Positions 1 to 64,000 of a DNA stretch of 64,000 nt are shown piece by piece. The stretch's first letter is position 1, and each line of letters opens with the position of its first letter. Source of the stretch: Mycobacterium sp. (lineage in GTDB: Bacteria > Actinomycetota > Actinomycetes > Mycobacteriales > Mycobacteriaceae); NCBI GenBank assembly GCA_018882965.1, contig VEQY01000009.1, positions 18,866-82,865 on the forward strand, written 5' to 3'. The notes beneath the pieces were generated by a model, which was not told where the DNA came from, searched no databases, and worked only from the letters and a program-made list of their open reading frames with translations. A program made the translations under genes and the position numbers.

Positions 1-680
1 GGGTGCTCAAAGCCACCTCCCGGATGGGCGAGGAGATCGACTCGCTTGCCGACGCGGTCAACTTCGGCGTGGCACCGGCTTTCATCGTCTACTCGCTGCT
101 GCTCCCGCACTCCCGGGTCGGTTGGATCGTCGTGCTGCTCTACGCGGTGTGCATCGTGCTCCGACTGGCCCGCTACAACGCCCTGCTGGGCGCCGACCTC
201 CCCGCTTACACCAAGGACTACTTCATCGGGATGCCCGCCCCGGCCGGTGCGATCGGCGCGATCGGCCCGCTGGCCGTCAAGATGCAGTTCGGTGGACCCT
301 GGTGGGACACCACCGCGGCTCAGACCGTGGTGATCGTCTGGATGATCGGGGTCTCCCTGCTGGTGGTCAGCCGCATCCCGATGCGCAAGATCCACACCTT
401 CTCGGTGTCGCCGAACATGGTGGCCCCGATGCTCGCCCTGCTCGCCATCGCGACCGCCGCGGCCTTCGTCTTCCCCTACCTGCTGATCCTGGTGATCATC
501 GCGTCCTACGTGTTGCACATCCCGTTCGCGGTGCGCAGCCAGCGCTGGGCCGCCGCGCATCCGGAGTCCTGGAACGACAAACCCCGGCAGCGGCGCGCCG
601 CCCGCCGCGCCACCCGCCGCGCCCAGCATCCGGGCCGCCGTTCGGTGGCCCGGCTGGGACTGCGTAAGCCGGGGGACTGA
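1..680 (+). CDS. pssA: CDP-diacylglycerol--serine O-phosphatidyltransferase, 5'-truncated by window edge
   Basis: Membrane protein with the C-terminal part of a CDP-alcohol phosphatidyltransferase; next to the double-AAA ATPase gene as in mycobacteria. Confidence 0.8.
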   Translation, partial: VLKATSRMGEEIDSLADAVNFGVAPAFIVYSLLLPHSRVGWIVVLLYAVCIVLRLARYNALLGADLPAYTKDYFIGMPAPAGAIGAIGPLAVKMQFGGPWWDTTAAQTVVIVWMIGVSLLVVSRIPMRKIHTFSVSPNMVAPMLALLAIATAAAFVFPYLLILVIIASYVLHIPFAVRSQRWAAAHPESWNDKPRQRRAARRATRRAQHPGRRSVARLGLRKPGD

Positions 681-685
681 CGCTC

Positions 686-2860
686 GTGCCCGAGTCCACC
701 ACGACCCTCAGCCTCACGGCGCGGCTGAACACCGCGGCCCTGGACTCGCGTCGCGGCGTGGTGCGCCTGCACCCGGAAGCTCTCGCCGCCCTCGGCATCC
801 GGGAGTGGGATGCGGTGTCGCTCATCGGTTCCCGCACCACCGCGGCTGTGGCGGGGCTGGCACCGGCGGGCACGTCCGCGGGCACCGCGCTGCTCGATGA
901 CGTCACGCTCTCCAACGCCGGTCTGCGCGAGGATGCCACCGTCCTGGTCGCGCCGGTGACGGTGTACGGCGCGCGTTCGGTGACCCTGCGGGGTTCGGCG
1001 TTGGCTTCCCGTTCGGTGACGTCGGCGACGCTGCGGCAGGCTCTGCTGGGCAAGGTGATGACGGTCGGCGACACCGTGTCACTTCTCCCCCGCGATCTGG
1101 GTCCGGGCACCTCGACCTCGGCGGCCAGCTCGGCGCTGGCGGCCTCGGTGGGGATCACCTGGACCTCCGAACTCCTGACCGTGACCGGCACCGACCCGGC
1201 CGGCCCGGTCTCGGTCCAACCCAATTCCTCGGTCGGCTGGGGCGACGGCCCGGTGCCGAACGGTTCGACGGCGGCGGTGAGCCCGCCGACACGCTGGCCC
1301 GAGGTGCCGCAGGTCAGCGTGGACGATCTCAAGGGTCAGCACGTGCAGGCCGGTCGGCTCACCGAGTGGCTCAAGCTCGCGCTGGACGAGCCCGCCCTGC
1401 TGGAGAAGCTCGGCGCCAAACCGAATCTCGGGGTGCTGGTCACCGGACCGGCCGGGGTCGGCAAGGCCACGCTGGTGCGGGCGGTCTGCGCGGGCCGGCG
1501 ACTGGTCGACCTCGACGGCCCCGACACCGGAGCGCTGGCCGCCGACGACCGCCTGCGGGCCGTGAGCCGGGCCGTCTCCGATGTCATGAGCGCGGGCGGT
1601 GTGCTGCTGGTGACGGACATCGACGCACTGCTGCCCACCCCCGCCGAACCGGTGGCCACGATGATCTTGAGCGAGTTGCGCAAGGCCGTGGCCGCGCCCG
1701 GGGTCGCGCTGGTCGCCACCACCCAGCAGCCCGAGTCGGTGGATCCCCGGTTGCGGGCGCCGGACCTCTGCGACCGCGAGCTCGGGCTGAGCCTTCCCGA
1801 CGGAGCGACCCGCAAGGCGCTGCTTGAGGTGCTGCTGCGCGAGGTGCCCGCCGACGATCTCGAGCTGGCCGAAATAGCCGAGCGCACACCCGGTTTCGTC
1901 CGGGCGGATCTCGCCGCTCTGGTCCGGGAGGCGGCGCTGCGGGCCGCCGCGCGCGCCAGCGAGGACGGTAAGCCGCCGGCGCTGACGCAGGAGGATTTCA
2001 CCGGCGCGCTCACGGTGATCCGGCCGCTGTCGAGGTCGGGCACCGAGGAGGTCGCGGTCGGCTCGGTCACCCTCGACGACGTCGGTGACATGGTGGACAC
2101 CAAACAGGCGCTGACCGAAGCCGTGCTGTGGCCGTTGCGACACCCGGACACCTTCGCCCGGCTCGGCGTCGACCCGCCGCGGGGCGTGCTGCTCTACGGC
2201 CCGCCCGGGTGCGGGAAGACCTTCGTGGTGCGCGCACTGGCCAGCTCGGGCCGGCTCAGCGTGCACGCCGTCAAGGGTGCCGAGCTGATGGACAAGTGGG
2301 TCGGCTCCTCGGAGAAGGCGGTCCGCGAATTGTTCCGCAGGGCGCGGGATTCAGCGCCCTCGCTGGTGTTCCTCGACGAGGTGGACGCGTTGGCGCCGCG
2401 GCGCGGTCAGAGCTTCGACTCCGGGGTGACCGACCGGGTCGTGGCCGCTCTGCTCACCGAACTGGACGGTATCGAGCCGCTGCGCGACGTCGTCGTCCTC
2501 GGTGCCACCAACCGTCCCGACCTGATCGACCCGGCGCTGTTGCGGCCCGGTCGTCTGGAGCGGCTGGTCTTCGTCGAGCCGCCCGACGCCGAAGCCCGCC
2601 GCGAGATTCTCAAGACCGCCGCCAAATCCGTGCCGCTGAGCGCGGAGGTCGACCTCAGCGCGCTGGCGACCGAGTTGGAGGGCTACAGCGCGGCGGATTG
2701 CGTCGCGCTGCTGCGGGAGGCGGCACTGACCGCGATGCGACGCTCGATCGACGCCGCCGACGTGACCGCCGCCGACGTTCAAGCGGCCCGCACTGCGGTG
2801 CGGCCGTCACTGGATCCGGTCCAGGTGCAGTCGCTGCGGGCCTTCGCGGCCGAACGCTGA
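686..2860 (+). CDS. Double AAA+ domain ATPase (CDC48/VCP-like, Rv0435c-type)
   Basis: Two AAA modules: GPAGVGKAT and GPPGCGKT Walker A motifs; second module has FLDEVDAL and the SRH ATNRPDLIDPALLRPGR. Confidence 0.9.
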   Translation: MPESTTTLSLTARLNTAALDSRRGVVRLHPEALAALGIREWDAVSLIGSRTTAAVAGLAPAGTSAGTALLDDVTLSNAGLREDATVLVAPVTVYGARSVTLRGSALASRSVTSATLRQALLGKVMTVGDTVSLLPRDLGPGTSTSAASSALAASVGITWTSELLTVTGTDPAGPVSVQPNSSVGWGDGPVPNGSTAAVSPPTRWPEVPQVSVDDLKGQHVQAGRLTEWLKLALDEPALLEKLGAKPNLGVLVTGPAGVGKATLVRAVCAGRRLVDLDGPDTGALAADDRLRAVSRAVSDVMSAGGVLLVTDIDALLPTPAEPVATMILSELRKAVAAPGVALVATTQQPESVDPRLRAPDLCDRELGLSLPDGATRKALLEVLLREVPADDLELAEIAERTPGFVRADLAALVREAALRAAARASEDGKPPALTQEDFTGALTVIRPLSRSGTEEVAVGSVTLDDVGDMVDTKQALTEAVLWPLRHPDTFARLGVDPPRGVLLYGPPGCGKTFVVRALASSGRLSVHAVKGAELMDKWVGSSEKAVRELFRRARDSAPSLVFLDEVDALAPRRGQSFDSGVTDRVVAALLTELDGIEPLRDVVVLGATNRPDLIDPALLRPGRLERLVFVEPPDAEARREILKTAAKSVPLSAEVDLSALATELEGYSAADCVALLREAALTAMRRSIDAADVTAADVQAARTAVRPSLDPVQVQSLRAFAAER

Positions 2861-2867
2861 GTCGCGC

Positions 2868-3503
2868 TCACTCCTCGGAGAGCTGAAACTCCACCATCGC
2901 GGTGACGGTCTCGATGGCCTCACACAGCGCGTCGACGCGGGCGGCCAGCGTCGGTGCCGCCAGGACCGCGTAGCGGTCGGCCTGCCCCATCGGAATCCGC
3001 GCCGCGAGAGCGAACAGGTGACGGGACGGATCGTCGGCGGTCTCCGCGTCGACGGCGAGGGCATCGGATCTGAGCCGCCCGCCGGCCGCCTCGGCAACCC
3101 GCCCGTAGAGGGCCAGGATGCGGTCCACCACGTCGCCGATCTGCTCGGGCCCGACCGGTGGTCCGGTCTCGTCCGGCCAGGCCTCGATGACCGCGCAGGG
3201 ATAGGGGTCGTCGGGGAGCCACTGCCGGACCCGAATCCGCTCGCCGACTGTGGCGACGAGCTGATACAGGCCCGTGCCGAGGTCGGCGCACTCGGTGATC
3301 CGCGCCAGCGCGCCCACGTCGCTGCGCACGTCGCCTCCGCCGACCTCGCTGCCCTGGCTGATCATGACCACACCGAACGTCGGCTCCGATGCGGCCAGAC
3401 AATCCTGGACGAGCTGGGAATAGCGCGGTTCGAAGATCCGCAGCGGCAGCGTCTCGCCGGGCAGCATCGCCGACTGCAGGGGGAACATCGGGCGGGCGGT
3501 CAT
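2868..3503 (-). CDS. Lon N-terminal (LON substrate-binding) domain protein
   Basis: FPLQSAMLPGETLPLRIFEPRYSQLVQDCL is typical of the LON N-terminal domain; synteny with Rv0434. Confidence 0.85.
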   Translation of the reverse strand: MTARPMFPLQSAMLPGETLPLRIFEPRYSQLVQDCLAASEPTFGVVMISQGSEVGGGDVRSDVGALARITECADLGTGLYQLVATVGERIRVRQWLPDDPYPCAVIEAWPDETGPPVGPEQIGDVVDRILALYGRVAEAAGGRLRSDALAVDAETADDPSRHLFALAARIPMGQADRYAVLAAPTLAARVDALCEAIETVTAMVEFQLSEE

Positions 3504-3506
3504 TCT

Positions 3507-3848
3507 CTAGCGGATACCTCCGGTGATGACGTCACGCACCGGTGCACTGGGGTCGGCGAAGGTGCACAGGGCCGTGGCCACTCCCACCCACACTTCGGGA
3601 TTCATCGCGATGATCTCGTTGCCGTCCTCGGCGATCGCGGTGATGACGTCCTGCCGCTCAGGATTCTTCATGCCCATGAACTGGCGGCAGGTGGTGGACA
3701 ACAGCTCACCGACGGCAACGCTGCGGCCACCCTCGCCGGGGGTCGCCACCGGTGTGCCCGGGATCGCCCTGCTGCAGCCGCCCGCCACCAGCACCGCCAC
3801 CGCAGCGACCGCGGCTGCCGCCCACCGGTAAACCGTCATCGTCATCAC
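3507..3848 (-). CDS. Putative small lipoprotein
   Basis: Signal sequence with lipobox-like LVAGGC; 113 aa. Confidence 0.6.
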   Translation of the reverse strand: MMTMTVYRWAAAAVAAVAVLVAGGCSRAIPGTPVATPGEGGRSVAVGELLSTTCRQFMGMKNPERQDVITAIAEDGNEIIAMNPEVWVGVATALCTFADPSAPVRDVITGGIR

Positions 3849-4976
3849 CTACAGTTCCAGCTCGCCGACCAGGGCGTCGACGACCGCGTGCAGGTCCGCG
3901 CTCTGCGCGGCCACCCGGCGCTGGCGTTGATAGGACGCGCCGCGACGGGGAATCTCGGCGACCAGCGCCAACTCCTCGGCGCAGTCGAGCATGGCGGCCA
4001 CCGGTGTCAGCCGGTCGAGCACATCGTCGAGATCGTCGGTCACCAGCCGCTCGCTGCTGTCGGCATCGAGGATGACGATCGCATCCAGCCCGTAGCGCGA
4101 GGCTCGCCACTTGTTCTCCTGAACGTGCCACGGCGGCATCACCGGTAGCTGTTCGCCGGCTTCAAGCCGGTTGTCCAGGTCGACGATCAGGCAGTGGGTC
4201 AAAGCCACCAGCGCGGAGAGCTCGCGCAGGTTCGAGACACCGTCGCACACCCGCACCTCGACGGTGCCGAGGTGCGGCGAAGGTCTGATATCCCAACGAA
4301 TTTCGTTGATGTGATCGATGATGCCGGTTTTCTTCTGGTCGTGCACGAAACCTTCGAACTCATGCCACGTCTGGAACTGGAACGGCAGCCCGGCCGTCGG
4401 CAGCTGCTGGAACATCATCGCCCGGTTACTGGCATACCCGGTATCCGCACCCGCCCAGAACGGAGAGGACGCCGACAGCGCCAGCAGGTGGGGGTAATGG
4501 TTGAGCAGCGAGGAGATGATCGGCATTACCTTGTGCGCCGAGGAGATGCCGACATGTACGTGCACACCCCAGATCAGCATCTGGCGACCCCACCACTGGG
4601 TGCGCTTGATCAACTCGGCGTAGCGCGGCGCGTCGGTGAGCTGTTGGGAAGACCACTGAGCGAAGGGATGCGTACCCGCGCAGAACAGTTCCATCCCGCG
4701 ATCGTGGACGACCTCGCGCACCGTGGTCAGCGTCGAGTGCAGGTCGTCCATCGCCTCGGCAACCGTGTCGCACACTCCGGTGACCACTTCGACGGTGTTG
4801 CGCAGCAGTTCGGGGTGCACGTGCGGCGTCCCGCCGATCTCGGCGATCACCGTGGCGGCCTCATTGCTCAACTCGCCGGTCTGAGAGTCGACGAGCGCGA
4901 ATTCCCACTCGACTCCGAGCGTGGGCCGCGGCGAGCCGGTGAAGTCGATCCGCCCGGCCGGGCGGCTATCGGTCAC
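3849..4976 (-). CDS. Carboxylate-amine ligase, YbdK/GCS2 family
   Basis: [13 protein letters not shown]-terminus and VHVHVGI motif of glutamate-cysteine ligase type 2 family. Confidence 0.9.
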
Positions 4977-5692
4977 CCCGCCCCGATGACACCGCAGGCG
5001 ACGCGCTTGCCGGCATCCCCGGTGGCCAGGGTGATCTCGTCGGGCGGCGGGGCCCCGTTGATCTGCTGGTAACGGTCCGGCGGGATGTTGGCGAAGTTAT
5101 CCGCGTTCTCGTGAATGATGATCGCGGTGCCCGCCCCGGCGGTGAGCTCCTCTTTGGTGAAGGCCGACGTGGTGGTCACCAGCAGCGCGGATCCGTCCGG
5201 ACGGACCTGCAGAGAACTGAGGTCGCCGCCGTGTCCGGGGTGACCGGGCGCACCGGCTCCCTGGAAGTGCCCGCCCGCGGAAAGGAAGTCCCCCGGAGCC
5301 CCGCCGGTCGGCGCCACGGAGTTGGCCTCGCACTTGCCGACGGCATGGATGTGCATCCCGTGCATGCCGGGGCTGAGCTGGCCGGGCGAAGTGGTCTGCA
5401 CCGTCACGGTGGCCACGCCGTCGGCGAACTCGATCGTGGCCGCGGCGACCTGGCTCCCGTCGGCGGCGTTGATCTGGACACTGAGGGTGTCGGCTGGCTC
5501 GGCGGCGGCCGGTTCGGCGGCGGCGCCGCGGGCCTCGGCCAGCGCCGGCGGCGGCGCGGAACCGGTCCAGACCGGGGGGGTGGTCCCGGGCGTGGTGGCT
5601 ACCGGCTCGTAGGGCGAGCAGGCGCTCAGGCAAGCAACGAGGAGTGCTGCAGGCAGCGCCGGAAGCGCGGCCCGAAGTGTGGGCGTGGACAT
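4973..5692 (-). CDS. sodC: Superoxide dismutase [Cu-Zn], lipoprotein
   Basis: Lipobox [16 protein letters not shown] and [15 protein letters not shown] Cu/Zn SOD motifs. Confidence 0.92.
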
Positions 5693-5702
5693 GCCCGTGA
5701 GC

Positions 5703-6197
5703 CTATCCGGTCACGAGCACGATGACGCCCGGCGGTTGCTCGGCGATCCCGGGCAGCCGAGGCTGCACCGGTGCCTCGATCACCTGGCCCACCGCCTCGG
5801 CGGCAGCCTGCTCGCCGTCGGCGGCGCCGTAGTACACCGTGGTGGAGGGCACCCCGGCAGCCTCGGCCGCCGCCGCGACGTCGGCCGCTCCGCCCGCGCC
5901 GGCCGCCGCGCTGGGCACCGACTCGGTGACGTTCCAGCCCGCCTCCCGCAGCCTGTCCGAAACCCTCCCGGCCGCGGCCTCGTCCCCGGCGATGCCGTAG
6001 ACCCGGACATCGGCGCGGGGCACGGGGTTCGTCGTCGTCGTGGTCATGTTCGGCGGGGCCCCTTCGGAGCCGGTGGAGTTGTCGCCCGAATTCATGGCCT
6101 GGAATCCGACCAGCAGGAAGATCAGCCCCAGAAAGAGCAGCACCATCACCATGGCCCGCAGCGGCAGCCCGGTCGAATCGGGAACGCGATCGCTCAT
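5703..6197 (-). CDS. virR: LytR C-terminal domain membrane protein (VirR/Rv0431-like)
   Basis: One TM segment plus LytR_C-like domain; located between sodC and the DUF3263 gene as in M. tuberculosis. Start set at MSDRVPDS (6197). Confidence 0.7.
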
Positions 6198-6219
6198 CCG
6201 GCCATCCCTAACCGGGTGA

Positions 6220-6528
6220 TCAGGGAACCTCGAAGCCCAGGCGGCGCGCGGCGCGGGCCTTCTGGCGGCTCGCCCGTAGCCGGCGGAGCCGTTTGACCAG
6301 CATCGGATCGGCCGCAAGCGCCTCCGGCCGGTCCACCAGGGTGTTGAGCACCTGGTAATACCGCGTTGCCGACATGGCGAACAACTCCTTGATGGCTTCC
6401 TCTTTGGCCCCGGCGTACTTCCACCACTGCCGCTCGAAGGCGAGGATGTCGTATTCGCGGCGGGTCAGGCCATCGGGCAATTCGGCGTCGTCGAGCGAGC
6501 GTTCGGCCCGTGCCATGGCGCCGTCCAT
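6220..6528 (-). CDS. DUF3263 family protein (Rv0430-like)
   Basis: [30 protein letters not shown]; synteny with Rv0430. Start at 6528 or 6582 is uncertain. Confidence 0.8.
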
Positions 6529-6557
6529 TCGATCCGTGGACCCTTTCCGGAAAACCG

Positions 6558-6609
6558 CTCCGACGTCATCCTCCGACGTCATCCTTCGACATCATGCTTC
6601 ATCATCAGG
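6558..6609. repeat. Imperfect 13-bp tandem repeat (about 4 units)
   Basis: ctccgacgtcatc | ctccgacgtcatc | cttcgacatcatg | cttcatcatcagg read directly. Confidence 0.7.
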
Positions 6610-6727
6610 CCCTGACGCCGCGCTGCGACGTCACGCTGCACCCGACATTGAATCACGCCGGAATCGGAAGCGACGGCACCCAACCCCGCGCGTCGGCTCA
6701 GTGGAGCGTGGCGCTAACTTGCCGGTC

Positions 6728-7321
6728 ATGGCAGTTCGACCCATTGTGATCCTCGGCGATCCCGTCCTACACACCCCGACGACGCCGGTCAGCGTGGGGG
6801 ACGACGGGTCGCTGCCACCGGAGCTGGGCGAGCTGATCACCGACATGTACGACACCATGAACGCCGCGAACGGAGTGGGACTGGCAGCCAACCAGATCGG
6901 GGTGGGTCTGCGGGTGTTCGTCTACGACTGCGCGGCCGAACGCGGCACCACGACACGCCGCCGTGGTGTGGTGGTCAACCCCGTGCTGACGACCTCGGAG
7001 GTACCCGAGACGATGCCTGATCCCGAGACCGACGACGAAGGGTGTCTGTCGGTGCCGGGCGAGTCCTTCCCCTGCGGGCGCGCGCAATGGGCTCAGGTCA
7101 CTGGACTGGACGCTGAGGGTGCGCCCGTCACGCTGGAGGGCACCGGGCTGTTCGCCCGGATGCTCCAGCACGAAACGGGTCACCTCGACGGAGTTCTCTA
7201 CGTGGACCGGCTGATCGGTCGGCACGCCCGCGCGGCACGACGCGCGATCAAGGCGCATGGATGGGGGGTGCCCGGGCTGTCATGGACACCGGGCACCGTG
7301 GCCGATCCGTTCGGGCACTAG
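6728..7321 (+). CDS. def: Peptide deformylase
   Basis: [18 protein letters not shown] and QHETGHLDG motifs; ATG at 6728. Confidence 0.95.
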
Positions 7322-7323
7322 TC

Positions 7324-8154
7324 GTGACCGGCACGCTGCGGGTGGCGACCTGGAACGTGAATTCAATCCGGGCGCGGGTGCAGCGCGTGGTCGACTGGCT
7401 TACCCGGGCCGAGATCGACGTGCTGGCGATGCAGGAGACCAAGTGTTCCGACACCCAATTCCCGGCCATGCCCTTCCTGGCCGCGGGCTACGAGGTGGCG
7501 CACTGCGGGTACGACCAGTGGAACGGGGTGGCCATCGCCTCGCGGGTCGGCCTCGCGGATGTGCAACACGATTTCGAGGGTCAGCCCACCTGGAGCCGGG
7601 ACGGATCGGCGGCCCGCTCCGAGGCCCGCGCGCTGGGTGCTACCTGCGCGGGAATCCGGGTGTGGAGCCTCTACGTGCCCAACGGTCGGTCGCTGGACGA
7701 TCCGCACTACCGGTACAAACTCCAATGGCTTGCCGCCCTGCGGGATACCGCGCACTCTTGGCTGCAGCACGATCCGCAGGCGCCGATTGCGCTGACCGGT
7801 GACTGGAATGTCGCGCCGACCGACGAGGATGTGTGGGACGTGGATTTCTTCCGCGACAGCACCCACGTCAGCGAGCCCGAGCGCGCGGCCTTCGACGCGA
7901 TCGAGACCGGTTTCCCCGACGTCGTGCGGCCCTTCACCCCCGGACCCGGGGTCTACACCTACTGGGACTACACCCAGCTGCGCTTCGCCAAGCGGCAGGG
8001 CATGCGGATCGACCACATCCTGGCCTCACCGGCACTGGCCCGGCGCGTCCGCAACGCCGAGATCGTCCGCGACGAGCGTAAGGGTGGCAAGACCAGAATC
8101 GGCTCACCGAGCGATCACGCTCCGGTGCTCATCGACGTTGATCCGGCTCACTGA
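7324..8154 (+). CDS. xthA: Exodeoxyribonuclease III
   Basis: RVATWNVNSIRAR, MQETKC, GDWNVAPTDEDVWD, GSPSDHAPV motifs; GTG start just after def stop. Confidence 0.93.
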   Translation: MTGTLRVATWNVNSIRARVQRVVDWLTRAEIDVLAMQETKCSDTQFPAMPFLAAGYEVAHCGYDQWNGVAIASRVGLADVQHDFEGQPTWSRDGSAARSEARALGATCAGIRVWSLYVPNGRSLDDPHYRYKLQWLAALRDTAHSWLQHDPQAPIALTGDWNVAPTDEDVWDVDFFRDSTHVSEPERAAFDAIETGFPDVVRPFTPGPGVYTYWDYTQLRFAKRQGMRIDHILASPALARRVRNAEIVRDERKGGKTRIGSPSDHAPVLIDVDPAH

Positions 8155-9145
8155 CCTTGACCAGCATCTTGCCGATGTTGACACCGGTGAACAGCCCGTT
8201 GAGCGCGGCCACGCACGATTCCAGACCCTCGAAGACCGTCGCGCGGTAGGTCAGCAGACCGTCCTGCTCCCAGCGGCGTAACGCAGCCGAGGCCTCGCCG
8301 AAGCGCTCCCACATGTCCAGCGCGTTGAATCCCCGCATAGACGCGGTTTTGGCCAGCAGGTTGACGTAGTTGGCCGGACCGGGGTGCTCGCCGGTCAGAT
8401 AGCTGGAGATGACTCCGCACAGGACCACCCGCGCGCCGCGAGCCAGCCGGCCCAGCACGGCATCGAGGATCGGGCCGCCGACGTTGTCGAAGTAGACGTC
8501 GACTCCTTTCGGGCACGTCTGCTTCAAGGCGGCCTGCAGACCCGGCTGTCGATAGTCGATGCAGTCGTCGAAACCGAAATCGTCGACGACCGCCCGGCAC
8601 TTGCGCTCTCCACCGGCGATCCCCACGACGCGGGCGCCGGCGATCTTGGCGATCTGCCCGGCGATCGAGCCCGTTGCGCCGGCCGCGGCCGACACCACCA
8701 CGGTCTCACCGGGACGCGGCGCACCGATGTCGGTCATCCCGAAATAGGCGGTGGCCCCGGTCGGTCCGTACACCGACATGATCTTGACCTGATCGGTCGA
8801 GCCGGGAATCGGTGTGCTGAACACGTCGTCGCGGATGATCGCGTACTCCTGAAAGCCCGTCAGCGTGGTGACGACATCCCCGATCCGGTAGGCGGAGCAG
8901 CGTGTCTCGACGACCTCGCCGATTCCAGCCGCCCGGATGACCTCGCCCAGTCCGACCGGGGGCAGGTAGCCCGGCTGATCGTTGAGCCAAGTCCGCACCG
9001 CGGCATCGAGTCCGACATAGGTGGTGCGCAGCAGCGCCTCGCCGTCGGCAGGGCGGGGAGCCGGTTCGCCGACGAGTTCGGTGTCCCCCGGCGCGACCAG
9101 TCCGACCGGTCGGCGACGCAGCACGATGCGGCGGTTGAGCAGCAC
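8129..9145 (-). CDS. NADP-dependent oxidoreductase, MDR superfamily (leukotriene B4 dehydrogenase-like)
   Basis: AAAGATGSIAGQIAKIAGARVVGIAGG nucleotide-binding region; YFDNVGG. Confidence 0.88.
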   Translation of the reverse strand: MLLNRRIVLRRRPVGLVAPGDTELVGEPAPRPADGEALLRTTYVGLDAAVRTWLNDQPGYLPPVGLGEVIRAAGIGEVVETRCSAYRIGDVVTTLTGFQEYAIIRDDVFSTPIPGSTDQVKIMSVYGPTGATAYFGMTDIGAPRPGETVVVSAAAGATGSIAGQIAKIAGARVVGIAGGERKCRAVVDDFGFDDCIDYRQPGLQAALKQTCPKGVDVYFDNVGGPILDAVLGRLARGARVVLCGVISSYLTGEHPGPANYVNLLAKTASMRGFNALDMWERFGEASAALRRWEQDGLLTYRATVFEGLESCVAALNGLFTGVNIGKMLVKVSEPDQRR

Positions 9146-9228
9146 AACCGCGAAGGTACTCGACCTCGGTGACTGCTAGCGTTTCGAAGGTCAAACCGGT
9201 GCCGTCGACCGCCGGGTAGGGAGGGTTC

Positions 9229-10071
9229 GTGGAGTTTCTGCCGCTCGCACCGCCGGGGCAGACGCCACTTCGGGTGCTCACCATCGCCGGGTCGGACTCC
9301 GGTGGCGGTGCGGGCATCCAGGCCGACATGCGAACCTGCAGTCTGCTCGGCATGCACCCGCTGGTCGCCGTCACGGCAGTGACCATCCAGAATTCATTGG
9401 GCGTCAAGGGTTTCCACGAGATCCCGGCTGACGTGATCGCCGGACAGATCAGGGCCGTCGCTACCGATATCGGCATCCAGGCGGCCAAGACCGGTGTGCT
9501 GGCGTCGGCTGAGGTCATCGAGGCCGTCGCAGCGACCTGGCGTGAACTGACCCGGGTAGGAGTTCTGACGGGCGTGCCCCTGGTCCTCGATCCGGTGTGC
9601 GCGTCGATGAACGGCGATCCGCTGCTGGAGCCGTCGGCCCTGGCGACGCTGCGTTCGGAACTGTTCCCGCTGGCTGATCTGGTCACGCCCAATCTCGATG
9701 AGGTTCGGCTCCTGGTCGGTGTCGACGTCGTTGACTCCGCGACCCAGCGCGATGCCGCTCGCGCGCTGCAGGATCTGGGGCCGCGGTGGACGCTGGTCAA
9801 GGGTGGCCACCTGCGGACGGCTCCGGACAGCCCCGATCTGCTCTACGACGGCACGGTCTTCCACGAATTCAACGCACCCCGGGTGGACACCACCCACGAC
9901 CACGGCGCCGGTGACACGCTGGCCGCGGCCACCGCCTGCGCGCTGGCCCACGGCTATCCCATGCTCGACGCGGTCGCATTCGGCAAGGCCTGGGTCACCG
10001 AGTGCCTGCGCGCGGCCTATCCGCTCGGCGCGGGCCGTGGGCCCGTCTCCGCGCTGTTCCGCTTGCGGTGA
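9229..10071 (+). CDS. thiD: Hydroxymethylpyrimidine/phosphomethylpyrimidine kinase
   Basis: TIAGSDSGGGAGIQADMRT and DHGAGDTLAAA motifs. Confidence 0.93.
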   Translation: MEFLPLAPPGQTPLRVLTIAGSDSGGGAGIQADMRTCSLLGMHPLVAVTAVTIQNSLGVKGFHEIPADVIAGQIRAVATDIGIQAAKTGVLASAEVIEAVAATWRELTRVGVLTGVPLVLDPVCASMNGDPLLEPSALATLRSELFPLADLVTPNLDEVRLLVGVDVVDSATQRDAARALQDLGPRWTLVKGGHLRTAPDSPDLLYDGTVFHEFNAPRVDTTHDHGAGDTLAAATACALAHGYPMLDAVAFGKAWVTECLRAAYPLGAGRGPVSALFRLR

Positions 10072-10685
10072 ACCTCGAGGCGATCGGCGGCGTGGCGCAT
10101 GCGCCCGCGGGACACCCGGCGGGAGCGGTGCTGCTGACCCACGGCGCCGGCGGGAGCCGCGACTCCGCGCTGCTGGTCGGGGTGTGCGAAGAGTGGGCGG
10201 GTCGGGGCTGGCTGGCCATCCGCTACAACCTGCCCTTCCGGCGGCGGCGCCCGAAGGGCCCACCGTCGAGCCCGGCGACGGACCTTGCCGGGGTCGTGGA
10301 TGCCCTCGCGCTGGCGGCCGGAGCCGTCGATGGTCCGGTGATCGCCGGCGGGCACTCCTACGGGGGCCGGCTGACATCCATGGCGGTCGCCGCCGGCAGC
10401 GAGGTCTGCGCGCTGACACTGTTCTCCTATCCGCTGCACCCGCCCGGCAAGCCTGAACGCCAGCGCACGGAGCACTTCGGTTCGATCCGCGCACCCGCGG
10501 TTTTCATCCAGGGGACCTCCGACCCGTTCGGCACCCCGGCGGAGCTACGGACGGCGACCGCCCGGATTCCGGGTCCCGTCCACATCGTCGAAGTGCAAGG
10601 CGCACGACATGATTTAGCGACCCGCCTTCCCGCCGTCGCAACCCTGGCCGCCGACGCCGCGCTGCAACTCGGTGGGTCGAGCTAG
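10068..10685 (+). CDS. Alpha/beta hydrolase (dienelactone hydrolase/KANL3-Tex30-like)
   Basis: LLTHGAGG, GGHSYGGR nucleophile elbow; GTGA overlap with thiD. Confidence 0.8.
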   Translation: MNLEAIGGVAHAPAGHPAGAVLLTHGAGGSRDSALLVGVCEEWAGRGWLAIRYNLPFRRRRPKGPPSSPATDLAGVVDALALAAGAVDGPVIAGGHSYGGRLTSMAVAAGSEVCALTLFSYPLHPPGKPERQRTEHFGSIRAPAVFIQGTSDPFGTPAELRTATARIPGPVHIVEVQGARHDLATRLPAVATLAADAALQLGGSS

Positions 10686-10703
10686 CTCAGGTACGGTCGG
10701 AGA

Positions 10704-12191
10704 ATGACCGGGCAGCGCTACGAGGCGATCATCGTCGGCGCGGGTTTCGGCGGTATCGGAGCCGCGGTGCAACTCAAGCGGCTGGGGATCGAGAACTTCG
10801 TGCTCCTCGACCGACTCGACGATCTGGGCGGGACATGGCACGTCAACCACTACCCCGGCCTGGCCTGTGACGTACCGACCACCACCTACTCGTACTTCTT
10901 CGAACCGAACCCGGACTGGTCCCGGCTCTTCTCCACCGGCGAAGAGATCAAGCGGTACGCCGACCATGTGGCGGACAAGTACGACGTCCGCCGCCACATC
11001 CGCTTCAACACCTCCGTGGAGGGCGCACGCTGGGATCCCGAAGCGGGACTGTGGCAGGTCGCCCTCGCCGATGGTGCCACCCTGAGCGCGCGGTTCCTGA
11101 TCACCGCCACCGGATTTCTATCCCAGCCGCACACGCCGGAGATCCCCGGTATCCACGGCTTCGAGGGCAGCGTCATCCATACCGCGGCGTGGGACGACGG
11201 CTATGACCCAGCCGGCCGGCGCATCGCTCTGATCGGCACCGGCGCGACCGCGGTCCAGCTGATCCCCGAGCTGGCCCGGACGGCGGGTGAATTGACCGTC
11301 TATCAGCGCACGCCGATCTTCGTCGTCCCCAAGCTCGACTTCGGCTATCCGCAGCGCGTCCGGCGGCTGTTCGCCCGAGTCCCGCTCGCTCAGCGTGCGG
11401 TTCGCGCGGTGACCGACACCATCTACGAGCTCTTCAACTTCGTCGTACTGCATCATCGCTCGACACTGTTCCGCCGGCTGAACATCGGTGCCGCCGACGC
11501 GTCCAAGCTGTACCGCTTCCTGGTGGTCCGTGATCCCGAACTGCGGCGCGAGCTGACCCCGCCCTACGACTTCGGCTGTAAGCGACCCACCTTCTCCAAC
11601 AGTTACTACCAGGCCTTCACCAAGCCGAACGTGCACCTGCAGACCAGCGGCATCGACCACATCGAGCCGCATGCCATCGTGGCCGCGGACGGCACCCGCA
11701 CAGAGATCGACACCTTGGTTCTGGCGACGGGTTTCGATCTGTGGGAGGCCAACATCCCAGCCATCGAGGTGATCGGTCGCGGCGGCCGCAACCTGGGGAA
11801 ATGGTGGCGGGAGAACAGATTTCAGGCCTACCAGGGAGTGTCCATCCCGCACTTCCCCAACTATTTCAGCCTGGCCAGCCCGTACGCCTTCATCGGGTTG
11901 AACTTCTTCAACGCCATGGAGTACCAGATGCGGATCATGGACCGGGTGCTCAGCGAGGCCAAGCGGCGTCACGCGACCACGTTCGAGGTGACCGAGGAGG
12001 CCAACGCGCGATTCCTCGACGAAATGACCGACCGCGTCGGCGATTCGGTATTCGCGCTGGGGCAGTGTGCCGCAGCGCGGTCGTACTATTTCAATCCGCA
12101 CGGCGAAGCCACCCTGCTGCGGCCGACGACCGCCAGGGCCGCGATTCGCCGAGCGGCAGAGTTCCCCTTGAGCGACTACCACTTCAGCTAG
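10704..12191 (+). CDS. Flavin-containing monooxygenase, probable type I Baeyer-Villiger monooxygenase
   Basis: GAGFGGIG, FEGSVIHTAAWD (FxGxxxHxxxWD fingerprint), GTGATA. Confidence 0.88.
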   Translation: MTGQRYEAIIVGAGFGGIGAAVQLKRLGIENFVLLDRLDDLGGTWHVNHYPGLACDVPTTTYSYFFEPNPDWSRLFSTGEEIKRYADHVADKYDVRRHIRFNTSVEGARWDPEAGLWQVALADGATLSARFLITATGFLSQPHTPEIPGIHGFEGSVIHTAAWDDGYDPAGRRIALIGTGATAVQLIPELARTAGELTVYQRTPIFVVPKLDFGYPQRVRRLFARVPLAQRAVRAVTDTIYELFNFVVLHHRSTLFRRLNIGAADASKLYRFLVVRDPELRRELTPPYDFGCKRPTFSNSYYQAFTKPNVHLQTSGIDHIEPHAIVAADGTRTEIDTLVLATGFDLWEANIPAIEVIGRGGRNLGKWWRENRFQAYQGVSIPHFPNYFSLASPYAFIGLNFFNAMEYQMRIMDRVLSEAKRRHATTFEVTEEANARFLDEMTDRVGDSVFALGQCAAARSYYFNPHGEATLLRPTTARAAIRRAAEFPLSDYHFS

Positions 12192-12203
12192 GAAAGGATC
12201 CCG

Positions 12204-12458
12204 ATGTCCCGGATCACAGCCGTGGGCGCGGTGCTGGCCGCAACCGGATTGGCGCACTTCGCCAAACCGGAGTTGTTCGAGCCGATCACCGCCCCGGTGT
12301 TCCCCACCAAAACCCGCCAGCACATCTACCTCAACGGAGGCATCGAGACCGCGTTGGGCGTTGGACTGGCCGTGCCGCGAACCCGCAAGCTGGCGGTGGC
12401 CGGTGCCCTGGGCTACATCGGCTATCTGGCGGTCAGCGCCGTACGCAGCAGGGGTTAG
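12204..12458 (+). CDS. Small conserved membrane protein
   Basis: 84-aa hydrophobic ORF, 12 bp after the FMO gene, same strand. Confidence 0.6.
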   Translation: MSRITAVGAVLAATGLAHFAKPELFEPITAPVFPTKTRQHIYLNGGIETALGVGLAVPRTRKLAVAGALGYIGYLAVSAVRSRG

Positions 12459-12464
12459 GCAGTA

Positions 12465-14174
12465 CTAGGAGCCGGCGGCCGGAGGGTCCTGCTGCCACTT
12501 CCGGTAGGCCTCGACCGCGGTGGGCAGCGTCATGAAAATCTTGTCCTCGCCGATCCGGTCCAACATTCCCGTATCCGAAAGCGCTTTGCGTAGCGGCAGT
12601 TTCACCCGGGCCATACCGAAGACGATCCCTCGCCGGCTCAGACTCCGCCGAAGCTGCTCGAGGGCGTCGAGCGCGGTGAGATCGACATCGCTGTTGGCCT
12701 CGGCGTTGAGGATGAACCAGACCACCGGGTCGGGGTTGTGGTCCACGGCTGCGAGAGCGTGAGAGTAGAAATCTTCGGCGTTGGCGAAGAAGAGCGGTGC
12801 GTCATAGCGGTACACCAGCAACCCGGGCACTAGATGAGCGCCCGGGTAATCACCGATGTCGTGCATTCCCGGCACCCCGGGGACGAAACCGAGAACGCTG
12901 CCGTGCGGTCGCGCCACCCGCCGCAGCAGATCCAGAATCGACAGGCCCACGGCGGCGAGCACACCGCCGAGCACACCGAGGGCGAGCACACCCAGGGTCG
13001 TCAGCATCGCCAGGATCAGTTCGCTGCGCCGGAACCCGGCCAGCCGCCGGTACTCGCCGCCGTCGATGAGCCGCAGGGCGGCGTAGACCACCAGCGCACC
13101 CAGAGCCGCGGAGGGGAAGGTCGACAGCAGCCCGTGGGCGGTCAGCAGGATCACCAGCAGACACCCGAGCGCGATCACGGAGTACAGCTGGGTGCGGGCA
13201 CCGACCAGCACGCCCAGAGCGGTCCGGCTGGCACTGGAGCTGACCGGAAACCCCTGGCTGAGTCCGGCGCCGAGATTGCACAGCCCCAGCGCCCTCAGTT
13301 CGGCGTTGGGGTCGACGGTCTCCCCGTGCCGGGCGGCGAAGATCCGCGCCGTCAGCACCGTGTCGGAGAACGCCACGATCGCCACCCCGACCGCGGCGGC
13401 AGCCAGCGCATCGAGGTCCCGCAGTGGCACACCGGTGAGCCCCGGCACGGGCAGCCCGCCGGGAACCTGGCCGATCACCTCCACGCCGAATCGGTTCAGC
13501 GAGAACAGTGCCACCACCGCGGAGGCGACCAACACGACGATGAGCGGGCCGGGCGCACGCGGAACCAGCCGCGCCATCAGGATCAGTGCCAGGAGCACCG
13601 CGGCGGAGAACGCCAGAGTCGGCAGATGCACGCGGGGCAGCGCCGCGACGAGAGACTCCACCTGCTCGAAGAACCCGTCGCCGGAGACCGGTACCCCGGT
13701 GAGCTTGCCCAGCTGGCCGCCGATCATGATCAGGGCCACCCCGCTCATGAAGCCGATGAGCACCGGGCGGGACAGCAGGTCGGCCAGGAACCCCAGCCGC
13801 AGCAGGCCGCCGGCGAAGCAGAATACTCCGACCAGCACGGCGAGCATTGCCGCCATCGCCGCGTAGCGGCCAGGGTCGCCGGCGGCCAGCGGTGCCAGTG
13901 CCGTCGCCGTCATCAGCGCCATCGTCGCCTCCGGGCCGGCCGAGAGGTGCCGCGAGGTACCCGTGACCGCGTAGACCGCCAGCGGCAGCAGCGCCGCCCA
14001 CAGCCCGGCCACCGGAGGCAGACCCGCCACGGTGGCGTACGCCATCGCCTGCGGCACCAGATACGCGGCCACCGTGAGGCCGGCGAACACGTCGCCGCTC
14101 AGCCACCAGCTCCGATAACCGCGGAACTGCGCCAGGCCGGGGACCAGCGCCGCCCAGTCGACGCGCGCGGTCAC
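12465..14174 (-). CDS. SulP/SLC26 family anion permease with C-terminal STAS domain
   Basis: Multi-TM protein with VPQAMAYATVAGLPPVAGLW and C-terminal STAS. Listed ORF start is upstream; GTG at 14174 chosen. Confidence 0.9.
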   Translation of the reverse strand: MTARVDWAALVPGLAQFRGYRSWWLSGDVFAGLTVAAYLVPQAMAYATVAGLPPVAGLWAALLPLAVYAVTGTSRHLSAGPEATMALMTATALAPLAAGDPGRYAAMAAMLAVLVGVFCFAGGLLRLGFLADLLSRPVLIGFMSGVALIMIGGQLGKLTGVPVSGDGFFEQVESLVAALPRVHLPTLAFSAAVLLALILMARLVPRAPGPLIVVLVASAVVALFSLNRFGVEVIGQVPGGLPVPGLTGVPLRDLDALAAAAVGVAIVAFSDTVLTARIFAARHGETVDPNAELRALGLCNLGAGLSQGFPVSSSASRTALGVLVGARTQLYSVIALGCLLVILLTAHGLLSTFPSAALGALVVYAALRLIDGGEYRRLAGFRRSELILAMLTTLGVLALGVLGGVLAAVGLSILDLLRRVARPHGSVLGFVPGVPGMHDIGDYPGAHLVPGLLVYRYDAPLFFANAEDFYSHALAAVDHNPDPVVWFILNAEANSDVDLTALDALEQLRRSLSRRGIVFGMARVKLPLRKALSDTGMLDRIGEDKIFMTLPTAVEAYRKWQQDPPAAGS

Positions 14175-15724
14175 GGTTCGGCGATGAGGTGGCGCGTGCG
14201 GTCCGCACGCAGCGGGATTCCGTTGCGCCCGTCCAGGCTCTGCGCGTAGACCCCGACGGCGAAGGCGACCCCGCCTCCGTTGATGCCCAGGGCGGCTTGG
14301 TCCACGTTGTCCAGGCGGTCTTCGGCGGTGTGGTAGTTCGGGTCGTAGGGGGCGCCGGCGGTTCCGCCCCACAGTTCGGCCTGACCCTCGGTCTTGTCCG
14401 CCTCGGCCCCGGTGAACAGCCCGCCCGCGGGGATGCCGGCTTGGGTGAAGGGGTCGTAATCCGAGCGGCCGTCGAAGGAGGTGTCCTCGGCCGTGATCCC
14501 CGCAGCCTTCAGGTAGCCGACGAAGGTGCGTTCGACACCCGGCGATCCCTCCGGCACCCGCGGCGGGCTCTCGCCGGGTTCCAGGGCGGTGGACTGGTCC
14601 CCGTCATAGGTGAAATACCCCGGGTTGGGCGAACCGATCATGTCGAAGTTGAGGTAGAGCGCGATGTCCCTGAGCTGTTCGACGTTCAATGTCTCGAGGT
14701 ACTTGCGCGATCCGACGATGCCGATTTCCTCGGCTCCCCACAGCGCGAAGCGAACAGCGTGCTTGACCGCGGGCGCACTGCCGAGTTGCACGGCGGTCTC
14801 GAGCACCGCGGCCACCCCCGAACCGTTGTCATTGATGCCCGGGCCGTCGGGCACGCTGTCCAGATGGGCGCCGACCATGACCACGTCGGCCCCCGACCCG
14901 GTCGTGGTCTGGGCGACCACGTTGCGGGTCGTCATCGTCACAACACGGGCATCGAGCACGACGGTCGCCGGGCCCGGTTCGGCGCGCAGTCGGGCGCCCT
15001 GCGCCTTGCTCACGCTGATCACCGGGATGCCCGCGGCGGCATCCTCACCGAGGGTGCCGCCCATCTTCTCCTCGTCGACGTTGTTGGCCACCACCAGCGC
15101 CACCGCGCCGAGCTTGGCGACGACGTCCTGCTTCTGCGCGAAGGGGCAGATGCCGCGGTCGACGAGCACCACCGCGCCCGCGACCGGCAGGCCGTCGTAG
15201 TCGGCGGTCGCGCAGCCGGGCGAGTCGTCGGCGGGGGCGGCCACCAGCGGCCCGCTGACACCGCCGGCCGGGGTGCCGCCGCTGTACTGCAGCGCGTCGG
15301 CCTCGATCACAGCTCCGCCGACGGTCAGCGCCGGCTTCTCCGACTCGAAGACCCGGATCTCGAACTCCGGGGTCGCGACGTCGAACCCCGCGGCGCGCAG
15401 CGTGTCGACGACGTAGTCGACGCTGGCGTCGTACCCGGGGGTGCCGACCGCGCGGGTGCCGTCGTGGGCGTCGGCGATGTCCTGCAGTGCGGCCAGATGG
15501 CCGACCATCGCCTCGGTGGTCACCCGCGCGCGCAAGCCCTCGGCGAACTTGGCCGCGTCGACGTCCTGCACGACGAGGTTCTCCGGAACAGCCCGGGGCT
15601 CGGCCGTCCGGGCGCACCCGGCTGCCGCACCCCCGGCCGCGAAGACCAACAGGGCGATCGCGGCGATCGCGGCGATCGGGCCGATCGCAGGCCTGCCGTG
15701 AAATCCACGTCTCATCGCCTTCAC
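14171..15724 (-). CDS. lpqL: Secreted/lipoprotein M28 family aminopeptidase (LpqL-like)
   Basis: PA-domain-like insert, VGAHLDSVPDGPGINDNGSG and WGAEEIGIVGS zinc peptidase motifs; lipobox AGCAR. Confidence 0.82.
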   Translation of the reverse strand: MKAMRRGFHGRPAIGPIAAIAAIALLVFAAGGAAAGCARTAEPRAVPENLVVQDVDAAKFAEGLRARVTTEAMVGHLAALQDIADAHDGTRAVGTPGYDASVDYVVDTLRAAGFDVATPEFEIRVFESEKPALTVGGAVIEADALQYSGGTPAGGVSGPLVAAPADDSPGCATADYDGLPVAGAVVLVDRGICPFAQKQDVVAKLGAVALVVANNVDEEKMGGTLGEDAAAGIPVISVSKAQGARLRAEPGPATVVLDARVVTMTTRNVVAQTTTGSGADVVMVGAHLDSVPDGPGINDNGSGVAAVLETAVQLGSAPAVKHAVRFALWGAEEIGIVGSRKYLETLNVEQLRDIALYLNFDMIGSPNPGYFTYDGDQSTALEPGESPPRVPEGSPGVERTFVGYLKAAGITAEDTSFDGRSDYDPFTQAGIPAGGLFTGAEADKTEGQAELWGGTAGAPYDPNYHTAEDRLDNVDQAALGINGGGVAFAVGVYAQSLDGRNGIPLRADRTRHLIAEP

Positions 15725-15758
15725 GTTAGCCGCTCGGCCGCAGGCCGCGGCCCGGTGA

Positions 15759-16343
15759 TCAGGCGCCGGGGGTGCACCAGGCGAAGGCCCGCCCGGCGAT
15801 CACGACGGTGTGCGGCAACCGGCAGTCGTGGGGAGGAGCGGGGTGCTTGGCCCGAAGCAGCTCCCAACTTTGCGCGAATGCCGGGTGCAGGGGAAGGTCG
15901 GCCACCGCATGTTCGGGTACCCACCGCAGTTCGGCACTCTCCCGGTTCGCCACGGTCCGGAGCAACTCGCCGGCGTCGGCCACCACCGTGGTGTAGCTCC
16001 AGTAGGCCCCGCCCGGGCCGGTGACCTCGGCGGTGACGATGCTGCCGCGCACCACGATCTGGTCGGCGGTCAGACCGGCCTCCTCGTAGGCCTCCCGCAC
16101 GGCGGCGTGCTCGGGCTGTTCGTGGCTGTCCCGGGCGCCACCGGGCAGACCCCACGTCCCGCCCTGATGGCTCCACAGGGCGCGGTGCTGAAGCAGCACA
16201 GCGGGCGTACCGTCGTGCCACGGGGCCCTCAGCAGCAGACCTGCAGCTCCGTGCCGACCCCAGTGGTGGCTGCCCCGGTCGGAGATCACCCACCCGTCGC
16301 CGTCGCCGCGCACGGGCTTCAGGATAGGCGCGCCCACGACCAT
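15759..16343 (-). CDS. mutT3: NUDIX hydrolase (MutT3-like)
   Basis: GGARDSHEQPEHAAVREAYEEAGL Nudix box. Confidence 0.8.
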   Translation of the reverse strand: MVVGAPILKPVRGDGDGWVISDRGSHHWGRHGAAGLLLRAPWHDGTPAVLLQHRALWSHQGGTWGLPGGARDSHEQPEHAAVREAYEEAGLTADQIVVRGSIVTAEVTGPGGAYWSYTTVVADAGELLRTVANRESAELRWVPEHAVADLPLHPAFAQSWELLRAKHPAPPHDCRLPHTVVIAGRAFAWCTPGA

Positions 16344-16417
16344 CGGCCCGGCTGCTCTTAGAATTCGCTTATCGGCGACTACGCTGGCCTGTGCGAAGGG
16401 AGTGAGGTCGGCACAAG

Positions 16418-17733
16418 GTGACCGTTGAGCTGGCACATCCCTCGACCGAACCGTTGGCGCAACGGTCGCCGAGTCAGCCCGCGCACCCGCGATGGTGGTT
16501 CGCCAGAACCACGCCCGGCCGGATCCTGACGATCGGGGTGATCCTGGCGACGCTGGGGGTGCTGACCGCGTTCGCCACCTCCACGACGATCAACGAGCGG
16601 CAGCGGCAGCTGACCAACGTGCTGGACAGCACCGAACCGCTGGCCTTCGCCGCCGGACAGCTCTACACCAAGCTCTCGGTCGCCGACGCCGCTGCGGCCA
16701 CGGCGTTCATCGCCGGCGCCGAGCCCCGGCCGGTTCGCCAGCGCTACGAACAGGCGATCACCGACGCCGCGGTGGCGGTCACCCGCGCGTCCAGCGGGCT
16801 CGACGACCCGCCGCTGGTCGAGTTGCTCGGCCGGATCAACGCCCGGCTCGCCGTCTACACCGGCCTTATCGAGACAGCACGGACCAACAACCGGCTCGGT
16901 AACCCCGTCGGATCGTCCTACCTCTCCGAGGCCTCGGGGCTCATGCAGCAGCAGATCCTGCCCGACGCCCAGCGTCTCTACGAGCAGACCTCCGCCCAGG
17001 TGGACGCCGAGACGACGGCATCGGCGACGATCCCGGCCCCGGCGATCATCGTGGTGGCCACGACTCTGTTGTTCGGCGCCTTCGCCCACCGCTGGCTGGC
17101 CCAGCGCACCAAGCGCCGGATCAACATCGGGCTGATCGCCGGCGGGCTGGCGATCATGATCATGATCGTCTGGGTCGGAAGTGCCCTGGCCATCTCCACC
17201 GCGGGAACGCGGGCCGCCAAGAAGACGGCGGCGGACTCGCTGAAAACGGTGACCGGCCTGGCGATCACCGCGCAGCAGGCCCGTGCGGACGAGACACTGT
17301 CGCTCATCCGACGCGACGACGAGGATGCCCGCAAGCGCTCCTACCTGCAGCGGGTCGATGGGATGCGGGCTGAACTCAAGGAATACCTGGCCGGGGACAA
17401 CGCCATCGCCTCGGCCCAACTGGCCGGCGCCGATGCGCTGCTGGTGAAGTGGCGCGAGACCGACGAGCGCATCAACTCCTACATCGCCGTCGGTGACTAT
17501 CAGGCCGCGACGCAGGTGGCGCTGGGCGACGGCGAAGACGACTCGACACCGTCCTTCGACCGCCTCAACGAGGCGTTGACCAACGGTATTCAGGAGAGCC
17601 GCAAGCAGTTGCGCAACGACATCCTGTCGGCCCGGCGGGTGCTGTCGGGCACCACGGTGGGCGGCGCGGTGCTGTCGATCAGCGCGGCGCTGGCTGTCGG
17701 TCTCGGACTGTGGCCGCGCATGGGCGAGTACCG

Positions 17734-17737
<4 letters not shown>
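16418..17737 (+). CDS. glnX: GlnX-like membrane protein upstream of glnH-pknG
   Basis: TM segments flanking extracellular helical region; operon position before glnH-pknG. Confidence 0.8.
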
Positions 17738-20963
<3,226 letters not shown>

Positions 20964-20967
20964 AGCC

Positions 20968-22113
20968 TTACAGGGCGGTCAGACAGGCGCGCGCGATCGC
21001 CAGCTCCTCGTCGGTGGGGATCACCAGCACGGTGATCGCCGAGCCGTCGGACGAAATGCGACGCGGACCCCGACCCTCGTTACGCGTCTCATCGAGTTCG
21101 ACGCCCAACCCGCGAAGTCCGCTGAGCGCATCGCGCCGAACCCGGGCGTCATTCTCCCCGACACCGGCGGTGAAGGTGATCACATCGGTGCGTTCGAGGA
21201 TGGCCAGATAAGCGCCGACGTACTTGCGCAGCCGATGGATGTACACGGCATAGGCCAGCTCGGCCGCCGCGTCGCCGGACGCGATGCGCTGATGGACGAT
21301 TCGGAAATCGCTTTCACCGGACAGCCCCAGCATCCCGGAACGCCGATTCAGCACGGTCTCGATCTCCTCGACCGCCAGACCGGCGGTCCGCCACAGGTAG
21401 GCGATCACCCCCGCATCGATATCCCCGGCGCGGGTTCCCATCACGAGGCCCTCCATCGGGGTCATTCCCATCGATGTGTCGACGGGTCGGCCACCGGCGA
21501 TCGCCGAGGCCGACGCTCCATTGCCCAGATGCAGCACGATCTGGTTGAGCGACTCCGGCGCAACACCGAGGAAGTCCGCGGCGGCGCGGCTGACGAACTG
21601 GTGGGAGGTTCCATGGAACCCGTAGCGACGAATGTGCCAGCGGGAGGCCAGCTCATGATCGATGGCGTAGGTGGCGGCGGCCGCGGGCAGATCGTGGAAA
21701 AAGGCGGTGTCGAAGACGGCGATGTGTGGCAGATCGGGCATCAGCTTGCGCGCGACCTCGATACCGAGCACCGCGGGCGGATTATGCAGCGGGGCAAGCG
21801 GTGCCAAATCCCGAAGCTGCGCGAGCGCGGCATCGTCGATGATCGTCGGGTGATAGAGGTTCGGCCCGCCGTGCACGACCCGGTGCCCCACCGCGACAAC
21901 CCCGAGATCCGAGAGATCTCGCCGTCCGCCGACTATCACCTCGAAGGCCGCACGCAGCGCGGCCTCGTGGTCGGTGACCCCGCCGTCCTCGCCGATGCGC
22001 TCCACGATCCCGTCGACGAGCGAAGTGCCGTCGACGGGCTGGACCAGCGAGTACTTCAGCGACGACGACCCGGAGTTGAGGACCAGGACGGTGCCGGCAC
22101 CGCCGGCGGTCAT
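20968..22113 (-). CDS. ackA: Acetate kinase
   Basis: [20 protein letters not shown] and [18 protein letters not shown] motifs. Confidence 0.95.
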
Positions 22114-24191
22114 CGAACTCCCTGCGCTTGAATCGCGGTGATCGCGACGGTATTGACGATGTCCTCGACCAGCGCCCCGCGGGACAGGTCGTTGACGGGT
22201 TTGTTGAGCCCTTGAAGCACCGGACCGATGGCAATCGCACCGGCGCTGCGCTGCACGGCCTTGTAGGTGTTGTTGCCCGTGTTCAGGTCCGGGAAAATCA
22301 GCACGGTCGCCTTGCCTGCCACCGGCGAGTCCGGCATCTTCGCTGCCGCCACGGTCGCGTCGACCGCGGCGTCATACTGAATCGGTCCCTCCACGAGCAG
22401 TTCGGGTGCGCGACCACGAACCAGCTCGGTCGCAGCCCTGACCTTGTCGACACCCGCGCCGCTGCCCGACTCGCCGGTGGAGTACGACAGCATGGCCACT
22501 CGCGGCTCGATCCCGAACTGCGCGGCCGTCTGGGCCGAGCTGATCGCGATATCGGCGAGCTGCTCAGCCGTCGGATCCGGCACGATCGCACAGTCTCCGT
22601 AGGCCAAGACCCTGTCCGCCAGGCACATGAAGAAGATGCTCGACACCGTGGAAACCCCCGGTTGGGTCTTGATGATCTCGAAGGCGGGACGCACGGTGTG
22701 CGCAGTGGTGTGAGCGGCGCCGGACACCATGCCGTCAACGATGTCGTTGTGCACGAGCATGGTTCCGAAGTAGGAGACGTCGCGGATGATCTCGCGCGCC
22801 TGCTCCAGTGTCACGCCCTTGGCCTTGCGGAGCTCGGCGTACTGTGCGGCGAAGCCCTCGCACAGATCGCTGGTGCGAGGATCGACCACGGTCGCGCTCG
22901 ACAGATCGACGCCGAGCTCAGCGGCGCGGGTGCGGACTCCGATCTCCTCGCCCAGGATGGTCAACTCAGCCACGCCGCGAAGCAGAAGCCGGCCGGCCGC
23001 CTTGAGAATTCGGTCGTCATCCCCTTCGGGAAGCACGATGCGCTGCCGGTCGGCACGCGCGCGCTCCATGAGCTGATGGGTGAACATCTGCGGTGTGGTG
23101 ACCGTCGGAATCGGAATCGCCAGCACATCGAGCAGTTCGTCGGTGTCGACGTAGCGGTCGACCAACTCGATCGCGGTGTCGATCTTGCGCTGCGAGGACG
23201 CCGTCACCCGTCCGCGGGTATTGGCCACCGCGCTGGCGGCCTCGAAGGTGCGCAGATCACTGGCGATGATCGGCAGCCGCAGACCGATCCCGGTGATCAG
23301 CCGTGCGATCTCGCGGTGCAGGGAAAGCCCGCCGTTGAGGATGATCACCGACAGCGAGGGGAATCCCTCGGCCACGTGCGCGGCCGCCACCGCGAGCACC
23401 ACGTCGGACCGATCGCCCGGGGTGATCACCGCGGCGCCCTCGGTGAGGCGTTCCAGCACGTGCTCGGCGGTCATTCCGGCCACCATCACGTCGATGACCT
23501 CCCGGGACAGCAGCGAGGGGTCGCCGTGCACCAGGGTGCCCCGTACCGCCGTGCACAACTCCCCCACCGTCGCCGCCACCAGCAGGGGTTCCTCGGGCAG
23601 CACGTAGACCCGCGGGCCGAGGTTCTGGCACGCCTGCAGCACCGCGGCCATCTTCTCCGGCTCGCACCGGTTGGCCACGACCGCGGCGGTATGCGTGTGC
23701 TGTGCCGACAACTCGGCCAGACACAGGCCGATGACGGCGACGATCTCGGCGGGCGTACGGCCGGTGGCGCGAACAGACAGCAGCACCGGTGCACCGAGGT
23801 TGGCGGCGATGCGGGCGTTGACCGCCAGTTCGGTGGGCGAGGCCACGTCGGTGTAGTCCGAGCCCACGATCACCATCGCGTCGCAGCGGTCGGCAACCTC
23901 GTGGTAGCGGTCGACGATATCGCCGATCGCGCCGTCGGGATCCTCGTGCAGGCGCTGATAAGAGACCCCGACGCAGTCCTGGTAGGAAAGCCCCGCCGTG
24001 CTCTGCGCGAGCAGCAGTTCGAGGATGTAGTCGCTGTCTTCGCGACGGGTGATGGGCCGGAAGACCCCGACCCGGGGAACCATGGCGCTGAGCCGGTGCA
24101 TGATGCCCAGCGCGATGGTGGACTTCCCGGTCTCGCCCTCCGGAGACGCGATGTAGATCGCCCTCGGTTTCACGCCGACAGCATTACTCAC
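22110..24191 (-). CDS. pta: Phosphate acetyltransferase
   Basis: Long Pta with DRTGG-like N-terminus and C-terminal PTA_PTB domain; overlaps ackA start. Confidence 0.94.
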
Positions 24192-24212
24192 CGGCGCGGT
24201 GCCCGCGGGGCG

Positions 24213-25223
24213 TTAACCAAGTTTTCGCAGCCGCGGCAGCAGATCCTTCTCGAAGAGCTCCAGGAACCGCCGCTGGTCATGGCCGGGTGCGTGGAAGACC
24301 AGATGATTGAGTCCGTAGTCGAGGTAGGCGGCGACCTTCTCGACGGCCTCATCCGGGTCGGCGGAGACGATCCAGCGCCGGGCGACCTGCTCGATGGGCA
24401 ACTCGTCGGCCAGCCGCTCCATCTCCATCGGGTCGGTCACCGAGTGCTTCTGCTCAGGCGTCAGCGACAGCGGAGCCCAGAACCGGCAGTTGTTCAGTGC
24501 CACCTCGGGGTCGGTGTCGTAGGAGATCTTGATCTCGATCATCTTGTCGATCGTGTCGAGGTCACGGTCGTCGACGGCCGCCCCCTCGCGCAGTGCGGGC
24601 ATCAGTTTCTCGGTGTAGAGCTCCTGGCCTTTGCCGGAGGTGCAGATGAAGCCGTCCCCGGCGCGCCCGGCGTACTTGGCGACCACCGGCCCGCCCGCGC
24701 CCACGTACACCGGAACTCCCCCCTCGGGGACGTCGTAGATCGACGCGCCCTTGAGGTGGTAGTACTCCCCGTCGAAGTCGACGCGCTCGCCGCGCCACAG
24801 CTCGCGCATCAGCCGCACCGATTCGCGCAACCGGGCGAAGCGCTCCTTGAATTCCGGCCATTCGGTCATCGCCCCGGTGGCGATCTCGTTGAGCGCTTCG
24901 CCGGTGCCCACTCCCAGGAAGACCCGCCCGGGATAGAGGCAGCCCATCGTGGCGAAAGCCTGGGCGATCACCGCGGGGTTGTAGCGGAAGGTCGGCGTCA
25001 GCACCGACGTACCCAGGGTGATCCGCTTGGTCCGCTCGCCCACCGCCGTCATCCAGGACAGCGCGAACGGGGAGTGCCCACCCTCGTGGCGCCAGGGGTT
25101 GAAGTGATCGCTGACCGACGCGCTGTCCATTCCGTGTTCCTCGGCGAGCACGCCGAGTTCGACCAACTCCCGCGGCGCGAACTGCTCCGCCGACGCCTTG
25201 TATCCGAGCTTGAGTTCCGCCAC
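24213..25223 (-). CDS. fgd1: F420-dependent glucose-6-phosphate dehydrogenase
   Basis: LLM-family protein beginning [44 protein letters not shown]. Confidence 0.93.
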
Positions 25224-25294
25224 GCCTCCGTTTCTACTCTGCTTCCCCGCCGTTGTCCTTGGGTCTGCCCCCGGGTGGTACCTAGACTCCGCGC

Positions 25295-26056
25295 ATGGCC
25301 CCGACGCTGACGATGGTCACCGAGCGCGTCCATCTCGCCCAGACACCCCTGGTGAACTGGACAGTGGTCACCGACGACACCGGGGTCATGCTCATCGACG
25401 CGGGCTTCCCCGGCAGTCGTGACGATGTGGTGACATCACTGGCAATGCTGGGGCACCGTCCCGCCGACGTCTCGGCGATCCTGCTGACCCATGCCCACGT
25501 CGATCACCTCGGCACCGCAATCTGGTTCGCCGCCACCCACCGGACGGCGGTGCTGTGCCACCTCGACGAGGTCGGCCACGCCCGGCGCGACTACCTCGAG
25601 CAGGCCGCCCCGGCGGCCGTGCTGGCCCGGGCCTGGCGGCCGCGATGGCTGACCTGGTCGTTGCAGGTGCTGGCTCTCGGCGGGCTGGAACGCTCCGGCA
25701 TCCCGGGGGTACAGGCCCTGACCCCCGACATCGCCGCCGGCCTGCCCGGCCGGCCGCTGGCGATCCCCACCCCGGGTCACACCCGAGGACACTGCTCGTA
25801 CGTGGTCGACGGCGTTCTGGTCTCCGGGGACGCGTTGATCACCGGCCACCCGCTGGCGGCGCGGCGCGGTCCCCAACTGCTGCCCGCCATGTTCAACCAC
25901 AGCCAGTCCGACTGCGCGCGCAGCCTGGAGATCCTCGCGGCGGCCGGCACCGAACTGCTCATCCCCGGCCACGGCGCTCTCTGGCGGGGGCCGATCCGGG
26001 AGGCGGCACAACACGCGGATCAGCTCAGGACCGGCCGCGGATCGCCGGCCCGGTAG
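25295..26056 (+). CDS. MBL-fold metallo-hydrolase
   Basis: [11 protein letters not shown] (HxHxDH), [12 protein letters not shown]. Confidence 0.88.
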
Positions 26057-26505
26057 GACTCAAGCGCAACCAGGGCGTCACCGAGGCGGTCCGCCTCGAT
26101 GCGGTAGGGCTCACCGTCCGCCGCCCCGCTGCCGACCACGGTGGCGCCCAGCGCCAGCACCGCCTCATCGCCCCCGCGCACGGCGATCCAGATCCGGGTG
26201 ACCGGTTCCACGGCCCGGTCCTCGAAGTCGACCGCCGACGGCGGGTACACCCAGCTCACCAAACCCTCGCTCAGGCTCGCAGCGTCCAGGACCCAGCCAC
26301 GGTCAGCCATCACCTCGTCGACGCCGGCCACCGCTTCGGCCACCGGATCGGTGTCCGCCGTGCTGTCCTCGCCCTCGTCCTGGGCCTGCGGGGCGATCAG
26401 TTCGTGGTAGAGCGGCTCAGGCACCCAACTCGAATCGCGGGCGGCCTGGCGCTTGCGGCGGCGCGCCCGCTTGGCGGCCTTTCGGACTCCCGGATCCCGC
26501 GACAC
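26020..26505 (-). CDS. Conserved hypothetical protein
   Basis: 161-aa ORF in the gap between the MBL gene and metZ; basic N-terminus; no family assigned. Confidence 0.55.
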   Translation of the reverse strand: MSRDPGVRKAAKRARRRKRQAARDSSWVPEPLYHELIAPQAQDEGEDSTADTDPVAEAVAGVDEVMADRGWVLDAASLSEGLVSWVYPPSAVDFEDRAVEPVTRIWIAVRGGDEAVLALGATVVGSGAADGEPYRIEADRLGDALVALESYRAGDPRPVLS

Positions 26506-26516
26506 GGTCGACGACG

Positions 26517-27752
26517 CTAGGCCAGCGCGCGGTCCAGGTCGGCGATGAGGTCCTCGGTGCCCTCCAGCCCGACCGAGATGCGCACCACGCCGTCACCCAG
26601 GCCGATCGCCGCCCGCCCGTCCGGGCCCATCGCCCGATGGGTGGTGGTGGCCGGATGGGTGATCAGCGTCTTGGAGTCGCCGAGGTTGTTGGAGATGTCG
26701 ATGAGCGAGAGCTTGTCGAGCACGTCGAACGCGCGTTGTTTACCGCGGCCCTCGGGGGCATCGAGTTCGAACGTGACCACGGTGCCTCCGCCGGTCATCT
26801 GGCGCTTCGCCAGGTCGTGCTGCGGATGCGACGGCAGGAACGGATAGCGCACCCAGCGCACGGCGGGATGGGACTCCAGGAACTCCGCAATCCGGTGGGC
26901 CGAGGCATTGCTGTAGTTCACCCGGACCGACATCGTCTCAAGTCCCTTGAGCAGTACCCAGGCGTTGAACGGGCTCAATGCGGGGCCCGTGTGGCGCATC
27001 AGCATCTGCACCGGGCCCTCGATGTACTCGCTGTCACCGAGAATCGCGCCACCGAGAACCCGGCCCTGCCCGTCGATGTGCTTGGTGCCCGAATAGATCA
27101 CCACATCTACCCCGAGCGGCAGGCCCTGTTGCAGCAGCGGGGTGGCAAAGACGTTGTCCAGCACGGCTTTCGCGCCTGCCGCGTGAGCCATCTCCGACAC
27201 CGCCGCAATGTCGACCAGCGACTGCATGGGGTTGGACGGGGTCTCGAAAAACACCACCTGGGCCGGTCTGGCGAGGGCTCGCTCCCATTGGTCGAGGTCT
27301 TCACCGTCGACGAAGACGGTTTCCACACCCCAGCGCGGAAGGATCTCATTGCAGACGACAAAACACGAACCGAAGAGACTGCGGGCGGCGACCAGCCTGT
27401 CCCCGGCGGCCAGGAGCGCACCGAGGCCGGTGAACACCGCGGCCATTCCCGAGGAGGTGGCGAACGCGGCGGGGGCACCCTCGATCAGCCGCAGCCGCTC
27501 CTCGAACATGGTGACCGTCGGATTGCCGTAACGCGAGTAGACGAAGCGGTCGATCTCGCCGGTGAACGCCTTCTCGGCCTCCGCGGCGGACGGGTAGACG
27601 TATCCCGACGTCAGGTACAGCGCCTCGGCGGTCTCGTCGAAGCCGGAGCGCAGCAGTCCGCCGCGCACCCCGATGGTGGCCTGGCTGACGCTGTCCGGCA
27701 ACGGCGCGGGGGTCCGCACCGAGGGGGTCTCGTCGTCGTCTGGCTCAGTCAT
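26517..27752 (-). CDS. metZ: O-succinylhomoserine sulfhydrylase
   Basis: Cys/Met metabolism PLP family; IYSGTKHIDGQGR contains the PLP lysine. Confidence 0.92.
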   Translation of the reverse strand: MTEPDDDETPSVRTPAPLPDSVSQATIGVRGGLLRSGFDETAEALYLTSGYVYPSAAEAEKAFTGEIDRFVYSRYGNPTVTMFEERLRLIEGAPAAFATSSGMAAVFTGLGALLAAGDRLVAARSLFGSCFVVCNEILPRWGVETVFVDGEDLDQWERALARPAQVVFFETPSNPMQSLVDIAAVSEMAHAAGAKAVLDNVFATPLLQQGLPLGVDVVIYSGTKHIDGQGRVLGGAILGDSEYIEGPVQMLMRHTGPALSPFNAWVLLKGLETMSVRVNYSNASAHRIAEFLESHPAVRWVRYPFLPSHPQHDLAKRQMTGGGTVVTFELDAPEGRGKQRAFDVLDKLSLIDISNNLGDSKTLITHPATTTHRAMGPDGRAAIGLGDGVVRISVGLEGTEDLIADLDRALA

Positions 27753-27753
27753 C

Positions 27754-28167
27754 TCAGGTTTGTTTCCAGGGCAGACCCTCCGCACGCCACCCGGTGCCGC
27801 CGCGGTGGCCGCGTTCGTCGAGCTGGCCCTCGAAGCCCTCGAGCATGTTGTAGGAGGGGCCGATTCCGGCCGCGGTGGCGGCTTCGGCGGCAGGGATGGA
27901 TCGTTTGCCCGACCGGCACAGGAAGATCACCGGCCGCTCTCCCGGGGTGACGCCCGCGGCCGTCAGATCGGCGATGAAGTTCCCGTTGCGTTGACCGTCA
28001 TTGCGATTCCACTCCACGAACACCACCTCGCGGCCCACCTCGGACAGATCGGGCACGCCGACCCACGTCCACTCCGCACCGGTGCGCACGTCGACGAGCA
28101 CCGCATCGGGGTTGGTGCGCAGCAGTTCCCAGCTCTGCTGGGGCGTGATGTCTCCGGCGTAACTCAC
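27754..28167 (-). CDS. Rhodanese-like sulfurtransferase
   Basis: VIFLCRSGKRS active-site loop; immediately upstream of metZ. Confidence 0.88.
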   Translation of the reverse strand: MSYAGDITPQQSWELLRTNPDAVLVDVRTGAEWTWVGVPDLSEVGREVVFVEWNRNDGQRNGNFIADLTAAGVTPGERPVIFLCRSGKRSIPAAEAATAAGIGPSYNMLEGFEGQLDERGHRGGTGWRAEGLPWKQT

Positions 28168-28190
28168 AAATGTGAGTCTCGCACACCCGG

Positions 28191-28631
28191 CTACCGGGGT
28201 CCCGGCGAGCACACCTTCCACTCGCCGTTCTCCCGGGCGAAGGTCATCGGCGTGCTGACCCTGTCATCCGGCGCGCTCTCGAAGTGATACGTCACCGTGG
28301 CGGAGGCCCGGTCGCCGTCCACCTCGACGCCGGCGACGTCCTCGACGTACCTGGCCCCCTTGGCCTCTGAGGATCGACGCTGATCGGCAAGCACCCCGGA
28401 TTCGGTCCCCAGCTGATCGCGGCAGGTGAAGTTGCGGAAGGCGGGGTAATCACCGCGCTGCAGCGCGTCGTTCTGCCCTACCACCGCGCGGCCTATCCCT
28501 GCCTCATTGCGGCGGTCTTCGCCGCGTATCGCCCACAGCAGCACCGCTGCGATCACCGCGATCCCAACCACCGCCAGCGCGGTCAGCACCGGCATCAGCG
28601 AGGGACGGTGTTCGGCGGGTTCGGACATCAT
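28191..28631 (-). CDS. Conserved membrane-anchored protein (Rv0361-like fold)
   Basis: One N-terminal TM then NTF2-like soluble domain; resembles product of 43123..43845. Confidence 0.6.
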   Translation of the reverse strand: MMSEPAEHRPSLMPVLTALAVVGIAVIAAVLLWAIRGEDRRNEAGIGRAVVGQNDALQRGDYPAFRNFTCRDQLGTESGVLADQRRSSEAKGARYVEDVAGVEVDGDRASATVTYHFESAPDDRVSTPMTFARENGEWKVCSPGPR

Positions 28632-28693
28632 GGCCAGGATAGGCGGGTTCCCCGGCAGACCCCCTCGCCTGACCGCCGCGCTGCCGGGTCAAG

Positions 28694-30835
28694 ATGGTCG
28701 GCGTGCACCGCGCGCCCGAGGTCCGTCGCCCGCTGGGGCAGCGGTTCGGCGATCTGGTCTCCGCTCCGCTGTCCTGGGTGCTCGCGCTGGTCGTCGCGAT
28801 GGCCGGCGGTGCCCTGCTGGGACTGATTCCGGCGACCGGGGCCGCCGAGCGCTCGCCGGTGGTGGTTCCGCCGACCGCGGAGTCCAGCCGGGCCACCGAA
28901 TTGCTCCAGCAGTTCCCCGGCGGCAACCAGGCGCCGGTGATCCTGCTTGTCACCCGGACCGACGGCGGGGTGCTCTCGCCGGACGACCTCGCCGCCGCTG
29001 AGCAGGCCCGCGCCCGGATGACCGCCCGCAGCACCGCGTCCGCGGGCGCACCGCCGATACCGCCGGTGCCCTCGGCAGACGGAAAGGCGGCGCTGGCGCC
29101 GGTGCCGCTGGACCCGACCCTCACCGGATTCGCGCTGTCCGACGAGGTGAAGGAACTGCGGGCGGCCGCGCGCGAGGGTCTGCCCGGCGAACTCACCGTC
29201 AACGTGACCGGCGGTCCGGCGTTCGGCGCCGACATCGCCAACTCCTTCTCGGGCGCCAACTTCGTCCTGCTCGGCGTCACGGTGGGGGTGGTGGCACTGC
29301 TGCTCATCGTCACCTACCGCTCGCCGGTGCTGTGGCTGGTGCCGCTGCTGGTGATCTCGCTCGCCGACCGTGTGGCGGCCGTGCTGGGATCGGCCATCGC
29401 CGAAGCGGTCGGGCTGGGCGGCGACGGCTCGACCTCCGGCACGACCAGCGTGCTGGTGTTCGGCGCGGGCACCAACTACGCCCTGCTGCTGATCTCGCGT
29501 TACCGGGAGGAGTTGCGGCGCACCGTCAATCACCGGGCGGCCCTGAGCACCGCGGTGCGCTTCGCGGCTCCGGCGATCGTCGCCAGCAATGCGACGGTGG
29601 TGCTGGCCCTGCTGACCCTGCTGCTGGCCTCCTCGCCAAGCACCCGCAGCCTCGGTGTTGAGGCCGCCTCCGGTCTGCTGGTCGCCGGCGTGTTCGTGTT
29701 GCTGGTGCTACCGCCGTCGCTGGCGCTGTTCGGCCGGAAGTTGTTCTGGCCCTTCGTTCCACAACCCGGCTCCGACCAACCCGCCGAATCCGGAGCCTGG
29801 TACCGGATCGCCGACTGGGTGTCGGGCCATGCCGGTCGGGTGACGGTCGCTTCGATCATGGTGCTGGGCGTGCTGGCCACCGGACTGGCGGGCACACCGG
29901 TCGGCCTGTCGCTGGTCGACCAGTTCCGGGTCAGCGCGGACTCCATCGACGGCTTCAGGACCCTGGCCGCCCACTTCCCCAGCGGTGTGACCGATCCGAC
30001 CCGGGTGGTTGCCCCCGTCGACGCCGCCGACGCGGTGACCGCGGCAATCGAGCGCACGCCCGGCGTCGCCTCAGCGGCTCCGGCTGGGACATCGGACACC
30101 GGCCTCACCCAGTGGCAGGTCGTCATCAACGCTGAACCGGCTTCCCCACAGTCCTTCGAGGTCGTTACGGCACTTCGGAATTCGGTCCACCAGGCGGATC
30201 CCGACGCGCTCGTCGGCGGCACCGACGCCCAGGCCCTGGACGCCCGCAACACCGCTGTCCGGGACCGCCAGGTGGTGATGCCGGCCGTTCTGATCGTGGT
30301 CCTCGCGGTCCTCTACGCGTTGCTGCGGGCTGTTCTGGCACCCCCGGTTCTGGCGGCTGCGACGGTGCTGTCCACCCTGGCGGCACTGGGGATGGGCGGC
30401 TGGGTCAGCGTGCACCTGCTCGGCTTCCCGGCGCTGGACAACTCGGTGCCGCTGTTCGCGTTCCTCTTCCTGGTCGCGCTGGGCATCGACTACACCATCT
30501 TCCTGGTGACCCGGGCCGGCGAGGAGACACCGCTCTATGGCACCCGTGGCGGGATCGTCCGGGCGGTCTCGGCCACCGGCGGGGTGATCACCAGTGCGGG
30601 AATCGTCCTGGCGGCCGTGTTCTGCGTGCTAGGGGTGCTGCCGCTGATCTTTTTGACCCAGATGGGGATTATCGTCGGACTGGGCATCCTGCTCGACACC
30701 TTCGTCGTGCGCACCGTCGTGATTCCGGCGCTGTTCACCCTCATCGGCCCGCGGATCTGGTGGCCGGCGTTCCGGCGCGAGGACATCGAGCGGACCGACC
30801 GGCTAGCCGTTCAGGAGACGTTCGCTGTTCAGTAG
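28694..30835 (+). CDS. MMPL-family RND transporter
   Basis: Two repeated multi-TM blocks with GAGTNYALLLISRYREEL and ALGIDYTIFLVTRAGEE motifs. Confidence 0.9.
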   Translation: MVGVHRAPEVRRPLGQRFGDLVSAPLSWVLALVVAMAGGALLGLIPATGAAERSPVVVPPTAESSRATELLQQFPGGNQAPVILLVTRTDGGVLSPDDLAAAEQARARMTARSTASAGAPPIPPVPSADGKAALAPVPLDPTLTGFALSDEVKELRAAAREGLPGELTVNVTGGPAFGADIANSFSGANFVLLGVTVGVVALLLIVTYRSPVLWLVPLLVISLADRVAAVLGSAIAEAVGLGGDGSTSGTTSVLVFGAGTNYALLLISRYREELRRTVNHRAALSTAVRFAAPAIVASNATVVLALLTLLLASSPSTRSLGVEAASGLLVAGVFVLLVLPPSLALFGRKLFWPFVPQPGSDQPAESGAWYRIADWVSGHAGRVTVASIMVLGVLATGLAGTPVGLSLVDQFRVSADSIDGFRTLAAHFPSGVTDPTRVVAPVDAADAVTAAIERTPGVASAAPAGTSDTGLTQWQVVINAEPASPQSFEVVTALRNSVHQADPDALVGGTDAQALDARNTAVRDRQVVMPAVLIVVLAVLYALLRAVLAPPVLAAATVLSTLAALGMGGWVSVHLLGFPALDNSVPLFAFLFLVALGIDYTIFLVTRAGEETPLYGTRGGIVRAVSATGGVITSAGIVLAAVFCVLGVLPLIFLTQMGIIVGLGILLDTFVVRTVVIPALFTLIGPRIWWPAFRREDIERTDRLAVQETFAVQ

Positions 30836-31560
30836 ATGTAAGAGAAACTGATCGCCCGTCGCGGGACTGAACTGGTGTTGACCCTGGAACCGTGGACCAC
30901 GCGGCCGTCGAAGAACACGGCCGCGCCAGGGTCCAATTCCACCGGAATCGGCTGGAGTTCCGGAAAGAGCCTCGACACCTCCAGCCGAATCTGTTCACCG
31001 TCCGCAGCGTCGGCGCTTCCGACGTGGGGCAGGTCGCCCGACCGGTGCGATCCCGGGTAGAACTCCAGGCAACCGTTCTCGACACGGGCTGGATCGAGAG
31101 CGATCCAACAGGTCAAAGCCCCGTTGTACGAGGTGCGCTGAACCGGCGGGATGTAGGCCAGATCCTGATGCCAGGGCTGTGCCGACCCGACTGCCGCGGG
31201 CTTGCCCCAAAAGTTGACCGAGAGCAACCTGGGCCGGTGCCCTGCAACCAGCGCACTGACGACATGCCGGTAGAAATCGCTCTTATCGCCGAGATCCGCG
31301 AAGAAAGGGTCTCTTTCCTCGAGATGAAACATCGCCCGGAGCACTCCGCGGTAGCTCTTCACCCTGCCGGTTTGGCCCAGGAATCCACCTCCAGGGCACT
31401 CCAGGTTGACGTTCGGCACGCTGTATTCCAGATCGAGTGCAGATTCGGTGACCGTCGAGAGATGGGCGTTCACCCGCTCGATCATTGACGCCGGTATGAC
31501 GGCGGCAAGAGCGACGAAACCTTTTTCGCGGAAGCACTCCCGGTCCTGGTCGGTGATCAA
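30829..31560 (-). CDS. PhyH (phytanoyl-CoA dioxygenase)-family Fe(II)/2-oxoglutarate oxygenase
   Basis: PWHQDLAYIPP (HxD) and DGRVVHGSRVNTS (distal His); 243 aa. Confidence 0.85.
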   Translation of the reverse strand: MITDQDRECFREKGFVALAAVIPASMIERVNAHLSTVTESALDLEYSVPNVNLECPGGGFLGQTGRVKSYRGVLRAMFHLEERDPFFADLGDKSDFYRHVVSALVAGHRPRLLSVNFWGKPAAVGSAQPWHQDLAYIPPVQRTSYNGALTCWIALDPARVENGCLEFYPGSHRSGDLPHVGSADAADGEQIRLEVSRLFPELQPIPVELDPGAAVFFDGRVVHGSRVNTSSVPRRAISFSYIY

Positions 31561-31562
31561 GG

Positions 31563-32798
31563 TCAGGCGTCCAGGATCGATTCGTAGAGACGTTGTTCCA
31601 TGATCCGGAAGCGCGCGTAGTCCTCTGTCAGCCGCATTGGGTCGGCGTGAACCAGATATGCGTATCCGGGTCGGGTGTTCGTATCACTCGTCTTAGGCAG
31701 GTAGTCGCCCCTTCTCACCGTCAGCAGTACCTCCCGCACCGACTCCAGCGAATACATTTCCGACAGATCCGCGGGTCTCGCGACCGTACCTCCACGATCC
31801 GAGTGGAAGTACACCAGCCGGGCATTCCGTGTCACCCGATCAGACTGCAGTGCCTGCAGCGCACGGTGGGGGCAGACGTAGGCATCAACCGTCAGTTGAA
31901 CAGGGTCCAGGCCTATCGCGAGCTCGAAGGCCCTCGGCGACATCGCGCCCGCAAGTCGTGCGCCGATCTCTATCAGCGCCGGACCCTTCGGCGTTCGGCG
32001 CACCTCGACATGAGCGGGACCGGTTTCCACACCCAGACATGCCAGTACCTTGCAGACGTAGTCGGCCAGGGGCACGTAGTCCTCATCGCGGGGATTCAGC
32101 AGTTCGGCATACAGATCGGTCGAAATCGGCTCCTCCCGCTCGTCTACCCCAACCCAGATATCGGTGATGAAGTGTCTTCCGTCGACACTCATGGTGTTCA
32201 CCATGTATTCCGCACCGGGCAGATACTCCTGCACGACCAATTTGTCATTGACGATCCCAAAGAGATTTGTGGTGCCGATGGTCTGCTCGAATGCTCGGGC
32301 GAGGTCGATTTCGTCATCGCAGAAGACGACGCCCTCCGATCGGGCCGCGAACTCCGGCTTGGAGACCACCTTCTGAAACGGCTGGCGGCGATACCAGAGA
32401 AGAATCTCCTCGAGCGAATCGGATCTGATTTGGCGGGCGGCCAACAGCCCCTCCGAACGAAGCGCCTCGTGCATCACAAACTTACTGCGCCTGCACATCA
32501 CCTCGATCGCGGAATTGCGACCGACCCCAAGTCGAGCCGACAGATCATCGGCGGTAACCACGCCTGAGTCACAGCCGGGAAGTATCGCCGCCAGCGCATA
32601 CCTGCCCAGGAACTCCACCGTTTGTTCCAAACCGGATTCCTGATAGTCGATACAGTGCTCGAAATCCGAGCTCCGCAGGCTCCGGGACAGGCTTCTGTCG
32701 ACACCTTTCGAGGTTTGGATGTGCAGAACCCCGAAGCCTAGTTCCTTGAATAACGGCGCCAGCAACGCTCCACTTGAGAATGCGTCAACGATGGCCAC
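31563..32798 (-). CDS. ATP-grasp ligase (L-amino-acid ligase-like)
   Basis: EYLPGAEYMVNTMSVDGRHFITDIW and GPAHVEVRRTPKGPALIEIGARLAGA metal/ATP-binding segments typical of BacD/DdaF-type ATP-grasp ligases. Confidence 0.85.
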   Translation of the reverse strand: MAIVDAFSSGALLAPLFKELGFGVLHIQTSKGVDRSLSRSLRSSDFEHCIDYQESGLEQTVEFLGRYALAAILPGCDSGVVTADDLSARLGVGRNSAIEVMCRRSKFVMHEALRSEGLLAARQIRSDSLEEILLWYRRQPFQKVVSKPEFAARSEGVVFCDDEIDLARAFEQTIGTTNLFGIVNDKLVVQEYLPGAEYMVNTMSVDGRHFITDIWVGVDEREEPISTDLYAELLNPRDEDYVPLADYVCKVLACLGVETGPAHVEVRRTPKGPALIEIGARLAGAMSPRAFELAIGLDPVQLTVDAYVCPHRALQALQSDRVTRNARLVYFHSDRGGTVARPADLSEMYSLESVREVLLTVRRGDYLPKTSDTNTRPGYAYLVHADPMRLTEDYARFRIMEQRLYESILDA

Positions 32799-32805
32799 GT
32801 ATCGG

Positions 32806-33882
32806 TCAGCAGAGATTTCGCATCACCTCCAGAAACGTCTGCCTGGTGTTGCGCCAGGGTCCCGGTAGTGCGGACTCGCCGGTATCAAGAAGTTCCTGCA
32901 GTTGCGGGAACAGCGGTTCCGCGATCAATCGGCTGGCTTCGGCGGGCACCAGTGTCGTCAGATGGTCGATCGAGATGACGTCGACGGAGCCAGCGGGGCC
33001 CACCGGGATCACCGGCTGGTCGATTGTCGTCACCTGCGAGTAGAGCGGGAACCGATGCGCCGGCGAACCGACATCGCAGGTCACATCAGCGAGGATGGAC
33101 AACCTCGATTCGGCGGACAGGTCCCTCTCCTGCAGGAAAGGCGAACCCGCCGTGTCTGACTGAATGCAGTTCACCAGCACGTCGAACTGCGGCAGCGTCG
33201 CCAGGATGTCGGGATCGGCGGTTTCGGCTCGACCCCACCGCGTGGGTACGATCCCGACTTCCCGGCACAGCTCCGACGCACCCGAGCCGGCATTTCCTCG
33301 ATGACCGATGATCACCACCGAGGGTCTGAAATCGGCTTCGCTTGCCGACTCCACAACACGCGCCACCAGGGATTGGCGATCAGGGAAGTAAGGGTGGGGG
33401 ATCTCCAGGGCTCGGTGCAGTGCTTTATCGAAGACGAACTGCACGGCCAAGGCCGCACCCACGAACCCCGACAGCCATCCGATCCGGCCGACTGTCAGCG
33501 CGAACCCGTTGTCATCTGTGAGATATTCGCAGTCCAGCAATGTTCCACCACCATCGCGGAACCGGCGAAGAAGGCTGCGGCTGTGGTCCTGGCCCTTGTA
33601 GCAGTGTGCGTAGTAAATGTGGCTGTGGCGTAGTGGGAAATTGCCGGACGGAAGTTCCTTCAGACCGAGTATGAAGAACTCCGCCGGCGCATCGACCCAT
33701 GTCCCGGGCGGCTCAAGCCGACAACCGGCCGCTGCGAATTCGGCGTCCGGCGCAATGCGCGTGCCGGAGCTTTCGACGACCACCGTATGACCGGACCGAA
33801 CGAGCACTGCTGCCTGCTCCGGTAGCAGTGGGGTCCTTCTCTCATGGGGCTTTGTCTCCTCGCGTAACCACAGATGGCCCAT
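32806..33882 (-). CDS. Saccharopine dehydrogenase, fungal LYS1-like (AlaDH/PNT superfamily)
   Basis: LWLREETKPHERRTPLLP, FFILGLKELP, YYAHCYKGQ, VIIGHRGNAGSGA, DVISIDHLTTLVPAEAS align by eye with yeast Lys1. Confidence 0.85.
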   Translation of the reverse strand: MGHLWLREETKPHERRTPLLPEQAAVLVRSGHTVVVESSGTRIAPDAEFAAAGCRLEPPGTWVDAPAEFFILGLKELPSGNFPLRHSHIYYAHCYKGQDHSRSLLRRFRDGGGTLLDCEYLTDDNGFALTVGRIGWLSGFVGAALAVQFVFDKALHRALEIPHPYFPDRQSLVARVVESASEADFRPSVVIIGHRGNAGSGASELCREVGIVPTRWGRAETADPDILATLPQFDVLVNCIQSDTAGSPFLQERDLSAESRLSILADVTCDVGSPAHRFPLYSQVTTIDQPVIPVGPAGSVDVISIDHLTTLVPAEASRLIAEPLFPQLQELLDTGESALPGPWRNTRQTFLEVMRNLC

Positions 33883-33892
33883 GATCCGACCT

Positions 33893-35095
33893 TCACGCGA
33901 CAGCCGTAAAGGCGTCAGATAGGTAGCGATAATCAGCGTGAGATGCGAGCAGTGTGTCGTGGCGTCCTACCAGACTTCGCGCGACACGTCGACCAGCCGC
34001 TGATGGCACCATCTCACAGAAGATCGACCGCTCCGCGAGGTACTCGCGGACAGAGGTCCCGTCGGGCTGGAACAACCAAAAGTATGCCGAGCCGTCACGA
34101 CTTTCCAGCTGGTATTCCAGTCCGACCTGAGAGGTGACCTGGGCTTGAAGCATGTTGTAGCCGAACATCCGGTCGTAGACCATCGCCACAAGGCCTCCAG
34201 AGGCACGGGCGGCTGCTTCGATGAAGAAAAGTTGGTCATCCCGTCGGATGACCTCGATATGAATCAGGCTCTCGTGGACTCGCAGAGCACGCGCCACAGC
34301 TACCGCATAATCGCGGAGGGAATGGGATTGGGGGTCGTCAGCGAGTAACGGCATGCTACCCACAGGTTTACCCCGGCCAAAGTCCAGCGGGGCTAGGTTG
34401 TATCGCGAACAGCCGAACCACGTCGGACGATCGTCGATCACCATGGAGTCGAGATGCAGCATCTCCCCGACGATCTCCTCCTCAGCCATGTAAGCGGTAT
34501 TGAGGCGATGTCGACCGCAATCCACGAACTGTTCGAGGGATGAGATACGGGCGACTCCCAGCGAACCGCCTAAGGCGATGGGTTTGACAAGGAAGGGCCG
34601 TCCCAATTCGGATTCGCACTGCGCGAACAGGGCATGGGTATCCCGGGACCAATCCAACTCCAGCGCCTTCGGAACAGTGAGTCGACAATCGCTCACCATC
34701 TGCTTCATCGCCATTTTGTCTCGGAACCGGCGCGTATCGAGGGCGCTCATCCCGACGAGGTGGAATCGATCACGGAGTCGGGCGGTGACCTCGAGGTCGC
34801 CCTCGAAAAAGCTCAGCAGGCGCAGCTGGTCGCAACCCTTTGATTCACGGGCGACCGCTTCCATCGCTCCGGCATCGAACTCCTCGGCGAAACAATGATT
34901 CCGGTAATGGACCCTGACGTAGTAGACCCGGTCGAAGAATCCCTCGTAGGACCCGAAGGCTTCCCGGAGCCGCACATCGACAAGCGCTGTCAATCGCAGC
35001 TCCGTTGCTTCCCGCAGGGAGGACAGATCCAGTAAGCGGAGCGGGTTGAGGGTGTAGGTGAAGACGAGCATCAGGGCCCGTCGCGCTGAAGCCAC
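33893..35095 (-). CDS. Second ATP-grasp ligase
   Basis: FLVKPIALGGSLGVARI (ATP-binding), HIEVIRRDDQLFFIEAAARASGG; GTG start with GGAAGG Shine-Dalgarno. Confidence 0.82.
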   Translation of the reverse strand: MASARRALMLVFTYTLNPLRLLDLSSLREATELRLTALVDVRLREAFGSYEGFFDRVYYVRVHYRNHCFAEEFDAGAMEAVARESKGCDQLRLLSFFEGDLEVTARLRDRFHLVGMSALDTRRFRDKMAMKQMVSDCRLTVPKALELDWSRDTHALFAQCESELGRPFLVKPIALGGSLGVARISSLEQFVDCGRHRLNTAYMAEEEIVGEMLHLDSMVIDDRPTWFGCSRYNLAPLDFGRGKPVGSMPLLADDPQSHSLRDYAVAVARALRVHESLIHIEVIRRDDQLFFIEAAARASGGLVAMVYDRMFGYNMLQAQVTSQVGLEYQLESRDGSAYFWLFQPDGTSVREYLAERSIFCEMVPSAAGRRVARSLVGRHDTLLASHADYRYLSDAFTAVA

Positions 35096-35166
35096 TACTA
35101 GACCTTCCGAAGGGGTCGATCCGCGTAGATCTCAGGATACGGCTAGGTGGACTACTCGCAGGAAAA

Positions 35167-36633
35167 TCAGTGAACGCCGCTCATCAGTCTGGTGAGGCGA
35201 GGGGCAAGAAAGATCGCGACCGCACCAACGGCGATTGCGACACCCCCGAGGGTTCCGAAGTAGGCAAGCTCTCGGTCGGGATCGTAGTAGCGGGCCAGGA
35301 AGCCGGACATCGCCGTACCCAAACCAATGGACAGGAAGTACAGCGCCATCATCTGCGCCCGGAAAGCCTCCGGTGCCAACTGTGTGGTCACTGCCAGACC
35401 GGTCGGTGCGATGAGCAATTCAGACACCGCGAAGACGGCCAGTATCGCCACGAGCAGGACAGCCGGCACGGACTGACCTGATGTTCCCGCGGCCGTCAGG
35501 AAGAGAAGGAAGGCGATCCCGATACCGATGACGCCGAGGGCGAATTTCACCGGCGTGGTGGGCGCGCGGCGTCCCAGTCTGGTCCACATCACCGCAAAAA
35601 GCGGCGACAGCAGGATCACCCACACCGGTTCGATCGAGCCGATCCACTCAGGTGGTGCCACCCAGCCGAAGATAGATCGGTTGACTCGCTCGTCGGCATA
35701 GATAGCGAGGACGGTCGAGATCTGCTGGAAGAGAGCGCAAAAGACCGTGTTGGCGAGGAACAGTGGGATGAAAGCCCGGACCCGGTTCCTTTCGGCCGAA
35801 TCAACTCTCGGGCTTCTGAGCATCACCACGAAGTAAACGGCCGCAGCGATCAGAGTGAGCCCGGTGACCGACTGGGACAGGTTGCCCAGCGTCAGCAACC
35901 GCGACTCGAAAGCCGCCACTACTAGGCTTACAACCAGAACTGCGATGCCGGTCATCCTCCAGATTCCCCCGCGGGACAGGGGGTTTGGAACGTTTCGTCC
36001 GTGAGCGCCCAGGTTGCGGCGGAACATGGCGTATTGGACGAGGCCGATCGACATGGCAAGGGCGGCCGCACCGAACCCGTAGCGGAATCCGAGCCTGGTC
36101 TGAAGCAGTCCGGTGACCAGTGGGCCGATGAAGGCACCGAGGTTGACCCCGAGGTAGAAGAGTGTGAAACCGCCGTCACGTCGTGGGTCACCCTGTCGGT
36201 AGAGCGTGCCGAGCAGCGAGGCCGCGTTGGATTTCAAGGCGCCTGAACCTACGGCGATGCACACCAGACCGACCGCGACACCGGCAAGTCCCGGCAGTAT
36301 CGCCAGGGCGACGTGGCCCACCATCACGGCCACGCCACCGTAGAAGACGGTGCGCTCCATCCCCAGCAGCCGGTCGGAGACCCAGCTTCCGAGCACCGTG
36401 CACAGGTACACCAGGCCGCCGTAGGCTCCGACGATCCCTGTCGCTGTGCTCTTCGGGAGCCCGAGCCCACCCACGCTGACTGAGTGGTAGAGGTAGTAGC
36501 CCAGGATCGTGAGCATCCCGTAGAAGGCGAACCTTTCCCACAGCTCGATTCCGAAAAGATTGGCCAGACCGATCGGCTGACCGACAATCGTGCGGTCGCT
36601 GTCCGCGTCAGTTCGCTGCGCGTCGCCGGCCAT
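35167..36633 (-). CDS. POT/PTR2 family (proton-dependent oligopeptide) MFS transporter
   Basis: ERFAFYGMLTILGYYLYHS and GGLVYLCTVLGSWVSDRLLGMERTVFYGG (PTR2 signature). ORF opens at 36678; start at MAGDAQ (36633) preferred. Confidence 0.87.
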   Translation of the reverse strand: MAGDAQRTDADSDRTIVGQPIGLANLFGIELWERFAFYGMLTILGYYLYHSVSVGGLGLPKSTATGIVGAYGGLVYLCTVLGSWVSDRLLGMERTVFYGGVAVMVGHVALAILPGLAGVAVGLVCIAVGSGALKSNAASLLGTLYRQGDPRRDGGFTLFYLGVNLGAFIGPLVTGLLQTRLGFRYGFGAAALAMSIGLVQYAMFRRNLGAHGRNVPNPLSRGGIWRMTGIAVLVVSLVVAAFESRLLTLGNLSQSVTGLTLIAAAVYFVVMLRSPRVDSAERNRVRAFIPLFLANTVFCALFQQISTVLAIYADERVNRSIFGWVAPPEWIGSIEPVWVILLSPLFAVMWTRLGRRAPTTPVKFALGVIGIGIAFLLFLTAAGTSGQSVPAVLLVAILAVFAVSELLIAPTGLAVTTQLAPEAFRAQMMALYFLSIGLGTAMSGFLARYYDPDRELAYFGTLGGVAIAVGAVAIFLAPRLTRLMSGVH

Positions 36634-36649
36634 GTGCGCCACCCTGCCA

Positions 36650-36723
36650 GATTCCTCCGCTGAACTCGGAATCCACATCGTCCCTCCGGGATAATCTCAA
36701 TGGCAGCTTCGAAGGGAGTTGCC
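36650..36723. promoter_or_regulatory. Putative divergent control region between POT and TauD genes
   Basis: Perfect 6-bp inverted repeat GATTCC-N12-GGAATC (36650-36673), TAATCT -10-like hexamer (36692-36697), Shine-Dalgarno GAAGGGAG (36711-36718) before ATG 36724. Confidence 0.4.
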
Positions 36724-37641
36724 ATGGCCCAGCCCGCCGGACTTTCAGCCGACCTCTCGGGGTCATCGATTTCGGTCACCAAGCTCGGTAGCCGGATCGG
36801 GGCCCGCGTCGACGGGGTCTTGCTCGATGGGAACCTCAGCCCCGAAGTGGTGGATGCGATTCGTTCCGCGATGCTCTCTCACAAGGTGGTTTTTTTCCGG
36901 GGCCAGCACCATCTCGATGAGGATCGGTTGCTGGCATTCGGTCACTTGCTGGGCACACCGATTCGGCACCCCGCGGCGGCACCGGACGCGCCGCTGGTCA
37001 CACCGATCAGCCCGCACGACGGCACTGTCCCCTGGTGGCACACCGACGCGTCGTTTCTGGTCAACTACCCGGCCGTGACCCTCCTGCGGGCTGTCTCCGT
37101 GCCCGACTATGGCGGGTCCACCCTCTGGGCTTCCGCCTCTGCTGCCTACGCCGATCTGCCGGCACCGCTGAAGAGTCTCGTGGAAAACCTCTGGGCACAG
37201 CACACCTGGTCATCAGGCGGCACCTACTGCAAAGAGTGCTGGTCTGTGACGGATGATCACGCGGGATCCCGAAGCAAGTTCGAGAAAATGGATTTCCGAA
37301 CCGAGCATCCAGTCGTACAAGTGCATCCGGAGACCGGTGAACGCCACCTACTCGGCGGTGACTTCGTCCGCAACCTCGTCGGCCTGGACAATCACGACTC
37401 AAATGTTCTCCTGACGCTCCTGCAGCGCCACATCACCATGCCGGAGAACACAATCCGGTGGACCTGGGAACCCGGTGATGTCGCCATCTACGACAATCGC
37501 GCCACTCAGCATCGAGCGGTCAATGACTACGACGGCAGTGATCGGCTGCTGCACCGGATCATGTTGATGGGTGAGGTGCCGGTCAACATCCACGGACAGC
37601 CCAGCCGGGTGGTCAGCGGTGCACCCCTGAGCGCGCCCTGA
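36724..37641 (+). CDS. TauD/TfdA-family Fe(II)/2-oxoglutarate dioxygenase
   Basis: [10 protein letters not shown] (HxD), [15 protein letters not shown] (distal His), LLHRIML (2OG Arg). Confidence 0.9.
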
Positions 37642-37654
37642 CGCGACGCCCGTT

Positions 37655-39612
<1,958 letters not shown>

Positions 39613-39674
39613 CTATTGTGTCCAGCCGGTGGCTTACCCTAGCGGAGCGCGCCCTGCCCGGCGCAGCATCAGGA

Positions 39675-40304
39675 GTGTCCTTGACCAAGCACGGGTCTCG
39701 ATCCGACCTCGCGGTGCTGCTGTTCGGTGGGCGCCGCGCTCCCCGGGCCCTCTCCGGACTGCCATCGGTGCAGGTGGAGACCACCGATCAGGTCACCGCG
39801 GCCGTCGCCGGGGTCCGGCGGGTGGCCGTCGTCGGTGCGGAGGCCGATCTGGCCGCGGTGCTGACCGGGCTGATGCGGGCCGAGCTGCTCGACGTTGAGG
39901 TGGCCCACGTCCGGGGTTGGCGCTCGGCGCGCCGGGCGATGTCCGCCGCCGCGCGCCGGGTCCCGCTGATCCGCGACGACACCGCAACGGCACTGGCCGG
40001 GGCCGCGCTGTGGCTGCCGCCGCACGGTTCGGAGTCTCTCCGCGGCGAGGCGGTGGTGGACGACACGGTGCTCTTCGACGGCGAGGTGGCCGCGGTGCGG
40101 ATCGAGCCGATGCCCTCGATGCCCGGCCTGCGGGCGGCGGTGCTGACCGGGCCGGGCGCCCGTCCGCGGCGGTGGGTCGGCGGGCGCGCCGCACAGCTGG
40201 GCACCACCGGCGCACGCGTGGTCCGCGACGGCGTCGCGGGCCGTCGCGAGGTCAAACGGTCGACGTTCTACCGGCACACCCAGGGCTGGCTGCGCGTGGA
40301 CTGA
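39675..40304 (+). CDS. Conserved hypothetical protein (Rv0358-like)
   Basis: Divergent from purA, as in M. tuberculosis; start GTG 39675 or TTG 39681. Confidence 0.7.
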   Translation: MSLTKHGSRSDLAVLLFGGRRAPRALSGLPSVQVETTDQVTAAVAGVRRVAVVGAEADLAAVLTGLMRAELLDVEVAHVRGWRSARRAMSAAARRVPLIRDDTATALAGAALWLPPHGSESLRGEAVVDDTVLFDGEVAAVRIEPMPSMPGLRAAVLTGPGARPRRWVGGRAAQLGTTGARVVRDGVAGRREVKRSTFYRHTQGWLRVD

Positions 40305-40328
40305 CGCCGGGCATGACATCATCGGCGC

Positions 40329-40898
40329 GTGTGGTGGTTCTACACCGTCATCCTGGGCATGTCGTTCGGGCAGATCCTGGGCGAGCTGGCCCAGACAGTG
40401 CGCGAGTGGTCGAGAGACCGCGCGCGTCGGCCGTTCCTGCCGGCCGTGCTGTGGCAGGTGTTCCTGCTCGTCCTGGTGGTCGAGGTGTGGCTGGCGGTGA
40501 CCTATTACCGCACGACGCTGGTGCAGATATCCGTGCTCGAGCTGCTGGCCTTCCTGGCCGTGCCGGGCGGAATCCTGGTGATGTCCTTCCTGCTGCCCGC
40601 GGCCCAGCCCGGCCAGCAATCCGACGACGAAACCCCGGCCGCGGCGTTCGACCGGATGCGCCCGGTGTTCTTCGGTGTTCTCATCGGCATCGTCGCGATC
40701 AACCTCGCCCACGAGTTGCTGATCAGCCAGCAGGGTCTCGACGCCGATCTGGTGTTCCAGATCGTGATCGCCGCGGGTGGCGTGGTGGGACTGCTGCTGC
40801 ACAAACCGGCCGCCGACGTCGCCCTCGCGGTCGCGATGATCGCGATTCTGGGCGTGTACATCGGCTCGCAGTACTCCACCGTTCTGGTAGAGGGCTGA
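40329..40898 (+). CDS. Conserved integral membrane protein
   Basis: Multiple TM segments, 189 aa. Confidence 0.65.
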   Translation: MWWFYTVILGMSFGQILGELAQTVREWSRDRARRPFLPAVLWQVFLLVLVVEVWLAVTYYRTTLVQISVLELLAFLAVPGGILVMSFLLPAAQPGQQSDDETPAAAFDRMRPVFFGVLIGIVAINLAHELLISQQGLDADLVFQIVIAAGGVVGLLLHKPAADVALAVAMIAILGVYIGSQYSTVLVEG

Positions 40899-40902
40899 GC
40901 GT

Positions 40903-41682
40903 GTGACCGTTCGGCCACTGCACCAGTCGGTACGGCCCAGCCCGGTCTTCCTGGCACTGGTTGCGCTGACCGTCGTGGGCGGGGTGCTGGCATGGCAGGC
41001 CGCGCAAGACATCCGGCCGATGGCCTACATCGGGGTCTTCGTGTTCGTGATCGCCGGCTGGCTGGTGTCGCTGTGCCTGCACGAGTTCGGTCACGCCTAC
41101 ACCGCCTGGCGATTCGGCGACCACGACGCGGCGGTCCGCGGCTACCTGACGCTCAACCCCCTGAAGTACTCCAGCCCGATGCTCTCGCTGGGTCTGCCGC
41201 TGCTGTTCATCGCCCTCGGTGGGATCGGACTGCCGGGCGGTGCGGTGTACGTCCGGACCGACTTCATGACCCCGCGCCAGCGCACACAGGTGAGCCTCGC
41301 GGGACCGTTGGCGAACCTGGTGCTCGCCGTGCTGCTGCTGACGGCCACCCGTCTGCTGTTCGATCCGGCCCACTCGGTCTTCTGGGCCGGCGTGGCGTTT
41401 CTGGGGTTCCTGCAGGTGACCGCACTGGTACTGAACCTGCTGCCGGTGCCGGGACTGGACGGCTACGGCGCACTGGAGCCGCACCTGAGCGCAGCCGCCC
41501 GGCGGCGACTCGAACCCGTCCGGCAGTTCGGCTTCGTGATCCTCCTGCTGGTGCTGTTGACCCCGGCGCTCAACCGCTGGTTCTTCGCCGTCGTCTTCTG
41601 GTTCTTCGGCCTGGCCGGGGTGCCTGCCGGTCTGGCCGGTCTCGGCGGTGAACTGACCCGCTTCTGGTCTGCCTGGCTCTAA
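40903..41682 (+). CDS. Site-2 protease (M50) family membrane protein (Rv0359-like)
   Basis: HEFGHAYTAW zinc motif; LNLLPVPGLDG second motif. Confidence 0.88.
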   Translation: MTVRPLHQSVRPSPVFLALVALTVVGGVLAWQAAQDIRPMAYIGVFVFVIAGWLVSLCLHEFGHAYTAWRFGDHDAAVRGYLTLNPLKYSSPMLSLGLPLLFIALGGIGLPGGAVYVRTDFMTPRQRTQVSLAGPLANLVLAVLLLTATRLLFDPAHSVFWAGVAFLGFLQVTALVLNLLPVPGLDGYGALEPHLSAAARRRLEPVRQFGFVILLLVLLTPALNRWFFAVVFWFFGLAGVPAGLAGLGGELTRFWSAWL

Positions 41683-41710
41683 CCGGGCGGCGTCGGGCAA
41701 AATCTCCGGC

Positions 41711-42619
41711 GTGGGTGCGGGACATGGACACAGTCATGGCGCCGCGGACACCGCCGCTGACACCAAGGTGAGCCGCATGGTGGTGGCGGCGGTGATTCTC
41801 GGCACCTTCTTCGCCATCGAGGTGACCACCGCAGTCGTCATCGGCTCGATCGCACTGCTCGCCGATGCCGGGCACATGCTGACCGATCTGGTGGCCCTCT
41901 TCATGGGACTGATCGCACTGCTGCTGGCCCGCCACGGTCCGGCGTCGGCGGCCCGCACCTACGGATGGCACCGCGCCGAGGTGTTCACCGCGGTCGCCAA
42001 CGCGGTATTGCTGCTCGGGGTCGCGGCGTTCATTCTCGTCGAGGCGATCAAGCGCCTGGGCGATGCGCCGGAGGTGCCGGGCGGGCCGATGATCGTGGTG
42101 GCGTCGGCCGGGTTGGCCGCCAACATCGCGGTGATGCTGCTGCTGCGGTCCCAGTCCGGTCAGAGCCTGGCCGTCAAGGGCGCCTACCTGGAGGTCGTCG
42201 CCGACACGGTCAGCAGCATCGGGGTCCTGATCGCCGGGGTCGTCACCCTGACGACCGGATGGCCCTACGCCGACACGGTGGTGGCCGTGCTGGTGGCACT
42301 GTGGGTGCTGCCCCGAGCCATCGCGCTCGCGCGAACTGCGCTGCGGGTCCTCTCGGAGTCCTCACCGAGCCACATCGACGTCACCGAACTGCATGCGGCA
42401 CTGGCCGGCGTCGACGGGGTGACCGAAGTCCACGATCTGCACGTCTGGACCCTGGTCCCGGGTAAGGACATGGTGACGGCGCATTTGCGAACCGACGGGA
42501 GCTCCGAGCGGGTGCTCGATGACGCCCGCGCAGTATTGGCCGCTCGCGGCCTCGGGCACGCCACCGTCCAGATCGAGACGCCCTCAGCCGGCGAGTGTCC
42601 CGAGCGCAACGACCTCTGA
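41711..42619 (+). CDS. Cation diffusion facilitator family transporter
   Basis: N-terminal GAGHGHSHG; LLADAGHMLTDLVAL; C-terminal cytoplasmic domain VHDLHVWTLVPGKDMVTAHL. Confidence 0.9.
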   Translation: MGAGHGHSHGAADTAADTKVSRMVVAAVILGTFFAIEVTTAVVIGSIALLADAGHMLTDLVALFMGLIALLLARHGPASAARTYGWHRAEVFTAVANAVLLLGVAAFILVEAIKRLGDAPEVPGGPMIVVASAGLAANIAVMLLLRSQSGQSLAVKGAYLEVVADTVSSIGVLIAGVVTLTTGWPYADTVVAVLVALWVLPRAIALARTALRVLSESSPSHIDVTELHAALAGVDGVTEVHDLHVWTLVPGKDMVTAHLRTDGSSERVLDDARAVLAARGLGHATVQIETPSAGECPERNDL

Positions 42620-42636
42620 GTCCCGGCCCGGCGCCC

Positions 42637-43098
42637 TCAGACGAGCCCGAGGCCGGCGCGCGCGCCCGGATCGCAGTCGTCGAGAAGGTCCAGGCACCGC
42701 TCGAACTCCTCGGTCTCGCCGATGACATCGGCGGCCCGGGCCAGGGCGGCGACGCAGCGCAGGAACCCGCGGTTGGGTTCGTGAGCGAAGGGCACCGGAC
42801 CGAACCCCTTCCAGCCGTTGCGACGCAGCTGATCCAAGCCGCGGTGGTAGCCGGTGCGGGCGTAGGCGTAGGCGGTCACCGCCTTGTCGGCCGCGAGCGC
42901 CTCCTCGGCGAGTTCAGCCCACGCGACCGAAGCCGCCGGATAGGCGGCGGCCACCGCCGCCGGGCTGTCGCCCGCCCGCAGGGCGGCCTCGGCCGCGCTG
43001 TCCGCGGGCAGCAGCACAGGTCGCGGTCCGAGCAGGTCACCGTGGGAGGTCGGGGTGTTCATGACCTCATTGTGCCGGTGTCGCCGACGACCGTGCAT
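42637..43098 (-). CDS. DUF3151 family protein (Rv0360c-like)
   Basis: Conserved neighbour of fba region; sequence character and synteny. Confidence 0.75.
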   Translation of the reverse strand: MHGRRRHRHNEVMNTPTSHGDLLGPRPVLLPADSAAEAALRAGDSPAAVAAAYPAASVAWAELAEEALAADKAVTAYAYARTGYHRGLDQLRRNGWKGFGPVPFAHEPNRGFLRCVAALARAADVIGETEEFERCLDLLDDCDPGARAGLGLV

Positions 43099-43122
43099 CC
43101 CGCCCGGCGCTAGGGTCTAGCC

Positions 43123-43845
43123 ATGTCGAACCCGCCTGGGACCGACCGCGACGACACCGACCCGGCTGCCGACGCGGGCCAGCCCCAGCATTTCACCGAG
43201 GACATCACCGAAGAGATCACCGAGGAAATCACCCTGGCCGACACCGGCGAGCCGGATGACGAACCCGCCGAACGCCGCTACACCGCACCGGGTTTCGACG
43301 CCGGATCGACCCAGATCATCGACCGCGTCCCGGATGCGCCTACCGAAGTGCTCACCGGCACCGACACCGAATCGGATCCGGTCGGGCAGACCATCGCACC
43401 CCCCGGATCCGACCGCCGCCGACCCCGGCGGCGGAGGCTGGCAATCGTGGCCGGCGTTACTGGTGCAGTCATCCTGGTCGCGGGCGTGCTGGTGGCCGTG
43501 ATCCTCACGAGGGTCTCCCAGGAGGACCGGGTGCGCTCGGTCATCGGAACCTTCGACACCGCCGTGCGAAACGGTGATCTGGCGACGCTGCGCGAGGTGA
43601 CCTGCGGGCAGACCCAGCAGGCCTACGCCGACTACGACGAACGGGCCTGGTCTGACGCCTACGCCAAGATCTCCTCGACCAAGCAGTATCCGGTGGTCGC
43701 CAGCGTCGATGACGTCGTCGTGAACGGCGACCACGCCGAGGCGAATGTGACGTCCTACATGGCCTTCGATCCGGGCACCACCTCGACCCGCAGCTTCGAT
43801 CTGCAGTTGCGGGACAACCAGTGGAAGATCTGCCAGGCGTTCTGA
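43123..43845 (+). CDS. Conserved membrane protein (Rv0361-like)
   Basis: Acidic N-terminus, one TM, C-terminal NTF2-like domain. Confidence 0.75.
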   Translation: MSNPPGTDRDDTDPAADAGQPQHFTEDITEEITEEITLADTGEPDDEPAERRYTAPGFDAGSTQIIDRVPDAPTEVLTGTDTESDPVGQTIAPPGSDRRRPRRRRLAIVAGVTGAVILVAGVLVAVILTRVSQEDRVRSVIGTFDTAVRNGDLATLREVTCGQTQQAYADYDERAWSDAYAKISSTKQYPVVASVDDVVVNGDHAEANVTSYMAFDPGTTSTRSFDLQLRDNQWKICQAF

Positions 43846-43849
43846 GCGG

Positions 43850-44887
43850 TCAGCCCGCCGTCACGCTGCGACCCGCGCTGCGCAGATCGGTGCACGCCTC
43901 CACAACGCGCTCGGACATGCCCGCCTCGGCCCGCTTGAGATACGAGCGCGGGTCGTAGACCTTCTTGTTGCCCACCTCGCCGTCCACCTTGAGCACACCG
44001 TCGTAGTTGGCGAACATGTGCCCGGCGATCGGCCGGCTGAACGCGTACTGGGTGTCGGTGTCGACGTTCATCTTCACCACCCCGTAGCGCAACGAGTCTT
44101 CGATGTCCGACTTCAGCGATCCCGACCCGCCGTGGAACACGAAGTCGAAGGGCCGGGCATCGGCGGGCAGTCCCAGCTTGGCCGCCGCCACCCGCTGGCC
44201 CTCGGCGAGCACCTCCGGCTTGAGCACGACATTGCCGGGCTTGTAGACCCCGTGAACGTTGCCGAATGTCGCCGCCAGCAGATACCGGCCGTTCTCGCCG
44301 GCTCCCAGGGCCGCGACGGTCTTCTCGAAGTCCTCCGGCGTCGTGTAGAGCTTCTCGTTGATCTCCGCCTCGACGCCGTCCTCCTCCCCTCCGACCACGC
44401 CGATCTCGACCTCGAGGATGATCTTTGCTGCCGCGGCCGCTTTGAGCAGTTCCTGGGCGATGGCGAGGTTCTCCCCGATCGGGATCGCCGAGCCATCCCA
44501 CATGTGCGACTGGAAGAGGGGATTGCGGCCCGCACGGACCCGTTCGGCGGAGATGGCGAGCAGCGGCCGCACGTAGGTGTCCAGCTTGTCCTTGGGGCAG
44601 TGATCCGTGTGCAGCGCCACGGTGACCGGATACTTGTCGGCAATCACCTCGGTGAACTCGGCCAGCGCCAGCGCTCCGATGACCATGTCCTTGATGCCGA
44701 GCCCGGAAGCGAATTCGGCACCGCCGGTGGAGAATTGAATGATGCCGTCGCTCCCGGCGTCGGCGAAGCCCTTGATGGCGGCGTTCACCGTCTCTGACGA
44801 GGTGCAGTTGATCGCCGGGAATGCGAACTGGTGCGCCTTCGCGCGGTCGAGCATCTCCTCGTAAACCTCGGGCGTGGCTATGGGCAT
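43850..44887 (-). CDS. fba: Fructose-bisphosphate aldolase class II
   Basis: VALHTDHCPKDKLD and DFVFHGGSGS motifs. Confidence 0.95.
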   Translation of the reverse strand: MPIATPEVYEEMLDRAKAHQFAFPAINCTSSETVNAAIKGFADAGSDGIIQFSTGGAEFASGLGIKDMVIGALALAEFTEVIADKYPVTVALHTDHCPKDKLDTYVRPLLAISAERVRAGRNPLFQSHMWDGSAIPIGENLAIAQELLKAAAAAKIILEVEIGVVGGEEDGVEAEINEKLYTTPEDFEKTVAALGAGENGRYLLAATFGNVHGVYKPGNVVLKPEVLAEGQRVAAAKLGLPADARPFDFVFHGGSGSLKSDIEDSLRYGVVKMNVDTDTQYAFSRPIAGHMFANYDGVLKVDGEVGNKKVYDPRSYLKRAEAGMSERVVEACTDLRSAGRSVTAG

Positions 44888-44978
44888 GGACGATCCTCTC
44901 CGCTGGTCAGGCCTGATGGCAGTATGTCAAACGGCGAGGTTCACGGGGCGGGCTCCGCCGAGAGGTATCTTGAGCTTG

Positions 44979-45659
44979 ATGACCACCACCGTGTTGGCCC
45001 TGCCCAACATCCTCGATCCGATGTACTGGCTGGGCGAGGGCGGGCTTTTCGCCTCGGCGGTGCTGCCCGGCATCCTGATCATCGTCTTCATCGAGACGGG
45101 TCTGCTCTTCCCACTGCTGCCCGGCGACTCGCTGCTGTTCACCGGTGGACTTCTCGCGGCCGCACCCAACCCTCCGGTCAACATCTGGGTGCTGGCCATC
45201 AGCGTCTCGGTGGTGGCGATCCTGGGCGATCAGTGCGCGTACTTCATCGGCCGCCGGATCGGTCCGGCGCTGTTCGACAAGGAAGACTCCCGATTCTTCA
45301 AGAAACACTACGTCACCCAGTCGCATGCCTTCTTCGAGAAGCACGGACCTAAAACGATCATCCTGGCCCGCTTCGTGCCCATCGTCCGGACCTTCACCCC
45401 GGTGCTGGCCGGAGTCTCCTACATGCGCTACCCGCTGTTCCTGGGCTTCGACATCGTCGGCGGGATTCTCTGGGGCGCGGGGATGACGCTGCTGGGGTAC
45501 TTCCTGGGCAGTGTTCCGTTCGTCAAGAGCAATCTGGAGCTGATGATCCTGCTCATCGTGTTCCTGTCGATCCTGCCCGGGATCACCGCGGTGGGTCGTA
45601 ACGTGCTGCGCCGGCGCGGCACCCTGCCCGAAGACGAGCCTTCGGGCAACAACACCTAG
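44979..45659 (+). CDS. DedA/SNARE-associated family membrane protein
   Basis: FIETGLLFPLLPGDSLLFTGG and ARFVPIVRTFTPVLAGVSYM motifs. Confidence 0.88.
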   Translation: MTTTVLALPNILDPMYWLGEGGLFASAVLPGILIIVFIETGLLFPLLPGDSLLFTGGLLAAAPNPPVNIWVLAISVSVVAILGDQCAYFIGRRIGPALFDKEDSRFFKKHYVTQSHAFFEKHGPKTIILARFVPIVRTFTPVLAGVSYMRYPLFLGFDIVGGILWGAGMTLLGYFLGSVPFVKSNLELMILLIVFLSILPGITAVGRNVLRRRGTLPEDEPSGNNT

Positions 45660-45669
45660 CGCGGGCGTG

Positions 45670-45963
45670 TCACGGCCACGAGGTTCGCGGCGCGGGCCCG
45701 GCCGGTGGCTGCGGCTGCAGCGCGCCCCCCGGCAGCTGGGAGTTCTGCAGCGCCGCGATGCACAGCCCCAGCCGTCCCGGGAAACAGGTTCCGCCCGTTC
45801 CTGAGACACCCAGTGTGGTCGAGGCCATCGACCAGCACACACCGGTCACCGGATCGGGGACCTGACCAGCCGAACAGGCCGCGTTGGCGAGCGGTGCAAC
45901 CACCAGGGGAGCGACGATCAGTGCCGCGGCCAGGGTGAGCGCGGGGATGATCCGGATCGGCAT
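45670..45963 (-). CDS. Small secreted protein
   Basis: Signal peptide MPIRIIPALTLAAALIVAPLVVAPLANA then Cys-containing mature part. Confidence 0.55.
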   Translation of the reverse strand: MPIRIIPALTLAAALIVAPLVVAPLANAACSAGQVPDPVTGVCWSMASTTLGVSGTGGTCFPGRLGLCIAALQNSQLPGGALQPQPPAGPAPRTSWP

Positions 45964-46004
45964 GCCGGTGCTCCTCGATGAGTCGGTGCGGTGTCGCGTG
46001 GCTG

Positions 46005-46700
46005 TCATGCGGGCGCCGTGATCTTGGTCTGCTCATCGATCAGTTTGGCCGCCTCGATCACCACGTCCTGCTCGGCTTGGAGGGCGTCGGAGTTGAGCTG
46101 CAGCACGAAGAGCCCGTCCTTGCCGGGGATCGCCACCGTCATCTGGGCCACCGCCCGGGTCTTGCCCTCGTTCACGTAGGTGCCCTCGTAGAGGATCGCG
46201 TCGAATCCGCTGAGCTGGGTCCGCTCCGGCTCACCCAGCGGGGTGAACTGGTCGAGCCCGTCGAGCTGGGCGGGGGCCAGTTCGAGGACTTTGGCCGCGT
46301 CGACGGCCGCGTCGGCGTTGCCGGTCAGCTTCGAGGCGATGGCGTACATGACCGGCGGGTCGGCCGGGTCCTGCGGCTTGTCGTAGACGATCGCCCCGTA
46401 TGCCCAGTCCGGGGTCTGATCGCCGGCGTCGCTCCAGCCGGGCGGGAACGGGAATTCAATGATCGGCGTTCCCGGCTCGCCGTCCTTGATCGGCACCTCG
46501 GCGATCTTGTTCTCGGTGATGTAGTCGTGCAGCGTCATCGACGTCGGCGGGGCTGCCACCGATGTGGTCGTGGCCGGGGTCTCGGGTGCCTCTGCCGCTT
46601 CGGTCGCGGTCCGCGGGGCGCAGCCTGCCGCGCCTGCGCTGAGCGCCACGGCAGCCAGTACGGCTACTGCTGTGCGCGTGATGGCTGTGCCCGTCGTCAT
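46005..46700 (-). CDS. LpqN/LpqT-like lipoprotein
   Basis: Lipobox AGC; PPTSMTLHDYITENKIAEVPI...FPFPPGWSDAG typical of LpqN family. Confidence 0.75.
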   Translation of the reverse strand: MTTGTAITRTAVAVLAAVALSAGAAGCAPRTATEAAEAPETPATTTSVAAPPTSMTLHDYITENKIAEVPIKDGEPGTPIIEFPFPPGWSDAGDQTPDWAYGAIVYDKPQDPADPPVMYAIASKLTGNADAAVDAAKVLELAPAQLDGLDQFTPLGEPERTQLSGFDAILYEGTYVNEGKTRAVAQMTVAIPGKDGLFVLQLNSDALQAEQDVVIEAAKLIDEQTKITAPA

Positions 46701-46758
46701 CGCATCGGATCCCTCGCTAGATCGCATCCGCTTCGCTGTTTCGCCGAATCTAACAGCT

Positions 46759-47955
46759 TCACGACGCTGCTGTGACCGCACGCGCAGCCTCCATCAGCAT
46801 CCACCCGGAGATCTGAACGGACAGGTCGCGTTCGGGAGTCTCGGAGGCATCGACCGCACCGTCGACGAAGCGCGCACTTCCGCCCCCGACCGGTGGGACC
46901 TCGGCGAGCTGGTCCCAGAACGCGCCGAACAGCGGCAGGCCGTCGATGGTCTGCCGGTTGTCCCAGGCCGCCTTGGCCGAGGCCAGCACGATGCCGCGAG
47001 CGGTCGCGCGCGCGGCGACGTCCTCCTTGGTGTCGCCTGGAAGATCGGTGGCCGCCAGCGCGAGGTAACGCGCGGTGATGCCGGCGAACAGCCCGCCGTC
47101 GCCACCCCCGGCGCCCCTGAGCACTCCGTGCGGAGCCAGGTGTTCGCCGACCGCGGCGATCAGCCGACGCGCCCGCGGCGCATGCCGGTCGTCACCGGTG
47201 CGCACCGCGAGTTCGGTCTCCAGCCCGATCACCACTCCCTGGCAATAGGTGTACTGGGCGCGCACCAGAGAACCGTCCCGGATGCCGTCGAAGATCAGTT
47301 GCGTCTCGGGGTCCAGCAGGGTGCGGTCGATCCAGTCGGCCATCTGCGCGGCTCGCGGCACCTGCCCGCACCGGGCCAGCACGATCCCGGCCGGCCCGTT
47401 GGCGGGAGCATTGAAGAACTGATCCTGCTTGCGCCACGGGATGCCGCCGCCGTACTCGGGCATCCAGGAGTTGAACAGCTGGCGGGTCAACGTCTGCAGC
47501 GCCTGCGGCCGGGCGATTCCGAGCAGGCGTCCGGCCCGTTCCAGCGCCAGTGCGAGCCAGGCCATGTCGTCGTAGTACCTGTTGGTCCAGCGGCCGTTGT
47601 TGCGAATGCGATGGCCGCGGATCTGCCGCCTGATCCGCTCGGCGCGCTCAGGCCGGGGGTCGCGCAGCTGCGCATCGACGAGGGTGTCCAGCAGATGCGC
47701 CTGCCACCAGTAGTGCCAGGTGCCGTAGCTTCGATCCCGCCTCGACGGCGGCCATCCCACGACGCCCAGTTGGGTGCCGGGGATGCGCCACAGCTGTCGC
47801 AGATGCCGTCTGACGATGGCCGCCTCGGCGCTGGCCGCGCGGTTCGCCCACTGCTCCGGGCCTGTCTTCATGCCTGCGAATCCTGCCCTACCAGGCTGCT
47901 GAGAGGTCGGCCCACTGGCGGATCCAGGCGTGCATGGCGATGCCCGCCGCAACAC
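46759..47955 (-). CDS. Glycoside hydrolase family 76-like protein (Rv0365c-like)
   Basis: NNGRWTNRYYDDMAWLALALERAG...YGGGIPWRK (GH76 DD motif). Confidence 0.82.
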   Translation of the reverse strand: MLRRASPCTPGSASGPTSQQPGRAGFAGMKTGPEQWANRAASAEAAIVRRHLRQLWRIPGTQLGVVGWPPSRRDRSYGTWHYWWQAHLLDTLVDAQLRDPRPERAERIRRQIRGHRIRNNGRWTNRYYDDMAWLALALERAGRLLGIARPQALQTLTRQLFNSWMPEYGGGIPWRKQDQFFNAPANGPAGIVLARCGQVPRAAQMADWIDRTLLDPETQLIFDGIRDGSLVRAQYTYCQGVVIGLETELAVRTGDDRHAPRARRLIAAVGEHLAPHGVLRGAGGGDGGLFAGITARYLALAATDLPGDTKEDVAARATARGIVLASAKAAWDNRQTIDGLPLFGAFWDQLAEVPPVGGGSARFVDGAVDASETPERDLSVQISGWMLMEAARAVTAAS

Positions 47956-48559
47956 CGGCGTTGATGCTGCGCGTCGAACCGAACTGCGCGATCGACACCG
48001 TGAGTGCGGCCCCGGCGCGAGCCGCCTCGGAGATGCCCGGCCCCTCCTGGCCGAACACCATCAGGCACTCCCGCGGCAGCGCGGCGGCTTCCAGTCGCAC
48101 GGCGCCGGGGACGTTGTCGACCGCGACCACAGCAAGTCCGTTCTCGGCGGCGAAAGCCATCAACTGCTCGGTACTGTCGTGGTGCGCCAGACGTTGGTAG
48201 CGGTCGGTCACCATGGCGCCCCGGCGATTCCAGCGTCGCCGGCCGACGATGTGGACGGTGTCGACCGCGAAGGCGTTGGCGGTGCGCACCACCGCTCCGA
48301 TGTTGGCGTCGTTGCCGAAGTTCTCGATCGCGATGTGCAGCGCGTGGCGCCGGGTGTCGATATCGGCGATGATCGCTGAGCGACGCCAGTACCGGTAGGC
48401 ATCGACGACGTTGCGGGTGTCGCCATCGCGCAACAACTCCGGGTCGTAGTGCGGGTCGTCGGGCAGTGGCCCGGAATGGGTCTGCGACCACGGACCGACG
48501 CCGGGTGTGTCACTGCTCCACTCGGTCGGACCGGGCTCTGAGAAGTCCGGGTCAGTCAC
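47888..48559 (-). CDS. SpoU/TrmH family RNA methyltransferase
   Basis: ENFGNDANIGAVVRTANAF, FGQEGPGIS, SINAGVAAGIAMHAWIRQ motifs; GTG overlaps pyrE stop. Confidence 0.88.
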   Translation of the reverse strand: MTDPDFSEPGPTEWSSDTPGVGPWSQTHSGPLPDDPHYDPELLRDGDTRNVVDAYRYWRRSAIIADIDTRRHALHIAIENFGNDANIGAVVRTANAFAVDTVHIVGRRRWNRRGAMVTDRYQRLAHHDSTEQLMAFAAENGLAVVAVDNVPGAVRLEAAALPRECLMVFGQEGPGISEAARAGAALTVSIAQFGSTRSINAGVAAGIAMHAWIRQWADLSAAW

Positions 48560-49112
48560 CGGCGAGTCCGAGGTCGGCAAGCCCCAGGATGCTTCGGTAG
48601 GGCACCCCCTCGGCCTCGATCGCCTCCGCGGCTCCGGTCGCCCGGTCCACCACGGTGGCGACCCCGACGACGACGGCACCCGCATCGCGCACCGCGCGGA
48701 CGGCGGTCAGCGCCGACCCACCGGTGGTGCTGGTGTCTTCCACGACCAGCACCGGTCTCCCGGCGACATCGGCGCCCTCGATAAGACGTTGCAGCCCATG
48801 TGCTTTCACTGATTTGCGCACCACGAAGGCGTCGATCGGCCGACCCGGGGAATGCATCACCGCGCACGCCACCGGATCGGCCCCCATGGTGAGGCCCCCG
48901 ACGGCGACGTAGTCCCAATCCGAGGTCAGCTCCCGCATGAGCCGGCCGATGAGCGGAGCCGCCCGGTGGTGCAGCGTGGCGCGACGCAGATCGACGTAGT
49001 AGTCGGCCTCCCGGCCCGAGGACAGGGTGACCCGGCCGAACACCACGGAGAGCTCTCGCACCAGTCCGGCGAGTTCGCGGCGCCGCTCGATGTCGATGTC
49101 AGGTGCGGTCAC
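48552..49112 (-). CDS. pyrE: Orotate phosphoribosyltransferase
   Basis: VLVVEDTSTTGGSALTAV PRPP loop. Confidence 0.93.
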   Translation of the reverse strand: MTAPDIDIERRRELAGLVRELSVVFGRVTLSSGREADYYVDLRRATLHHRAAPLIGRLMRELTSDWDYVAVGGLTMGADPVACAVMHSPGRPIDAFVVRKSVKAHGLQRLIEGADVAGRPVLVVEDTSTTGGSALTAVRAVRDAGAVVVGVATVVDRATGAAEAIEAEGVPYRSILGLADLGLAGD

Positions 49113-49875
49113 GGCCCCGTCCAATCCTGGTGGCCACGGCGCGCACCATAGCGCGGGGCATCAGGCGCCCCGCCGTCGTGAGGAACTTGTACTGCGCGCC
49201 GGGGATGCTGATGATCCTGCCCTTGGCGACGTCGGCGAGGCTCTCCGCGACGACGTCGTCGACGGTGAGCCAGAGCACCCCGGGAATCGACGACACGTCG
49301 ATGCCGGCGCGCTGGTGGAAGTCGGTGTGCACGAAACCCGGGCACACCGCGTGCACCCCCACCCCGGTTCCGGCCAGTCCGTTGGCCAGGCCCTCGGTGA
49401 AGGACACCACCCACGCCTTGGACGCCGAATAGGTCGACCCGCGGCCGGAGAGCAGGCCGGCCACGCTGGCGATGTTGATGACCGACCCGGTGCGCGCGGC
49501 CAGCATCGGCGGCAGGGCCGCCCGGGTCAGCTCCATCACCGCGGTGACGTTGACGTCGAGCTGACGGCGCAACACATCCGGTTCGGCCGTCCAGAACTCC
49601 CCCGAGGTGCCGAACCCGGCGTTGTTGATCAGCACGCGCACCCCGGTCGCCAACCGGTCGGCGACCTTGTCGCGGTCGGCGGCGACGGCCAGGTCAGCCG
49701 GCAGAACCTCGACGTCCACGCGGTGGGTGGCGCGCAGTTCGGCGGCGAGGTCATCCAGTGCCGAGACATCCCGGGCGACCAGCACCAGATCGTGGCCGTC
49801 GCGGGCGAGCCGGCGCGCGTAGCCCGCACCCAGTCCGGAGGTGGGGCCGGTGACCAGTGCGACGGGGCGGGGCAC
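49099..49875 (-). CDS. Short-chain dehydrogenase/reductase
   Basis: VTGPTSGLGAGYARRLARDG, NNAGFG, YSASKAWV. Confidence 0.9.
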   Translation of the reverse strand: MPRPVALVTGPTSGLGAGYARRLARDGHDLVLVARDVSALDDLAAELRATHRVDVEVLPADLAVAADRDKVADRLATGVRVLINNAGFGTSGEFWTAEPDVLRRQLDVNVTAVMELTRAALPPMLAARTGSVINIASVAGLLSGRGSTYSASKAWVVSFTEGLANGLAGTGVGVHAVCPGFVHTDFHQRAGIDVSSIPGVLWLTVDDVVAESLADVAKGRIISIPGAQYKFLTTAGRLMPRAMVRAVATRIGRGRDRT

Positions 49876-49893
49876 CCCGCCACCCTAACCGGC

Positions 49894-50616
49894 TCAGCGC
49901 CCGAAGTTGGGGGCCTGGGTCTGCGGCGGCCGCGGCGCGGGCGGTACCTGCGGGCGACCCGGCGCGGCAGCGCGCCGAGCGGCCGATTGCGCGGCCGCGG
50001 CCTGCGCCGGGATGGGCGGCAGCACCCGCAACAGGTCGTTGAATTGCCGGACCGCGCGCAGGCCTTCGTCCCACTGGGCGCGGGTGGAGATGACCGGCAT
50101 CGCCAGCAGCGTCCAGTTCTGCTCGTTCCACATGATCTCCGCGCAGTCCGGAGCGGTGTGGGCGAAGGTCACCATGCGGCGATCGCAGGCCCGGCGGGCG
50201 GCATCGAGGTTGTTGGAGTACACCATGCGCGGGCCGATCGCCCCGAGCAGCCAGACGTCTCCCTCGCGCGGCTCCTTGACGCCCTTGAGGCGCAGGTCCA
50301 TCACGACGTTGGTGCCGACCTTGCGATGCAGGGCGATCACGGTGGCGACGTCGTCGAGATCGAAGATGTAGACCGCTTCGCCGCGGATCTGGCCGAGCAC
50401 CACGTTGCGGGCGGTGACGTCGCCGACGGTCGACATCACCCCGCGCTTCCAGCGGTCGACGATCTGCTTTGACTCCGACTCGTAGTCGAAACCCTGCGAA
50501 CGCGCCCACGACTTGCGCCGCCGGCCCAGCCCGCGGCGGCGGCCGACGTCGATGTACAGCAGCACCGCCGCACCCACGAAGCACAGCGCCGACAGCGTGA
50601 ACCAGAACGGGACCAT
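49894..50616 (-). CDS. Conserved membrane-anchored protein (Rv0383c-like)
   Basis: N-terminal TM, proline/alanine-rich C-terminus; next to clpB. Confidence 0.75.
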   Translation of the reverse strand: MVPFWFTLSALCFVGAAVLLYIDVGRRRGLGRRRKSWARSQGFDYESESKQIVDRWKRGVMSTVGDVTARNVVLGQIRGEAVYIFDLDDVATVIALHRKVGTNVVMDLRLKGVKEPREGDVWLLGAIGPRMVYSNNLDAARRACDRRMVTFAHTAPDCAEIMWNEQNWTLLAMPVISTRAQWDEGLRAVRQFNDLLRVLPPIPAQAAAAQSAARRAAAPGRPQVPPAPRPPQTQAPNFGR

Positions 50617-50705
50617 CGCCCAGTAGCCTAACCGTTATCCGCCGTTCACCGAGGCGGGCGGCAGGTCACAACAGGGTCACCGTTTGCCGGGCGCAGCCCG
50701 GGAAA

Positions 50706-53252
50706 CTAGCCCAGGATCAGCGAGTCTCCGTCGGCAGCGACGTTGACCGGGACCACGTCGCCGTCGTGAATCTCCCCCGCCAGCAGCATCTTGGCCAGCT
50801 GGTCCCCGATGGCCTGCTGCACCAGCCGACGCAGCGGCCGCGCCCCGTAGACCGGATCGAACCCGCGCTGGGCCAGCCACTCCTTCGCCGGCAGGGACAC
50901 CTGGAGTTCCAGGCGGCGCTGGCTGAGCCGCTTCTGCAGCTGGGCCAGCTGGATGTCGACGATCTGGACGAGTTCCTCGGGGTTGAGGCCGTCGAAGATC
51001 AGGACGTCGTCGAGCCGATTGATGAACTCCGGCTTGAACGCCGCGCGCACCGCCGCCATCACCTGCTCCTCGGTGCCGCCCGAGCCCAGGTTGGAGGTCA
51101 GGATCAGGATCGTGTTGCGGAAGTCCACCGTGCGGCCCTGGCCGTCGGTCAGCCGGCCCTCGTCGAGGACCTGCAGCAGCACGTCGAAGACATCCGGGTG
51201 GGCCTTCTCGACTTCGTCGAACAGCACGACCGTGTACGGCCGGCGGCGGACGGCCTCGGTCAACTGCCCACCCTGGTCGTAACCGATGTAGCCGGGCGGG
51301 GCGCCGACGAGCCGCGCCACCGAGTGCTTCTCGCCGTACTCGCTCATGTCGATGCGGACCATCGCCCGCTCGTCGTCGAAGAGGAAGTCGGCCAGCGCCT
51401 TGGCCAATTCGGTCTTGCCCACGCCGGTGGGGCCGAGGAACAGGAACGAGCCGGTGGGCCGGTTGGGGTCGGCGACCCCGGCGCGACTGCGCCGGACGGC
51501 GTCGGAGACCGCGGTCACGGCCTTGCGTTGTCCGACCACCCGCCTACCCAGTTCGTCCTCCATCCGCAGCAGCTTGGCGGTCTCGCCCTCCAGCAGCCGG
51601 CCCGCCGGAATGCCCGTCCACGCTGACACCACGTCGGCGATGTCGTCGGGACCGACCTGCTCCTTGAGCATGACCGCTTCGCGGGCCTGCGCCTGCGGCA
51701 GCGCGGCGTCGAGTTTCTTCTCGACCTCCGGGATACGTCCGTACCGCAGTTCGGCGGCCTTGGCCAGATCCCCGTCGCGCTCGGCCCGGTCGGCCTCGCC
51801 GCGCAACACTTCGAGCTGTTCTTTGAACTCGCGCACGACGTCGATGGCATTCTTCTCGTTCTGCCAGCGCGTGGTCAGCTCGGCGAGTTTCTCCTTGTAG
51901 TCGGCCAGCTCGGTGCGCAGCTTCTCCAGCCGTTCCTTGGAGGCAGCGTCCTCTTCCTTCTCCAACGCCATCTCTTCGATCTCCAGCCGGCGGACCAGCC
52001 GCTCGACCTCGTCGACCTCGACGGGACGGGAGTCGATTTCCATGCGCAGCCGCGAGGCCGACTCGTCGACGAGGTCGATGGCCTTGTCCGGCAGGAACCG
52101 GCTGGTGATGTAGCGGTCGCTCAACGTGGCCGCCGCCACCAGGGCCGAGTCGGTGATCTGCACACCGTGGTGGACCTCGTAGCGGTCCTTGAGGCCGCGC
52201 AGGATGCCGACGGTGTCCTCCACCGACGGTTCACCGACGAGCACCTGCTGGAAGCGGCGCTCGAGTGCGGCGTCCTTCTCGATGTACTTGCGGTACTCAT
52301 CCAGCGTGGTCGCGCCGACCAGGCGCAGCTCGCCACGTGCCAGCATCGGCTTGATCATGTTGCCGGCGTCCATCGCGCCCTCACCGGTGGCTCCGGCGCC
52401 GACGATGGTGTGCAGCTCGTCGATGAAGGTGATGATCTGCCCGGCGGACTCCTTGATCTCGTCGAGCACTGCCTTGAGGCGTTCCTCGAACTCGCCGCGG
52501 TACTTCGCCCCGGCGACCATCGAGCCGAGGTCGAGGGACACGACGGTCTTGTCGCGCAACGACTCCGGGACGTCGCCGTCGATGATGCGCTGGGCGAGTC
52601 CCTCGACGATCGCGGTCTTGCCGACACCGGGCTCACCGATGAGAACCGGGTTGTTCTTGGTGCGTCGGCTCAGCACCTGGATGACACGGCGAATCTCGTT
52701 GTCGCGCCCGATGACCGGGTCGAGCTTGCCCTCCCGGGCGCGCGCGGTCAGATCGGTGGAGTACTTCTCCAGCGCCTGATAGCTGGCCTCGGGATCGGGG
52801 CTGGTAACCCGGGCGCTGCCACGAACCTTCACGAAAGCCTCGCGCAGCGCCTGCGGTGAGGCGCCCGCACCGGTGAGCAGCTTGGCGACGTCGGAGTCGC
52901 CCGTCGCGAGCCCGACCAGCAGATGCTCGGTGGAGACGTACTCGTCGTCCATCTCGGTGGCCAGCTGCTGGGCGGCGGTGATCGCCGCCAGCGACTCCCG
53001 CGACAGCTGCGGCTGCGAGGTCGCACCGCTGCTCGACGGAAGGTGCTGGAGGAGCCGCTCGGTCTCGGCGCGGATGGTCGCCGGGTTCACGCCGACGGCC
53101 TCGAGCAGGGGCGCGGCGATGCCGTCCGCCTGGGTCAGCAGCGCCATCAGCAGATGGGCCGGGCGGATCTCCGGGTTGCCGGCCGAGCTGGCGGCCTGCA
53201 GGGCAGCCGTCAGCGCCGCCTGGGTCTTGGTGGTCGGGTTGAACGAGTCCAC
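50706..53252 (-). CDS. clpB: ATP-dependent chaperone ClpB
   Basis: Clp N domain, two AAA modules ([27 protein letters not shown]), coiled-coil middle domain. Confidence 0.97.
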
Positions 53253-53304
53253 GACACCTCCGTTCGTGCCTTAGTAGCTTGTCACGTCATACAACACCGA
53301 CAAT

Positions 53305-53325
53305 CTTGAGTCTGTTCCGCTCAGG
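53305..53325. promoter_or_regulatory. HAIR-like HspR operator upstream of clpB
   Basis: CTTGAGT-CTGTTCC-GCTCAGG versus consensus CTTGAGT-N7-ACTCAAG: left arm perfect, right arm 5/7, 53 bp upstream of clpB start. Confidence 0.75.
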
Positions 53326-53398
53326 TTTACTTGCACGCCCGGTCCGGCCGCTAGGGCCATCCGGCACCAATTTCAGTATTCGAACATATGATCGAACA

Positions 53399-53716
53399 GT
53401 GGATCTCGCGACCATCGGCTATCACGGCCAGCCGGTACGGCCGCCCTTCCGGCCGGTCCGGCCCCCGCTGCCGGTGCTGGTCGACCTGACCGTGCTGTTC
53501 CCCCGCCGGCCGCACCGCACCGGCCGCTATCACCCGCACGGGCTGCAGCTGGACCGGGTGGTTGCTGGCGCGCTGAGCTGCTGGGGCCTCTGCGAGCAGG
53601 GCGAGTGGTGGGGCTTGGTCAGCTACCCGATCGTCTATGGGACCCACCGGCGGACGGTGACGCACTGGGTTCCGGCCTGGGTTCTCAGGCCGGGTGGAGC
53701 GGAGCCGATCGGATAG
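53399..53716 (+). CDS. Hypothetical protein
   Basis: GTG-started ORF VDLATIGYHGQPVRPPFRPV... between clpB and the GAP gene; no family recognised. Confidence 0.45.
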   Translation: MDLATIGYHGQPVRPPFRPVRPPLPVLVDLTVLFPRRPHRTGRYHPHGLQLDRVVAGALSCWGLCEQGEWWGLVSYPIVYGTHRRTVTHWVPAWVLRPGGAEPIG

Positions 53717-53726
53717 GTTTTTCGAC

Positions 53727-54392
53727 GTGGCGGATCTGCGGTCGGTGCTGGGCGAACTGGTCACGCTGGCTCTGGTCATCAGCCTGTCCCCGCTCTCGGT
53801 CATCCCGGGCGTGCTGGTTCTGCACTCACCCCGGCCGCGTCCGACCAGCCTGAGCTTCCTGCTGGGCTGGACGTTGGGCATTGCCGGGCTCACCGCGGCG
53901 TTCGTGGCGCTGTCGCGCGCGATCGGTGACCAGCGCGGCGAGCCGCGATGGTCGGCGTACCTGCGGATCATCATCGGCGCGGCCCTCATCGCGCTCGGTG
54001 TGTACCGCTGGGTCAACCGCAAGCGCTCCGAGCACACCCCGGCGTGGATGAGATCGCTGAGCGGTATGGGTCCGGCCCGGGCGCTGCTGGTGGCCACCGT
54101 GCTGGCGGTGGTCAACCCCAAGGTGCTGTTCATGTGCGCCGCCGCCGGACTGGTGATCGGCGCGGCCGGTCTGGGTGCCGTGGCGTCGTGGACGGGGGTG
54201 GCGCTGTTCACCGCCATCGCGGTGTCCTCGGTGGCCCTACCCGTGCTGGGCTATCAGGTCGCCGGCGCCCGACTCGAGGCCCCGCTGCAGCGACTCAAAA
54301 ACTGGATGGAGGCCAACCACGCGACGCTGATCGCCGTGATTCTGTTCTTCATCGGCGGGGTCCTGCTCTATAAGGGAATTCACAGCCTGTAG
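53727..54392 (+). CDS. GAP (Sap, sulfolipid-1/GPL-addressing protein)-like membrane protein
   Basis: Six-TM-like protein beginning LGELVTLALVISLSPLSVIPGVLVLHSPRPRP. Confidence 0.75.
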   Translation: MADLRSVLGELVTLALVISLSPLSVIPGVLVLHSPRPRPTSLSFLLGWTLGIAGLTAAFVALSRAIGDQRGEPRWSAYLRIIIGAALIALGVYRWVNRKRSEHTPAWMRSLSGMGPARALLVATVLAVVNPKVLFMCAAAGLVIGAAGLGAVASWTGVALFTAIAVSSVALPVLGYQVAGARLEAPLQRLKNWMEANHATLIAVILFFIGGVLLYKGIHSL

Positions 54393-54470
54393 CCGGTTTT
54401 CGGTGACCTTCGTCCCTTCCGTCGCGGCGTGCTTTGCAGCCACGATCGTGGTGGGCGGAAGAGAGGGACC

Positions 54471-54713
54471 ATGACAGCAGCCGCGGAAGTCGGCGATATC
54501 GATTCCCTGGCGTGGCGATTCCTCTGCTCACAGTTCACCGGGCGCGACTACTGGGACTGGCCGCTGGATCGACGCATCGACGCCTATCTGCAGCAACACG
54601 ATCGTGCCGACATCCTCAAGGATGCGACCGCCTATGACGCGGTGGTCGACCGGGTGATGGCCAACATCGCCCGGGCCCGCCGGGACGGAAAACTCGACCA
54701 GACCAACTTCTAG
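54471..54713 (+). CDS. Small hypothetical protein at head of E1/E2/ACP operon
   Basis: 80-aa ORF MTAAAEVGDIDSLAWRFLCSQFTGRDYWDWPLDRRID..., GAGAGGGACC Shine-Dalgarno just upstream. Confidence 0.65.
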   Translation: MTAAAEVGDIDSLAWRFLCSQFTGRDYWDWPLDRRIDAYLQQHDRADILKDATAYDAVVDRVMANIARARRDGKLDQTNF

Positions 54714-54776
54714 GTGCGGGAGGCGGGGGTGGACACCGATACGGTTCACGAGGTGATCCGGAAGGGACCTTCGGAC

Positions 54777-56515
<1,739 letters not shown>

Positions 56516-56519
<4 letters not shown>

Positions 56520-57493
56520 CCGATGCCGTCCTCGCGCGGACCCTGCTGACCGACATGACCCGGATCCGGCGCATGGAAGAGAAATGTGCCGAGATGTACA
56601 GCGCGGGCAAGATCCGCGGCTTTCTGCATCTCTATGTCGGCGAGGAGGCGGTCGCTGCGGGGTCTTTGCGCGTTCTCGGTCCGGACGACGCGGTCATCGC
56701 CACCTATCGTGAGCACGCCCACGCGCTGATGCGCGGTATCCCGATGGGGAAAATCATGGCGGAGATGTACGGCAAGCAGGAGGGCTGCTCGGGGGGCCGG
56801 GGTGGTTCGATGCACCTCTTCGACGCGAGCCGCCGGTTCTACGGCGGTAACGCGATCGTGGCGGGCGGGCTCCCGACTGCCGCAGGGCTTGCCCTCGCCG
56901 ATGCGCAATTGAAGCAAAAGACGCTGTGCGCCTGCTACTTCGGCGAAGGTGCGATGGCCGAGGGAGCCTTTCACGAGACGATGAACATGGCTGCGCTATG
57001 GCAGCTGCCGGTGCTGTTCTGCTGCGAGAACAACGGGTACGCCATGGGGACCGCGATCGCGCGCGAACTTTCCGACGTCGATCTGGTGACGGTGGCCGGG
57101 TCCTACCGCGTTCCAGCCGCGAGCGTGGACGGGATGGACGTGGTGGCCAGCCACACCGCCATGCAGCAGGCTGTGGAGCACGTCCGGAACCACGGTGGCC
57201 CGTACTTCCTGGAGTTCCGTACCTATCGGTTCCGGCCGCACTCGATGTTCGACCCGGAGCTGTACCGCGACAAGGCCGAAGTGGAGAAGTGGCGCGAACA
57301 CGACCCCATCCGCACCTTCACCGACACCTGCCTGGCCGAGGGAACACTGACCGCCGAGGACGTCGCCGCGATCGAGCGGGCGGCCGCCAACGAGGTGGAC
57401 GAGGCCGTCGCCTACGCGGAGGCAGGCACCCTGGAGAGCGTCGACACCCTGACCCGGGACGTGATGACCCCCGTCACCGAGGCCCGCCGGTGA
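56516..57493 (+). CDS. 2-oxoacid (pyruvate/acetoin-type) dehydrogenase E1 alpha subunit
   Basis: [11 protein letters not shown] and [38 protein letters not shown] (TPP motif); GTGA overlap with upstream gene. Confidence 0.9.
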
Positions 57494-58467
57494 AGCTGAC
57501 CTACCGCGGTGCGGTCCACGACGCGATCGCCGACGCCATGCGTGCCGACGAGCGCGTCGTCCTACTCGGAGAGGATGTCGGCCGCTACGGGGGGACGTAC
57601 GCGGTGTCGAAGGGACTGCTCGAGGAGTTCGGGCCGGAGCGGATCCGCGATACGCCTATCTCCGAACTGGGCTTCGTCGGAATCGGTATCGGTGCGGCTC
57701 TGGGTGGGCTTCGCCCCATCGTCGAGGTGATGACGGTGAATTTCAGCCTGCTCGCCCTCGATCAGATCGTCAACACGGGCTCTGCCCTGCGGCACATGTC
57801 GGGCGGCCAGTTCTCGGTGCCACTGGTGGTGCGGATGGCGACCGGGGCGGGCCGACAGCTTGCCGCCCAGCACTCGCACAGCCTGGAGAACTGGTATGCG
57901 CACATCCCCGGCATCACGGTGCTCGCCCCGGCAACCGTCGCCGATGCCTACGGGATGCTGCGCACTGCGCTCGACCAACCCGATCCGGTGGTCATCTTCG
58001 AGCACGTCGGCCTCTACAACATCTCCGCCGACCTCGACGCGCCCGCGCCCACCGACATCTCCCGGGCTGCACCGCGGCGCAACGGAACCGACGTCACGGT
58101 GATCGCCTACGGCGGCTGCCTTCCGAAAGCCCTCGACGCGGCCGACCAGTTGGCGCAGACCGGGATCGACTGCGAGGTCATCGATCTGCGGGTGCTGCGG
58201 CCGCTGGACGACGCGACGATCATGGAATCGGTGCGCAAGACGCATCGCGTCGTGGTGGTCGACGAGTCCTGGCGAACCGGCAGCCTGGCCGGCGAGATCA
58301 GCGCTCGGATCGTCGAGCAGGCGTTCTACGAACTCGACGCCCCGATCGCCCGGGTCTGCACCGCCGAGGTGCCGATCCCCTACGCGAAGCATCTCGAGGA
58401 GGCCGCGCTGCCGCAGCCGGACAAGATCGTGGCGGCGGTGCGCGGCGCGGTAGGGGAGGGCCGATGA
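57490..58467 (+). CDS. 2-oxoacid dehydrogenase E1 beta subunit
   Basis: [51 protein letters not shown] overlap. Confidence 0.92.
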
Positions 58468-59660
58468 TCAAATTCCTGATGCCGGCGCTGGGCGCTGACA
58501 TGGACGAGGGCACCCTCAACGAGTGGTTGGTCAAGCCGGGCGACACGGTCACCCGGGGGCAGATCGTCGCCGTGGTCGAGACCACCAAGGCCGCCGTGGA
58601 GATCGAATGCTGGCACGACGGCGTGATCGGCGAGTTGCTGGTGCCCGTCGGTCAGACCGTGGGAGTCGGCACGCCGTTGGCGACGATCCTGGAGCCCGGC
58701 GACACACCGGGCGGACCCGGTGTCGCGGCGGCGCAGACGGCGGCACCGGCCCCGCCGCTGCCGAGCGTCGGTCACCGGCAGTGGGTCTCCCCGGTCGCAC
58801 GGCGCACGGCGGCGACGCTCGGCGTTGACCTCACCACCCTCACCGGGTCCGGCCCGCAGGGTGCGATCACGCTGCACGACGTCGAGCACGCGGCCGCGAC
58901 CGCCCACCACGAGACTCCCACGCCGACGGCCCGACCGACCCCGGTCGAGACCCGCGCACCACGCTCCGCGGCGGACAAGGCCCGCGAACGCGGCGCGGCC
59001 ATGCGGGCGTCGATCGCCGCGGCGATGAGCCGGTCCAAGCGGGAGATCCCGCACTACTACCTGGCCGACGAGATCATTCTCGACACCGCGCTGGCCTGGC
59101 TGGCCGGGCAGAACGCCGGCCGGCCGATCACCGAGCGGCTGCTGCCGGCCGTTCTGCAACTCAAGGCGGTCGGGCTGGCCGCGCAGCGCTTCACCGAGTT
59201 CAACGGGTTCTGGCACGACTCCGCCGAGGGATTCCAGGCCGGGGCCGGGGTCCACGTCGGTATCGCGATCTCGTTGCGCGGCGGCGGCCTGGTCGCGCCG
59301 GCCATTCACGACGTCTCCGAGAAAAAGCTGTCCGAGTTGATGGCCGATCTGACCGATCTCGTCGCTCGCGCCCGGGCCGGATCGCTGCGCAGTTCGGAGA
59401 TGAGTGACCCCACGATCACGGTGACCAATCTGGGCGACCAGGGCGTCGACTCCGTCTTCGGGGTGATCTACCCGCCCCAGGTGGCGCTGGTCGGTTTCGG
59501 CCGGCCGGCCCAGCGGGTGGTGGTCGTCGACGGCGGTATCCGGGTCGCCACGACGGTGGTTGCCAGCCTGGCCGCCGACCACCGGGCCAGCGACGGCCAC
59601 CGGGGCGCGCTGTTCCTGGCCGAGATCAACCGGCTACTCCAGCGGCCCGACGAACTCTAG
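58464..59660 (+). CDS. Dihydrolipoamide acyltransferase E2 (single lipoyl domain)
   Basis: Lipoyl motif [12 protein letters not shown]; peripheral-subunit-binding domain; catalytic [17 protein letters not shown] overlap. Confidence 0.92.
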
Positions 59661-59674
59661 GAAGGAAGTACCCG

Positions 59675-59920
59675 GTGAGCACCAGAGCCGACATTCGCGC
59701 CGGGGTGGTCGCGGAACTGACCGCGATCGCCCCCGAGGTCGACGAGGCCGACATCAGCGACACCGAGCTGCTGCGCGACCAGGTGGATCTGGACTCGATG
59801 GACTGGCTCAACTTCCTGGTCCGGTTGCACAAGCGCTTCGAGGTCGACATCCCGGAGTCGCAGTACGCATCGCTGCGCACCGTGGACGACCTGACCGCCT
59901 ACCTCGACCAGCACCGCTGA
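59675..59920 (+). CDS. Acyl carrier protein
   Basis: 81 aa; LDSMDWLNFLVRLHKRFEVDIPE phosphopantetheine motif. Confidence 0.88.
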   Translation: MSTRADIRAGVVAELTAIAPEVDEADISDTELLRDQVDLDSMDWLNFLVRLHKRFEVDIPESQYASLRTVDDLTAYLDQHR

Positions 59921-59971
59921 CTTTGGTCAACCCCGGATCGGTCGCGGGGCCGTTCGTGGCAGAATCCGACC

Positions 59972-60874
59972 ATGGCCCAGCTGCCCTCGGTGGTCCTCAA
60001 GGACCCGGACTCCACGCTCACGGCGACCTTTGTGCCGTCGGCGGGCATGATCTGCACGTCGCTCTCCGACGGCGGCGTGGAACTGCTGGGCCAGCGCCGC
60101 GGGCTGAGCGCCTATCTGACCACCGGCAAGACGATGGGCATCCCGATCCTCTACCCGTGGGCGAACCGGCTCAGCGCTAACGGCTACGGCGTCGACGGCG
60201 GCGCAGTCACGTTGACCCCCGGCGTCGGGGGGGTGCGCTCCGACGAGCACGGGCTGGTGATCCACGGTGTGCTTGCCGCCTATCCGGGGTGGCTGGTCAC
60301 CGAGCAGGAGGACAACCGGTTCATCGCCGACCTGGACTACGGCGGCCAGCCGCGACTGCTGTGCAGCTTCCCGTTCCCGCACGTGGTGACGCTCGACATC
60401 GTCCTGGCCAACCGCGCGCTGTCGATCGAGACGACGGTGACACCGACCACCTCAGCCTCGGTGCCGCTGTGCTTCGGCTACCACCCGTACCTGACCATTC
60501 CCGGCGTGCCCCGGTCCCAGTGGCGGCTGCAGACACCACCCATGCGCCGCCTTCCGGTGGACAACTGGGGCATCCCCACCGGTGACACCGAGGACTGGGC
60601 GCCCATCTCGGGCCGGCTCGGGGACAAGGTCTACGACGACGGCTTCGATGAGGTTCCGCCCGGCGGCACCTTCGCCCTGTCCGGCGGAAACCGTCGCATC
60701 GAAGTGATCTTCAACCGCGGCTATTCGGCAGTGCAGATTTTCGCTCCCGCCAACGACGACGTGGTCGGCATCGAGCCGATGATGGCTCCGACCAACGCGC
60801 TGCGCAAGGGCGGCTACAGCGTCGCGGTGCCGGGGCGGCCGTCCTCGGCGAAGTTCACCATCAAGGTGACCTAG
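59972..60874 (+). CDS. Aldose 1-epimerase family protein
   Basis: LYPWANRLSANGYGVDG, HGLVIHGVL, FGYHPYLTIPG motifs. Confidence 0.85.
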   Translation: MAQLPSVVLKDPDSTLTATFVPSAGMICTSLSDGGVELLGQRRGLSAYLTTGKTMGIPILYPWANRLSANGYGVDGGAVTLTPGVGGVRSDEHGLVIHGVLAAYPGWLVTEQEDNRFIADLDYGGQPRLLCSFPFPHVVTLDIVLANRALSIETTVTPTTSASVPLCFGYHPYLTIPGVPRSQWRLQTPPMRRLPVDNWGIPTGDTEDWAPISGRLGDKVYDDGFDEVPPGGTFALSGGNRRIEVIFNRGYSAVQIFAPANDDVVGIEPMMAPTNALRKGGYSVAVPGRPSSAKFTIKVT

Positions 60875-61269
60875 CGCCTCGTACGGGGTTCCCACACCAC
60901 GACCGCGGTGCTCTTGGGCACCAGCGCCAGATCCCGACGCGGCCGGCTGCGGGACAGTTCGTCGGCCATCTCGCGCACCCGGGACTGCAGCGCTTCCACC
61001 TGATTGGTCAGGTCGATGATCCGCTTGATACCGGCGAGGTTCACACCCTCGTCCTGGGACAGCCGCTGGATCTCGCGCAGCAGTTCGACGTCGCGCTCGG
61101 AATAACGCCGGCCGCCCCCGGCACTACGCTGGGGGCTTACCAGTCCGAGCCGGTCGTAGGTGCGCAACGTCTGGGCGTGCATCCCGGCGAGCTCGGCGGC
61201 CACCGAGATCAGGAACGTCCGGGCGTCAACCGACTCGTCGGGAGCGGTCATGGCCGCACACCCGCCCAT
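60871..61269 (-). CDS. hspR: Heat-shock repressor HspR (MerR family)
   Basis: LISVAAELAGMHAQTLRTYDRLGLVSPQRS; adjacent to dnaJ1. Confidence 0.93.
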   Translation of the reverse strand: MGGCAAMTAPDESVDARTFLISVAAELAGMHAQTLRTYDRLGLVSPQRSAGGGRRYSERDVELLREIQRLSQDEGVNLAGIKRIIDLTNQVEALQSRVREMADELSRSRPRRDLALVPKSTAVVVWEPRTRR

Positions 61270-62441
61270 CCTGCGCGCGGATCGAAACCGCTGGCCTTCT
61301 CGGCTGCCGCATAGCTCTCGAGCGCCTCGAGCGCCTCACCCTCGAGCTTGGGCGGCACCGCCACCTTGACGGTGACCAGCAGGTCGCCGGCTCCACCGTC
61401 GCGCTTGGGAACACCTCGGCCACGTACCCGCAGAATCCGGCCGTCGGCGGTGCCCTTGGGCACCTTGACACCGACCTTGCCATCCAGCGTCGGCACCGAA
61501 AGCGTTGTGCCCAAAGCCAATTCGGTGAAGCTCACCGGCACGGTGACGGTCAGGTCGTTGCCGTCCCGGCCGAACACCTTGTCCGGACGAACGTGGACGG
61601 TGACGTAGAGGTCCCCAGAGGGAGCCCCACGCAGACCTGCCTCGCCCTGTCCGGCCAATCGAATCCGCTGGCCATCCTCGACGCCCGGAGGAATCCGGAC
61701 GTTGATGGTGCGGGTCCGGGTGGTGACACCGGTGCCGCGGCACTCATCGCACGGGTTCTCGATGATCGATCCGCTGCCCCGGCAGTCGGTGCAGGGTTCG
61801 GAGAAACCGAACGCGCCCTGGTTGCGGTTGATGATGCCCGAGCCGTTGCAGCTCGCGCACACCTTCGGGCTGGTGCCCGGGCGGGCGCCGCTGCCGTGGC
61901 AGTTGGTGCACGGCGCCGGGCTGGTCAGCCGCAGCGGCATCGCCACACCCTTGGTGGCCTCCAGGAAGTCGAGATCGGTCTCGGTCTCCAGGTCCTTTCC
62001 GCGACGCGGCCGGCTGGGTCGCGGCTGCTGTGCTCCCCTGCCGAACAATCCGCCGAACAGATCGCCGATATTGGCCCCACCGTCCTGGCCGGCCTGGCCG
62101 AATAGGTCGTTGAGGTTGAATCCGCCGCTGCCGTCGTCGTAGCTGGTGTAGCCACCGCCGCCACCGCCGCCACCGCCGCCGAAGCGCCGGCCGAAACCGC
62201 CGCCGGAGAACATCCGCCGGGTTTCGTCGTATTCCTTGCGCTTGGCCTTGTCGGTCAGCACATCGCGGGCTTCCCCGACTTCCTTGTAGCGTTCCTCAGC
62301 CTTCGGATTGTCGGGGTTGCGATCCGGATGGTTCTCGGCGAGCAGCTTCTTGGCCACCCGCTTGATCTCGTCGTCGCTGGCGTCGGAGGAGACGCCGAGC
62401 ACCTTGTAGAAGTCCTTCTCAACCCATTCGCGTTGAACCAT
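61248..62441 (-). CDS. dnaJ1: Chaperone DnaJ1
   Basis: J domain with HPD (ENHPDRN), Gly-rich linker, CxxCxGxG zinc repeats. Confidence 0.95.
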   Translation of the reverse strand: MVQREWVEKDFYKVLGVSSDASDDEIKRVAKKLLAENHPDRNPDNPKAEERYKEVGEARDVLTDKAKRKEYDETRRMFSGGGFGRRFGGGGGGGGGGYTSYDDGSGGFNLNDLFGQAGQDGGANIGDLFGGLFGRGAQQPRPSRPRRGKDLETETDLDFLEATKGVAMPLRLTSPAPCTNCHGSGARPGTSPKVCASCNGSGIINRNQGAFGFSEPCTDCRGSGSIIENPCDECRGTGVTTRTRTINVRIPPGVEDGQRIRLAGQGEAGLRGAPSGDLYVTVHVRPDKVFGRDGNDLTVTVPVSFTELALGTTLSVPTLDGKVGVKVPKGTADGRILRVRGRGVPKRDGGAGDLLVTVKVAVPPKLEGEALEALESYAAAEKASGFDPRAGWAGVRP

Positions 62442-62468
62442 GCTGCGTCACCTCCTCTCTCGTCGGCC

Positions 62469-63044
62469 TTATCGATCCGTAGCTTCTGATTCTGCGTTCT
62501 CACTCACGTCAACGGTGTCAACCACACCGACCATGGCGGGGCGGAGAACCACCTCGCCGATCTTGTAGCCCTGCCGCATGACCGTTCCGATGACCGGGCG
62601 GGAGCCGTCACCCTCGTGCTGCACCGCCTCGTGCAGCGACGGGTCGAAGTCCTCGCCCTCGACTCCGAAGGCGGTCAGGCCGAGTCCGGTGAGCACCCCC
62701 ACGAGCTTGTCGGCCACCGACTTCAGCGGTCCGTTGTCGAGGTCGCCGTGGCTGCGAGCCCGGTCGAGATCGTCGAGCACCGGAAGCAACTGACTGACCA
62801 CCGCGGCCTTGGCGCGTTCGCCGGCCGCTTCCTGATCACGCAGCGAACGCTTGCGGTAGTTGGCGAAGTCGGCCTGCACGCGCTGCAGATCGGCGGTGAG
62901 TTCGGCGACCTTGTCCGAAGGCGCCTCCGGTCCCGGCCCACCAGGGGCCGGGCCGGAAGCCACACCTTCGCGAACCTCGCCGGTCTCCGGGTCGATCCGA
63001 CGCTTGTCGGTCACCGTCACCGGTTCATCGAGGTTGTCGCTCAC
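62469..63044 (-). CDS. grpE: Nucleotide exchange factor GrpE
   Basis: [31 protein letters not shown]; between dnaK and dnaJ1. Confidence 0.94.
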
Positions 63045-64000
63045 TTGTTCTCCTGATCGTCCTCAACGACCTCGGCGTCCACCACATCGTCGGCGCCAGC
63101 GCCGGCGCCGCCGCCGCTCGCGGCCTGCTCTGCCTGAGCAGCCTCGTAGATCGCCTGCCCCAGAGCCTGGGACTCCTCGCCCAGCTTCTCCATGGCCGAC
63201 TTGATGGCGCCGATGTCGGTGCCCTCCAGTGCGGTCTTCGCCTCGGCGATGGCCGTATCGATCTTGGCCAGCGACTCCTCCGGAACCTTGGAACCGCCCT
63301 CGGCCTCGCGCTGCTCCTTGACGAACTTCTCCGTCTGGTAGACCAGCGACTCGGCCTGGTTGCGGACGTCGGCCTCCTCGCGACGCTTGCGGTCCTCGTC
63401 GGCGTGCGCCTCGGCGTCCTTGATCATCCGGTCGATCTCCTCCTTGGACAGGCCGGAGCCCTCCTGGATCTTGATCGTGTTCTCCTTGCCGGTGCCCTTG
63501 TCCTTCGCGGTGACATGCACGATGCCGTTGGCGTCGATGTCGAACGTCACCTCGATCTGGGGCACGCCACGCGGAGCCGGCGGGATACCGGTCAGCTCGA
63601 AGCTGCCGAGCAGCTTGTTGTGCGCCGCGATCTCACGCTCACCCTGGAAGACCTGGATCTGCACCGACGGCTGGTTGTCGTCGGCGGTGGTGATGGTCTC
63701 AGACCGCTTCGTCGGGATGGTGGTGTTGCGCTCGATCAGCTTGGTCATCACGCCACCCTTGGTCTCGATGCCGAGACTCAGCGGCGTGACGTCAAGCAGC
63801 AGAACGTCTTTCACCTCACCCTTGAGCACGCCGGCCTGCAGGGCCGCGCCGACCGCGACGACCTCGTCGGGGTTGACGCCCTTGTTGGGCTCCTTGCCGC
63901 CGGTGAGTTCCTTGACCAGTTCGGTCACCGCGGGCATGCGGGTGGAACCACCCACCAGCACGACGTGGTCGATGTCGCCGACCGCGATGCCGGCATCCTT
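63041..64000 (-). CDS. dnaK: Molecular chaperone DnaK, C-terminal part (5' end beyond window)
   Basis: [51 protein letters not shown] runs off the window edge. Confidence 0.96.

Follow-up and report, generated by a model that had tools for sequence, protein, structure and literature searches.

An acquired six-gene island in Mycobacterium combines two ATP-grasp ligases with a LYS1-like enzyme that lacks a saccharopine-binding arginine

Introduction

Peptide pathways that use two ligases are already known, and published accounts describe mangotoxin (MboC/MboD) and the phosphonoalamides (PnaC/PnaB) as tripeptide products of such pathways. These systems and the dapdiamides (ligase DdaF) have free-standing ATP-grasp ligases and a small number of tailoring genes, and they use no NRPS. 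The Mycobacterium locus examined in this study shares the ligases and tailoring genes, its window lists no ORF of megasynthase size, and it has two ligases like the mangotoxin and phosphonoalamide pathways. However, it carries a LYS1-like dehydrogenase that the excerpted accounts of all three systems do not mention, and it lacks the HDO, amidinotransferase-like and phosphonate genes of this group.

Azaserine-type clusters (azsH/azsI/azsJ; Streptomyces lavendulae pSA3239, L063) resemble the locus in a different respect, as they contain Lys1-like and ATP-grasp genes, together with MFS genes. In contrast to the locus, they also carry Lys9, lysine N-monooxygenase, cupin/tRNA-ligase and NRPS genes. 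The ATP-grasp gene is thought to be dispensable in these clusters. In L063 the annotation places Lys9-like genes next to LYS1, and such neighbours are seemingly present in two further loci (L056 and L068).

Two characterized enzymes are also relevant. In human AASS, Arg39 and Arg146 bind the carboxylates of saccharopine, and Arg146 additionally touches the NADPH diphosphate (PMC13174811). Rv3406 of M. tuberculosis, a type II alkyl sulfatase, has the capacity for sulfate scavenging (PMC3675115).

Results

A six-gene island replaces a resident membrane gene

The window is a 64,000-nucleotide stretch of a Mycobacterium sp. contig. A first-pass annotation had described a block of six genes within it. 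Five of them (PhyH, ATP-grasp, saccharopine dehydrogenase-like, ATP-grasp and POT) are on the minus strand, and TauD runs divergently. The six ORFs (30829-37641) are all intact. The features are as follows.

30810..37646, no strand: acquired island of ~6.8 kb (homology breaks at both ends plus a drop in GC and GC3)
30829..31560, minus strand: PhyH-type Fe(II)/2OG oxygenase, 243 aa, TTG start (PF05721, 107.6 bits)
31563..32798, minus strand: L-amino-acid ligase of the DdaF/PRK07206 group (ATP-grasp), 411 aa, GTG start (NF005543, 329.8 bits)
32806..33882, minus strand: LYS1-like (saccharopine dehydrogenase-like) NAD(P)H enzyme, 358 aa (3ugk, E 5e-57)
33893..35095, minus strand: second, divergent ATP-grasp ligase (AG2), 400 aa, GTG start (4wd3, E 8e-11)
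35167..36678, minus strand: POT (peptide:H+ symporter-type) transporter, 503 aa, good ribosome-binding site (TIGR00924, 455 bits)
36724..37641, plus strand: TauD-family oxygenase, Rv3406 type II alkyl-sulfatase group (Rv3406 structures, E 4e-120)

The minus-strand genes are separated by 2, 7, 10 and 71 bp, as originally described (2-71 bp), with the largest gap lying between AG2 and POT. AG2 and PhyH fall within a single same-strand run with gaps of 2-10 bp, forming an operon with the first ligase and the LYS1-like gene. Translation of TauD probably starts at 36724, where a GGGAG ribosome-binding site is found, rather than at the ORF-listed position 36700, which leaves ~45 bp between TauD and POT.

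These six genes are one foreign, horizontally acquired island that has replaced a resident membrane gene. The site lies between an MMPL gene and a 4HBT thioesterase gene, the latter beside purA. Nucleotide homology with relatives ends at 30768-30809 and restarts at 37647-37659, placing one junction in the last codons of MMPL and the other just beyond the thioesterase gene; PhyH and MMPL overlap tail-to-tail by 7 bp. In the three nearest relatives the site is occupied by a single membrane gene of ~225 aa, which was not detected in this draft genome (113 contigs). Eight relatives carry a resident gene in place of the block at this site, which confirms and sharpens the earlier view that the block is not part of the core synteny.

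Base composition also sets the island apart. GC is 59-64% across most of the block, and GC3 values for the six genes (0.69-0.77) all fall below those of the 44 flanking genes (at least 0.79; Mann-Whitney p = 9e-5). This flanking set comprises genes of at least 150 aa, after exclusion of a few hand-flagged spurious ORFs.

Several other identities were considered for the island and rejected. A mobile element is not indicated, as the 64-kb window has no tRNA and no repeat pair marks the island ends. A role in anti-phage defence was rejected because none of the six proteins has a PADLOC match, and a phage origin because five proteins have no PHROG match and LYS1 is absent from phage records. No known RNA elements were found, and predicted promoters and terminators are not in excess over shuffled sequence. 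The gene list of the window includes no ORF of NRPS or PKS megasynthase size, and the literature searched describes no matching cluster. The proposal of an undescribed non-NRPS block with two ATP-grasp ligases is supported to this extent, with what appear to be intact enzymes contiguous in one acquired unit.

The LYS1-like enzyme has lost a carboxylate-binding arginine

Although the Pfam match of the LYS1-like protein is to AlaDh_PNT_N (70.8 bits), its homology to yeast saccharopine dehydrogenase (3ugk) covers the greater part of yeast Lys1, and is far stronger than that to any alanine dehydrogenase (E 3e-6 at best). Its score against the alanine dehydrogenase model TIGR00518 (17.4 bits) is below the cut-off of 391.85. 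The LYS1-like identity proposed from the first reading is therefore sound at the level of homology. The catalytic pair K75/H93 (yeast K77 and H96) is kept, as are K96, Q98, E119 and D306, and R16 corresponds to yeast R18 and AASS Arg39.

In contrast to yeast LYS1 and the LOR domain of AASS, the island enzyme has A128 where a carboxylate-binding arginine stands (yeast R131, AASS R146), with two extra residues nearby. Among 24 other sequences, comprising those of yeast, Photobacterium and 22 of 22 actinobacterial LYS1 proteins, this position is arginine. It is lost in only two of the 26 LYS1 sequences, the island copy and one from Paraburkholderia sabiae, both of which are linked to a ligase. 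Because a saccharopine-binding residue is missing, it would be wrong to treat the protein as just another saccharopine dehydrogenase. However, AASS Arg146 contacts the NADPH diphosphate as well, and so loss of the arginine alone does not define a new substrate. An NAD-to-NADP switch (WD to WGR) is no more than weakly suggested, as ordinary LYS1 proteins can have WG too. Single-sequence structure predictions (pLDDT 34 and 32) were unusable.

The genetic setting of the enzyme likewise differs from that of yeast LYS1 and AASS, as it resides in a ligase operon with no Lys9 partner or other lysine-pathway gene among the genes of the island. None of 346 other Mycobacterium genomes carries the LYS1-like gene.

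Two ligases and a PhyH oxygenase complete the operon

The first ligase matches ATP-grasp_4 (51.3 bits) and LAL_C2 (29.0 bits, just below the 29.4 cut-off), and exceeds the NF005543 cut-off of 302. It aligns with L-amino acid ligase 30vh (E 1e-50), including the ATP-grasp E..E..R and Lys positions. Its score against the DdaF model NF041595 (176 bits) is far under the equivalog cut-off of 840, and hence its sequence identifies it as an enzyme of the same kind as DdaF, but not as DdaF. AG2 yields weak Pfam matches (ATP-grasp_4, 26.9 bits; Dala_Dala_lig_C, 24.8 bits). Its closest solved structure is nonetheless an L-amino acid ligase (4wd3), and its best other relatives are 28-34% identical.

The closest solved structure to PhyH is EvdO2 (E 1e-16). 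Both the HxD motif (WHQD) and the distal His are present, which points to a hydroxylase-type rather than a halogenase-type site. In Streptomyces, a PhyH gene whose product is 35-37% identical to the island protein adjoins a related ligase. A nod-linked Paraburkholderia gene beside two ligases was also considered as a possible homologue of PhyH, and turned out to be haem-oxygenase-like.

POT and TauD resemble ordinary mycobacterial proteins

POT scores above the cut-offs for PTR2/POT PF00854 (198.5 bits, cut-off 27) and TIGR00924 (cut-off 130), in agreement with its assignment as a peptide transporter. Its nearest relatives are ordinary mycobacterial peptide permeases (oligopeptide:H+ symporters; 65-73% identity), so that it may carry its substrate in either direction. 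Mycobacterium POT proteins are 76-88% identical among themselves, and the island POT, which is 68-71% identical to them, falls outside the genus clade.

TauD has a Pfam score of 178.8 bits but is below the cut-off for taurine dioxygenase NF007104 (196.4 bits, cut-off 313). It aligns with Rv3406 structures over nearly its full length and is 61-64% identical (~62%) to the Mycobacterium Rv3406 orthologues. Unlike these orthologues, which are 73-97% identical to each other, TauD falls outside the genus clade and sits in the island, where it is the only copy in the genome. This resemblance to the Rv3406 alkyl-sulfatase group leaves the tailoring role first suggested for TauD unsupported, and the gene may be a passenger.

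The LYS1-like/ligase pair recurs in Paraburkholderia sabiae

The P. sabiae symbiosis plasmid pPs24235_1 carries adjoining LYS1-like and ligase genes in the same order as in the island, with an MFS exporter next door. The LYS1-like proteins are 37% identical and the ligases 39%, and GC3 of the pair is low for its host, as is true for the island. In contrast to the island, no PhyH, second ligase, POT or TauD gene lies alongside, and the transporter is of the MFS_3 family.

The first island ligase and the P. sabiae ligase form a clade (96/92), whereas the pairing of the two LYS1-like proteins is unsupported as a clade (72/46). A signature of uniquely shared LYS1 residues was sought and rejected, as the two share no more than other long-branch pairs do. 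The common loss of the arginine may therefore be convergent.

The full six-gene set was found in no other sampled genome, so the genes are not conserved together, one of the observations that the first-pass annotation had named as counting against its proposal. A contig scan with two strict peptide patterns recovered one relative, without LYS1, and this near-empty outcome is thus weak. That the LYS1-like and ligase genes stand in matching order beside an exporter gene in a different phylum supports a joint biosynthetic role for the pair.

Discussion

We judge it about an even chance (roughly 0.5), from the sequences compared here, that the acquired island encodes NRPS-independent biosynthesis of a pseudo-peptide that is hydroxylated and bears a secondary amine formed by reduction. 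The core would be the operon of AG2, the LYS1-like enzyme, the L-amino-acid ligase and PhyH, for which we infer the following order of reactions. One ligase would activate a carboxylate with ATP and then join two amino acids. The LYS1-like enzyme, presumably acting in the reductive direction, would condense an amine with a 2-oxo acid to give an opine-like secondary amine, and the proposed amine substrates are a lysine-type side chain or a ligase-made dipeptide. The second ligase could then add a third unit, and PhyH could hydroxylate the scaffold. POT would transport the product or a precursor, whereas TauD is probably dispensable.

This biosynthetic reading is favoured by two ligases with ATP-grasp residues, as in the mangotoxin and phosphonoalamide tripeptide pathways, by the PhyH gene that adjoins a related ligase in Streptomyces, by insertion of a single unit of uniform composition in place of a resident gene, and by the lack of a Lys9 partner and of hydrazine genes in the island. 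Counting against it are the restriction of the six-gene set to one genome and the ordinary mycobacterial relatives of POT and TauD.

The latter relatives, which are found at other places, are also consistent with a narrower, somewhat less likely explanation that overlaps our own. Here the pathway would comprise just some of the six genes, and POT and TauD, perhaps with PhyH, would have no link to it and would have been carried in alongside or acquired on separate occasions. The presence in P. sabiae of just the LYS1-like and ligase genes with a transporter of another family, and the 71 bp gap upstream of AG2, fit this explanation. However, low GC3 is common to all six genes within the same two junctions, POT is on the same strand as the ligase operon and upstream of it, and POT and TauD both fall outside the genus clade, as expected from one foreign donor.

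It is unlikely that the island makes a conventional ligase-made peptide with no secondary amine, with the LYS1-like enzyme confined to the supply or recycling of lysine or saccharopine, as has been proposed for AzsH/AzsI. Retention of the six catalytic residues listed above would suit such a role, as would the azaserine-type clusters, where Lys1-like genes beside an ATP-grasp gene are not crucial. Yet the island has neither a Lys9 partner nor the lysine-consuming hydrazine genes (lysine N-monooxygenase, cupin/tRNA-ligase), its enzyme lacks the R131 that azs-type LYS1 proteins keep, and in each of two phyla the LYS1-like gene is linked directly with a ligase gene.

Rather improbable is a nutrient-scavenging island, in which POT imports peptides, TauD liberates sulfate from its esters and the remaining enzymes act on the amino acids or peptides taken up. 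The oligopeptide:H+ symporters nearest to POT and the sulfate-scavenging capability of Rv3406 (PMC3675115) are in keeping with this idea, but two ATP-consuming ligases misfit peptide breakdown, no peptidase or aminotransferase is present in the island, and the LYS1-like/ligase pair is accompanied elsewhere by an exporter. An assembly or binning artefact that introduced the island from another organism is very improbable, for despite the 113-contig draft and a composition unlike that of the host, a single contig carries both flanks, which are syntenic with those of relatives, the resident gene of the site is undetected, and the junctions are located in the last MMPL codons and just past the thioesterase gene.

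A broader form of the biosynthetic reading is put forward tentatively. A LYS1-fold enzyme might have taken on the role of a dedicated secondary-amine (opine-type) synthase acting on ligase-made peptides, or on a substrate that lacks one carboxylate of saccharopine, to create a compact route of ATP-grasp ligation and reductive N-alkylation that has spread between a mycobacterium and a rhizobial Paraburkholderia without an NRPS, PKS or RiPP core. No two-ligase pathway in the literature searched combines a ligase with a LYS1-type reductive-amination enzyme. Should the biosynthetic reading prove correct, an opine-type secondary amine step would be added to this compact kind of pathway, and such a locus would exist in Mycobacterium, a genus where it looks rare. 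For altered substrate choice, the Arg-to-Ala change offers a precise and cheap handle, with the P. sabiae pair as an independent second system.

Six foreign genes replace a resident membrane gene

The first-pass annotation had placed six genes at 30829-37641, and both their positions and their family names were upheld by ORF calls and family profile matches. The third gene is LYS1-like as had been claimed, its product being related to yeast saccharopine dehydrogenase over nearly the full length (E 5e-57), and it is not an alanine dehydrogenase. The first ligase clears the cut-off for the PRK07206 ligase subfamily; its match to the dapdiamide synthase model stays under that model's cut-off. The second ligase is divergent, with best relatives in all searches sharing 28-34% identity over only part of the length.

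The gene order around the island is mmpL, purA, fgd, pta-ackA, clpB, dnaK. The host groups with genomes of a single genus, which we read as Mycobacterium on the strength of this order. In the three nearest relatives (L164-L166), a single membrane gene of ~225 aa lies between the MMPL and thioesterase/purA genes, and five other relatives (L167-L171) carry this gene plus extra genes, such as a P450-like ORF. The resident gene, found in all eight relatives read at the site, is missing from the window and was undetected in the rest of the host genome. Its representative in relative L165 has no Pfam match:

L165 2914-3582, minus strand, displaced resident membrane gene (~222 aa)

Nucleotide similarity to the relatives ends at ~30768-30809 and restarts at 37647-37659, and the insert therefore comprises exactly the six genes. 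An integrase, transposase, tRNA and terminal repeat were looked for, and none was seen.

GC3 values of the six genes (0.69-0.77) all fall below the minimum (0.79) of 44 flanking genes (p = 9e-5). POT and TauD are similar to genes of the host genus, yet each lies outside the genus clade: POT is 68-71% identical to genus members that share 76-88% with one another, and TauD 61-64% to members that share 73-97%. One foreign actinobacterial donor, perhaps a related one, would explain this pattern, and separate arrivals of the genes are a possible alternative.

Partial associations recur in other genomes

Within the host genus, 347 genomes were searched and only the window's own carries the LYS1-like gene. 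A ligase profile run against 396 other genomes from the phylum picked up relatives in 4, and LYS1 adjoined none of them. With a LYS1 profile, 14 of the 394 other genomes searched in the class showed ordinary LYS1 genes, with no ligase of the window kind adjoining within the stretches retrieved. All PhyH relatives recovered from 287 genomes were distant, and PhyH lies close to a ligase in three Streptomyces loci. The six-gene set was thus not found co-conserved in the genomes of genus, phylum and class, in a strict scan of 85,000 genomes or among plasmids, the searches of Proteobacteria covering plasmids rather than chromosomes. What recurs is the LYS1/ligase pair and the PhyH/ligase association.

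The pair occurs on Paraburkholderia sabiae plasmid pPs24235_1, where LYS1-like and ligase genes are adjacent in the window's order, followed by an MFS_3 exporter. The P. sabiae ligase and the window's first ligase form one clade (support 96/92), whose nearest relative is the first ligase of a Streptomyces sp. NBC_01717 plasmid locus (91/85).

The LYS1-like protein has lost a substrate-binding arginine

In human AASS, Arg146 and Arg39 hold the saccharopine carboxylates, the third being held by Gln116. Catalysis falls to Lys93 and His111, and Arg146 makes a further contact with the diphosphate of NADPH (PMC13174811). Arg146 corresponds to yeast R131 in a PDB alignment. The window protein retains R16, K75, H93, K96, Q98, E119 and D306 and carries A128 at the R131 position, from which we infer that its substrate binding would be altered. 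R131 is kept in yeast, Photobacterium and 22/22 actinobacterial sequences, among them that of the azaserine type. The only other protein without it is that of P. sabiae, which has Glu there. This loss may be shared by descent or convergent, because the LYS1 tree pairs the two proteins weakly (72/46) and their uniquely shared residues are no more numerous than those between other long branches.

Proposed chemistry and known systems

What the analysis shows is which genes the island holds, that they are intact and foreign in composition, that some of their associations recur and that the arginine is lost; for the island's chemistry we infer the following steps. Two-ligase tripeptide pathways are established in the making of mangotoxin, by MboC/MboD, and of phosphonoalamides, by PnaC/PnaB (PMC13185094, PMC11867202). 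By analogy, the two island ligases would produce a dipeptide or tripeptide. A reductive C-N bond would most plausibly be added by the LYS1-like enzyme, POT would move the product or a precursor, and the PhyH protein, whose HxD motif is of the hydroxylase type, would hydroxylate. TauD closely resembles the alkyl sulfatase Rv3406, which is capable of sulfate scavenging (PMC3675115), and for the present should be regarded as a passenger.

In literature searches that covered few subscription sources, the only papers linking saccharopine dehydrogenase and ATP-grasp genes in a cluster were the azaserine paper and one about tRNA-synthetase-like proteins, and none came up for saccharopine in natural products made with an amino acid ligase. 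The closest published neighbour, azaserine azsH/azsI/azsJ, differs from the island in gene set, and the saccharopine genes of that cluster are not crucial.

Other ligase loci

The NBC_01717 plasmid locus (L195 3105-8152) encodes an iron-containing redox enzyme, two ATP-grasp ligases, an MFS transporter and a methyltransferase. Other Streptomyces loci (L064 35-13461, L065, L070) share a conserved cluster of PhyH, ligase, MFS, asparagine-synthetase-like, FGE/EgtB-like, metallo-hydrolase and PLP-aldolase genes. A further genome of the host genus, G029, has two ligase loci of its own on one contig (L077 8650-11351, L078 8513-10102), ~31-33% identical to the window ligase and with no LYS1 gene nearby; in one, a second ATP-grasp gene directly follows the ligase.

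In P. sabiae, the first ligase of a nod-linked operon of the kind described next (L049 6756-7799) is broken into several short frames, and the LYS1-like/ligase pair is intact elsewhere on the same plasmid. Symbiosis plasmids of P. phymatum (L046 7833-11083) and P. phenoliruptrix (L048 7836-11085) encode, between nif and nod genes, a haem-oxygenase-like protein and two ATP-grasp ligases, a set resembling the mangotoxin kind; the second ligase is 34-35% identical to that of the window. In P. phymatum, expression of two of these three genes is raised in nifA-mutant bacteroids (PMC8305402).
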